Origin: Phorcus lineatus
Taxonomy: Eukaryota; Mollusca; Gastropoda; Trochida; Trochidae
Assembly: GCA_921293015.1 (NCBI GenBank)
Contig: OV121088.1
Coordinates: 39,122,836 to 39,186,835, forward strand
Direction of reading: 5' to 3'
Length of the DNA: 64,000 bases
Each line of letters starts with the position of its first letter. Position 1 is the stretch's first letter. Below are positions 1 to 64,000 of this stretch, one piece after another. The notes under the pieces are model-generated. The model saw only the letters and a list, made by a program, of their open reading frames with translations, made no database searches and was not told where the DNA came from. The position numbers and the translations under genes were made by a program.

Positions 1-3153
<3,153 letters not shown>

Positions 3154-6100
3154 AATTCAATGGTGAAATATCACATGTTATATTTCTGTAAAGTATCAAA
3201 GTATCAATATTCAGCACCTGCATCTATCTTCATGAAACAATAAAACTTTATGACACAAGGCTAGACAGTTTCCGTTGAACAGCGGTGCTTTGAGCTAATT
3301 GATCTCGCTATGGTACAGTGACCAGCGTCTGTGGTCAGCGTTGAGCCGTGAAGCTGTCTCGGCGTTAATGAGTCAATAAAGATACTTTGTCTAAAAAACC
3401 GACATAGCGTTCGTTTAATTAACATCGTGATTAAAACTTTGAAAAACTCGTGTTGTGTATTTCTGTAAAAAGATAATGTTACGCGCGACAAAATTTACCA
3501 ATATAAGAATACCATACAGAGAGCTATATCCTGTATCAAGGTATCATCTCAAACATAAAAAATTTATATATATACAAAACAATAAAACTTGAGTCATCCC
3601 TGTAAGGGATGAAAGAGACTAAACACAAAGACATGTAGAAAAAGAGATACAACATTGTATGATTAAGAATATATGTACATAGAGATATATTTAAAAAATC
3701 AATGTTAGTAACTTTACTTGATACGAATGAAAATTAATATAAATGATATGTTAGATTATCAGTAAAATTGGAATAATCGTCACATTCAACGTACGTAAAA
3801 CTTTTTCAATAAACTCGACCTCTCGCGGTCATGTACAGGGTTTTCATTAGTCATTTTCACAGAATATTTCAAATTATGCCATCACATTGTTCAATCTCAA
3901 CTCTAATCGGGGCAACTCCTTATTTATGACATTTTTAAGATAGGCATTCAACTAGCCCGGTGAAAACCAATGAAGCATGACCTTGCCTGCGACTACTTGT
4001 ACCTTGTGACCTAATATATATAGTTGTCTTGTGAGGTAGAACTTTATACCAAGGTAATTTGGGGTTTACTGCCTAAACAGCAGTTGTAAAAAATATTCTA
4101 GCAACGCCTTATTACAGTATATTTCTGTTTTCAAAACGACTGTAAATTGAACATGATTATTGGTAAACCAATACCTGTACAATATGGTGTAGTAATAAGT
4201 GGTATAGTATGTTGACGTTCTCTGAATATCGATAATTTTGTTCCTTATAACTTTAATCGGAATTGATACAAGGAAGCATTTGTATCTTTGATGTAATTTA
4301 CAGCTTGTTGTCTGAGCTACTTGACTCAATAACTATGCGTTACTATTCGGGACATTAGGTCGAACCGATTTTGGAAATTAAAAAAAGGTATTTCTCTCGT
4401 TCAAAGATTTATCTTTGGCGACATTTGGCGACATTTGTTATTTTGAGATTATTACATATTTATATCTAAACCTACTGCTACTCAATACGCCTTTTATCAC
4501 TGGTCGCACTCTTGTATATTTTGCATTGTTGACTTAGAGATAAAATAGAATTATTTAGCGGGTATTTACTACACTAACGAAAAACAACCCATGACACTGC
4601 GAAATTTATTGGAGTGAAGATCTTCAAGAAAATCACTAATTTTGGTTTTGTGTGATTTTAATGTTTATAGTTTAATAACACATTTTGCGCTTAGCGGAAG
4701 GATGTTGGGCCCGTGATGTCTAACAAATTAATGTCACGACCTTTAGTTCTCTTATATCGTGATCACTGCTATTTATGAAAATATGTTATGTAAAGTTAAG
4801 CTCAGTCCAAATCTTATAATTTTAAAAACAATTACCTAATCAATTGCACCAGAGTGTAAATAAATAGATCGTACCAAATAAATCTACAGAAATTGTTTTG
4901 GCACTGAACTGATCAGAGAGAAAGACAATGCAAGCCGTTATTCAACAACGTTGTCTGGGGATGCATCTTAATGAAACAAATATAAATATATCATTTCTTG
5001 TTAATTTTATTTTAAAGAGAATGTTCAGTGAATATTGACAGCAGGTTCACATCGTGTCAGACAACAATATGGTGGATGTCAGCTTATTTCTTTTTATTTA
5101 ATCAAGTAATCTTTCTCTCATTATCAAAGGTACGCCAGTACTTACATAACCTCGATTATGGTGTGCCAAGCCTTTTTATGACTACTCGCCTACTAACCTA
5201 TCCCGCGTCCATCTCTTGCTAATTAAAGTGTGTATTCAACAGCTTGTGCGGCACTCATTGTTTATTGAGGATCTAAGTGAAGAGAAAAAAACTGAAATCC
5301 GAGAACTCTCATGCGCTATCCTTACGCACAGAAAGTCAACTGTTTGTAAACTATCCCTTTCTGTACAAAACGACTTCACATCGTTAAGATATAAGGCATG
5401 GTTAAAAAAAGAATAGAATCACAGATATATTAAGAGTTGATAATATGAAATTACCAGCATCGGTTACCTGCATTGCCCACTCTGAACAGTTAACATTGTT
5501 AATATAGTGAATTAAATGTTCGTTTTGGTAATTATCTTATCTTTGTGTATACATTTGAATTACGATGTGTCAAAATGACGGTTAATTGCGCTTAGTCTAA
5601 GGTTATGCATTCTTAAGGAGCTGTGGTTGTTAAAACTAATATGTCATATTTCTGAGGTGGTATGAAATAAGACGTTGTTGACAGTCATGTTTACTTAGGA
5701 CTTCTTTTGTCGGAACAATAATGCGGTAATCAGACATCATTGTCATGCAAAATATAAATAGTGTAAGCGGTAAAATTGTTAGGTGGAGTCATCCTTAAGC
5801 AATACGGTGTCAACGAATTTGAATTTTAGAGTTTGTAATTTGTAAGTTTTCAGATCTTAACCTCTATCATGTTAAGGATAATAACGTAGTATCATTTTCT
5901 TCTTGTTGTCTCAAAGGTTCTGAGGGTGTTTTTAATGAGTTTGTCAGAAGGTTGAAACGTGATATATTACTAAATACATGCAAACAATTATTTGAGTTGT
6001 TTTTCATAACATGATAAATACGAGACATTTTCAGTTAATTGTAAATATTACGAGTTTGAAATAAGACTGACATATTGTGATAATAACAATTTTTTAGTAA

Positions 6101-9100
6101 AAAATAATCTGACGGAGATGTTAAGTCCCTACCATATGTTAACTAGTATTAGGTATCGAGCGACCAATGTGCATAATGCTTTTCCATCTCAAAAAATAAT
6201 TGAGAATGGCTACCGACTTTAACGTTAGAACCATTATTATCAATGAAATGGCAATCTATACATATAACGCGCATGCAATAGGAAAACGTGTCACGTTACT
6301 AATTTGATACTATCATAATTTACATTTAAATAACTCACGATTTCCAGATACAGTAACGCTATGCTATTTTCAAAACCAAAACTTGAATTGAAATGAAGGA
6401 GTTCACCAAAACGCCTATCGCCTCGTGTTTCGATACATCTATATATGTTAAATATGAGATAAGTAAAATATGCAACACATAATTGGTTCATTCCTTTTGA
6501 TATTCATATTCAAAATCATTTGATCCGGCATGAACATGAAGAAATACGTGTGTACATTGAGACATTATATATCACCTCAGATAAGAGAATTTTCAACTGT
6601 ACACCTGTCATTTTGATTAAGGAAAGTTTGTTGATCAGAATATTAAAGTTAAAAGTAAAATTAGAGTTAAAATTGTTTTTACAATATTTGTGCAGGTTAA
6701 TACAGCGTGTCTGTGAAATATCAGAGGTATCGCATCATCCTAACTTTTACGTATGGATTCATAAGCTCTTTTACAACCATGATAGACTAGTATAAATATA
6801 TGACCATTTACACATCAACTATTAGTTTGTGATGTAGTTTCTTTGCAAGATATTCGGCAGGTATTTGGCAAATTACAGTTATATGTCATTAGAGAGTCTG
6901 GTTTACGTTAACGATATGCTTCTCACACGACAATTAACATTACATAACTAAGTAATGCAATCCCCTACTCCCGCTGCCTTACTAGAGCTAGCCGCTCCCC
7001 CGCCCTTCCGCTCAGTTCTTGCTCTCGTCATTCCTGAATTCGCTTGTTAATTTGTTTTTTAAAGTACAAAGGATATCAATAGATGAGTGTTAAATTGTAT
7101 TAGAAGAGGCACAGTATAATATGTGTGCGGAGATGCACTGACTTTAGGGTAGACTTGTTTTGTAAAAAGAACACCGCATGAGCGTTTTAATCAATTGACA
7201 ATAGGATCATATTGTTTATAGAGGGGGATATTGTCCTTGATTTTGGAAGGATTGTAAATTATTTTTATTTGTAAGAAAAATTTGACGTTTGTTTAAGTAT
7301 TTTTTGATATTAATATATCTTAGCGAAACTGATGTTTTAAGTTGCCCTTTTTGTTAACCAATCCAAAAAGAGATTTATTTCATATATTTCAATAACATAT
7401 TGTTTTAGTAATACTAACATAAATATTCTATTTGGTGACATCTCTCTATGTCCTTGTTTCTTTTTCTTCTCATTCATTTACCAACATTTCTACCAACAAA
7501 ACACTGAAATACGACTTGCGAAACATAACTACTTTTATCCTTAAGGACCACCATATTTTGTTGATAACACCTTCTTTATTGTGACTTTTTATTCAGAAAA
7601 TATTGCCTTCCTTATGCATATCACTTCTAAATGTCTATCAAACTTTCCAATATTCGTTCATTTTTTGAGTGTACATGGTACATACGTGTCCCTTTAAAAA
7701 AGTCCGTTGTTGTTATGTATCTCGGTAAAATAGAGAAATAAAATTTAGATGTGTATTTACAGAACTAAATGGTGAATTTAAAAACAGTTAGAGGGAATAA
7801 AAAAGTAAAATTTTCAAAGTTATAAATACATTTAATGATACATAATTAAACTTGGAAAGAATAAGTAAACTAAAATTAAGTAGATATATAAGGAATCAAC
7901 ACAGCCGAGTTTGCAGATGTCGAAGACAAAGGGGGTGGGGGCGGGTGTATGTGAGTCACCCAACAGAGCCCACGGGTTGAGAGGTAAGGGAAGATGATAC
8001 GATAACCCTTGAAAGCTTTCCTTTCCGAATACATTTACGACACCTTCATGCAATTGCCTCATCGGGGCTAATTAATCACGTGACCTTAGCTCCGCCTACT
8101 CGGTAAATGCACTGAACCGTGCGCGTGGCTTTTTGCGATAGACTCGCAAAATCCCCGCAACCGACACGCGATATTGGCGTGACTTGACCGCGATACGACC
8201 GGATTTCGTTCGCGATAATTTTGCGATAATTCTGCATCCAGACTGCAAGACAAGGGAAGAGACTTATGACCGCCACTGTAAGGCGATAGGCTCTGGACAA
8301 CATGAGTACTCAAAGGTTAAAAATCTACAAATATTTTGAGAGAAAAGTGCCGATGAATGCAAAAGGCGAAGGTTCACATCACAGGGATTTAATTATCAAA
8401 TTTCAATACCTGAACTATCATAGTGTCTGAGTTTAATATAAATGAATATAAAATAACTCATCTTTATACGGTCTGTAACACAAGAAAGAAGTTCAAACTC
8501 TAAAAAATTGTGAATGTATATGGCATAAATATACTAAAGGCACATCTAGGGATAATAGAAATACATATGTTAAATTTGTTACATAATATTTAAACAATTA
8601 GTGATCGAGAGGAACAGAAAACATGAAGTATGGAAGCTAGGTCATGAATACAGCAAACATTCCAAATTTTTAAAAATTCAACATTTGAATTTATCTATTC
8701 AAATATGCATTTATGTGTTTTCTAGAGAATAGCTATATTTAGAAACTTGCACAAATGAAGCTATTATGTAAAGTTTTAATGCTTCATAAAGTTTTATCAT
8801 TGAGAAAGGTAAATATAACCATTCAAATATTAATAATTTGACTTGCTGTTTTAACTGCATGAGTCTATATAATGGCAAAAATGCATTTATGTTGTATAAA
8901 ATTAACAAACAGTAGTAAACACCCTTTATATATAACTACTTGTATAAACTGTCAGTCCAGCAGATTTAATTTTTCAAGGCATAGAACCCGCGGTTATATT
9001 TTCTTAAGCATGAGTTTTTAAGAATATAAACCACTCATGCTCATATTTTGGATCTTTTTTTATTTTTAAAGCCTTTATGATAATGTTTCAGCCACTCTTT

Positions 9101-9689
9101 CAAGTCCTGAAGAAACAAATGGTTTCACTGTCTATTTTAAAATGACCTTCTCCAACCTTTCGTATTTTTTTCATGACGCCCCCCTGATGGCTGTATATTT
9201 GTTTACTCTCCCCTGAAAATGATTTATTTCAACTATTAACACTTGTAATCATTATATGACTGTTTTACTCAATAGAAAGTAATCATATAGTGTGACCTGG
9301 AATGTCAAAGGTCAAGGTTATGAGATTATGCTATTTCAAACTTGGAAATTAAGAAATAGCTTTTGAGATCTGTAACTACTGGGAATTATTTGAGCATGTT
9401 CACATTCAAGGCCAAAGTTCAAAGTAACAATTTCTGAAATCGCTAAAAGAAATTCAAAGTCTAAAATCAGCGCAAGGATGTCATGACACCCAAATACTAA
9501 TAGTTGCAATTGCGATTTCTTGACTTTAAATAATGCTCAATTGCTTGTTGTGGTATATTTAGAAATAAATGACCCTGCTATTGTGGCTGTGAAGAAGGCA
9601 GGACAGGGGAAGGCGGAACCCTCAGTTTCGGGGCTGCTCTGCTTTTGCGATGTCCCGCAAACGCTCATCTATTTAACGTTATTCAATAT
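3154..9689. other. gene-free AT-rich stretch
   Basis: Only short frames without recognisable domains occur. Notable content is a CpG-rich patch at 8080-8310 and, at 9290-9430, a diverged copy of the GGTCA-type spacer repeat (TCAAAGGTCAAGG) that is abundant around the BTB genes. No tRNA or other RNA gene was recognised. Confidence 0.5.
8080..8310. other. CpG-rich patch in AT-rich DNA
   Basis: Many CGCGAT, TGCGAT and CGATA words occur here, including a short tandem GCGATAATTTTGCGATAATT near 8210-8232. There is no plausible protein. It could be a decayed transposon end or an unmethylated CpG island; 10020-10210 and 1340-1470 have a similar composition. Confidence 0.35.
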
Positions 9690-9870
9690 TCACCATGGAA
9701 TTTAAACCCCCAAAACACATCAACACCATAAAGGTAATAATTACACAAAAATATAACTTTCAAAGTCAAAAACAACTTTTGACGAATGCGTCTGAAACGA
9801 TTTCGGACGGATGGGCACACACAGACCACTACATATCCCCGAATACGTAGTAGAGCGGGTATGATAAACA
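9690..9870. repeat. probable dispersed repeat fragment
   Basis: The stretch has ATTTAAACCCCCAAAAC near its start and a CGGACGGATGGGCACACACAGACC block followed by TACGTAGTAG, which has the look of a transposon tail. It is not repeated in full elsewhere in the window, so the assignment rests on general appearance. Confidence 0.3.
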
Positions 9871-10798
9871 TATCATTTCAAACTTCATCATTAAAAAATA
9901 TCTTTCAATATTTGGAACTATACCACCAAATCATGTTTTAACCAATGCTTTTATACTAACAACTACGTCATAAATAAAAATCACAGCATTAAGTGGGTTA
10001 AGAAAATTGTCCTAGAGCCTATTCAGTCTTCGGTCACACGGCAAGGCAACGAGATCAAGTCGCCCTGCACGCATGCAATGTGCAACAAAGGCGTGCGTCT
10101 ATCAGCATGCAGCACGTGTTTCACGCCGTAACTCAATCTCGTCTACTGGCAGCGTCTGGCGCGAATTGCAACATCTGCGATTAGCATGAATGGCGGGAAG
10201 GTCGGATTGTGGAAAGGTTAACATGTTATTTTCTATCCTCACCGCCATTAGACTGACAATAGGTTGAAACGTTCAGGCGGGGTTTTAATATGCCTTTCAT
10301 TTACATAATTAATGTAATAGGACGAGTTTCGCGGCTTCCGTTTTCCTTAATGGACTTTGCGTTGTGTGATTTTTTAGTAAGATGTTAATTGGGAAAACCC
10401 GCCAAACTCGCACTATTACCCCCGGGTTCTTTTCCTTAACATGAAGTGTGGTGAAAGACAACTAGAACAAGAATGGAAACATCTTTAGATTTATTCCAAC
10501 AAAATAAGAAAATATTGTCTCAAAACATATGGTAAACAAAATATAATTTAATAACAGTTTATTTCACTCTCGTGACACAAATTAGACAACCTCCTCTGAC
10601 AATCCTTAGCACTTCTTAATAACTCATACTTTATTTAGAATACTCAACTATTTCACTTATTCCCCTCAGGTACGTGCTGCGACTGATGACATCACAACAG
10701 TTATACAAGCTGAATATGGAAAATATATCTACATACGGGAAAACAGTCACAAGTGTTCTCAAAACCTGTAGCTAAATATTTCCACAATAATTTCCAAA

Positions 10799-11018
10799 AC
10801 TAAAGACAGGAAAATATAGCCACATTCAACTCAATACAGCAGCTAAATACAGGGAAATATAGCCACAACAAACTCAAATACAGCGGCTAAATACGGGAAA
10901 ATATAGCCACAATCAACTCAAATACAGCGGGTAAATACAGGGAAATATAGCCACAACAAACTCAAATACAGCGGCTAAATACGGGAAAATATAGCCACAA
11001 CAAACTCAAATACAAAAG
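10799..11018. repeat. 44-bp tandem repeat, about five units
   Basis: The word (C/G)TAAATAC recurs at 10843, 10887, 10931 and 10975, exactly 44 bases apart. Each is followed by GGGAAAATATAGCCACAA and ACTCAAATACAGCGG. Alternating variants (ACAGGGAAATA and ACGGGAAAATA) suggest an 88-bp higher-order unit. Diverged units extend upstream to about 10700. Confidence 0.9.
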
Positions 11019-11650
11019 CTGAACACCAATATTCAACTACATGAACTGGTCAAAATACATATTTAACTTCTAAGTAAATAGAACTTAGCGGCAAGCAATA
11101 TTTAACTACAGCCACTAAATCATTTTAGGAATGATATTCTCAGAAGCAAGCTTTATTCGCCCGAAACTACTACAAATCTTAGTTCTGAAACATTTAAAAT
11201 GTTTATCGTGAAAAACTAACGAATTTGCAATTAATTCCAGACAAACTTCACTTATTACCTAAATCTATCAAGTTACGTGACCTACATTATTCTGTCCTAC
11301 TTTCTCCTAACACTAATATTTCCCTAACAATCTACAAGATGCGTGTACCCACCATGCCGGCACAGAGTGAATCTACCCAACCCGATTAATGAACCTACCT
11401 ACCACATATTTATACTTTATTGTCTTAATTTAACATTAGCTTTAGGGGGGATGGGGTGTCGCTCTTAGTCAGAACGGACCGCTCCTTATCGAAACGTGTT
11501 TGGCAAGATCATCTCACCTGTTGACCAGACTCTGGCCATGCGGACACTGACTGAGAATTGTTACAGCGCTTATATACCCAAGTGCTAGAAAATACCCGGA
11601 TTATCTTTCCAATCACAGCGCTCCTAGTAAACGACTCCAATCGGCGAATA

Positions 11651-11742
11651 AAAAATGTGGCGTACGCTCCCCATACCACATCGGATACTCAAAACGACTA
11701 AAAATGTGGCGTACGCTACCCATACCACATACTCAAAACGAC
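11651..11742. repeat. tandem duplication of about 48 bp
   Basis: Two adjacent copies of AAAAATGTGGCGTACGCT...ACCACAT...ACTCAAAACGAC occur at 11651-11698 and 11700-11742. Each copy contains ATGTGG facing CCACAT and could form a small hairpin. The second copy lacks a short TCGG-containing insert. Confidence 0.8.
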
Positions 11743-12339
11743 CTAGGATAAATCCGAATATTCAGTTGAACGATGTAATATAAGTCACAAATTAGCGTAA
11801 GTACACTGCCCATGTTCGAGTATTGCCACACCCGCTCTAGCACTAATTCCTTTATTCAAACTACGTATCCTTTAGGACACAGTCAAATGATTACGATATT
11901 AATAATAATATGTTAGGCTGATCAACACATTACAAACTGCTGATGTAAACATTACGATAAAATACGATTTTATCACATTAACATGCAGTCGGTTTTATCT
12001 CCTACTAAGGGTGAAAATATGAACTATATTCCTCGAATCAACCCTTCACAACTCGCATTGGATTGTAAGATGTTAAAATCATTGGTAATAAATTCATCCC
12101 ACACAATACCATTGTTGACAACTTCTTATGCTTAGAGGGCAACGTTTCGATATAGATTCTTTTATCGTTATCAAGCACGTCGCCCTCAAATAATATTTGT
12201 GTGTTCCATTTTTACTTTTTACTTGTAAAACGACACTCGAAGAAATATAATCATTCCACTTAATTTCCGTGGAGCTAGCGGTTACGGTCTACAAGTCTGT
12301 ACTGGACATGGACAATATGAAAAGTAAATGCCGAATCAA

Positions 12340-12600
12340 GTTGATGGAGTAGGTGGGTGCTTTCGGGTTCGGATTAACAAGGTCCGGGTTCAAATCCAGC
12401 CAGGTGCTCCGCAAATATGTCTGCAGTAGAGAACTGTTCTACATGCAGTAAGATTTGGGTGCAATGCCACACTGAAAATCACCCATTGTTCGCTAGTTAC
12501 AACCGATGCTCGCAGGTTTCACAGGTTGCATAACCACAAAAGCGTTTCGGGCAGTCGAAGTATAAGTGAAATACTTTTGAAAGCGGCATTCAAATAACCT
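12340..12600 (+). mobile_element. SINE-like element, tRNA-related head
   Basis: A tRNA-gene B-box match (GGTTCAAATCC, 12387-12397) is followed by a body that matches 14401-14665: a CAGTAGAGAA..TGTTCTACA block, TTCGCTAGTT, CGATGCTCGCA, and an end GTGAAATACT.TTGA.AGCGGC. A Pol III promoter box followed by a conserved body and tail fits a tRNA-derived SINE. The GTGAAATACT..GCGGCGTT tail is of a kind I associate with mollusc SINEs, but the family name is uncertain. Confidence 0.6.
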
Positions 12601-12609
12601 TACAGAAAC

Positions 12610-12735
12610 AAGTTGAAAACCACAAAAGGCACAACATCACATGATGACAGTTCCTAGTTTTATTGAGCTAAGTCGTATTGTTTGGGGTTATCGCCCCCGG
12701 TCATCGGAAAAGAAAAGCTAGGAACGCACACACAG
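12610..12735. repeat. diverged copy of the 966-1252 repeat family
   Basis: AAGTTGAAAACCACAAAAGG and a following CACATGATGACAGTTCCTAG align with TTGAAAACCCCAAAAGACAC and TGATGATTCTTCC near 1147-1190. No coding potential. Confidence 0.45.
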
Positions 12736-13889
12736 ACGTCATATCTATATCCATTTTTTATTCCCGCCATCTCCGTTAATGCCCATCCCATATTCAATGT
12801 GTAAGTATTATATGATTCATGAGATGGATGGTAGTGAATATGTTTATCTGGAAAATAGGATAGTCATTAATATGCTTTTAGTTTTATTGAGCACACTCTA
12901 AGGGTATGTTGTTTACTGAATAGATAGACAAGGACATCGGTCGCTTCATTTCTTGGTGAAAACAAATATCAAGCCATGGTCCACTTGAACTAAGCGATTG
13001 TTATGACTGGGACTTCAACCCGTAGATACCAAGTTCCCATGATAGGAACTATTGCCGTTTATTAAAAAAGGCCCAAGGTAGATGCGATTTGAGAAACAGG
13101 TTATTTAGTCTTTTGTCATGTTCATTAAGCGAAATAGGTTCTGAAATGCATCTTAAGTATGAGTAATACGAATACTGTTATGATAACATAAATAAATATA
13201 AATCCTTTCAACTTTTTTGTTTAATGCGAATATATTGCGTACTGTTTTTTATGAATTCCTTGGTTCAATTATTCAGAGAATGTAGTCATTGCCACATCTT
13301 TCAATGATACCCCGAGTAAGAAAAAAGTCATCCTCTACCATCTGTTGACAAATCAGAGTTATCGTCTGGCAAGGAGAGCGCCATTTTGACTGCTCCGCTG
13401 GGTTACTTCCGGTGAGAACATGTATATCGGTTCCTTTTTCGCGACCTAATTTCCGTTTTGTGATAAATGCTTGCTTCATTGATCTGAGAACACCTCCGGT
13501 TGCCATAACTATCCAGGGATGAAATGACGACAATGCCTTAGTTTTGACAACGGTTTAACCGAATGGCAAACTTCTAGTCTTTCCAAATTTCCGACTCAAA
13601 TAAAATCGACTCTCCCTTTTTTAACCTTCCTCTTTCCCTACGATTTCTGTCCAATTCAAATATGTTTTCATCATATTCTTAAAAAAGCCTGTCACTCTTT
13701 ATCTCATGATTTAGTTGGAAACTTTATCTGAAATATCTTTTGAAATGTCTAACAACAAATGTTCTCTGTCGAATTCTTAAACAGGGTATCAAGATAAATG
13801 TATTTCAGTACTTGAAAAGAAGAAACTTTACATTCACTCAGGTGGAAAACATAAACTCCTTCCCAATTCTTCCATTTAACATTAAAAAA
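12736..13889. other. gene-free stretch
   Basis: Only short frames occur; one of 86 codons on the minus strand (13273-13533) has no recognisable domain. No RNA gene or repeat was identified. Confidence 0.4.
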
Positions 13890-14025
13890 CATCCTGCTAC
13901 ATCAGCGTATTTGTCTCCGCCTAGCTCCATCATATGATAGCGTACATGTATTTGCTTCCGCCTAGCTCCATCATATGATATACGATGGAGCTAGGCGGAG
14001 ACAAATACGCTGATGTAGCAGGATG
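13890..14025. mobile_element. foldback element with perfect 42-bp arms
   Basis: The left arm (13890-13931, beginning CATCCTGCTACATCAGCG) is an exact inverted copy of the right arm (13984-14025). The 52-base spacer holds a third partial copy of the arm core (TTCCGCCTAGCTCCATC). No target-site duplication is evident and nothing is encoded. Perfect arms imply a recent origin or gene-conversion repair. Confidence 0.85.
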
Positions 14026-14400
14026 ATTACAATATTGGAGATAGTTAACATTTGTAACATAATGCCAATTTATTTCAATAAATCTGAAGGACAATTGAAA
14101 CGGGAAGAAATGTTTTGACAAGGAATTATAACAAAATGATTGGAAAAACATCAACAGAATCCCTAATAGATGCACACAAAGTGTTAATCTAAATTGGTTT
14201 CAATATAAGATAATTCAGAATATTTTGACAACTAATATTTTGTTCTATAAGATTGGATATTGATTAATCATTGTGTTTATTTTGTAAACAGGTGCCCGAG
14301 AGCATTATTCCCTTATTGTGTTGTTGTCCGTATGTTAGAAAAATTTGAAAAGAGTTGGCAGAATGGCAAGGTCAGAGATAGGTAAAAACAATACCATACT

Positions 14401-14665
14401 AAATGGGTTTCGGGTCCTTCGAGGGGTTCGGCAACTTTGTCTACAGTAGAGAAATGGTCTACACGCAATAAAGTTTCGGTACAATACTACAGTTAATTCA
14501 TGGCAGTACGTACGTCCTATGGTTCGCTAGTTCCAGCCGATGCTCGCAAGTTTCACCGCAATGCACAGCCACATTGGTCTTGCGGGCTTTCTCCCTGCAA
14601 TAATACTAGCTGCCGTGAAAGTGAAATACTCTTGAGAGCGGCGTTTAACCCAAAATCACCTCACC
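14401..14665 (+). mobile_element. SINE-like element, second copy
   Basis: It shares the body of 12340-12600: TCTACAGTAGAGAAATGGTC, TTCGCTAGTTCCAGCCGATG, then GTGAAATACTCTTGAGAGCG and GGCGTTTAACC near the 3' end. The 5' part is diverged and no clean B box is seen. It carries an insert (ACATTGGTCTTGCGGGC...) absent from the first copy. Confidence 0.6.
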
Positions 14666-14773
14666 ACACCAAATGCTATCTCTCTCTTGGCGAACCAAAA
14701 TATCTATGAGTGTGAGCATGTGCTTAAGGGTAAGAAACCCAAATATTGGATGTATTAAAAATGAAATATATAG

Positions 14774-14920
14774 ACAATAACTAACAAGTGACGGGGAATG
14801 ACAGATTATCTTTCCCGAGTTATATTAATTTCGTAATTCTCGAGCCTTGGCGAGAGAATTACACAATTAATATAACGAGGGAAAGATAATCTGTCGTTCC
14901 CGTCACGAGTTGGTTATTGT
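14774..14920. mobile_element. foldback element with CTCG-rich loop
   Basis: The left arm begins ACAATAACTAACAAGTGACG and the right arm ends CGTCACGAGTTGGTTATTGT. The arms are near-perfect inverted copies through a GGGAAAGATAATCTGTC core. The centre, TTCTCGAGCCTTGGCGAGAG, is itself an inverted repeat. No coding capacity. Confidence 0.85.
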
Positions 14921-15663
14921 TTATATTACCCATAAGTTTTTTTAAAAGACTTTAACTCGAATATAATGGAAATAAACGTTTCTCTATAAAGGATTTGGAT
15001 GTCGAATCTCCAAATTCATGCGCATGTGCTGCGGCTTTATTTGACACTTTCCTACGCACGGCTAAATTGCCATTAGTGAAAAAGTTTCAAAATAAAAGCT
15101 AAATGAAAGTGTTGTTGAAAGTATATCCCTTCTTTTCATAATCGTAATTCAAATTGATAACTATCAACCGTTTTAGGTTAATTTGAAGAGGCCAGTGATG
15201 CCCTACAGTGATACTACGGGACGGCTCAATCTGAAATTCTTGTGACGTAACCGATGTTACTGTGACGTCATAGCCGTTCGTGTCTATGACGTCATTACAA
15301 TCGAACGAAACCAGGCGCTTCTTCGCGACTGTATAGCTTAAACGTGAGGACATGTAGTTTTCAGTAACCTAATTTAAAAATTGTGTTCAGTTTGACAGAC
15401 ACATTTCACTTTTTTGCTGCGGCACATCAGAGGAATTACGAATGGCAACTACGTGGACTTATTACACATTGTTAAAATGCAGAATATTTGTAAACAAATT
15501 ACCAGTCGGGAAAAGTATGAAAGATGAATGAAATAGTTCCGGCAAAACGTTTATTTTCATTGGTTCACATCAACCAATCAAATGCCAAGAAAGTGTGTAA
15601 CTCCCGTGTGACTTACAGGAAAAATAATACCCTGTGTCCAACTTCCCATATGGGTAATATAAA
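14920..15663. mobile_element. possible non-autonomous element, 15-bp TIRs
   Basis: TTTATATTACCCATA (14920-14934) is exactly inverted at 15649-15663. The interior is non-coding and holds TGACGTCA at 15263-15270 and 15287-15294, and a CCAAT box (AACCAATCAAATG near 15573). The left end abuts the preceding foldback element, so the two may be one larger element. No target-site duplication was identified. Confidence 0.4.
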
Positions 15664-16849
15664 GATATTATTAGGAATGTAAATATATTGACTTTACAAA
15701 TGAAGGACAAGCTAAGTTCTTTTTATTTTGGTCCTCTTTCCACACACTAATCCGACAGATTGACTGATACCTTAACTTTTAGATCCTAGAAATGGTAAGG
15801 AATTTGAATCTTGCCATTCATAAAATGAGATAATAATAATAATATGGGATACCTGCAATACCTGTGTGTTGCACGTTGGATACATGAAATAATTATATCT
15901 GTCTCTATATTGACACTGTGTATACATCATTGATACACTATCATAAACATGCAATGTATAAATTAAAAAAAATTGCTCTCTCATGCCTATGTCATCTACC
16001 TACTTATGACATTGTTTCCCGATTCGAAGAGAATAATTGACGTTATAGTATTGATAAGGTCAGAAGTTTGGACAAGATGCATTTACTTCAGCGGCTATCA
16101 AAACTTATGTCGTTCGTTTTGTATGCGAATTGATGTGTTTAGATAGAGTGTAAACCGACCTCAAACCCTCGCGCATGTACATGAACACCTCGGCATAACG
16201 GTTCAGTCAGTAAGTATTTCATGTCGATATAGTTTGTCCATGACGTCAATCATAGGCAAGTTTTGATATGTTTATACATCACCATACTTTCAGACTCGAA
16301 TGGCTCATGTCTAATAAAAGATTATTAGTATAAAAACATGCCCAGATTATTTCCGACATGAGTGAAATTGAAAACATGTTAAACTGTGAATGTAAAATTG
16401 AGACGATAAGTAGAAATCTTATGTTTTGACCAAACGTCGAAATGTAATTTTTTTATGAATTATAAGACAATTTACACTTTTCATCGGGTTTGACAATTCT
16501 GAAATACTTTTTTTTTTTTTTTTAAATATTCCATTTCATATCATACATTTTACATGAAAAGGGAAATGGATATATCATTGAGCTTTTATTAGCTCTTACT
16601 GAATCAGGAGTACAAAAAACTCCATGTCCATCACAGAAAATGTTTTGATAATGTTGATACATATAATTGTATAAGGTTGGATAAGATAAATTCTGAAATA
16701 CTTGCTTCAGTACTGAGGAACACAATTTCTAAAAAGAAAACAACAAAAAACAAAGAAAAACGTTTTTGTGAAATGAAAATGTTTTAGAAATAAATTCTGA
16801 ATCTTGCGTGTACACGTTAACTCATATTTAGGGCCTTCTCATTTATAGT
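15664..16849. other. gene-free stretch
   Basis: It holds one TGACGTCA octamer (16241-16248) and a poly-T tract at about 16508-16523. Frames are short and featureless. Confidence 0.45.
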
Positions 16850-17158
16850 GTTATGCCAGATACAGCATAGACAGTGGAAAGTACATTGTATATATCTCTG
16901 AGAATTTCCACTGCTAAGTTAGCGGTACATGAATAAAATCACTGATCCATATTTGTCACTGTTACAGTAAGAATATTTTTACTGGGATAAATCTATATAG
17001 TATAAATAATTTTGCAATAATTTAATATACAAAAAGTACGAAATGGTCAAAGGGAGGTAATCAATTTAGAAGTGCCGCCAGCATACAGAATGCTATAGTA
17101 GTCGAGATAATTATGTAATTTTGGTTGATAAATGGTTAGATTGATGGATGTGGTCAGC

Positions 17159-17305
17159 CAGTCTGATTAAAATCGAGCGAGCATGGAGGGTGTTTTGAGA
17201 CCGTTGTGGAGAGGACAGCCCCTTGACATTGTACGTTCGAATCCCGCTAGAGTTCATATTTAAAAACTTTTATTCTTCGGAACACGGTCGATTTTAATCA
17301 GACTG
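17159..17305. mobile_element. MITE, 147 bp, 18-bp TIRs, 9-bp target duplication
   Basis: Perfect terminal inverted repeats CAGTCTGATTAAAATCGA lie at 17159-17176 and, inverted, at 17288-17305. The 9-base GTGGTCAGC flanks both sides (17150-17158 and 17306-17314). The paralogous block has a single GTGGTCAGC at about 50147-50155 and no element, which confirms insertion. A 9-bp duplication is typical of Mutator-like elements. The interior holds GTTCGAATCC (17235-17244), a tRNA-gene B-box match. Confidence 0.9.
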
Positions 17306-17789
17306 GTGGTCAGCAGGAATGACGCGGATAATTCAATAAAATATTTATTTTATAAAACAATGAATAAAATGTTACTCACATATAACGTTAATTTGTAAAC
17401 GCCCGACCAACATATACTTCTCTTATGCATATTTTGTCTCATAAATCTATTGCAGTGACCTGTTTACCATCTATGGTGTTCAGTTTTGCGATGTGGTAAG
17501 TCTACATGTTCCGGAGTTATTTAGTCGACATTACATCTTCCGTTGACTTTGTCCCCAATGGACCCAGTCCCTGGAACTGTCACACCAGTATTATTTGATT
17601 TAACATCCCTTTATAAGCTAAAGACTGCCTAAGACCTCTTAAAATATTTGTAATGCTAATATGTTACTTATATCCAATACTAATTTTCTTGAAATGAAGT
17701 TTCTAGCACCCAATTACAACATGTTACATACAAGGAAAGAAATGTCAAAACGCTCTTTTGTAACTCCATAGATTCTACTATCTGCATTG

Positions 17790-17922
17790 AAAAGGGAACG
17801 CCACTGAAGAGAAGTAACTCTGGCGACCTTGTCATGGGAAGCCTCACTTTCAAACCGAAAGTGGGATCTTAAAAAAAGCAGTAGCCAAGAGACCTGCAGT
17901 GCGAGTCTGAAAACAAAACGAG
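17790..17922 (+). promoter_or_regulatory. probable non-coding first exon of BTB gene 1 (copy A)
   Basis: The segment GAAGTAACTCTGGCGACCTT ... GAGTCTGAAAACAAAACGAG ends at a strong donor, AG|GTAAGTTG, with GT at 17923-17924. Paralogous segments at 35387, 43971 and 50896 all keep a GTRRGT-type donor at the same point. Nothing here is conserved as protein. Joined to the acceptor at 21793 it would remove an intron of about 3.87 kb. The 5' limit is a guess because no start site can be read from sequence alone. Confidence 0.5.
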
Positions 17923-18050
17923 GTAAGTTGAAAGTCACACGATTCTTATGTATTTCACAGGCTTGTAACATGTTGATTCGGGGTAGTTCATTTGTCGTTT
18001 TTGAGACTGAAAAGTAGATTATCCTTCTATATCTGATAATAAATCATTTC

Positions 18051-19078
18051 TCTTGGCAAGAGTGGGTCAATTTTTTACTTAGAGAAACAAAGTATTTAAT
18101 TAAAACTGATATGCGTGAAATGAAAATGTAGAAATAAATTCTGAATCTTGCTTGTACAAGTTAATACTTCATTTTAGGGCCTCTTTATATTCACTGTTAT
18201 GCCACATACACTATTTAGATATTATTACTAGATACTAAATATTTTTTGTTATTCAATGTTTGTATATATGGGTAATCTGATTTCAATATCCATCGGGGTA
18301 ACTCTACATTCCGAATACACATGACTTAAAGATTCATTATGAACCTTTCAAAAATTTCATTTTAAAAAGCTCTCTTTTCGTATAAACAAGTCTGTAGAAA
18401 AAAAATTAATTGAGAAATCCAATAGTTAAACATCTTTCAAATTCATTTTGCAAGTATTAAAATCCTTTCCCAGCTCAAATAAGTATCATGAAATTCATTT
18501 CAAATTTTGGGCAGATATGAGGCTTATTGTCGGATTAGAATTTACCATAAACAGCCTGTAGCCTTTTCTTAAATTCATAAAAACACACCGAGGACTACTA
18601 CCTCAGTTTCCGCCTTGCTATTCCCGCAAACCTTTTTTTGTTCGGTGTAACCAGCTAACACACAAACAAATTGTACTTAACAGTTAAAAACATAGGACGA
18701 TCGAAGTCGGCTTCGAGATATAAAATTTCTATGGCCATTTGTGCAAAAAATATGGACTGTTGAAAACGGCTGAACTAGTAAGTGTGCAGGTTTTGAATGT
18801 GCCTAAAATCTAAACTGAGAACAATGAAATTGTTATATCGAGAGATATGCATTATGAGTGCATTCGTTGTATATACGAAATATTGGTCTGCACTAAAACC
18901 TTTAAATATCTTGACTGAACTCGATCACAATCTTATTTAAGAGAATGAGCGCTGAGTAGAAGCAGTGAAGATTTATTAGCACCCTATTTTGTTTGCTGGG
19001 ATACGTTTAGAAAGGTTCAAACCCTTGCAACACTTACCTGATAAGAAAGGTATATGGCAAGCCCAAGTTAGCTTGCTA
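18051..19078. other. gene-free stretch, probable intron of BTB gene 1
   Basis: No coding frame or named repeat was recognised. It lies between the probable first exon and the acceptor at 21793. Confidence 0.4.
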
Positions 19079-20500
19079 TTAAAGTAAACTCTTATAAATT
19101 TTGAAATCAGGAACAAAGGTGATTCGTCGACTTCCGATTGTAAGGACTAAAAAGGGATACATTTTGCGTCCGGTAAAATTCAGGGCCACAGATTTTGATA
19201 AGGATATTCTAAATCCCGACTGGGAACACCATTTTAAAACATTGTGTAGTCCTAATTCAATGGAATTACGAAGAAACTCTAGATTGCCAAAACGCCCCAT
19301 CATCAGTAAATTGAGAGGCCTTAATATTCACAGCCAAAGAAACAAACAGATCAGTTATAATAATGTTACAAAAGTAATGGACTTATAACACGTCCTTGAG
19401 GAATGCCGTCCTCAATCGAATGTACCCCCTCATGCCTATGCTATCTACCTGAATAGGATATTGTTGCCCGAGATAGGGATTGACGTTATACAGTATAAAA
19501 AGAATTGAAAAAAAGAGAACAAGATGCATTCACTTCATTACCTATGAAAACTTATGTCGTTCGTTTTGTATGCCAATTGATGTAGTGTTTATTTAGAGTG
19601 TAAACCTATCTCGACCTCGGGTTGACGTTAGAAAAAAAATGTCGCGCACGTAAACATGGTCACCTCTACATAACGACCCCGGCGTTTATGATTCACGTGC
19701 GTGAGGGTTCTTGACCTATTCGAACTCGAATAGTTCTAAGAAGGTGAAAAAAACTAGTCCATTTTAGTATATCCCCTTTAATACCAAGACCTTGGAATTT
19801 TAAAAAAGCCCTTGCCTCTAAAGCAAATCATAAGGTTTCACGATATCTAAGAATACACGTTTCGTGTATTCTTACTTTCAAATAACTCTTTGTGTCTCTG
19901 TTTTAAGGCGAAAAGGTAGATCAGTGCATGAGATATTTTTCTAAAACCAGATTGAATCCTTGTAAGAAGTTGATTGGGCAACATGTTATACATGTATCTA
20001 GGGTGGTTACGTACTAATCTTTCTATGATTTTTGTAGGAAGTTAATGTAGGATGATTGGATGACAAGATTATGGTAATGATGAACCTTTTCCTTGGTTTA
20101 GAATGGGAATGACAACAGCCCCGTCTCATTCTTTTGGGATTTCTCCTCAACGCCAACTTTGGTTGATAATGTCGTTTACTACCTGTAGCAAACTATTAAG
20201 CATACATTGAAAGTGTTCATAGCAAAGATCATCAGCACCTGGAGATGTGTTTTTCTCCTTTATTCCATATATTATTTATGTATTTCCGTTTTTGATTCTG
20301 CATGATGGGTCTAATATTCGGAAATAAATGCTTTAAATTCATATTCACACGTTGTTAACCTGTCTTTATTGTCAGTGTAATACTGTTGACATTCGGCAAA
20401 TAAATTTTTAAGGATTTGTAACTTCTTCGCCATTGGCGGCACTAACTGACATTCTGTAGTCAAGCAGACTTGCGAAAGTTTGGGTTGATATTTCATAGAC
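19079..20500 (-). pseudogene. non-LTR retrotransposon remnant (antisense to BTB genes)
   Basis: Read on the minus strand, 20311-20496 gives a pre-RT fragment (PPMAKKLQILKNLFAECQQ). Further along, about 20090-20250, come TSPGADDLCYEHFQ, then GEIPKE and GAVVIPILNQGK, which match the reverse-transcriptase finger region (SPGxDxI ... IPILKPGK in active elements). 19079-19303 gives a later RT or post-RT fragment (LHNVLKWCSQSGFRISLSKS). Stops and deletions break it throughout. Diverged copies of the same portion precede BTB genes 2 and 5. Confidence 0.75.
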
Positions 20501-21780
20501 GTTTTACCAGTGATTATTTTACAAGAACATATTCGGTAATTTCATCTCTGCATTGTCTAGAAAACTGATTGCAGTTGGCTGAACTTAAGTTACATCGAGG
20601 TTCACGAGTTGAAGAAGTTCTAAATGGGCTAAAATAAACTTGGGTGAATGCGTGAAAGTGGTCATTACCCAGAGTATATTCTTGATATACACCTCACTCA
20701 CATTTACAAGACGGATAAGCTGTTGAACGGGTGAAATCCAATACAAAATATAGTAGATTGACCATGTTTCCACATTCCACTTGCCATACATTTTTCTAGA
20801 GTTATGGGCCTTGACTCCTGCGTTTTAAGACAAGTTGTTCACGTCTTTTAAAGTCATCTCGTCGGACAGTTATTGCTCAATCAGTATGAAATTTAGAACA
20901 TATCTATCGGAATATATAAGTAATCCGCAAGTTGAAACGTCTGTGACGATTTTCGTCACTTATGACCTTTGACTTAAGCAAATGAACCCAAATGTTAACT
21001 CCTTTGGTTAAATGTTCTCATTCAAGGGCAAAAACAAACCTATCATAAACTATGAAAGTATTCTGTCAGCGTTTTTTTATCTTAACTATGTCAATCTCAA
21101 TAAAGTTGACCATTTATTGATTTTTTGCTTTCAGAAAAACAATGATTCCTCGAGACAGCCTTGAAAGGTTGTCATATCGGTCTTCTCTAATGCATGTATT
21201 TGGTTGGTTGTGACGAATTTGTTAAGTTTTATAAAATATGGGTAAAATAATAATGCTGTCTTATAAAATGAATTTCATATTGATATTAATGCACTCCGCA
21301 TTCTTTCCAAATGTTCATTAAGGAGGTAAAGTATCCATCAGAAGGATGCGAGGCAGTCGTGCTCTTAAAACACTCTTGTTAAGTATAGAATATAACATCA
21401 AACTAAAACAACAGATGTCACCATACAGTCAAGGGAGATAATCATAATCTTGTTACATGAATGTCTCTCCGTTAAAATGAAAGTTAGTGTACTGGTAACA
21501 GTTTCTGAAAACACCTAATTAATAAGTAAAAAAGACGATTCAGGTTAATTTTCAGTATTTTGTAATAATTACAATCTGTAACACATTCACCATATAACAA
21601 TATGTAAGAGGGAATAATCTTCTAAAGAGAGTTCTTCTCGTGAAAAGCCGAGTGTCAGAGCCTTAATACTTCAACCACCTTAGGAGTGTCAAAACCGAAT
21701 TTGATACTCTATAGGAAATGTCTTATCGAGTTCCTGAGTTCATCAACACAACTCGTAATATAAACGTTTTGATCAGCGAG
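20501..21780 (+). other. gene-free stretch upstream of BTB gene 1, probable intron
   Basis: This sequence is shared with the stretches before BTB genes 2, 4 and 5: AAACTATGAAAGTATT, TTTATCTTAACTATG.CAAT and TGAAAGT.AGT.T.CTGGTAACAGT recur in order. It contains no coding frame. Shared flanks show that the duplicated unit extends well beyond the coding exon. Confidence 0.6.
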
Positions 21781-21827
21781 ATTTCTTCTTCAGAATATCA
21801 CTTGGAGTTGAACCTGAAGTACTCATT

Positions 21828-23312
21828 ATGGAAGACAAACCTGAATTCCTCACAAATGAAATTGTACAGATGTATGAACCAGACGACACAATGTTCACAA
21901 CTTCAGGACCTATGAGTGACGTCACACTGCTAGTGGAAGGTCGCGTTCTGCATGTCAGTAGGTGTGTCCTGTCTCTCGCCTCGCCTATCTTCAGGAAGAT
22001 GTTGGATTGGGAGTTCAAGGACAAGGGGGAGATAACTCTTTTGGACAAGAACTACAATAATATTGTGGAACTACTTCTCTGTATATATCCTTCCACCACT
22101 AAATTCATCACCAGGTCTAACCTGGAGACTGTGCTGCCACTTGCGGATGAATACAAGATGGAGTCCCTCAAGGAGCGATGTTGCCAGATCCTTCTACAGC
22201 AGTTGCAACATGACCAACGATATAACCAGCCTACCAATGAGCAACTTGTCCATTTCTTGTATCTTGCCGACAAGTATAAGATTGAGGCGTTGATTGAAGC
22301 GTCCATCGAGAAAGGAATCTTCACTTCTTTTGATGGAGAAAATGGGCTGAAGAGCTTTCCAGAATTTCGGGAGATGTCAGTCGAGGTGAAATATCGTATC
22401 TGTATTGCGCAATTGAGTACACTTGAGGGACCACTGAAACGCCTTATCATTGCAGGGGAGATTAGACATGGTGCGACTGGCTTTACATTTGGCGCTCCTA
22501 CTAAGACACATAGCACTCAAGTTTCAACTACACCTGTCTCACAACGTACGTGTCAACATGGTGCGACTGGTTTTAAATTTGGCACTCGTATTCAGACGCA
22601 TAGACCTCAAGTTTCAACTACTACCACCTCACAACCTAAACATGGTGCGACTAGCTTTACATTTGGCACTCCTGTTCAAACGCATAGCACTCAAGTTTCA
22701 ACTGCACCTGCCTCGCAACCTAAACATGGTGCAACTATCTTTACATTTGGCACTCCTATTCAGACGCATAGACCTCAAGTTTCAACTACACTCGCCTCAC
22801 AACCTGAACATGGTGCGACTATCTTTACATTTGGCACTCCTGTTCAAACGCATAGCACACAAGATTCAACTGCACCTGCCACAAAACCTGAACATTGTGC
22901 GACTATCTTTACATTTGGCACTCCTGTTCAAACGCATAGCACTCAAGTTTCAACTGCACCTGCCACAAAATCTGAACATGGTGCGACTATCTTTACATTT
23001 GGCACTCCTGTTCAAACGCATAGCACTCAAGTTTCAACTGCACCTGCCTCGCAACCTAAACATGGTGCAACTATCTTTACATTTGGCACTCCTATTCAGA
23101 CGCATAGACCTCAAGTTTCAACTACACTCGCCTCACAACCTGAACATGGTGCGACTATCTCTACATTTGGCACTCCTGTTCAAACGCATAGCACACAAGA
23201 TTCAACTTCACCTGCCACAAAACCTGAACATGGTGCGACTATCTTTACATTTGGCACTCCTGTTCAAACGCATAGCACTCAAGTTTCAACTACACCTGCC
23301 ACAAAACCTTAA
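21828..23312 (+). CDS. BTB/POZ protein with FxFG repeat tail (gene 1, long)
   Basis: The 494-residue product has a BTB/POZ domain at about 27-129 (SDVTLLVEGRVLHVSRCVLS, SPIFRKML, LLLCIYPS, VLPLADEYKMESLKERC), a helical BACK-like segment to about 205, then ten 28-residue units from about 214, each with an F(T/K)FG motif (one is STFG). BTB domains dimerise and often recruit cullin-3; FxFG motifs in nucleoporins bind transport receptors. A link to either role here is inference. An acceptor (TTTCTTCTTCAG, ending 21793) precedes the exon, but the ancestral ATG at 21795 is ATA, so the next in-frame Met at 21828 is used. The stop (TAA, 23310) is a point change inside the array; 16 more units follow. 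Confidence 0.85.
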   Translation: MEDKPEFLTNEIVQMYEPDDTMFTTSGPMSDVTLLVEGRVLHVSRCVLSLASPIFRKMLDWEFKDKGEITLLDKNYNNIVELLLCIYPSTTKFITRSNLETVLPLADEYKMESLKERCCQILLQQLQHDQRYNQPTNEQLVHFLYLADKYKIEALIEASIEKGIFTSFDGENGLKSFPEFREMSVEVKYRICIAQLSTLEGPLKRLIIAGEIRHGATGFTFGAPTKTHSTQVSTTPVSQRTCQHGATGFKFGTRIQTHRPQVSTTTTSQPKHGATSFTFGTPVQTHSTQVSTAPASQPKHGATIFTFGTPIQTHRPQVSTTLASQPEHGATIFTFGTPVQTHSTQDSTAPATKPEHCATIFTFGTPVQTHSTQVSTAPATKSEHGATIFTFGTPVQTHSTQVSTAPASQPKHGATIFTFGTPIQTHRPQVSTTLASQPEHGATISTFGTPVQTHSTQDSTSPATKPEHGATIFTFGTPVQTHSTQVSTTPATKP

Positions 23313-24618
23313 CCTGGTGCGACTATCTTTACATTTGGCACTGCTATTCAAACGCAGAGCACTCAAATTTTAACTGCTTTTGCCTCACAACCTAAACATG
23401 GTGCGACTATCTTTGCATTTGGCACTCCTATTCAGACTCAAAGCACTCACGTTTCAATTGCACCTGTCACAAAATCTGAAAATGGTGCGACTATCTTTAC
23501 ATTTGGCACTCCTATTCCGACGCAAAGCACTCAAGTTTCAACTGCACCTGTCACAAAACCTCAACATGGTGCGACTATCTTTACATTTGGCACTCCTGTT
23601 CAAACGCATAGCACTCAAGTTTCAACTGTACCTGCCACAAAATCTGAACATGGTGCGACTATCTTTACATTTGGCACTCCTGTTCAAACGCATAGCACTC
23701 AAGTTTCAACTACACCTGCCACAAAACCTTAACCTGGTGCGACTATCTTTACATTTGGCACTCCTATTCAAACGCAGAGCACTCAAATTTTAACTGCTTT
23801 TGCCTCACAACCTAAACATGGTGCGACTATCTTTGCATTTGGCACTCCTATTCAGACTCAAAGCACTCACGTTTCAATTGCACCTGTCACAAAATCTGAA
23901 AATGGTGCGAATATCTTTACATTGGCACTCCTATTCCGACGCAAAGCACTCAAGTTTCAACTGCACCTGTCACAAAACCTAAACATGGTGCGACTATCTT
24001 TACATTTGGCACTGCTATTCAGACGCAGAGCACTCAAATTTTAACTGCTTTTGCCTCACAACCTAAACATGGTGCGACTATCTTTGCATTTGGCACTCCT
24101 ATTCAGACTCAAAGCACTCACGTTTCAATTGCACCTGTCACAAAATCTGAAAATGGTGCGACTATCTTTACATTTGGCACTCCTATTCCGACGCAAAGCA
24201 CTCAAGTTTCAACTGCACCTGTCACAAAACCTAAACATGGTGCGACTATCTTTACATTTGGCACTGCTATTCAGACGCAGAGCACTCAAATTTTAACTGC
24301 TTTTGCCTCACAACCTAAACATGGTGCGACTATCTTTGCATTTGGCACTCCTATTCAGACTCAAAGCACTCACGTTTCAATTGCACCTGTCACAAAATCT
24401 GAAAATGGTGCGAGTATCTTTACATTTGGCACTGCTATTCAGACGCATAGCACTCAAGTTTCAACTGCACCTGTCACAAAACCTAAACATGGTGCGACTA
24501 TCTTTACATTTGGCACTGCTATTCAGACGCAAAGCACTGAAGTTTCAACTGCACCTGCCATAAAATCTGAACATGGTGCGACTATCTTTACATTTGGCAC
24601 TCCTATTCAGACGCATAG
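22466..24618 (+). repeat. 84-bp minisatellite encoding FxFG units, about 26 copies
   Basis: Each unit reads H-G-A-T-(I/G)-F-T-F-G-T-P-(V/I)-Q-T-(H/Q)-S-T-Q-V-S-T and then about seven Ser/Thr/Ala/Pro/Lys residues. Ten units precede the stop at 23310. Units 3-6 are repeated as units 7-10 (a 336-bp higher-order repeat), and in the later part a three- to four-unit block with TAFASQPK, FAFGTP and APVTKSE variants is repeated. A one-base deletion (T lost from ACATTTGG near 23922) shifts the frame in about the eighteenth unit, and a second in-frame TAA lies near 23730. Confidence 0.95.
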
Positions 24619-24664
24619 GATGGTGAACATGTCCCGACATTTCCAAAATGATCCAAATCTTTGA
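23313..24664 (+). pseudogene. out-of-use 3' part of BTB gene 1
   Basis: Downstream of the premature TAA the array continues for about 16 units and ends in MVNMSRHFQNDPNL and TGA (24662-24664), the tail shared by all cluster members except the divergent gene 3 (MVN..SRHFHNDPTL). One compensating base at the 23922 deletion would put this tail in frame with the start. The region is therefore decayed coding sequence, now probably 3' UTR. Confidence 0.8.
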
Positions 24665-24850
24665 TATAAAGATGATTTTGAGTGGGAGACTTCTTCACAT
24701 TTCCGTAGCCCTTATTAACAAATTAAGATTACTATTGCTTTCTTAAATAATTTGCAATTAGAGTCTTTGGGTTTTGTATTCGTAACTAAGATGTGTAACT
24801 TCAATTGTATTTTGACACTGTTTATGTTAGACGATTTTCATTAATTTCTG

Positions 24851-24856
24851 AATAAA
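24851..24856 (+). promoter_or_regulatory. polyadenylation signal of BTB gene 1
   Basis: AATAAA lies in a 3' UTR segment (AATAAAAATAAATTAGATAT, TTGAGTG) conserved after BTB genes 2 and 5. Confidence 0.6.
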
Positions 24857-24936
24857 AATAAATTAGATATTTGAGTGTATTTATTTTCCATCGCGTCTCT
24901 TAAATCTCTACAATAACAAAGGTGATCGGCAAAGAA

Positions 24937-25095
24937 TGTTGAGACGATTGATCATTCAGAATTCTTCACTTTGTGTTTAAGTTTCCTTTCATCAGGTCAT
25001 TTCTTTAAGATGGCAAACAATGTTGAGACGATTATTAATTCAGAATTCTTCACTATGAGTTTAAGTTTCCTTTCATCAGGTCATTTCTTTAAGAC
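24937..25095. repeat. tandem duplication of a 3'-flank segment
   Basis: Two copies of AATGTTGAGACGATT ... TTTAAGTTTCCTTTCATCAG ... TTTCTTTAAGA sit side by side, about 78 bp apart. The matching flanks of genes 2, 4 and 5 have it once (32507, 56195 and 62180), so the duplication is private to this copy. Confidence 0.85.
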
Positions 25096-25309
25096 GAGGA
25101 CCCATCCCGGGAACATAGTCATGAAAATTCAGAGAAAGTCATAAGGGTGATAAACTAATGCTTACTTGATGGTTTAACCATCAAGATCATTAGAAATGGT
25201 AAATGGTAAATTAATGCAAATGCCGAAGCTTAAAAGGTGGCTCATAGAAGGAGAATCGAGCACTTTTCTGCATTAAGTTACTCAATAAGCGCTATATAGG
25301 ATGACTGCA

Positions 25310-26880
25310 ACTGTTAACCTTGACATTATTCCAAAGGTGACCACGTCACTGTGACTTTGTTGACCTTACATTTCTTGTCCCCTGCCGCTCAGCGGGGAAC
25401 ATAGTATTCAGCTTCGTACATCCCTTCACTCTTGCTGGAGCGTTATCTCATGAACCGTTCCACTTCAAATCTTCAAATATAGTACCAATCTTGTTTTCGG
25501 AAGTACGCTTACACAAGCCGATTTGGTGAACTTAACATCATTTCAAAGTCACTATGAGGCTTTGAACAGTTTTATTTGCATGATTCGTTGCACCTAATGT
25601 ATTCGAAATTTGGTAACAGTCTAAATGTGGGGAATGATTAGACACCATCCGCTAAGGTTGACCTTGATCTCATTGTTAAGGTCACTGTAAGACTTCTTCA
25701 AATTGAAGAGTAACCAGACACCTGTCAATATATGTGACCTTGACCTCATTTGCAAAGTCACTTTGAGCTTTATACCTTCTTTGAATTTTTAAAAGTGATT
25801 TTTTTCTTTTGGATTTCATACCAAAATATACTGAACAGTGTTTACGAGTTATTGATGTATTCAAGCAACATGAGTATAACATTTATCTATGTTTTCTACT
25901 ACATATGATTGACATATTTCAAGAACGAGACAACACATATTACAGGTATGTGGTCACGTTAAATTTCAGTATTGTAATGATCACAAGGAACCTGACTTTA
26001 TGCTTTAAGCCATCTCATTATTGAGTACCGTTTTTATAAGGTTAATAACATGAAACATGAAAAGCTCACTACTCTGTAGAAACGTGTGTCCATCTTTTCA
26101 GCTCATTTCTTATTTGCGGCGGGGTACATTGTCATGTTTGTGACAAATGCATGCTTTGTTTTCAAGGACGTAATTATGAATTCTTTTTTAAAACTTTTGT
26201 TATCCCTTGAACCGTTACACTCAATGTCTCCAAATATAATGACAGCCTCCATTGTGTGATCCAGCAGACATAAGTTGATTTTGGGGATCTTTTTCAACCA
26301 TATTCTTAAGATCATCATTGAAATAAGACCTTTTTCTAAACCGTTGGACGCTTGTTAACGCCATATTTCTTGAACCAATGCACCCAATGCCTCAAAATGT
26401 GGTGATCATTCCATTAGGATATTCCGCAGTCGTCTGTCGAAAGTGGCTATTTTGAAGGTCACCACAACACTTTGGCAACTTTTAAACTGTTGATAATGTG
26501 ATAATACTGCATCCAATTTGGTGACAATATACATAGGGTGATGACATATATTTGACAATGGTGACCTTGACCACAGTATTCTACCGATTGTCTAAGTCAA
26601 GTTAACGTGAGGTCAACATACCTCTTACACCCACTGTCTCCATCTGTTGGGAGACAGTGTACATTTTGAAGATTATGAATATACCAGTCGATTATGGTGA
26701 CCCTGACTTTATTTTCAATGTCAAGATGACAATTTGCATTTAAACGTCCTGTAGATGTGATATCTTATGGATTTTTGAAACCATTGTCTTCAAATCTAGT
26801 GGTAGTTTACATTTGGAAAAAAACCAGTTGAAAACGGTGACCTTGACCTTATGTTCAAGGTCAGCACGGTAGTTTTACCT
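25310..26880. repeat. GGTCA-rich degenerate tandem spacer repeat
   Basis: Diverged units of about 145-150 bp carry ATCTCATGAACCGTT, TCTTCAAAT.T.GTACCA.TCTT, GTGACCTTGACCTCATTTTC and AAGGTCACT. Most units have TGACCTTGACC facing AAGGTCA. A perfect 9-bp inverted pair TGACCTTGA/TCAAGGTCA with an 8-base gap lies at 26838-26863. The same spacer follows every BTB gene. No coding frame is maintained. Confidence 0.75.
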
Positions 26881-27036
26881 TGTTAACGTGAATAATCCTG
26901 ATCCGTACTGCCCAACGCCTTCAAACCTGAAGACATTTTATATTGGGTTATTACAGACTCTGAAATCTATTTTTTGCTCTATCTATTGCCTTTTAATCAC
27001 AATTTATTTCATTCAGTTTCATGGTAACAAAAGGAT

Positions 27037-27222
27037 ATGCATCCTACCCAATTATCAAAACTACTAAATATATCACATTGTATCGTTAGGCGACATTGCG
27101 ATGTGAGTGGCGAACAATTGTTGATATCATACTCTTGTAGTATTCAGCCAGATCGGTCATTTATTATAGAATTGGTATGCCAATATGGTGTGCCATCAGA
27201 TCTTTTTAGAGGAAAACACTAA
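27037..27222 (+). other. short open segment shared by BTB spacers
   Basis: 61 codons (MHPTQLSKLLNISHCI ... SIQPDRSFIIELVCQYGVPS) recur nearly unchanged at 58443-58664 and, more decayed, near 34590-34757, 42575-42755 and 43170-43350. In the diverged copies TTTTTCTTGTAG just upstream of TATTCACC resembles a splice acceptor. I do not recognise the peptide. It may be a small exon, but it sits inside a repeated spacer and could simply be shared transposon sequence. Confidence 0.3.
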
Positions 27223-27462
27223 ACGACTTTGTATCCCAGTAGAAACAATTTTTAATCAACTTAATTTTATGAAGCTGCAACATAATTTAAGTAACCAATT
27301 TACTGAAAGAGTCAACAGCATCGACTCCGGTGAGCTCTACATCAAACCCGCATGTCCAAAGTAATTCACCACGACAGGAGGTCGGCCGGGCCTGTGATAT
27401 ATCACATTCCAGTTCCCAACTTGATAAGCAAGAACTTATGAGCGCAACCGTTCTATCACTCT

Positions 27463-28108
27463 GTGTCTCATCCTCTTAGATTTATGTCATGGAATATTGA
27501 TGGGTTATCCAACAAACTTCATGATGGAGACTTTTTTGAGTTTTTACTGCAGTTTCATCTTATATGTTTATGTGAAACTTTCCTTGATGAATGTTTAACT
27601 ATACCTGAACTATGTGATTATGAATTGTATTTTAGCAAGGCAATTAAGTTATCTAAATATGGTAGACTTTCAGGTGGAATTTACGTTTTTGTCAAGAAAT
27701 CTATATCTAAGTTTTGTTCGAATATTGAAGTTGATATAAACAATGTTGTCTGTCTACGTTTTGATAAACAAATGATAAACCACGAACGTGACATATTATT
27801 CATCGTATTACAAAGTTATTCAACAATGTACGTTGTTCCAACAGATATAAGAGTGGTTACTTGAGAATGCTAACTATGTGACAGGTTGTGAGATCTTGAT
27901 CTTAGGAGATTTTAATGCGAGAATGGGAGAAGGAAATCAACCACCAGAATCCGAATATGATAAATGTGATAATGTTTTTCCAGAAGATGAACCAGTTCCT
28001 CTAGATTCACGTACTACTGAAGATATGGTTGTAAATAGATTTGGAAACTTGTTACTTAATGGAAAGTGGAAAGAATTAAGAAGTATTGCCAGTAAAAGAA
28101 CTACTTGA
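27463..28108 (+). pseudogene. LINE endonuclease remnant
   Basis: The frame at 27463-27864 gives MSWNIDGLSNKL, LICLCETFLDE and GRLSGGIYVFVKK, the N-terminal half of an APE-type endonuclease. After a frame change, 27878-28108 gives the ILGDFNARMGEG motif. The C-terminal catalytic part is missing, so it cannot nick DNA. Confidence 0.8.
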
Positions 28109-28174
28109 GTTGAGATAACTGGTGAAACATGGCATAATCACTTTTAAACTATTTTCGATAAAACAGAAGTTGAA

Positions 28175-29103
28175 ATGGATAATGATACAGAATTTCAGGC
28201 AGAAACGAGAGTTGTGATGAGTGATATTGAACAGCAGATATTAGAATCTCCCATTACTGACATCGAAATAAGAAAAGCCATCAAGGGAATGAAAAATAAC
28301 AAATCTCCAGGTGTTGATGGTATTTTAACGGAAATGATAAAATGTTCAGAGAAAATTATCATGCCATTTATGGTATCCCTTTTTAATAAACCATTTAATT
28401 ACGGTACTTTCCCAGACTCGTGGAAAAGGCGATCATCATCCCTTTACATAAAAAAGGTAATACAGAAAATCCAGATAATTATAGCGGTATACTTAGTATT
28501 TTAAGCAAAGTATATACTAGCATATCAAATGAACTCCTAACGCAATGGGCAAATATCATGAACAAAGTATCCGAAAATCAAGCCGGATTTAGAAGAGGTT
28601 ATTCCACTGTGGATCATATTTTTACATTGTGCTCTATTCTTGAGAAGTCTTTAAGTAAGAAAAGGAGAAAAGTTCATGTAGCATTCAGGTCTAAACTCTG
28701 GATTCTATTATCAAAATACGGGCTTTGTGGTAAAATATTAAAGGCTTTAAAAGGTATTTATACGTCAGTTAAATCCTGCGTGCGATTTAATTCTAATATG
28801 ACTGAATATTTTGAGTGTCCATTTTGTTTGAGACAAGGATGTATGTTAAGTCCGATGCTTTGTTCATTATTCATTAATGAACTGTCTACAGAGATATTAC
28901 AAAAAGGTAAACATGGAATTCAAATGTTTCCTGATATGATTCAAATGTTAATGTTACTTTTTGCTGATGATGTCATTTTAGTTTCAGACACGCAATGTGG
29001 CTTACAGTGTCAGTTGAATATCTTAGCAGCTTATACAAAATCATGGGGATTTACTGTGAATATGGAAAAATCAAATATAGTTGTGTTTAGGAAGAGGGAG
29101 GGG
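28175..29103 (+). pseudogene. LINE reverse transcriptase remnant
   Basis: 28175-28504 carries the finger motif (AIKGMKNNKSPGVDG). After a frameshift, 28420-29106 continues with AIIIPLHKKGNTENPDNYSG, ENQAGFRRGYSTVDHIF, LRQGCMLSPMLCSLFINELS and the catalytic box FADDVILVSD. The palm segment that should hold the first catalytic Asp is deleted between KVHVAF and RSKLW (near 28684), so the enzyme is dead. The C-terminal AAYTKSWGFTVNMEKSNIVV is present. Confidence 0.88.
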
Positions 29104-30169
29104 TAGGGGACCGTTATCAAAGAATGATGTGTGGTTCTTAAACGGGGAAAGAATGAAAATTGTGAATACCTATACATATTTAGGATTTCTGTTTATACTT
29201 GTAAATTCAGTATGCCTAAAGCCCTGGATGATCTTTCTTTACGGGCCAAAAAAGCTCTTACAGAAATAACTGTTAATTAAAGAAAACTTGGAATTCTTTC
29301 GCCTGATGTTTACTTTAAAATATTTGACAGTCAAATACAACCGATACTCTGTAAGCATCAGAGATTTGGGGGTTTAAAAGATATGAAAATATTGAAAAAA
29401 TACACATCTCTGCTTGTAAGATATATTTAAATGCCGGGCCTCAAACACCAAATGCGATCGTGTATGGTGAATGTGGTAGATACCCTTTGTATATCAATTC
29501 TGCATTGCGTGCAATAAACTATTGGATTAAGTTATTATTCATGCATGAAGATCGTTTACCAAAAAAATCTTATAACACGTCACTTCACATGGATGATATG
29601 GGCCATAACACTTGGGCTTCTGAAATAAGAAAATTGCTTTTCTCTCATGGATTTGGTTTTGTCTGGCTTTCACAAAGTTTAGGAAACAAAGAACTGTTTA
29701 TCAATACTTTTAAAACTCGGGCAAAAGATATTTTCTTTCAAAACTGGAATGAACATTAAATAACAGTACAAGATATGACATATATAGACAATTTAAGAGT
29801 CTGCTTACAACAGAAAAATATTTGTTTGAGATAATAGATTTCAGATTTCGTAAATGTTTTATTAAGTTTCGATCGGGGCTGCTACGTTTAAGAATTAATG
29901 AAGGTAGATTGCAGAAAATTGATAGACTTTCTAGGAAGTGCCCTATTTGTAAGTGCGGAATAGAAGATGAGTTCCATTTTTGTTCTATTTGTCCATTATA
30001 TAAGGATTTAAGAAAACTGTACCTACCTAAAACTGTAACTGGAAATATTCATGCATTTAAACAACTGCTAACTACTGATGATAAGTATATGTTGAAAAGG
30101 TTAAGGCATTTTGTCTTTTATGCTTACGAAAAACGGTGTAAAAATCTTAATGAAATAACTTTTGAGTAA
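29104..30169 (+). pseudogene. LINE C-terminal region remnant with Cys/His motif
   Basis: Three broken frames (29104-29269, 29460-29759, 29822-30169) cover the post-RT part. The last includes CPICKCGIEDEFHFCSICPLY, a Cys/His motif found at the C-terminus of many APE-type LINEs. Frames are separated by small indels. Confidence 0.7.
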
Positions 30170-30395
30170 TTATGTATATTCATGTTATCTACCTTCTGTT
30201 TATTGTCTGTTTATTGTCTGTATTTTTGTATGTCATTGTATGTATCCCTGTATTTGGGCCCAGGGGCCTATATACTTGAATAAAGTTGTTGATGATGAAC
30301 TATTCCTATCAACGCGATGGATCTAAACTTTTGTTGTGTCTTATGAAATTACTCTGTTGATATCACACATCATATGTTGTATGCGACCCCCCTCA

Positions 30396-30600
30396 CACCT
30401 TGATTGTGATTGTAATGGTGTACCATTTCCTGGTTTTGGAATAGGACTGACTACATCCTCGTTTCATTCTTTTGAGATTTCTCCACAAAGCAAGTTTTGG
30501 TTGACGATGTCTTTGACTACCTATAGTGGACTATTAGGCCTACGTTGAACGCGTTCATAGCAAAGATCATCTGCGCCTGGAGATGTGCTTTTTCCTTTAT
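30396..30600 (-). pseudogene. LINE RT remnant (antisense) before BTB gene 2
   Basis: The minus-strand reading gives TSPGADDLCYE, a KDIVNQ segment and SPIPKPGNGTP with stops between, matching the remnant at 20090-20250 and the copy at 58850-59060. The plus-strand open frame over the same bases is only its shadow. Confidence 0.65.
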
Positions 30601-31366
30601 GTGAAAGAAATATCAAATGATGGTCTAGAATCTAATATTGCTTCATGCTATGTTCTCATTCAAGTTGAAATACAAAACTATGAAAGTATTTTTCCAACGT
30701 TTACTCTATCTTAACTATGCCAATTGCTTTCAAAAAGATAAATGTCAAAAGGTGTTCTCTGCTGCCTTTATATGGTTGGTTATGATTTACTTCTTTTGTT
30801 TAAAAAATATATGGATCAACTATGTAAAATGCAGTCTTAAAAACTGATTTTATGTTAATAGTAATACCGCATGCTCTGCGCATTCATTAGAAATGGCTCA
30901 ATAGAAGATTAAGTGTGCAACTAAAGGAATTGTGACGGCAGATGTTGTGCTACCAGAGCACTCTTGTTCACCGCTTATTATATTGGACATAACATCAAAC
31001 TAAAGTTAAAAATAAATCAGTCTGTACATGTCAAAAGCATGTCAGGGGAAGATTATCATAACCCTACATCTTGTCAAATGAATCTCTCTTTTAAAATGAA
31101 AGTAAGTTTCCTAGTAACAGTGAGTTTCTGAAATCACCTATTAAAAATGAAAAAAGACGGCCGGAAGCATGGATTAAGATTATTTTTAGATATTTTGTTA
31201 TCACAATCTGTAACATATTTACAACATAATAATATGATACTCAATTCAAGATGTAATGGTAATCTAATAAGACTTTTTTGTGTGAAAAAACATATTGTCA
31301 AAACCTCAAACATAACACGTCATGTAATATTAACGTTTTGATCAGCGAAATTTCTTCTTCTTCAGA

Positions 31367-32197
31367 ATGTCACTTGGAGTTGAACCTGAAGTTGACACTA
31401 TGGAAGATGAACCTCAAGTCCTCACAAAAGAACCTGTGCAGATGTACGTACCAGACGACACAATGTTCACAACTCCAGGGCCTATGAGTGACGTCACACT
31501 GCTAGTGGAAGGTCGCGTTCTGCATGTCAGTAGGTGTGTCCTGTCTCTCGCCTCGCCTGTCTTCAGGAAGATGTTGGAGGGAGAGTTCAAGGACAAGGGG
31601 GAGATAACTCTATTGGACAAGAACTACAATGATATTGTGGAACTACTTCTCTGTATATATCCTTCCACTACTAAAATCATCACCAAGTCTAACCTGGAGA
31701 CTGTGCTGCCACTAGCGGATGAATACAAGATGGAGTCTCTCAAGGAGCGATGTTGCCAGATCCTTCTGCAGCAGTTGCAACATGACCAACGATATAACCA
31801 GCCTACCAATGAGCAACTTGTCCATTTCTTGTATCTTGCCGACAAATACAAGGTTGAGGCGCTGATTGAAGCGTCTGTCGAGAAAGGAAAAAACATTTCG
31901 TTGGATGGAGATAATGGATTGAAGAGCTTTCCAGAATATCAGAAGATGTCGGTTGAGGTGAAATATCGTATCTGTATTGCACGACTGAGTAATCTTGAGG
32001 GGCCACTGAAACGCCTTATCATCGCAGGGAAGAATATTCCTCAAGTTTATAACGACAGTGGTCTATTTGCAACTGCACATGGCCAAAAACCGAAACGTGG
32101 TGCGACTGGCTTTTCATTTGAGTCTCCTGATCCGAACAAATTGAAGGACATGGTGAACTCATTGTCCCGACATTTCCACAATGATCCAACTCTTTAA
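31367..32197 (+). CDS. BTB/POZ protein, short form (gene 2)
   Basis: The 276-residue product has BTB/POZ at about 38-140 (SDVTLLVEGRVLHVSRCVLS, SPVFRKMLEGEF, LLLCIYPS, LPLADEYKMESLKERC), a helical BACK-like segment to about 218, and a short tail with one degenerate unit (RGATGFSFESP, where the FxFG Gly has become Glu), ending DMVNSLSRHFHNDPTL. There is no kelch, MATH or zinc finger, so a cullin-3 adaptor or dimerisation role is only inferred. The start is the first ATG, one base after an acceptor (TTTCTTCTTCTTCAG|A). The frame is intact. No first-exon copy lies between gene 1 and this gene, so it may share the promoter near 17.8 kb. Confidence 0.9.
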   Translation: MSLGVEPEVDTMEDEPQVLTKEPVQMYVPDDTMFTTPGPMSDVTLLVEGRVLHVSRCVLSLASPVFRKMLEGEFKDKGEITLLDKNYNDIVELLLCIYPSTTKIITKSNLETVLPLADEYKMESLKERCCQILLQQLQHDQRYNQPTNEQLVHFLYLADKYKVEALIEASVEKGKNISLDGDNGLKSFPEYQKMSVEVKYRICIARLSNLEGPLKRLIIAGKNIPQVYNDSGLFATAHGQKPKRGATGFSFESPDPNKLKDMVNSLSRHFHNDPTL

Positions 32198-32422
32198 TAT
32201 AAAGATGATTTTGAGCGGGAGACTTGTTCGCCCTCATATATATATATTTTTGATTCGCAATCATATACATTACAAATTTAAACATAGCTTACTAAAATAA
32301 CCTGCAATTAGATTCTTTGTTGTCTTATATTCGTAACTAAGATTTTGAACTACAATTGTATTCTGACTTAACGCCGAATTTAGAGAATCTTTTCAAAGAA
32401 CAATTATTGTCATTCATTTTTA

Positions 32423-32428
32423 AATAAA
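32423..32428 (+). promoter_or_regulatory. polyadenylation signal of BTB gene 2
   Basis: AATAAA sits in the conserved AAATAAAAATAAATTAGATA context about 225 bases after the stop codon. Confidence 0.65.
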
Positions 32429-32739
32429 AATAAATTAGATATTTGAGTGTGTTTATTTTCTGTGGCGTTTAATTAAATCTATACAACAATAGAACATGAT
32501 CGGCAGAGAATTTTGAGACATTGACTACTTCAGAATTCTTCACTATGTTGTTAAGTTTCCCTTTATCAGGTCATTTCTTGTAGAAGAGGACCCATCCCTG
32601 AAACAATATCATGAAAAAGCAGAGAACGTCAAAAGGGTTACAAACTAATGCTAACTTGGTCGTTTTATTTCAACAAGTCCATTTCTGCATGACATAATTT
32701 AATAAGCACCATTGAGATGACTGCAACTGTTATAGTTAC

Positions 32740-34200
32740 CTGTTCTATAAAATTAATGATAAAACGTCAAATTGCCTGCTGCGATAGTATTCAGCTTCAT
32801 AGGTCCGTTCCATTCTTGTTAGAGCGTGATCTTATGAATTGCTGCGATTAGAGTCTTCAAATGTTGTACCAGGCAGTCTTGCTATGTAGATTGCGCAGAC
32901 ACCAGTCAATTAGGGTGACCTTAACCTCATGATCATTTTCAAGGTCACTATAAGTATTTGAACAGTTTTGTTAGACATATTTCATGAACCGTTGAACCTA
33001 ACGTCTTCGAAATTTGGTACCAGTCTTGGGGAATGATAAGACAATAGCCGCTTTGGATGACCTTGACCTCATTTTTAAAGTCACTGTAAGACTTTCACCA
33101 GTTTTTTATTTGTTGTTAGCGCGATATCTCATGAACCGCACCCAGATTCTTCAAGTGGAAGAGTACCAAGACACAAGTCAATCAAGGTGACATTGACCTA
33201 ATTTTCAAGGTTTCTTTAGTGAACTTCTATAATTTTGTAAAATGTATGTTTTTGGGGTTGTTTTTAAAAAAATTTGTTTTTGGGTTGTGTTTTTTAAAAT
33301 ACCAAAATGTATTGAACAGTGTTTACGAGTTCTTGATGTATGTAGGCAAAACTAGTGTAACATTAATTATGTTTTCTACTAAACATTAATGACATATTTA
33401 AAAAAACAAGATTTTTTACAAGTCCGCGGTCATGTTTACTTTCAGTATTGAAATGACCACAAGTACCCAGAGGATATTCTTTCGGCCATCGCACTATATA
33501 AGGTACCTTTTTCATAAGGATTATAACAATTGAATCAAACAGGAAAAGCTAACTACTATGTAACAATTATGATATATATATGTCCACCTTTTAAGCCAAT
33601 TCATTTTTGTACATTATTTTTTTTAAACTCTTGTTATCTCTTGAACCGATGTACGCAATGTCTCCAAATGTAATGGCAGCTTCCATTAGGGGATCCAACA
33701 GACATCATTTGATTTTTGTGATCTTTTCCTTTCAACTCCATTCTTAAGATCACCATGGAAATTAGACCATTTTCGAAAGAACCGTTGGACTGAAAGTCAA
33801 GGTGACCACAGTATTTAGACGGATTCTTAATCTTATGTTAACATGATATCACCATAGCCCTTGCACCTGTTACGAACCATCTGATGTTTATCACAATCTA
33901 CAGATTGTTCGAACAATCATTCCTAGATTGCATGCAACACACCCACTTTGCATGAAGACAGTTTATACTTGGAATATTATGAAGACACAACTTATGGAGA
34001 CCTTGACTTTATTTTCAAGGTAAAGATGACTTTTTGCTTTATAAGGTTTATAATTATTGAACCCCCTTGACTTCAAATCTAGTGGCAGATTATATTGGGC
34101 AACGACGCAGTTGATAATGGTGACCTTAACCTTATAATCAAGGTCAGCACGGTAATTTGACCACATTTCAAACCGTTGTTTACATTGGGGAAATGTAAGG
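32740..34200. repeat. GGTCA-rich spacer repeat after BTB gene 2
   Basis: It has the same repeat as 25310-26880, with ATCTCATGAACCGCA-type boxes near 33120 and TTTTCAAGGTCACTATAAG near 32936. It also contains the palindrome GATTGTTCGAACAATC (33903-33918). No gene was recognised. Confidence 0.7.
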
Positions 34201-35259
34201 AACGTTGTAAACCACAAATCGCTAACAATGAACAATTAATCGCTACTGTTGGCAAACACTACACCTGAGATATACAGCGACATTAAGCAATTTATTTTTT
34301 TAAATCAATACCCTTCTGCAGCATTTATAAAAAATTGATATACGGCATTTATTCAAATTGCTGAGTACTTTTTTATAGGCTGAATTCTTTTGCTACTTAC
34401 GCGTAAATTTTAGCCCGCTGCATGATGTCAATAGAAATGTAAAATGTGTAAACGCAAGCAGCTTTATGCAAACAACTAATTAAAGACAGATTTTATCGGG
34501 GTATTACAGAATCTTCTTTTTACTATAACTCTTGCCTTTAATTCATAAAGTGTAACATACATTTTCCGGGTAAAAAAAAGTATATGCATCCTATCTAATT
34601 ATTAAAACTAGTATTGTATCGACAGGGAATATTGTGAGTGGCAAATACTTGTTAATATTATATTTTTCTTGTAGTATTCACCCTGATCGTTCTCACATTA
34701 GAGAATTAGTGTTCCATTACGGCATGCCATCGGATATTTTTAGAGGAAGCAACTGAAAGATTTTGATCCCAGTAGAAACCATATCTAAAACAACTTTATT
34801 TTATAAACCTTCACATAATTTCAGTGATTAATTTCTATTCCTATCAACGTGATGGGTTTAAAATTTGGTTGTGTTTTACTTATTTATTCACACATCATCT
34901 GTTGTATGCGACAAGAGTTCGTATCCCTAGTCGAAAAATATTTCAAAACTTTATTCGTCAGAACCGGGCTTTTTTGGCTTTTATTTAATCAGATAGGAGT
35001 TAAAGGTCCCTAATCGTCAAAAGTGCTGTGGTATTTGGGTCGAGTATGTAACACATGTGCACTGCCTTCACGTTTTTATTTACCTTTTTAGTTTAACTGC
35101 TACTCTAAAACCCTCTATATGTGTTTGTAACTTTAGCAAATTTTTCAACGAATTTTCACCACCGGTTGAACTGAAAATTAAATAACCATCATATAGTTAT
35201 AACATTTAACGTATAAAGAAATAATATTGTGAATCCAAACTAACTGCTTTGGAACGTTA
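34201..35259. other. spacer with decayed copy of the short open segment
   Basis: Segments at 34590-34760 and 34830-35020 align with 42570-42760 or 43170-43350 and with 43420-43620. This stretch has no LINE at the site equivalent to 27305. No open frame of note. Confidence 0.5.
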
Positions 35260-35387
35260 TCAGCTACTCAGGGGAGGTAATTTTAGAACCCTTGTTATCT
35301 GAAGCCTCTTTTCCAAACCGAAATTAAGTTCTTAGAATATACAGTATCCTTGAGACCAGTCCTTTTCGAGTCTGTAAACAAAAAGAG
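35260..35387 (+). promoter_or_regulatory. probable non-coding first exon of BTB gene 3 (copy B)
   Basis: It aligns with 17790-17922 and 50765-50896 (CAGGGGAGGTAATTTTAGA, CCAAACCGAAATTAAGTTCT, GAGTCTGTAAACAAAAAGAG) and ends at donor G|GTAGGTTG, with GT at 35388-35389. Splicing to the acceptor at 39140 would remove about 3.75 kb. It is more diverged than copies A and D. Confidence 0.42.
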
Positions 35388-36108
35388 GTAGGTTGAAATG
35401 TCTTTCATGTTATTCGTGTAACAGGTTAATGCGCCATAGTTTATTAGTCGTTTACACTTCTGACAAGAAGCTATACTTTATAAGGCTTAAGTCAACAGAA
35501 AGTTTCTCTTTACATGCTTCTTAAAGATACATGATCATAGTGCAATACTTGTAAAATAATCTTTTACGTATTGATTGTTCATTTCGAAAATAATTGCTAC
35601 CAATCAAACAAATTAATGTACTACGGACAAAAAAACGAAAAGGCATCCATGTATCAGTTTACTGATATAAATAGAAAGGGGCGTATTATGTGCAAGGCCG
35701 CGCAAAGGACTTTGGGACGTAAACACATTTAGAAAAATGATCTAATTTACGCTTCAATCGAAACCGAGCCGTGCAGGGAAACGTCCCAAAACTTAGACAG
35801 CCATATCTTATCTTAGACAGCTTAAAACAATATCATAGAATTTATATTCAAATTTATTAACAAGTATTTCAAACATTCATCATGGATTCAATATTTTACT
35901 AAAACAAATTTAGTACTTTTCCTTTATGGTTTCATTTACGTAACTTTTTTCTCTGTGGTAACAGTATTTTTAACAGATTTAATAGATTAATCTTTAGAAT
36001 ATTGTTTAAACATTCAAACATCAACATTCATTGATATTGACATAGAGATCCATTTAAGAATTGTTTTCTGCAACATTTAACAAATGTGGAGTAATTGTCT
36101 TACTGCAT

Positions 36109-36640
36109 CTAAGAAATCGACTTCTGCCCTTGTTGCAACTGCTGCTTCATTCTTGCAAGCCTGTTGTCAATCTCACGATAGACTCTCTTTCTCTGTGGTG
36201 GGGCAGCTCCGAAGTTCATCTGGAACAGCTTTGCACGGTCTGCATTCTCGATTCTCTTGATAAAATCTAAAACAAACCGAAAGATGTTTGGATGTCGGTG
36301 GTGGGGAAGAGATCGGTTCATTCGGTTGAGAAATCCCTCTAAGTTGCTGTTCCTCCGTGGGCCTGGCGTCTCATGGTGGTTCCAAAGTGCAAGAGGGAAT
36401 CCTCTACTTGCTGGGAGACAGGGGAGGAGTTCATCATATCCAGCCAAGTTTCCTGTACATCGAGCTGAGGGAGGAGTGCTAGACCAGCTGCTCTTCTGAT
36501 GAACTTCTTCACCTCTGGACCTTTTTTGTATTCCACTGTCAGTCCTAGATCTCGAGTCTTCCTCCAAAGGGCTTGACGGAAATGGAAGTAACAGCCCTTG
36601 ATCTCAGCTTGGGGAAACTCGCGTATGGCTGCCATCTCAA
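36109..36640 (-). pseudogene. MULE-type transposase remnant
   Basis: The minus strand gives MAAIREFPQAEIKGCYFHFR QALWRK (36635 downwards), the DDE-adjacent CxxH region of Mutator-like transposases found in many invertebrates, followed by VKKFIRRAAGLALLP. Near 36370 the frame changes and continues with NSNLEGFLNRMNRSLPHHRH PNIFRFVLDFIKRIE, the typical C-terminal part. The N-terminal catalytic part is missing and the frameshift disables it. A repeat shared with the long-TIR element at 47205-49800 lies nearby (37090-37170). Confidence 0.8.
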
Positions 36641-37089
36641 TGTCAGTCTGGATACGGTTTGGGGCTCCCTTTTGATCAATTTAAGCGATGTATTCTTTCA
36701 AATGAAAACAACTCACCAGTTAACAACTATCTTTCCGTTTTCATTATCATGGAATATTATATTTTCAAATAAAAACATAATATTTATCATCACTTCAAAA
36801 TTAATCTCTCTTTTGATCAGTGTAAGCTAGGGGAGCACTAATTAGGACAGTTCCATTTCAACCATGGGTCTTGTTAACAAGTAAACAGTACTGTAAACAA
36901 AACGAATATATCGTAAACATTTAGCAACAATAATCGCGTCAAAGACTGCTTTCATATCCGTTCATATCTCTTAAACATATCTGAAGTGTGCCTACTTGCT
37001 CAAGATTTAAGTCTCTTCCTACTGAGAGAATGACTAAAATAACGTTGGTTGCGAAACGTCGGACGCGTGTTGAGGTCGTTTGAATTCAT

Positions 37090-37170
37090 CATCACATATG
37101 GCATTACGTTCGTATCAAAGCCAAATTGCATGTCATGAAAATCACGGAGTGGCTCTTTGAGAGCTACCAC
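37090..37170. repeat. fragment shared with the 47-50 kb TIR element
   Basis: ACATATGGCATTACGTTCGT, ATCAAAGCCAAATTGCATGT and CATGAAAATCACGGAGTGGC match, inverted, 49384-49455, and match 47466-47490 in part. It lies about 0.5 kb upstream of the transposase remnant on that gene's strand, as a terminal repeat of the parent element would. Confidence 0.6.
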
Positions 37171-38944
37171 CCTTGCCCTTTCTCGGAATTTAACATGAAA
37201 TGAACATTTAATATATCTTTTTAGAATAAATACTACATTCCATGAAATAATGAGTAGAATTTTCACTAGCAAATTTACAACTACATCCAGGATTGTCTGC
37301 TAGACCAATAGTTTATAAATTATAGACAAATAGTTTATAAATCATAGTTCATCTGCTGTTTGAATATCTTAATTGAATATTAATTATGTTAAGTTTTCTT
37401 TAACAAATGAAAAATAAATTGGTACTGTTATGTTACATTAGATTTAATCCGTGGTAATCCCGGGTAAGAATAGGGCCTCTGTATCTCCTACCTGTCCTAC
37501 CTATGGGGCGGTCTGTTTGCCGTCATAAACGACCTTTGTTGGTGGAGGAGGATTGTGTTGGTTGAGGTTGGGTTATACCTTAGGAGGTGCCCTTCCAAAA
37601 CATCAATTTGACCATAACTACTTCTAGACGGGTGGTGAGATACATGTAGGTCAGTGAGATCAATCGGCTGGTCATGCCAAGGCTTTGGTGTTGTTTTCTT
37701 CAAATTGTTCTAAATCTTCAATTACCATTACCAAAACCCATTTCAACAAATCGTCTCCCCTACCATTCAAACCTTTTCTATGTCAATGTCGTTACAAAAT
37801 TTACTTTTCAAATAAAAAATTTCAGCACAGTTTTTCATACAACAGCAAAAAGGCGGTGGCCAATGGGTCAATCCAGCAAAGCATTGGCAACGCTTTTATT
37901 GGAGTATGCCAGTGCTATTGGCATGGTGTTATTCTGGCGGAGGCCCACAGACAGCTTCCCCTTAATCCCATCTAAACAGCTGATATGTCTCTCTATATTA
38001 TACTTGGAATTTTCAAAGGAACTTTCAACCAATCATACTTAGCCTCTTTGTATATCGGCAGTATCGTAAACCAATGAACACATCTGTATTAAATTTAGAA
38101 CCACGTGACCATGTGGGTATTCCGAAATAATTGGCAACCTTTAATACGAAAAACGATTGTTTATTCAAGTCTCGACCTTTGTTGGTTGAAGGGCAATCAG
38201 TGGTGTTTAAGAGTCAAAACGGCAGTACAATTCTTCATGAATGTACGTTAACTAAATTAGACACATAGATTTCTCATGATAGGTCAGAAACATCTATTAC
38301 ATATTACAACGGTACACGCCAGAAACAAGCAGCTACCAGTCGATAAGTAGAGAATGTGAAAAGGCGGGTTCAACTAGTGTGATATCACTAAGTGACAGAG
38401 ATAGAGGTAGTGAAATTCGCTTCAGACAATACTTCAATATCTTGTCCTGACTATCCTTGAGAGTTTAGAACAGCATATTTGCCTCACTATTCTATTTTAT
38501 TTGATGCAATGAACAAATGATTATACAACCTTTTCTAAATAGAGGATAGCATTGTAGGTCTTTTGTTCTTTGTGTTGGCCTTAATGTACTCATTTGGCGT
38601 CATGCAAATCCTATCCTATTTGTACCCTATCATTTCGCAGTATTTCCTAGCCTAATTAGGGCGCCTCCAACTTTGCTTTTTCTTGTTGGACTCGGTGGCG
38701 ATTAGGGAGCCCAATATGACAACCTCAAAAAAGCGGAAAACTTAGGCATTACAACATTCCTCATCTTCGGATGAAGAAATAACTTTCAAGTGATGGCCAA
38801 GCTCGTTGTGATGGAGGGAGGCAGCAATTGTGGTGAGCCACTAGAGCTAATACCTTTAACCATTGAAAAAGGAAACAAAGGTGTTGCTGACACAGTAGAA
38901 ACAAATCACTAAACTTCAGAAACTTATGCAAGAACTAGACGACC
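37171..38944. other. gene-free stretch, probable intron of BTB gene 3
   Basis: Short frames only. It has two CCAAT-like motifs near 38025-38080. The sequence has no match to the upstream flank of genes 1, 2, 4 and 5 until about 39011, so it seems to be a replaced or inserted stretch. Confidence 0.4.
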
Positions 38945-39012
38945 CCATGACCTCTGACGGACGTCACACTGCCAGTAGAAGGTCGAGTTTTTTTGGAGAG
39001 GGAGTTCAAGCC
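38945..39012 (+). pseudogene. BTB gene relic
   Basis: GACGTCACACTGC.AGTAGAAGGTCGAGTT is directly followed by TTGGAGAGGGAGTTCAAG. In intact genes these two pieces are about 65 bases apart, encoding SDVTLLVEGRV and LEGEFK. It is therefore a sixth, internally deleted BTB copy just upstream of gene 3, and the sequence after it returns to the usual pre-acceptor flank. Confidence 0.75.
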
Positions 39013-39141
39013 GTATTGTCAGAACCTTTATTAAAACCTCAACCACCGTAGAAGTATTGATATCGAAAATGTCTAATCGAGTTCATAAGTTTATCAACAC
39101 AACACTAAAATTTTGATCATCAAGATTTCTTCTTTTTCAGA

Positions 39142-39825
39142 ATGTCACTTGGAATTAAACCTGAAGTCATCACAAAAGAACTTGGGCAGATATGCCAACC
39201 AGACGACACCATGTTCACAACTCCAGGACCTATGAGTGACGTCACACTGCTAGTTGAAGGTCGCGTTCTGCATGTCAGCAAGTGTGTCCTGTCTTTCGCC
39301 TCGCTTGTCTTCAGGAGGATGTTGGAGGGGAAGTTCAAGGTCAAGGGGGAGATAACTCTCGTCGACAAGAAGTACAATGATATGGTAGAGCTACTTCTTT
39401 GTATATATCCTTCCACCAGTAAGAAGGTTACCAGGGAAACGTGGGAAACAGTGCTACCCTTGGCTGACGAATACGAGATGGAAGCCATAAAATCACAATG
39501 TGAGAAGCTTCTTGTGGATCAACTACAGTTTGATGAACGATACAAAAAACCATCAACCGAAGAGCTCGCTCATTTTTTGTCCAAAGCAGACAAATATAGG
39601 CTTGAGCAAATGCTTTCTGTTTGTATTGAGAAAGCAAGTAGAGTCAAGTTTGATGGTCCAAATGGCTTGAAGAGTATGGCTGATTTTGAGTCCATGTCAG
39701 CTGAAGCAAAATTTCGTGTTGCGTCAGCAAGAATAACCGAAACGGAAAAATCCCTTAATACAATTGATTTTCATTATGCGTTGCGTCCAAATCTTCCTAA
39801 AAGATTGTTTACAGCTCAAACTTAA
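39142..39825 (+). CDS. BTB/POZ protein, divergent short form (gene 3)
   Basis: The 227-residue product has BTB/POZ at about 29-131 and a helical C-terminal part. The first 90 residues closely match the paralogs (GPMSDVTLLVEGRVLHVSKC). From about residue 92 it diverges sharply (KKVTRETWETVLPLADEYEM, LLVDQLQFDERYKKPSTEEL), at DNA level just after CCTTCCACCA near 39418. It has no FxFG unit and no DMVN..SRHFHNDPTL tail, ending RPNLPKRLFTAQT. The ATG follows an acceptor (TTTCTTCTTTTTCAG|A, ending 39140). An in-frame deletion of about ten codons shortens its N-terminus. The mosaic pattern suggests gene conversion of the 5' half. The frame is intact. Confidence 0.88.
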   Translation: MSLGIKPEVITKELGQICQPDDTMFTTPGPMSDVTLLVEGRVLHVSKCVLSFASLVFRRMLEGKFKVKGEITLVDKKYNDMVELLLCIYPSTSKKVTRETWETVLPLADEYEMEAIKSQCEKLLVDQLQFDERYKKPSTEELAHFLSKADKYRLEQMLSVCIEKASRVKFDGPNGLKSMADFESMSAEAKFRVASARITETEKSLNTIDFHYALRPNLPKRLFTAQT

Positions 39826-40123
39826 TTTTAGATAATAGCCAAAATTTAAAAGACCACTGGTAAGATTAATTTTTATTTCATTGCGAAGCCAATGAATTGT
39901 ATACAGTATTGGAGTGTTTTTGCAAGGGGTTTACTAAAAATCTGTGAAACAATGATAATGACGGAGGACATCAGAAAGAGTGATGAGTTTCCGTTCATTT
40001 CCGTTTGTTGATGGCGTCCACTTATGTCGACAGGGAATAATAACTTTATGTACCAGTGTTTTGATAGGACAGTCTTCAACCTTTCATCAAAATGGAATCT
40101 CCCATTACTTGGTGTACAGTGAC

Positions 40124-40129
40124 AATAAA
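40124..40129 (+). promoter_or_regulatory. polyadenylation signal of BTB gene 3
   Basis: AATAAA lies about 300 bases after the stop, in GACAATAAAGAAAACAC. The surrounding sequence differs from the 3' UTR of the other four genes. Confidence 0.5.
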
Positions 40130-40439
40130 GAAAACACATTCATAATCATTTGTATTCGTTTTCTTTCAAAAACCTATACCTATTAACTTGCGTTCCTTTG
40201 AGAACGTGACCCATCCTTGAAACAATGTCTTGAAAAGTCAGAAACGATCAAAATTGTTACTAAACTGAAGTACAAAAGAAAGTACACATCCAATGAATAT
40301 GGTTATCAAAGTAGACAAGAACAAACTTTCGAACTTTATGTTTTGAAATTTGCATGGACAGACCAGGCGATATAACGTTGTATGATTTTCATAAAGAGTG
40401 AAGTTAGTATCGTGTGTGATACAATACAAGCATAGACAT

Positions 40440-43000
40440 GCCCTTTTTATAGTCACTATTAGGCCTTGAACAATATTGTTAGAGATATCTCATAAACATT
40501 AGCAACTCAAGTCTCCTTATTTTGGTATCAGTCTTCATTTGAGGAAGCAGCTATTGATGACATTGATCTCATGTTATGGTCACTGTAAGACTTTGGCAGT
40601 TTTTGTAATGTTGTTTGTGCGATATCTCATGAACCGCGTTCAACGTCTTCAAATGGAAGAGTAGCCAGACACTAGTCAATCTAGGTAACCTTACCTCATT
40701 TTCTATGTCACTATGAGGCTTTGAATTTTTTTAATTGTATCTATTTGTTTATTTTAATTTTATCTTTGATACCACAATCAACTGAAAAGTGTTTATTTGT
40801 TCTTGATGCAAGACTAGATTAAGATTTAATTATGGTTTCTACTACATATTTATGACATATTTCAAGAACAAGACAATACATTTTATAGGTGTATGATCAC
40901 GTAAACTTTCAGTTTTGTGATGACCACAAGGACCCCAAGGATATTCTTTGGGCCATCTCAGCATTGAGTGCCTTTTTCTTAGGTATATTTATATGAAATA
41001 TGAAAAGCTGTTTACTCATTAGCAATTCTATTATGTGGATATCTTTTAAGCTCATTTCTTGATTGCGGTGCAATATATTGTCACGTTTGTAACATATGCT
41101 TTTTTAAAGGAAATTATTGTACATTATTTTTTTTTAAATCTTGTAATCTTTTAAACCGATGCACTAAACGTCTCCAAATGTGATGACAGGAATCAGTGAA
41201 TTTGGGTGATTTTGTCCTTAGAACTACTCTATTTCTAAGATCACCATGGAAATATGACCATTATCTAAAGAACCGTTCGACTGAAAGTATTCGAATGGGG
41301 ACAGATCCTTCTTTTAGAGACTTTGCAGAATATTGGTGACATTCAAACTTATTTTCAAGGTCACAAGGATTTTTGACAGCTTTTCAACTTCTTGTTAATG
41401 CATTATCTCTAGAACCTATGCACACAGTTCCTCAAAATGTAGTGACAACTCCATCAAGACAGCCTGCAGACATCTATCGATAGTGGTGTTTGTTGCGATA
41501 GAGAAGACTCAGGAAAGAGTTCTGTGGTTTTAATCCAGGCTGAGATGGGCTTATGCAGCGTGGCTTGATATGATGCTGGACCTGTGTAGAGTTATCTCCC
41601 CTAGACTGCTTTATGACTGCACGTAGGGGTCCTCTTAGGGTATGAGGTCCAATTAGGGTTATCCAGTTTTTATGTTGAGTAGCTGATACCACAGTGTTCT
41701 CGCTATTTCCAAGGTCACCACTGCAATTTGACAACTTTTTAAACTTTTGATAATGTGATAATATTGCACCAAATGTTTTACAATTTGGTTGTTGTGTACA
41801 ATGCAAGATACGGTGATGATACAAACGATTTTTTAAGACGGATTTTGACTCATGTTTACGTTATGTCACCATAACCCTTGCACCTTTTATGAACCATCTA
41901 GGGTGTATCACACTCTGTAGATTGTTCGAACAATCTAGGAATATTCCACTATCCATAGATTGTTTAAATAATCTGCAGAGAGTGAAGCCATAACAATCTG
42001 GGAATGATTACAAAGTAGGAATCTATTTGTCACTAGCTAATGAAGACTTTCGATTTGTGATCAACTGGTGAATAAAGGAAAGGGTTCTTAGATTGTCAAG
42101 TGCTCTGAGCTGGATAACCCTAAGGGATTTCAGGGGCCGATTTCAAGAGCCCTTCACAATCTCGAAATTTACCCCCATACTTGCCAATTTGAACAAACTT
42201 ACAAGGTCAAATCCCTCCTGCAATTGGTCCCTAGCTTCCCTCAGTTTGACCTGCTACATGTTGTCAGCAAAAATTTGTTATCGCAAGCAGCTTAATTTCA
42301 GCAGTGCATTCCTATGGATAATCGCTGCAACCGATTGCAATCAACCCGTACAGTTGATAATGGTGACCTAGACTTCAGGTCAACACTGTAGTTTCAACCA
42401 CATTTCAAACCCTTGGTCGTGAATACTCCTTAAACGTATCGAACAACTTCTTCAAAAATTATAACAGTTTATATCGCGGTAGTAATTACAGACTCTGAAA
42501 TCTTTATTGTGCTATATATCTTGCCTTTAATTCATAAAGTGTAACATACATTTTCCGGCTTAATAAAAGTATATGCTTCCCACCTAGTTATTAAAACTAG
42601 TAAAAATATCACTTTGTATCGACAGGCGACATTGCCATGTTAGTGGCAAACACATGTTGATATTATATTTTTCTTGCAGTATTTACCAAAATCGTTCATT
42701 TATCAAAGAATTACTGTGTCCTTCGGCATGACATCAGATCTTTTAAGAGGAAACCTTATGACCTTATAGCTATTTACATGGTCACCACAACACTTTAGCA
42801 ACTTTTGTAACTGTTGACAATGTGATAATATTGCACCCAACGTTTTACAATTTGGTGACAGTATACATTGGATGATAACAAACGACAACAGTTCATGATG
42901 TTGAACTTGGCCACAGTATTTAGACGGATTTTCAAACTCATGTCAACTTGATGTCACCATAACACCATTTGTTCAGAGACTGTATACATGAAGACACCAG
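40440..43000. repeat. GGTCA-rich spacer repeat after BTB gene 3
   Basis: Units like those at 25310-26880 recur (GATATCTCATGAACCGCGTT near 40620, TTTTCAAGGTCACAAGG near 41352), interrupted by a private insert at about 41480-41680. A 20-base perfect palindrome, TAGATTGTTCGAACAATCTA, lies at 41918-41937. TTAGGGTTATCCAG (about 41654) is inverted at about 42109. No gene. Confidence 0.65.
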
Positions 43001-43854
43001 TCGATTATGGTGAATAATCCTTTACCGTGCCACCCACCGCCTTCAAACCTGAAAACAGTTTATTTTGGGTTATTACAGGCTCTAAAATGTATCATATTTC
43101 TATCTTATTTTGCCTTTTATTCACAATGTGTTACAATTAGTTTCACGGTTGATAAAAGATTATGCATCATACCCAGTTATCAAAATTACTAAATATATCA
43201 CATTGTATCGACAGGCGACATTGCCATGTGAGTGGCAAACACTTATTAATATTATATTTTTCCTGTAGAACCAAGATCGTTCTTTCATGAGCGATTTAAT
43301 GTGCCAATACGGCGTGCAATCAGATCATTTTAGAGGAAACAACTGAACGACTTTGTATCCCAATAGATAAAAATTTTTACAAATACAAACTTTATTTTAT
43401 ATAGCTTCAACATTTTAAAATTTACTATTCCTATCAACTTGATGGTTTTGTAATTGGTTTGTGTCTTATGGAATTACTCTGTTGATATCCCACACCATCT
43501 GTTGCATACGACCAAGTTCACGCCTTCATTGAGGGAAATAACCGAAAGAGTTCGTATCCCTGGCAGATAAATATATTTAAAAACTATATTCCTCGTAACC
43601 GGGAATTTTTGGCTGTTTTTAATCAGATTGGAGATAACACCATTTGGGTCGATATTTAATACAAGTACACTGTCTTCACGTTAATTTATTTATTTTGGGG
43701 GGTAACTACTTCATTAAAAACCTCTAAATGTGCTTGCAACTTAAGCAAATTTTTTCATTGAATATTCAGCACCGCTTGAACTGAAAGTCAAATAATCCTC
43801 ATATAGTTATAACATTTAACATATAAAGAAATAAAAACTCTAACTGCCTTGGAA
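43001..43854. other. spacer with short open segment copy
   Basis: It aligns with 34590-35260, including the decayed short open segment (43170-43350) and an ATTTACTATTCCTATCAAC site near 43419 that lacks the LINE. No gene. Confidence 0.45.
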
Positions 43855-43971
43855 CGTTATCAGCCACTCAGCGTAGGTAATTTTAGAGCCTCTTTCCAAA
43901 CCGAAATTAAATTCTTCAAATATGCAGTGTACTTGTTGTCATTCCTATTTGGAGTCTGTAAACAAAAAGAG
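43855..43971 (+). promoter_or_regulatory. orphan first-exon copy (copy C)
   Basis: It aligns with 35260-35387 and ends at donor G|GTGAGTTG, with GT at 43972-43973. No BTB body lies between it and the next first-exon copy at 50.9 kb. That interval is occupied by hairpin and TIR elements, so its gene body appears to have been lost. Confidence 0.4.
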
Positions 43972-44264
43972 GTGAGTTGAAATTCGCTTGTTTTTTTATG
44001 TTATTCTTGTAACAGGTTAATACGCCCAAGTTTATTTGTCGTTTACACTTCTGATAAGAGGCTTTATTTTATGAATGGATTATTTCCGTCTTTCTGATTG
44101 GCCTACTTGGTCACATGACAGCAATGACGTCGAGCGATGTCAACCCGTGTGGATCGCGAGAGCTTGATATAACAATCCAAACACCTCCGGTGGATAAAAA
44201 TAGATTTTGAAAATCCTGGTCTACAGGAAATACCAGAAGAATGGTAATTCAAGACCTAATCCAT

Positions 44265-44425
44265 ATAATAAAACAATTATAGACATCAGACTCGGTTGAT
44301 AAAATGATTTATCGACCTTGGACATGTGAAATTCACCTCGGCTTCGCCTCTGTGAATATCACATGTCCAAGGTCGATAAATCTTTTGATCAACCTCACTT
44401 TAAGTCAATAATTGTTTATTATTAA
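44265..44425. mobile_element. foldback element with CTCGG-CTTCG loop
   Basis: The left arm starts ATAATAAAACAATTATAGAC and the right arm ends with its inverse. The core TTATCGACCTTGGACATGTG is inverted exactly, and the loop reads CACCTCGGCTTCGCCTCTGTG-like. It has no coding capacity. TGACGTC-type motifs lie on both sides (near 44127 and 44498). Confidence 0.88.
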
Positions 44426-45339
44426 TTCTAAGATGCCTAGCGGTTAGAACAATCGAAAAAAAAGTACTTTATGAGACAATAAAGGTATAGTTTTTTCATG
44501 ACGTAACAATTGAATGACGTTATATCCGCTCTTCCCCGCTGCCCCCTCGTGATCACGCGTCCATGGTAACCTTTCATCTCGATTCTTCGAACAACATGGC
44601 TTATCCCCCTATCAAGGTCTAACGACATAATCGTATTAATGTTTCTATTAATAGAGACAAGTTTCGAATCATCTATTTCTATTTACCGTAAAGAAGAATG
44701 GACAGAAAATGCTTGTCTACCGTCGAGTGACCGCGTTGTTTCACGTCAGGTCACGGCGCCCCGTGGGACTGTGACGTTGGTTCACGTCAACCGTCTCTAC
44801 CAGGTTCAATGTGATATGGACAACCTAATAATTAAGTAATTCTAGGTGTACAGCCCCAACAGTCTGCTTATATAAGAGACTAAAGCATCACCTTCAACGT
44901 TTATGACAGCAGCAAAAAAGTAGATGTCCGGATCCAGTCCGCCATCACGCTTCCAAAACAAACAATACCCATAATTCTTTGTGGAATGTTAACCACGTGA
45001 TAAGCCCTGTATAATCGCACGACACGAGTTTGTAAAAGTAAAGGGTTTTTTTAAAAAACAAGAGGTGTTAATTTGTTTGTTTAAATTTTAAAGAAAAAAA
45101 TAAGAAGAAAATATAATTCAAAATTGAATAAATGAAAAAGTTTAAGTGCAAAACTGCAGTAATCAAAGCTTTAACCAACTAAATGTCGTCTTAAACTAGG
45201 GGTTGAGTTCCATACTTGGAATAGCGAACAGTTAGCCCTGTTCATGGATTATTAATGTGAGCAATGTAAACACTATTTTTTATTTCGAGATGATTAAAAT
45301 CAGAGTGTTCCCCGTATAGATTATTTTAGCATCTTAGAA
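44426..45339. other. gene-free stretch between foldback elements
   Basis: A GC-richer part at 44520-44820 has several CACGTCA and TGACG words and short frames without recognisable domains. The remainder is A/T-rich. Confidence 0.4.
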
Positions 45340-45512
45340 AAGAAATAAAGTTCGCTCTACCCCAATGTGTTTTGTAATAAAGTATAGTTTTCCCTGAACT
45401 ATTATAACGTTAAAGCACTCGGACTGCCGTCCTCGTGCTTTAACTATAATAGTTCAGGGCAAAACTATACTTTATTACAAAACACATTGGGGTAGAGCGA
45501 ACTTTATTTCTT
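45340..45512. mobile_element. foldback element, about 80-bp arms
   Basis: Arms 45340-45418 and 45432-45512 are almost exact inverted copies (AAGAAATAAAGTTCGCTCTA at the end, GTATAGTTTTCCCTGAACTA inside). The loop is CTCGGACTGCCGTCCTCG-like. Just downstream lie ATTGG and CCAAT boxes (45540 and 45676) and TGACGTCA (45696-45703). Confidence 0.9.
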
Positions 45513-46186
45513 AAATAGACACTAATTCTCCTGTTCAGCGATTGGTCAACACACCGTCACGTGGTGGTTTACAAGACATGATATTGACTTAAGTTTTCTG
45601 ATAAATTACGATATTGACTTCAGTTACTAAAAATAGACTAGGAATCCCCATGGAATGGGCTTCCCCTGCCTTTCAACCAATCAAATCGCTTGGTTTGACG
45701 TCATTGTTCCTAGCGCTACAAGCGACATGTATGTTTACATGACCCGAAATGAACAAACCAAAAATCACATGCAGGACCGCGATCGTGCCCAGGGTCGAAT
45801 GTATGAGCAGAAAGGTATGTCATTGTTTCGTTTTATGATAATATGATTAAATATGAGATATCAAACTAACTTACTATAAACACTACCGAAAAGATACGTT
45901 TCCCCGGAAGTCATGACTTTGATAGTATTTTGCTTAGTAACAGAAAGGGAGACAACCCTTGGCGTCAAATTGTTTGCAATGTATGTGAGGTTGTTATTAC
46001 GTCCCGAATTCAAATGAAAAAAACAACATTTTTTTAATTGTTTTCTATCTTCCAGAAAATCCAAGATGCCCAGTACGGACGTTCACCAAGTACAAGACTT
46101 TGATGAGCTGTACACCTGAGATGACATTGTGTTGGATTAGATATTATTACTGTTTACCCGTGGTTGTCTTTTGTAAATTTAATAAA
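45513..46186. other. gene-free stretch with CCAAT and CRE-like motifs
   Basis: It holds GCGATTGGTCAAC, CAACCAATCAAATCGC and TGACGTCA. The frame 45655-45846 (63 codons) has no known domain. TTTTCTATCTTCCAG at about 46040-46054 resembles a splice acceptor and is followed by AAAATCCAAG, but no exon could be supported. Confidence 0.4.
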
Positions 46187-46330
46187 ACAATTAAAGACTC
46201 TCGTAGAGGTCAATATCGGTTTTAATTGACCTGAGTAAAACAATATCGACCTCGCAAGCTCGGTCAATATTGTTCTACTCCTGAAGGTCAATAAAAACCG
46301 ACATCGACCTCTAAAAGAATCTATAATTGT
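46187..46330. mobile_element. foldback element with CTCG loop
   Basis: Left end ACAATTAAAGACTCTCGTAG, right end the inverse of ACAATTATAGATTCTTTTAG. Inner arms GAGGTCAATATCGGTTTTA and inverse; centre CGACCTCGCAAGCTCGGTCA. Its terminal ACAATTA(A/T)AGA resembles the ends of 44265-44425, so the two may be one family. Confidence 0.85.
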
Positions 46331-46357
46331 ATATTATCATCCAAAACTCTGTTCCAC

Positions 46358-46395
46358 AGGAGATATCGCTTGTGGAAGATCAAGCGATATCTCCT
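46358..46395. repeat. small perfect hairpin
   Basis: AGGAGATATCGCTTG (46358-46372) is exactly inverted at 46381-46395 around an 8-base loop. GATATC recurs just downstream (46400). Function unknown. Confidence 0.85.
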
Positions 46396-46437
46396 AGGGG
46401 ATATCTTTTTGGCAGTAGATTTTGAACAATGCCCCTC

Positions 46438-46540
46438 TGACGTCAAGTATATGACATCACAGTTGTATTACATCATCAAGTAATGACATCACAATGCTAT
46501 GACGTCATAAACACTACGACGTCACAATGCTATGACATCA
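46438..46540. repeat. 16-bp minisatellite of CRE-like octamers, seven units
   Basis: TGAC(G/A)TCA or one-mismatch octamers start at 46438, 46452, 46468, 46484, 46500, 46517 and 46533, spaced 14-17 bases. The best units read TGACATCACAATGCTA. TGACGTCA is the consensus site for CREB/ATF factors; binding here is not shown. Confidence 0.85.
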
Positions 46541-46626
46541 CCGCACTTGGAGTATTAGGGCAGCAGGGTGTTCAGTAATGTTCATTTGTCAATCAAATGT
46601 AATGAGAAATTATTTTGGATGATAAA

Positions 46627-46776
46627 TAGAATCTCACCCTCGTGTCTTCTGATATCAAATTTATCAACACGTATTGATAAAAGTAAAATATCCTCGGCAA
46701 GCCTCGGATATTTGTAACTTTTATCAACTCGTGTTGATATATTTGATATCAGAAGACACTTGGGTGAGATTCTCTA
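46627..46776. mobile_element. foldback element with CCTCGG loop
   Basis: Arms carry TAGAATCTCACCC, GTGTCTTCTGATATCAAAT and TATCAACACG, inverted on the right. The centre is TATCCTCGGCAAGCCTCGGATA, a nearly perfect hairpin. No coding capacity. Confidence 0.88.
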
Positions 46777-47204
46777 TATACAAAATAAGGCTAAAGTCAA
46801 CCTATCCTCTGTCTAATTATCTATGGGAAGTACGTCACATATACGTAATAATATGGCCACCCGCTGTATGAATATGCACAGAGGAAACATTGGGATAATG
46901 TGTCAGCTAACCTAAGCAGAAATATAATTGTATCAAATATCTTTTACAATGATGGTGGGTTTTTTAATACAGCAGAAAAACAATATGATATACTACAATT
47001 TGACTTTAACGCTTGTATTTTTATCATGTCACGTATATAACCAAGGACTGACAAATTGACATACATGTAGTGTATAGGGTTCCTTGTATAGCTCTATCTG
47101 GTCTCCGCAACCTTAATAGGGCCTTTTCGTTTCGTTTACTTAGATAGTCACTCCACGAGCTGTTGGTTCCACATACGCTAAACTTTATCATTGGTGACTT
47201 TTTA
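46777..47204. other. gene-free stretch
   Basis: No repeat, RNA gene or coding frame was recognised. Confidence 0.4.
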
Positions 47205-49800
47205 TCGAGAAGTACGGACTGTTGCTAAAATATATCACTTTCAAGCTAATCGGTTCTTTCACAGTGACAGTATGATGCTTTAAAGTCGCGATTATGATCG
47301 AACACCGGACAGTGGAGTGCGTCAATTAGTCACGTAATTTGTAAACTGGATGTGCGCATATAAGGACGTTTTAGAGATTTATGGAATCTGGTATGTTATA
47401 TTTTATTTGTCATTTGAGAATGTAAAATTCAGATGTTTTAAATCTAAATAATTACATATTTGATATTCGTATCAAAGCCAAATTACATGTCTTTAAATTC
47501 GGGATTGGTTAATTAAAGTGACACAGAGTATGTTTCATGATTTTTAATGTTGCCATAGTTAGAGCCAGAGAACCAAATAAGCTGTGTGTTATTTTTCAAT
47601 GTGTACATTTTTTTACACATTATCAATTGTTATCACTAATAGAAGAGTGATGTTGATAATGTACACAGGTAAAAAGCTGCAATTAATATTTTTCTCAATA
47701 TTACAACCACCTAAATAGCCCCAAGATATAGTTTGATATCAGTTGATTTATTGTACATGAAAAACCCACAAAAACTTAATATGAATTTTGCTGTATGTCA
47801 TTCTTGGTAATAAATATGATCACAAGCCAAAGCATTTCCTGTCAGCATTGAGGTAATTTGTTTACACAATTTTGTAACAACGTTTTGATAAATTTGGTTG
47901 AATTCATCAAGTTTACTCTAAACATTCTTTTATTTTTGGTAGAGATTTGAAAAATAACCTAAAATACCAATTTCTTCAAGTATATTTTACTACTATTGTA
48001 TATCTTTTGAATTCAGCAAATAAAAAACAATCTAGTTAATATTTCACAAATTGTTCATAGCCTTAAATTATTACTTTTTTTATAAATGACACAACATAGA
48101 CGTCTGTTTTGATTGCAAATCTTCTGTTACTCAAACACGTTTCACGAATTTTCTGGATGATTTTCAACAAAATAAGGTCGACAATAACTGTTATTTACAG
48201 ACTTATTTGAAAAGTTTATTTGTGATTTTACTGCACTTCAACGGTTCGCCAGCGAAGCAACTTTATTGTACCCAGAGGCCTGAAGTGAGCGCAGACAGAG
48301 CTCGATACCGGCCATATCCAAATTTAAATTTGTGATCCGTCTTCATAAAACTATGGAAATATTTCATTCAAATAAATGGGTTTTGTTATGATTCCCCTTG
48401 ACCTCCATCAGGCTTGCTTAAATCGTAATGTACGGGTCGTGGCCCGAAATCTGAATAATGATGAAATTTCTAACCGGACCGTAGGAGGTTTGACCGTAAG
48501 AGGAGACAAGGCTGCATGATGAGCGGCAATAATGATAAAAAAAACCTTTGAACTTGTGTTTCCAGTATTTTATTCATAATTATAAAGTATTTCATGAGTG
48601 TAGTATAAGTAAATAGATCACGTCATTTTGAAGACACACACCGTCCGTTTTCCCCGAACTGTCACTCATTCAGTCTAGCGCCAGGCTACAATCGGGTCAA
48701 TTATGACGCCGATATCAATTTTCAAAACGTCATAGCGAAAAAAATCGTTCGATGACCCCTATATATTTTTGAATAAGTAAGAATGACATATTCCAAATTT
48801 TCATTTCCGAAATTTTCATAAAATCGTTGAACCCATAAAGAAGTTTAATTTAGCTTTACACGAAAAAATGATATATAAAAAATCATAATATTGAAATTTA
48901 AATCCTCCTAAAAATCATCATTTTGGTATTTATTCATACTTGTATGAATTGAAATCAAGTTCATCATCAGTTGGTTATAAGAAGACCCAAAAAATTGAAA
49001 AACAATAATAAATTATTAATTTATTACCTAGACAAATGATATATACATTTTTCAGGTTTTTCCATTGGGGTCAATGTTTCAATGACACATAACTCTTTAA
49101 ATCGTCCGGTTACCCCTAAATTTTATTTCATTTTTGAATTCAGCACATTGAATAGTACTTAAGTACCAAAAATGAGAAAATTCTTGAAACATTTGTTTCT
49201 GGGTAGACTATACCTCCCTAAACTAGAAACTTTATCTCTAAAATGCCAAAATTTTAGAGTATTTTGTTTTCAATGATAATCAGTAAAACGACTCTATGAT
49301 TGTTACAACTTCGAAATTCTCTGCCCGATTAACGTGTTAATTAGTTAATGACATACTTTACACTATCAACTTATGTTTGCCTTTAAAGAGCCACTCCGTG
49401 ATTTTCATGACATATTATTTACCTTTGATACGAACCTTAATGTCATATGTGGCGATATAAAATCAAAACATCTTAACTTTTTATGTCCAAAATATATATA
49501 TATATGACAAATACTGGTTTTCCATGAAAATCTAAAAACAGCCTTATAAATGCACAGAGGTGTAGATATCACAACCAATGTAAATAGATACTAGTTATAT
49601 AACCTAACAAACGCTATCAACTCCTATCTGCCCTCCTAGCTGTTTTAGATAAGTCTCCAAAATTACGTTTGACTATTTGTCGCGCGCCACTGTCCGGTTT
49701 TCGGTCATAATTGCGACGTTCTACCTTCATATTGTCACTGAAAAAAACCACAAAGCTTTAAAATGTGTCTTTTTGGTAACAGTCGATACTTCGCGATCGA
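47205..49800. mobile_element. long-TIR DNA element, non-autonomous, about 2.6 kb
   Basis: The left arm (about 47205-47500) and right arm (about 49384-49800) are inverted, diverged copies. GACTGTTGC, CAGTGACAGTATGA, ATTATGATCGAACACCGGAC and CGTATCAAAGCCAAAT on the left pair with GTAACAGTCGA, TCATATTGTCACTG, GTCCGGTTTTCGGTCATAAT and TTTGATACGA on the right. The interior encodes nothing recognisable. Part of the arm matches 37090-37170 beside the MULE transposase remnant, and long arms are typical of MULEs. The exact ends and target duplication could not be fixed. Confidence 0.7.
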
Positions 49801-50384
49801 ATGATACCATTTATTAAATTTGGTATATATGACTACTCATGATCAGTCATATGTCAAATACAGTGCAGGGACTGGGAAGTACATTGTATATATTACTGAA
49901 AATTTCCATTGCTTAGTTAGTGGTACATGAATGATATCACTGATCCATATTTGCCATTGTCACAGTAAGAATATATCTTACTGGGGTAAATCTATACAGT
50001 ATTAGTAATTTTGCAATAATTCAATATACAAAAAATACGAAACGGTCAAAGGGAGGTAATCAATTTGGAAGTGCTGCCAGCATACAGAATGCTAACGTAG
50101 TCGAGATAATTATGTAGTTTTGGTTGACAAATGGTTTGATTGATGGTGTGGTCAGCAGGAATGACGCGGATAATTCAATAAAATATTTATTTAATAAAGC
50201 AACGAAGAAAATGTTACGCACATATAAAATTAATGCGTAAAAGCCCGACCAACATACTTCTCTTACGCGTATTTTGTCTCATAAAACTGTTGCAGTGACC
50301 TGTTTACTATTTATCTATGGTGTTCAGTTATCGGATGTCGTAAGTCTACGTATTCCGGAGTTATTTAGTCGATATCACCTCTCC

Positions 50385-50545
50385 CTTGTCAAAGAAATGT
50401 TCGTTCTTCACAAAATTTGTGCGCCAATGCGGTTCGTCTTCAGGCCTTGTTGACACAACCGAACCAGTTCATATTTCTGTAGAAACGATATACTAAGACT
50501 TTATTCCTCGGAATAAAGCTGATTTTAATCAGACTTGCGTTACAT
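50385..50545. mobile_element. probable truncated relative of the MITE
   Basis: Compared with copy A this stretch is extra. Its end (TTTATTCCTCGGAATAAAGC, GATTTTAATCAGACTT) resembles the right end of the MITE at 17159-17305 (TTATTCTTCGGAACACGGTC, GATTTTAATCAGACTG). The left terminal repeat is not recognisable. Confidence 0.5.
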
Positions 50546-50764
50546 CTTCCATCCACTTGGTCTCCCAGTCTCTGGAACTGTAACACAGGTAGTATTTGAT
50601 TTATCACCCCTAAATAGGCTAAAGACCTAAAACCTCTAAAAGTACTTGTATTAAATGCTAATATTTAAGGAATATTTAATACTAGATTTTTTGAATATGA
50701 AATTTCTAGCACCCTGAATTATAACAAGTAACATATAAGGAAGGGAATGTTACCGCGCTCTCCC

Positions 50765-50896
50765 GATTACATAAGCCACTCAGGGGAAGTAACTCTAGCG
50801 ACCTTATCATCAGAAGCCTCATTTCCAAACCGAAAGTTGGTTCCATAGAAAGGCAGTTGCTTAGAGACCTGCCCTGCGAGTCTGAAACAAAACGGG
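50765..50896 (+). promoter_or_regulatory. probable non-coding first exon of BTB gene 4 (copy D)
   Basis: GGGGAAGTAACTCTAGCGAC ... CCGAAAGTTGGTTCC ... GAGTCTGAAACAAAACGGG ends at donor GGG|GTAAGTTG (GT at 50897-50898), aligned base for base with copy A. Joined to the acceptor at 53648 the intron would be about 2.75 kb. The 5' limit is uncertain. Confidence 0.5.
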
Positions 50897-51000
50897 GTAA
50901 GTTGAAAGTCACACGATTCTTGTGTATACAGGCTGATACGGGGCAGTTCATTTGTCGTTTTTATGACTGAAAAGTAGATATATGTTTGATAATAAATAAT

Positions 51001-52129
51001 TTCTCTCATATCGCTTGGCAAGAGTGGGTAACAGTAAAACTTTGTACTTAGTTTGCCGCAATTTGCTGCTAGTGTCTCGGGTGTTAAGTAAAACGGTAAT
51101 GATTTATACATGACCATAATGGTTTTTACTCATTAAACTGTAGATCTGGTAGTCCCCCATAGCCCCTACAGCCCATTACTCCTACAGCTTATCAAAACAA
51201 GTTTATGGTCCACTGCACTGCTAATCTCTAGCTTGTTACCTCTTGCAACTCAATGGACTCACCCAGACTGAACACAGAGACAATTGATAGTTGAGTGAAA
51301 GGTTTAATGAACATACATGTGGATTATAGATAATTACATTTTTTCTCATTATTTACTTATTTACATATGTATACATACATACAAACATTTATTAAATTGA
51401 AGGACATTCAATACTTAATATTTAAAATAAATACTAGTTGGTATATACATTTACATATATACATTTTCATACATACATTTTTCAAAGCCTATTTCATAAT
51501 TTTTGTTTAAATCAAATTATTTCAAATTTAAATTAATTCTTTTGTTTTGTCTAGTTATCTAGTTATTCAGTTATAACCAATCAATTGCTAGCACTCCAAC
51601 TTTTGCCTTCGACCCCGACTCTGGGACAGATTTAATGGGTGGATGGAGCATTTGAAACACTTAGGGGTAAGCTTAGAAAGATGTTGTTTTCAAATAGAAT
51701 ACGACCTAGACTGTTGAATTAGATCATTTTCACCAATTGAGTTGTGGAAAATGACATGAAATATTCCTCGTCGTTTGCGATTACGTCGAAAAAAAATATG
51801 CTTGTATTCTAAACCATAAATGTTTTATATCTTATGTTTTAAGTGCGGTGGTGCGCCCCCAAGACAGTTCTAATATAGTAAATGTTGAGGGTTTTATTTT
51901 TTCACTCCTGATAAAAGTATACATGATAAGTGATGAACAGTGGACTAAAATTCATTAATTATTTACAGAAAAAATCAAAAGAATCTATATAATTGTTAAC
52001 TAACTTTTAACTTGTGACACCAATGGGGCGTTTCCAAAACGAAAATCATGTATCGGCACCTGACAATGTTCAACATTCTCTCCCAACAGAGGTAGCTCCG
52101 CCATAACTCCCTATTCTAACCTTTCTGTA
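51001..52129. other. gene-free AT-rich stretch, probable intron
   Basis: It has TACATACATACA-like simple sequence at 51360-51480 and no coding frame. Confidence 0.4.
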
Positions 52130-52600
52130 ATCTTTAGATTCCGGCAGGTTCCTCCGAGCGGCGAAATTTTGCAACATAAACTATCAACCTGGTTCCCGGG
52201 CCTCGTTCCGCTTGCGCTAAAGATTTTTATTACGGCTTCCATTATTTCTTTTGACCTTCAATCAGCCAGACGACAAAGTATAACTATTGATTTTGGAAAT
52301 GTAAAATCACCAACTTTAGCTTTTATCTCGACGGACTCGGAGCACGTTTATTTCCCTCACAATTTCGAGATCTTCAGGAGTGATGGTCGGTCTTTAATCC
52401 ACCAGAACTGCAAAAGTTTGGGTTGATGTTTTTGAGAAGTTTTTCCAGTGTATTAATTTGATATATCAATTATCTTAGCGATGAGATTTTTATTAGACAA
52501 TTCAATATCTGATGATACAATAAGATCTTAGGAAAATTCACCAATGCATTGTTTACAAAACCCTTAGCAGTTGGCTAGACTGAACTTACATCGAGGGACG
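52130..52600 (-). pseudogene. LINE remnant before BTB gene 4
   Basis: The minus strand gives SVEIKAKVGDFTFPKSIV, resembling part of a LINE endonuclease, with stops around it. The block (TCTCGACGGACTCGGAG, TTTCGAGATCTTCAGGAGTG, CAAAAGTTTGGGTTGAT) recurs at 59215-59440, so it is part of the antisense LINE present in the other cassettes. Confidence 0.45.
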
Positions 52601-53640
52601 TGACTTGAAGAAGTCCTAAAAAAGAGGCTAAAGTACACTTGAGTGTATACTGGAAGGAGGTCACTACATAGAGTATATTCTTGACATACACTTCAATCAC
52701 ATTTAAGACGACGGAGAAGCTACCACAAGGATTACATGCAATACAGAAAATAGTAGATTGCCCACGTCACCGCAATTCAATTGCAATTCATTTTCTAGAA
52801 TGTTGCCTTCGATTTTGACGTTTTTAGACTAGGTGTTCACTTCTTTCGAAATCATCTCGCCCCGCCGTCATTGCTAAATCAATATGAAATTTGGAACATG
52901 CTCATCGGTGTAAATAAGGAATCTGCATCTCAAGACTCCTGGTGGTTGTGATGATTTTTTTTCACTTGTGACCTTTGACTTAAGCATATTAACTTAACTC
53001 TAAATGCGTATTGTAAACTAGTAAATTTATAACCTTTGTATAGATATTCTCATTCAAGGTCAAATACAAATCTATCATAAACCATGAAAGTATTCTCTCA
53101 ACGTTTTTTTATTTTAACTTTGTCAATCTCAATAAAGTTGACAAATTATTGATATTTTGCTTTCCAAAAGACAATGACTCCTTGAGACAGTCTTGAAAGG
53201 ACACCTAAACTTATTTCATTGTTATGAATCTGTATTGCCAAAAAAATTCAAAATGACATCGTTACACTTTTTCTTGACACATCCTCAAAAGTTTCTGCTG
53301 AAGTTTAGCAGGCGGAGGAAAGGATTAGTGTCAGGAGACTTTACCCCTTAACTTTAGCACTAAGAAGGAGGAAGTCCGAGGTACGCAGACCGCCTGCATA
53401 TAGGATGCCATAACTTGTTACAGGAATGCCTTTCCGTTGAAATGAAAGTTAGTTTACTGGTAACAGTGTCTGAAAAAACCTAATGAATAAGTAAAAAGAC
53501 TATAAAAAGCATGGAATAACCTAGAGAGACTTCTTTTCGTTACCTTAGGGGTATGGTATTCTATCGGAAATGTCTTATCGAGTACCAAAGTTAATCACCA
53601 CAACTGGTAATATAAACATTTTGATCAGCGAGATTTCTTC
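52601..53640 (+). other. conserved upstream flank of BTB gene 4
   Basis: It shares CATTCAAGGTCAAATACAAA, ATGAAAGTATTCTCTCAACG and AATGAAAGTTAGTTTACTGG with the flank of gene 1, and ends in the pyrimidine-rich acceptor. No gene. Confidence 0.55.
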
Positions 53641-53649
53641 TCCTTCAGA

Positions 53650-55674
53650 ATGTCACTTGGAGTTGAACCTGAAGTCGTTAATATGGAAAACAAACCTGCA
53701 GTCCCCACAAAAGAAGCTGTGCAGATGAACGAACCAGACGGCACAATGTTTACAACTCCAGGGCCTATGAGTGACGTCACACTGCTAGTTGAAGGTCGCG
53801 TTCTGAATGTCAGTAGATGTGTCCTGTCTCTCGCCTCGCCTGTCTTCAGGAAGATGTTGGAGGGAGAGTTCAAGGACAAGGGGGAGATAACTCTCTCGGA
53901 CAAGAATTACAAGGATATTATGGAACTACTTCTTTGTATATATCCTTCCACCACTAAAATCATCACCAAGTCTAACCTGGAGACTGTGCTGCAACTTGCG
54001 GACGAATACAAGATGGAGTCCCTCAAGGAACGATGTTGCCAGATCCTTCTGCAGCAGTTACAACACGACCAACGATATAACCAGCCTACCAATGAGCAAC
54101 TTGTCCATTTCTTGTATCTGGCCGACAAGTATAAGATTGAGGCGTTGGTTGAAGCGTCCATCGAGAAAGGAAAGTTCATTTCTTTGGATGGAGATAATGG
54201 ACTGAAGAGCTTTCCAGAATTTCAGCAGTTGTCAGTCGAAGTGAAATTTCGTATCGATATTGCGCGACGGAGTAATCTTGAGGGTCCACTGAAACGCCTT
54301 ATCATTGCAGGGGAGAGTAGTCCTCAAGTCTATAACGACAGTGGTCTATTTGCAACTGCACATGGCCAAAAAACGACTGGTGCGACTGGCTTTTCATTTG
54401 GCACTCCTATTCAGACGCAAAGCACTCAAGTTTCAACTACTACCGCCTCACAACCTAAACTTGGTGCGACTGGCTTTACATTTGGCACGCCTTTTCAGAC
54501 TCAAAGCACTCAAGTTTCAACTGCACCTGCGACAAAACCTAAACATGGTGCGACTATCTTTACATTTGGCACTCCTATTAAGACTCAAAATACTCAAGTT
54601 TCAACTGAAACTGCCACAAAACCTAAACATGGTGCGACTGGCTTTACATTTGGCGCTCCTATTCAGACACTAAGCACTCAAGTTTCAACTGCATCTGCCT
54701 CACACTCCAATCATGGTGCGACTGGCTTTACATTTGGCACTCCTATTCAGAATCAAAACACTCAAGTTTCAACTGCACCTGCCACAAAACCTAAACATGG
54801 TGCGACTATCTTTACATTTGGCACTCCTATTAAGACTCAAAATACTCAAGTTTCAACTGAAACTGCCACAAAACCTAAACATGGTGCGACTGGCTTTACA
54901 TTTGGCGCTCCTATTCAGACACTAAGCACTCAAGTTTCAACTGCATCTGCCTCACACTCCAAACGTGGTGCGACTGGCTTTACATTTGGCACTCCTATTC
55001 AGAATCAAAACACTCAAGTTTCAACTGCACCTGCCACAAAACCTAAACATGGTGCGACTATCTTTACATTTGGCACTCCTACTCAGACTAAAATCACTCA
55101 AGTTTCAACTGCACCTGCCACAAAACCTAAACATGGTGCGACTATCTTTACATTTGGCACTCCTATTCAGACGCAAAGCACTCAAGTTTCAACTGAAACT
55201 GACACACAACCTAAACATGGTGCGACTGGCTTTACATTTGGAACTCCTATTCAGACACTAAGCACTCAAGTTTCAACTGCATCTGCCTCACAATCAAAAC
55301 ATTGTGCGACTATGTTTACATTTGGCACTCCTATTCAGACACTAAGCACTCAACTTTCAACTGCATCCGCCTCACAATCAAAATATTGTGCGACTGGCTT
55401 TACATTTGGCACTCCTATTCAGACTCAAAGCACTCAAGTTTCAACTGAAACTGACACACAACCTAAACTTGGTGCGACCGGCTTGACATTTGGCACTCCT
55501 ATTCAGACGTATAACCTTCAAGTTTCAACTACTACTGTTTCACAACCTAAACTTGGTGCGACTGGCTTTACATTTGGCACTCCTATTCAGACTCAAAGCA
55601 CTCAAGTTTCAACTGAAACTGCCACGAAACCTAAACATGGTGCGACTGGCTTTACATTTGGCACTCCTATTTAG
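53650..55674 (+). CDS. BTB/POZ protein with FxFG repeat tail (gene 4, long)
   Basis: The 674-residue product has BTB/POZ at about 38-140, a helical BACK-like segment to about 218, then a link (SSPQVYNDSGLFATAHGQK) shared with gene 2, then about 15 full 28-residue units from 243 plus a partial one. Most carry FTFG (FSFG in the first, LTFG in one) in a Ser/Thr/Gln-rich context without predicted structure. The ATG lies one base after the acceptor (TTTCTTCTCCTTCAG|A, ending 53648). The stop is TAG where other units have CAG (Gln). The reading frame beyond it stays open to the ancestral C-terminus, so this is the better preserved of the two long genes. Function unknown; FxFG-mediated binding to transport receptors or condensates is inference. 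Confidence 0.88.
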   Translation: MSLGVEPEVVNMENKPAVPTKEAVQMNEPDGTMFTTPGPMSDVTLLVEGRVLNVSRCVLSLASPVFRKMLEGEFKDKGEITLSDKNYKDIMELLLCIYPSTTKIITKSNLETVLQLADEYKMESLKERCCQILLQQLQHDQRYNQPTNEQLVHFLYLADKYKIEALVEASIEKGKFISLDGDNGLKSFPEFQQLSVEVKFRIDIARRSNLEGPLKRLIIAGESSPQVYNDSGLFATAHGQKTTGATGFSFGTPIQTQSTQVSTTTASQPKLGATGFTFGTPFQTQSTQVSTAPATKPKHGATIFTFGTPIKTQNTQVSTETATKPKHGATGFTFGAPIQTLSTQVSTASASHSNHGATGFTFGTPIQNQNTQVSTAPATKPKHGATIFTFGTPIKTQNTQVSTETATKPKHGATGFTFGAPIQTLSTQVSTASASHSKRGATGFTFGTPIQNQNTQVSTAPATKPKHGATIFTFGTPTQTKITQVSTAPATKPKHGATIFTFGTPIQTQSTQVSTETDTQPKHGATGFTFGTPIQTLSTQVSTASASQSKHCATMFTFGTPIQTLSTQLSTASASQSKYCATGFTFGTPIQTQSTQVSTETDTQPKLGATGLTFGTPIQTYNLQVSTTTVSQPKLGATGFTFGTPIQTQSTQVSTETATKPKHGATGFTFGTPI

Positions 55675-55850
55675 ACGTATAACCTTCAAGTTTCAACTAC
55701 TACTGTTTCACAACCTAAACTTGGTACGACTGGCTTGACATTTGGCAACCCTATTCAGACGCAAAGCACTCAAGTTTCAACTGAAACTACCACAAAACCT
55801 AAACTTGGTGCGACTGGCTTTACATTTGGCACTCCTATTCAGACGTATAC
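54380..55850 (+). repeat. 84-bp minisatellite encoding FxFG units, about 18 copies
   Basis: Units follow (H/L)-G-A-T-G-F-T-F-G-T-P-I-Q-T-Q-S-T-Q-V-S-T plus seven variable residues (ETATKPK, ASASQSK, TTVSQPK). Units 3-5 are repeated as 6-8 (252-bp higher-order repeat). Unit variants differ from those of gene 1 (GF against IF; ETATKPK), so the two arrays have homogenised separately. Confidence 0.95.
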
Positions 55851-55926
55851 TCCTGGACTGAGTCCAAAAACATTGAAGGACATGGTGAATATGCCCAGAC
55901 ATTTCCACAATGATCCAACTCTTTGA
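55675..55926 (+). pseudogene. in-frame 3' remainder of BTB gene 4
   Basis: After the TAG at 55672-55674 the frame is open for 83 more codons: two further units, YTPGLSPKTLKDMVNMPRHF and HNDPTL, ending TGA at 55924. No frameshift intervenes, so readthrough or an allele with CAG would give about 757 residues with the tail seen in genes 2 and 5. Confidence 0.8.
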
Positions 55927-56339
55927 TATAAAAATGGTTTTGAGTGGGAGTACTTCTTAATATTTCCTTAAACATTTAAAAATTAAGATAACTATTGCTT
56001 ACTAAAATAATCTGCAATTAGAGTATTTGATGTCTCGTATTCGTAACTAAGATTTTTAACTTCAATTGTATTTTGACAATTTTTCTAAGAACAATTGCCA
56101 TTAATCTCTTTATAAGGATAAAATAGATATTTGAGTGTAATTATTTTCCATCGCGCCTCTTAAATCTATACAATAACAGAGGTGGTCGGCAAACAATGTT
56201 GAGACGATTAATAATTCAGAATTCTTCACTATGAGTTTAAGTTTCCCTTCATTAGGTCGTTTCTTAAAGACGAAAACCCATTCGGGGAAAAAGTCATGAA
56301 AATTCAGAGAAAGTCAAAAGGGTGATAAACTAATGCTTT

Positions 56340-56816
56340 CTTGATGGTATCGCTATTCTGAAGGTCACCACAACACTTCGACCACTATTTAAACTGTTTA
56401 TAATGTGATAATATTGCACCCAACGTTTTACAATTTGGTGACGGTATACATAGGGTGATGACATAAGACAATATTTTACAATGGTGACCTTGAGCACAGT
56501 ATTTTACCGATTGTCTAAGTCATGTTAACTTGAGGACAACATACCTCTTGCACCCACTGTCTCCATGTGTAAGGAGACAGTATACATTTTGAGGATTATG
56601 AAAACACCAGTAGATAATTGTGACCCCGACTTTATTTTCAATGTCAAGATGACAATGTGCTTTTAAACGTCCTGTAGATGTGATATCTTATGGACTTTTG
56701 AAACCATTGTTTTCAAAACTAGTTTTCATTTGGCAAATAAACATTTGATAACGGTGACCTTGACCTTATGTTCAAGGTCAGCACGGTAGTTTTACCACAT
56801 TAAGAAACCTTGTTAA
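56340..56816. repeat. GGTCA-rich spacer repeat after BTB gene 4
   Basis: It matches 26450-26880 closely, including the inverted pair TGACCTTGA/TCAAGGTCA at 56755-56780. The 3' UTR of gene 4 has GATAAA where genes 1, 2 and 5 have AATAAA; the next AATAAA is at 56736. Confidence 0.75.
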
Positions 56817-58323
56817 AGATCGACTGAAATGACCCATGGCAACTTTCGTGATTCATAAAATATGTTTTCTAATTCTAATTCTAATTAGCACCGGTGAACA
56901 GAACTGAACTGGCCCGTGGTCACTGAGACGTGTCCTGCCTCGTGATGTGCTAGTTGGCGGAAGTATAACCTCCTTAATGAGAAAACAACAGAAAAACTCA
57001 CAGTCTTAACAACTGTTTAAACATATCTAAAGTCATCCAAACAACTCAAACCTCCGATAAATTGATGTTAAATATATCTTTCATTATTTGTATTGTTCCA
57101 AGCGAAATACAGTGTTTTAATATGATGCTATGCGCACTATCCCATAGCATGTGTACATCAATTACGACGTCTGCCAAATGTTGTCACAACAATCAGACTG
57201 GTTTAGCTAGTCTTATTCTTTTATGACACACATGTGGCCGTTATGTAATCCTATCGCATTCAATTTGAATTTTTGATTTAATGGTCTCTAATTATACCTT
57301 TTGAATTTTCACGCCTTGGACCCGCCAAGCGGAATATGTGTCCTGTCATGATGGCGTAACTCTTGGCATTCGACTGCTACTTAGTTTATTGTCACGGCGT
57401 CCAGTCATTTTGAACCAATGAACTTGTAGATTATATATTCAACCAATGAATTAAGAGAAGGAGATTTGGCTCATGCACTTCTACCGACTATGACGCACAT
57501 TTAAAAATAGTACATCGTGAATAACGGGTACCAACATTCTTTAGGATTACATAGGATGTTTCTAACGTTTGCGCCAGGTATGTTTTCATGTCATTGATTG
57601 TTCAATTTTAAGACAGAGATATTGCAACACGGTGTGAGATGTTATACTAGATAACAATATAATATATGTTAGTTAAATACAAACGAATCATCCACTAAGT
57701 ACTAAGTTGTCATGAAAGAGAAGTGAAACAAAATAATTTTTCTACAGTAAACATTAAAAAATATTTTACATTGTCTTGCGTTTATTACAAAAACTTTCAT
57801 TTTTTTCGAGACAATTTAGAACTTCATATCGATAAATACATGATATAACACTACGTGTTATCCCATAGTGGTGGATCTCTCACCGACCAAGTTCTTCACC
57901 TTTTTTATATAAACCCACCCAAGAAAACCGCGTTCAAGGATTGTCACAGTCCAATCAAAATGGATTTGACGACTGAGAAGGGGAGTTGATGATATCATGA
58001 AGCAGTTACATATCGTATTTTGGAATTCTTTCGGTCATGCTCTTGCTTCTATTTTGCTGTTGAATTAGCTTAAAAATTCTGAGAAAATCAAAGGGTTCGA
58101 GTTTCAGCTGACGACTAGCACGTCACACATTGGGCGTGGCTTCGATTCATGCTTCGGTGGTTTTGTCTAAGCGTTCGCCAATTTCATCTTATCCAAAACA
58201 GGGGTATAAAAGTAGTCGAGTTAAAGGGTATATTTTCTCATTTTTCGGCTCTATTGATTCTTATAAGTGAAACGAATACAAATACTAATTTGTAATAATC
58301 AAAATTATGCTTACTTCTCCTCT
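56817..58323. mobile_element. 1.5-kb insertion flanked by TTAA
   Basis: TTAA (56813-56816) precedes and TTAA (58324-58327) follows a stretch that is absent from the paralog, which reads TTGTTAACGTGAATAATCC at 26880. A TTAA target duplication is the mark of piggyBac-type elements. The termini (AGATCGACTG and inverse of AGAGGAGAAG) match only weakly. The interior has CCAAT motifs (57413 and 57442) but no transposase. Confidence 0.7.
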
Positions 58324-58442
58324 TTAACGTGAATAATCCTGATCCGTACCGCCCAACGCCTTCAAACTTGAAGACATTTTATATTGGGTAATTACAGACT
58401 CTGAGATATATTTTTTGCTTTATCTATTGCCTTTTATTCACA

Positions 58443-58664
58443 ATGTATGACATTCAGTTTCATGGTAAACAAAAGGATATGCATCCTACCCAATTATCAA
58501 AACTACTAAATATATCACATTGTATTGATGGGCGACATTGCGAGGCGAGTGGAAAATATTTGTTGATATCATACTCTTGTAGTATTCAGCCAGATCGGTC
58601 ATTTATTATAGAATTAGTGTGCCAATATGGTGTGCCATCGGATCTTTTAAAAGGAAGACACTAA
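58443..58664 (+). other. second copy of the short open segment
   Basis: 73 codons; from MHPTQLSKLLNISHCI onward it matches 27037-27222 with few replacements and no stop, ending SIQPDRSFIIELVCQYGVPS plus DLLKGRH. Unrecognised peptide; see 27037-27222. Confidence 0.3.
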
Positions 58665-58732
58665 ACCACTTTGTATCTCAATAGAAACAATGTTTAAAGA
58701 ACTCTATTTTATGAAGCTTCAACATAACTTAA

Positions 58733-58760
58733 GTGACCAATTTACTATTCCTACCAACGC
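58733..58760. other. empty site matching the LINE insertion
   Basis: AGTGACCAATTTACTATTCC is uninterrupted here. In the paralog the same sequence is split by the LINE at 27305-30297. Copies near 34828 and 43419 are also empty. Confidence 0.85.
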
Positions 58761-58849
58761 GATGGATCTAAAATTTTGTTGTGTCTTAAAAAATACTCTG
58801 TTGATATCACACATCATATGTTGTATGCGACCCCCCTCACACCTTGATT

Positions 58850-59480
58850 GTGATTGTAATGGTGTACCTTTTACAGGTTTTGGAATAGGACTGACTACAC
58901 CCTCGTTTCATTCTTTTGAGATTTCTCCACAAAGCAAGCTTTGGTTGACGATGTCTTTGACTACCTATAGTGAACTATTAGGCCTACGTTGAACGCGTTC
59001 ATAGCAAAGATCATCTGCACCTGGAGATGTGCTTTTTCCTTTATGTGAAAGAAATATCAAATGATGGATATGATATGATATTCACCCGTTGTTACCTTGT
59101 CTTTGTAGTCGGCCGACATTCAGCAAATAACTCTTCTTTTTTTTTCTTTTTTTAGCCATTGGCGTCGACGACTGAAATAGGATTTTTGTTATAGCTAGCA
59201 CTTATGCGTTTGACCTTCGATAAGACAGATGACAAAGCTATATATTGATTGTGGAAATGCAAGAGCATCAACATAAGCGTTTAACTCGACGGACTATGAG
59301 TTGATATTAAACTTTTATTCCCTAAATGTTTCGAGATCTGCAAGGGTGATGTTCGGTATACCTTGTTATAGGGTTTAAACCGAGCAATATTTGCTTCATT
59401 TCATTCCTTAGTCAACTAGAACTGCGAAAGTTGCGGGTTGATATTTTCTAGAAGTTTTATCATTGGATTGATTGATATTT
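58850..59480 (-). pseudogene. LINE remnant (antisense) before BTB gene 5
   Basis: 58850-59060 matches 30396-30600 (RT fingers: SPGADDLCYE on the minus strand). 59215-59440 matches the 52250-52430 piece. Both are decayed. Minus-strand orientation is the same as in the other cassettes. Confidence 0.6.
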
Positions 59481-59929
59481 AAAATATCTTATCGATGAGA
59501 TTTGTTTATTATATTCAGTAATTTCATCCCAGCATTGTCTTGAAAACTGATTGCAGTTGGCTTATCTGAAGTCCCATCGAGGGACGCGAAGTTGTAAATA
59601 AAATATATTTGAGTCTCTACTTAGAGCATATTCTTGATATACTTTATACTCACATTTAGAAGACGTAGAAGGTGCTACAATTGCGATATCCAATATAGAG
59701 TATGTGTTATTACCCATATGGTTAATCATAAGCGGTGACATATTTTCAATATGAGCACATGTGCACATATCACTTTTGCCTAGCAACGATTGTTTCAGAG
59801 CGAGTTACCGTATTACCTCGTCTGTGACGTCATAAAACCATTGTTCGTGACGTCACTGTAGTGGGCCGCCGGAAAGGAAGCAGGCCGCATTCCGTGTGTT
59901 TTAAATGAAATAGAATCGGTAATAAAGAA
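59481..59929. other. gene-free stretch with CRE-like motifs
   Basis: TGACGTCA at 59825-59832 and 59848-59855 lie about 80-100 bases before the foldback element. No gene. Confidence 0.45.
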
Positions 59930-60070
59930 ATTATAACCCTCGGAAGTGTGTCATATGACTTTTACGAAACTCGTGCGAATTTGTGTATAACCCTCGCTCT
60001 CGCTCGGGTTATACAAAAATTCATACTCGTTTCGTAAAAGTCATATGACACACTTCCGAGGGTAATAATC
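59930..60070. mobile_element. foldback element with CCTCG loop
   Basis: Arms ATTATAACCCTCGGAAGTGT, CATATGACTTTTACGAAAC and inverse are nearly exact. The centre ATAACCCTCGCTCTCGCTCG is hairpin-like. The paralogous flanks of genes 1, 2 and 4 lack it, so it is an insertion private to this cassette. Confidence 0.88.
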
Positions 60071-61090
60071 TCTAAAGTATTTTTCCAACGTTTTCTTTTA
60101 TCTTAACTATGCCCATTGCTTTCCAAAAGATAATTCTTCTTTGAAAGGTCAATGTCAAAATTGTGTCCTCTGCTGCCTTTATATGGTTGGTTATGATTTT
60201 TTTCTTAAAAGTCATAGAATCAATTTTGTAAGGCAACTAAACTAGGGTAATTTTTCTTCACGAGCTAAAATCTGACCATTTAAACCAATATTTACTGTCG
60301 CGTCTGCAAAGATTTTCATTTTTCTGCCCGTTTTAAAGTTTAGGAAGACGCTGCTTATTGGCGTATGCCGTTTCGGACCGATGAGGTACCGAATCAAGTG
60401 CAATCCCATCGCGAGTACGAAATACCGGGAATCCAGTAATTGCAGCGCCGATACTTATGAAAGACGTTGAGTTTACCACCTTTTTGTTATTTCTGTATTT
60501 GAAAAAAGGTAAACCATTAGCTATTTTCATTGGATATTCAGCTGGGAAATTTCATGTGTTCTACGTCATGGATTTAGCGAAATGACGTGGGAGGGACTAA
60601 CGCTCGTCAAAGACATAGGGTAGGGTGTTTTGAACTTCATTATTGAGGGCTACAATGCACGCAGATTTCTGAAAATTGTTGCAAAAGTCAGGGGAAAGAT
60701 TTCTGTGAGTAATGAACTATTTGTCCGGCGTGCATTACAGTATGCCTTGCAAAAATGAGACTTAGACTTTAAGTTTTGAAAATATATGGGTCAACTGTGT
60801 GAAAACTGATTTTATGATAATAGTAATATGGCATACACAGCGCATTCATTTGAAATGGTTATCAATGGTAATCATAACCCTACATCTTGTTAAATGAATC
60901 TCTCTATTGAAATGAAAGTAACTTTCTTAGTAACAGTGAGTTTCTGAAATCACCTTTTGAATAAGCACGGTCAGAAGCATGTTGTTATTATCAAAATATG
61001 TAACAAATTTTCTACAGAACAATGTACAATTCAGTTAAAGATGTAATAGTATTCTAATGAGACGTTTGTTCCATTTTGATCAGCGAAATT
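60071..61090 (+). other. conserved upstream flank of BTB gene 5
   Basis: It shares GTATTTTTCCAACGTTT, TTATCTTAACTATGCCCATT and AATGAAAGTAACTTTC with genes 1, 2 and 4. The stretch 60240-60720 is extra and has no recognisable gene. No first-exon copy was found. Confidence 0.5.
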
Positions 61091-61104
61091 TCTTCTTTTT
61101 CAGA

Positions 61105-61935
61105 ATGTCACTTGGAGTTGAACCTGAGGTCGTCACTATGGAAGACAAACTTGAAGTTGTCACAAACGAAGCTGGGCAGATGAATGTACCAGACGACACA
61201 ATGTTCACAACTCCAGGACCTATGAGTGACGTCACACTACTAGTTGAAGGTCGCGTTCTGCATGTCAGTAGGTGTGTCCTGTCTCTCGCCTCGCCTGTCT
61301 TCAGGAAGATGTTGGAGGGGGAGTTCAAGGACAAGGGGGAGATAACTCTTTTGGACAAGAACTACAATGATATTGTTGAACTACTTCTCTGTATATATCC
61401 TTCCACCACTAAAATCATCACCAAGTCTAACCTGGAGACCGTGCTGCCACTTGCGGACGAATACAAGATGGAGTCTCTCAAGGAACGATGTTGCCAGATC
61501 CTTCTGCAGCAGTTACAACATGATCAACGATATAACCAGCCTACCAATGAGCAACTCGTCCATTTCTTGTACCTGGCCGACAAGTACAAGGTTGAGGCGT
61601 TGATTGAAGAATCTGTCGAGAAGGGAAAGTTCATTTCTTTGGATGAAGAAAATGGATTGATGAGCTTTCCAGAATTTCAGAAGGTGTCAGTTGAGGTGAA
61701 ATATCGTATCTGTAATGCACGACTTAGTAATCTTGAGGGGCCGCTGAAACGCCTTATCATTGCAGGGAAGAATGTCCAACATGTTTCTGCACCTCCCTCA
61801 CAACCTAAACATCCTGGGACTGGCTTTTCATTTGGCGCTTCTGCTCAGACGTCTACTCCTGGACAGAGCTTGAACACGTTGAAAGACATGGTGAACGCAT
61901 TGTCCTGTCATTTCCACAATGATCCAACTCTTTGA
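61105..61935 (+). CDS. BTB/POZ protein, short form (gene 5)
   Basis: The 276-residue product has BTB/POZ at about 38-140 and a BACK-like helical segment, nearly identical to gene 2. The tail is VSAPPSQPKHPGTGFSFGAS, AQTSTPGQSLNTLKDMVNAL and SCHFHNDPTL, with a single intact FSFG unit, the probable ancestral state of the arrays in genes 1 and 4. The start is the ATG at 61105, one base after the acceptor (TTTCTTCTTTTTCAG|A, ending 61103). The frame also opens 16 codons earlier, but those bases are the polypyrimidine tract, so they are intron. It has no nearby first exon and may be spliced from 50.9 kb. Confidence 0.9.
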   Translation: MSLGVEPEVVTMEDKLEVVTNEAGQMNVPDDTMFTTPGPMSDVTLLVEGRVLHVSRCVLSLASPVFRKMLEGEFKDKGEITLLDKNYNDIVELLLCIYPSTTKIITKSNLETVLPLADEYKMESLKERCCQILLQQLQHDQRYNQPTNEQLVHFLYLADKYKVEALIEESVEKGKFISLDEENGLMSFPEFQKVSVEVKYRICNARLSNLEGPLKRLIIAGKNVQHVSAPPSQPKHPGTGFSFGASAQTSTPGQSLNTLKDMVNALSCHFHNDPTL

Positions 61936-62124
61936 TATAAAGATGATTTAGAACGTCTTCATATTTTATCAGTCCCTATGTCTTTTACAAATTAAAGTTA
62001 CTATTGTTTACTAAAATAATTTGCAATAAGAGTCTTTGTTGTCTTGTATTCGTAACTAAGATTTTGAACTACAATTGTATTTTGATTTAAAGCCTAGAAA
62101 AAGAACAATTGTCATTCATTTTGA

Positions 62125-62130
62125 AATAAA
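62125..62130 (+). promoter_or_regulatory. polyadenylation signal of BTB gene 5
   Basis: AATAAA in TTGAAATAAAAATAAATGAG, the same context as in genes 1 and 2, about 190 bases after the stop. Confidence 0.65.
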
Positions 62131-63139
62131 AATAAATGAGATACTTGAGTGTTTCAATTTCAAAATGTGATTGGCATAGAATATTAAAACGATTATAACT
62201 TCAGAATTCCTCACTATGTTTTTAAGTTTCCCTTCATCAGGTTATTTCTTTTAGATGAGGACCCATCCCTGAAAACATTTAATGAAAAATGAGAGAAGTC
62301 AACAGGGTAACAAACTAATGCTAACTTGATGGTTTTATTTCACTATCAGGGTCATAAGAAATGATATAGTTGAAGTCATGCAATTGTCGCATGGCAAAAG
62401 GTGGCTAATAGAATGAGATTAAAGTACTTTTCTGCATCACATAAATTGATAAGTACCATTTAGATGACTGCAACTGTTATAGTTACATATGCCATAAAAT
62501 TAAAGAATGGTGAGAATCTTTTAGTCCTGACAAAAGATGAAAGGTGTTATATTTGCAATGAGTTTTTGTAAAATGAATTATAATGAACACCGGTCGGTCT
62601 TGGCGTTGTTGCCTGACTCCGAAGGTCTGGGTTCCCGCAATCCCGCATTGAAGAGAACCCGAAAAAATACAAGAAATTTGTACCATTGCAGATAGTGTTA
62701 TCCCAAAGACGAAGACAATCTCAAAACATCTCTTTAGGTTAAATATTTGAATCAATTTCTTCGTTTTGAATCATTTCCTACTGAGACCTGTAGAGAGCGC
62801 CAGTAATGTTTTCTCCAAAATATTATATCCATAATTTCAACATGTAAGCTGCAGACACGCCTCTCAATTGTTTGATGTTTTGAACGACTAATGAAAAACA
62901 CCTGACAGTATTCCATTAAACCATTCATGTGAAAGAAAAGCAACACTGTGTGAGTGGCCTCATCGGCGCATTTGTGTTGTTTGGTCTGTCCATGACTAAT
63001 TTCGTACATATGTTCATAAGAATATTTCAAGTCGTTACTGTTTTTATATGTCATTTACTCCAAAAAGTCATCATCAACTTTATTTCAACTATAAGTGGGC
63101 AAAAAAACAGTGATACACAATTCACAGAACCTCATTTCA
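62131..63139. other. spacer downstream of BTB gene 5
   Basis: The first part matches the 3' flank of genes 1, 2 and 4. A private insert begins about 62500 and includes GCCTGACTCCGAAGGTCTGG and GGGTTCCCGCAATCCCG near 62610-62646, which vaguely recalls a tRNA-like SINE head. Short frames only. Confidence 0.4.
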
Positions 63140-64000
63140 AAGGTGACCACTTCATTATGACTTTGTTCACCCTTGCCGCCGTGGAGCGACCGCAGCGGGG
63201 GACATATTATTCAACTCCGTTCGTCCATTCGATTCTTTTTAGAGCATTATGTCATGAACCACTGCACCTACAGTCTTAAAATGCAGCACAAGTCTTGCTA
63301 TTGGGAGAACGCAGACACCAGTCGATTTCGGTGACCTGAAGCTCATGATCATTTTCAAGGTCTTTAGGAGGCTTTGAACAGTATTTTAAAAGATGTCTCG
63401 TGAACCGTTGCACCTAAAGTCTTTAAAATTTGGTATCAATCTTCTAATGGAATAGTACCAGAGCACTAGTCTAGTTAGGTAACCTTACCTCATTTTCACT
63501 ATGAGGCTTTGAATTTTTTAAAAATGTATCTATTTGTTTATTTTTGTTTTGGTTTTGGATACCAAAATGTACTGAACAGTGTACATTTATTTTTGTTATC
63601 TACTACATATGTATGACATATTTCAAGGACAGGCAACAAATTTCACAAGCCTGTGGTCACGTTAACGTTCAGTATTGTAATGACCACATAGCACCTGACC
63701 GTATGCTTTTGGTCATCTCCTTATTGAGTACCGTTTTTATGAGGATGATAAAATGAAACATGAAAGCTCATTACAAGACAAGTGAAGGTTGTGGCACTAA
63801 AAACAGTTTATAAATAATGTGATCATGACCTTTTTTCAAGGTGACCACATAACACCATAACACGTGCATCGTTTTCGAACCATACCGGGTTTATCACAAT
63901 CCAGGAATATTCCATTAGTCATAGATTGTTTATAGAATCTGCTGATTGTGAGGCCTTAACAATATGGGAATGATCACAATCTAGGAATTGTTTTTTCACT
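63140..64000. repeat. GGTCA-rich spacer repeat after BTB gene 5
   Basis: It has the same family as 25310-26880 (CGTGAACCGTTGCACC, TTAAAATTTGGTATCAATCTT, TTTTCAAGGTCTTTAGGAGG), and its end matches 41870-42010 (ATTCCATTAGTCATAGATTG, GGGAATGATCACAATCTAGG). It runs off the window edge. Confidence 0.7.

Follow-up and report, generated by a model that had tools for sequence, protein, structure and literature searches.

The BTB gene cluster and its two FxFG arrays

The window, that is, the whole stretch of 64,000 nucleotides from Phorcus lineatus analysed here, holds five BTB copies, all on the plus strand. They were located with the BTB domain of g1 as the query, at 21828 (g1), 31400 (g2), 39157 (g3), 53683 (g4) and 61138 (g5). 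The genes g1 and g4 are tandem copies in this cluster, and each carries an array of 84-bp units behind its BTB part. The features are given below by window position, followed by one copy that lies outside the window.

21780..21799, plus strand: likely 3' splice site of g1 (pyrimidine tract and CAG), predicted from sequence
21828..23312, plus strand: open reading frame of g1, BTB part and 10 array units, 494 aa, stop TAA at 23310-23312
21903..22202, plus strand: BTB/POZ domain of g1, residues 26-125 (Pfam PF00651, E 2.1e-21)
22470..24618, plus strand: array of g1, 26 units of 84 bp (unit 1 of 90 bp, unit 18 of 83 bp, the last incomplete)
23730..23732, plus strand: second copy of the g1 stop, in unit 15, five units (420 bp) downstream of the first
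23904..23986, plus strand: unit 18 of g1, 83 bp, frameshifted by deletion of one base in a T run
24575..24664, plus strand: last partial unit of g1 and remnant of the C-terminal tail (MVNMSRHFQNDPNL), beyond the reach of the g1 frame
31400..32197, plus strand: g2, BTB paralog with a single unit and C-terminal tail, FSFE at 32111-32122
39157..39825, plus strand: g3, more distant BTB paralog without FG unit and without tail
53650..55674, plus strand: g4, BTB paralog that carries the second array and ends in unit 16 at TAG 55672-55674, frame also given from 53683
54379..55844, plus strand: array of g4, 18 units of 84 bp, the last incomplete (TRF and unit count)
55845..55926, plus strand: what remains of the g4 C-terminal tail, on the 3' side of the g4 stop
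61138..61935, plus strand: g5, BTB paralog with one unit and C-terminal tail, FSFG at 61825-61836
C13:39203836-39204441: g7 (L007), g3-like BTB copy with one in-frame stop

Each of the five genes in the window matched the BTB profile PF00651 (E 3e-21 to 2e-24), as did all 22 of the paralogs scanned. Just before the start, g1 to g5 have TTTCTTC...TTCAG followed by AATRTCACTTGG, and it is likely that each has a good 3' splice site there, at which splicing would occur. In g1, positions 21795-21797, just after the splice site, read ATA where the sister genes have their start ATG, and the BTB frame is intact from a downstream ATG. The BTB frame of g4 is intact from the usual ATG.

TRF delimited the g1 array at 22466-24618 (period 84, 25.6 copies, 86% matches), and an anchor-based count gave 26 units, the first at 22470 and in frame behind the BTB domain. 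When the units were read one by one, FTFG was found in 19 of the 26 and FxFG in 24. The initial annotation had proposed a BTB domain joined to about 26 units, each with FTFG; the array and the in-frame BTB domain are borne out, the presence of FTFG in every unit is not. Nor, in this assembly, do the units form one protein, as had been supposed, since the frame from 21828 stops at 23310 after unit 10, with nine FxFG inside the open frame, the stop recurs in unit 15, and unit 18 is frameshifted. The remnant of the g1 tail, which ends at 24664, lies 3' of both stops and the frameshift. The open frame of g4 holds 15 FxFG. The last unit of the whole g4 array continues into a C-terminal tail like that of g2, g5 and g6. 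The stops of g1 and g4 both remove this tail, which these three sisters have kept.

Read in the +1 frame, the g1 array is open for 311 residues (22438-23373) and gives a Leu-rich repeat. We rejected this frame as support, since it follows from an 84-bp unit without stops in that frame, of which it is probably a by-product. Elsewhere in the window, a duplication of 84 bp in two copies, at 24928-25094 within the g1 3' flank, has a TRF consensus that looks unlike the array unit, and a 44-bp minisatellite at 10800-11014 (4.9 copies, 88% matches) overlaps no open reading frame of at least 110 residues. A LINE-like element lies between g1 and g2, with a reverse transcriptase match (PF00078, E 9.6e-20) at 28399-29106 among open reading frames at 27442-30169. 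It is in several separate frames, and for four adjoining open reading frames Pfam gave nothing at E up to 0.01.

When the genome (958 Mb, 74 contigs) was searched with the g5 protein, 78 candidates were scored and 51 matched, 50 over the BTB domain and one over the g4 tail only. Seven of the 50 sit in the cluster, g6 and g7 lying just outside the window. These seven BTB genes each have their coding part in one open frame, that of g7 with one stop in it, and in the stretches read of g3 and g7 the FG unit and tail are absent. Among the 43 matches outside the cluster, 23 BTB genes were read in open frame (L036 interrupted by a stop, L045 in two pieces), and none has FxFG after the BTB domain; L030 has one FFFG, before the start. 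No relatives were found in viral contigs.

The first matches of the family's BTB profile were KLHL22, SPOP and KBTBD4. BACK_BPM_SPOP (PF24570) was weakly matched in 12 of the 22 paralogs scanned at E up to 0.1 (best 1.4e-5); within the window the match was weak in g2 and g4 (E 0.12 and 0.2), and g1 was absent from the matches. The BTB part suggests a relation to the SPOP/KLHL group of CUL3 adaptors, but at E up to 1 Pfam gave no match to MATH or Kelch in g1 to g5.

Origin and growth of the array units

Between the BTB/BACK-like part and the short C-terminal tail, g2, g5 and g6 each have a single 28-residue linker unit; in g1 and g4 this unit is repeated many times. The single units read GATGFSFE... 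in g2, PGTGFSFGASAQTSTPG... in g5 and GTTGLSFE... in g6, each followed by a tail like LKDMVN.LSRHFHNDPTL. Their motifs are FSFE, FSFG and LSFE, respectively, the Gly of FxFG being replaced by Glu in two of the three single-unit paralogs (g2 and g6). Since these sisters have one unit each, the array would have grown from the linker unit.

A genome-wide search with the array protein, in which 150 of 305 candidates were scored, found true arrays only in g1 and g4; seven weak rows on C9, C32, C11 and C7 (E 0.02-0.5) were left unread. A further 64 rows at C15 (11.2-11.5 Mb) were rejected as relatives of the array. The three loci read there, L019, L022 and L025, are minus-strand C2H2 zinc-finger arrays with an 84-bp period (Pfam confirms C2H2 for L022), and, read in antisense, they match the FG array with E values as low as 1.5e-11 because of the common 84-bp period. 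The C15 loci form a cluster of 84-bp arrays, L019-L028, to which the unrelated status is extended from the three loci read.

Mean DNA identity of the units is 0.869 and 0.858 within the two genes versus 0.833 between them, and block copies of three, four and five units occur within the arrays. A tree of the units had 3 label changes between genes versus 13.1 in shuffles, which indicates that most of the expansion was independent in g1 and g4. The stop-bearing unit 10 of g1 was copied as unit 15, so array growth appears to have gone on after the frame broke. The grouping of g1 and g4 as sisters has a bootstrap of only 49; a 3-base gap common to the tails of both is a better sign of common origin, though still a single one. 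Coding minisatellites have a period divisible by three, block copies, and unit numbers that differ between gene copies. The arrays have a period of 84 bp, divisible by three, with block copies at lags 3-5 and 26 versus 18 units.

Selection on the arrays and the BTB domain

Changes among the units were counted by parsimony on 40 full-length units, four of the 44 (g1 units 1, 18 and 26, and g4 unit 18) being dropped. There were 27 silent, 96 replacing and 2 stop changes, versus a neutral expectation of 29.6, 91.2 and 4.2. The array spacers evolve as if neutral, with almost no constraint. The residues F7 and G8 are identical in all 40 units, with no replacing change among the 125 unit changes versus 6.5 expected (P 0.0015 for the motif, which had been named beforehand; P 0.029 when judged over any adjacent codon pair). 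F5, F7 and G8 combined have 3 replacing changes versus 9.3 expected (P 0.013). A local lack of mutation around F7-G8 could also be at work, because silent changes, too, are scarce over codons 1-3 and 5-8 (3 versus 7.8 expected, P 0.043).

Only two indels were seen in the arrays, one of 6 bases and one of 1 base, versus 16.5 expected from the flanks (P about 1e-5), where 125 gap events per 946 mismatches were summed over overlapping, non-independent gene pairs. With a ratio of 0.074, taken from one long flank match with few gaps, the deficit had a P of 0.005; a good non-coding minisatellite control was lacking for this test, the 32 sequences at hand giving only three arrays (at least 4 copies, period at least 15) beside the C2H2 loci. 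The constancy of F7 and G8, together with the rarity of indels, suggests some past selection on frame and motif.

The BTB parts were compared by changes unique to one copy, with columns gapped in any of the five compared genes removed. The silent and replacing changes numbered 4 and 15 in g1, 6 and 13 in g4, 4 and 2 in g2, 10 and 6 in g5, and 9 and 9 in g6, which is less constrained than g2 and g5. Pooled, g1 and g4 have 10 silent and 28 replacing changes versus 23 and 17 in g2, g5 and g6 (Fisher p 0.0065). Pairwise dN/dS was 0.49 between g1 and g4 versus 0.14-0.18 among g2, g5 and g6, g7 being left out. By these counts the BTB parts of both array genes are relaxed.

Interpretation and comparison with known systems

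The joining of a BTB domain and an FxFG array is unusual, and we know of no named family that combines the two. A limited look at the literature on BTB with FxFG or FG repeats or nucleoporins did not turn up this combination in any title or abstract opening, which is not proof of absence. The claim that FxFG motifs in Ser/Thr-rich sequence are joined in frame to a BTB domain stands. Ser and Thr make up 33% of the array tails, which have 10 FG in 284 residues and 16 FG in 453, mostly 28 apart (about 7 per 200), and would count as FG-repeat sequence under a working criterion of at least 5 FG in 200 residues (PMC8311347). FG repeats on non-pore proteins are common under a loose criterion, with 2,863 of 563,552 Swiss-Prot entries (PMC8311347).

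The suggested comparison with FG-nucleoporin profiles was negative, neither array protein matching in Pfam at E up to 1; it is a weak test, as Nucleoporin_FG passes its cut-off nowhere in a six-frame search of the genome. The best non-BTB Pfam match of the array proteins was bMG5 in g4 (E 4.4e-4), below its cut-off. No pore-anchoring domain was seen, Pfam giving no match over cut-off besides BTB in g1 and g4, and the g4 array had no match to PDB chains at E up to 1. As to intrinsic disorder, both array tails fall just on the folded side by charge-hydropathy, though their combined content of W, Y, L, I, V, M and C is low, at 10.6 and 11.5%. An AlphaFold model of g5, from an input with the five window proteins, was poor (mean pLDDT 52, tail below 50).

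We lean towards a linker repeat that expanded in a fast-evolving BTB family with ties to CUL3 adaptors and that was once translated and has now partly decayed, a reading which we judge somewhat better than an even bet. In two tandem BTB copies, unequal exchange or slippage would have multiplied an 84-bp linker unit with an FSFG-type motif, as in coding minisatellites, at least one copying step being later than the stop in g1. For much of its history the array would have been read in frame, its spacers almost free of constraint, while frame and perhaps FG core may have been preserved for a time, before both copies came to end early, without the tail. The nucleoporin-like look would come from the single FSFG-type motif of the founding linker, copied many times. 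If g1 and g4 have any role left, it would basically be that of the family, BTB proteins related to the SPOP and KLHL adaptors of CUL3. This account, a coding minisatellite, is the most economical.

That g1 and g4 are instead plain pseudogenes, which make no useful protein and whose array is now an untranslated minisatellite, has perhaps one chance in four. It accords with the stops in both arrays, the ATA in g1 in place of the sisters' start ATG, the predominance of replacing changes in both BTB parts, and the presence of the stop-bearing g1 unit in two copies, the array having been copied after the frame broke. However, both genes keep an intact BTB frame, which in g4 opens at the usual ATG and in g1 at one downstream, the dN/dS of 0.49 between them is below 1, and array indels are rare. 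A stop inside a single coding exon, moreover, need not trigger mRNA decay.

A working BTB-FxFG protein, whose dimer would display 18 (g1) or 30 (g4) FxFG and bind importin-beta, NTF2 or related factors, seems unlikely to us, whether as a soluble binder, as a decoy, or as a means to bring CUL3 ligase to transport receptors or pores. It would draw on the 9 (g1) and 15 (g4) FxFG in open frames, mostly 28 residues apart, and on the constancy of F7-G8 in all 40 units counted. FxFG peptides are weakly bound by KPNB1 (PMC8769072), FSFG repeats of Nsp1 interact with Kap95 (PMC4621360), and the BTB protein Roadkill, which has been seen at the pores of Drosophila cells, inhibits the entry of Ci into the nucleus (PMC3002282). 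Yet both copies are truncated with relaxed BTB parts, the single units of g2 and g6 have FSFE and LSFE, no nucleoporin profile was matched, and arrays were found in two genes of one genome only (150 of the 305 candidates scored). A tail that works by binding transport receptors may exist, but has little in its favour. Slightly less probable still is its more specific form, a lineage-specific BTB protein with 9 to 15 FxFG per chain as a soluble multivalent binder of importin-beta or NTF2 that might also deliver CUL3 ligase activity to pores or transport receptors, with an FG domain derived from a minisatellite. A condensate scaffold, also put forward at the outset, seems the least likely of the proposed roles, because the FG density of the arrays is well below the about 8 per 100 of cohesive Nup98 (PMC9918544).

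It is very improbable that the tail matters as a Thr/Ser-rich linker of variable length rather than as an FG domain, for instance if a BTB adaptor engaged in a host-defence arms race used it as an arm. The family is indeed expanded in clusters, and for the BTB-MATH families of C. elegans and plants, which are likewise expanded, recognition of foreign substrates has been hypothesised (PMC4063957), but the spacers evolve as if neutral and are not diversifying. A young, loosely constrained and truncated expansion is more likely than a new transport factor. As it stands, the expansion of the linker repeat mainly indicates that nucleoporin-like sequence can come from repeat expansion and need not mean a transport role. 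If the arrays are expressed, an FG-like tail would have originated within one gene cluster by copying of a single 28-residue linker, and the origin of an FG domain would be directly testable, including the number of motifs needed for karyopherin binding.

Among known BTB systems, the genes resemble the BTBD6 genes of vent snails, many in number and in tandem clusters (56 copies in Chrysomallon squamiferum and 35 in G. aegis), BTBD6 being a CUL3 adaptor (PMC7736800). The cited passages on these mention no repeat tail, and the likeness is one of number and clustering. With the SPOP/BPM (MATH-BTB-BACK) and KLHL adaptors of CUL3 they share the BTB domain and a weak BACK_BPM_SPOP match; unlike these, g1 to g5 are without MATH or Kelch match at E up to 1.

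Among FG proteins, the arrays recall the FSFG-K region of yeast Nsp1, which has regular FxFG motifs with spacers between (PMC4621360). The FSFG-K constructs, as described there, have a 19-residue spacing and Lys-rich charged spacers, whereas the arrays have a spacing of 28 residues, are Thr/Ser-rich with few charges, and come without a pore anchor. FG repeats on non-pore proteins are known, for example on the GLH helicases of P granules, in which, as in g1 and g4, they are joined to an unrelated folded domain (PMC8311347). In GLH-type proteins the spacers are described as being without consensus (PMC8311347), whereas the spacers of the arrays are part of the repeat, with a unit identity of 0.86-0.87.
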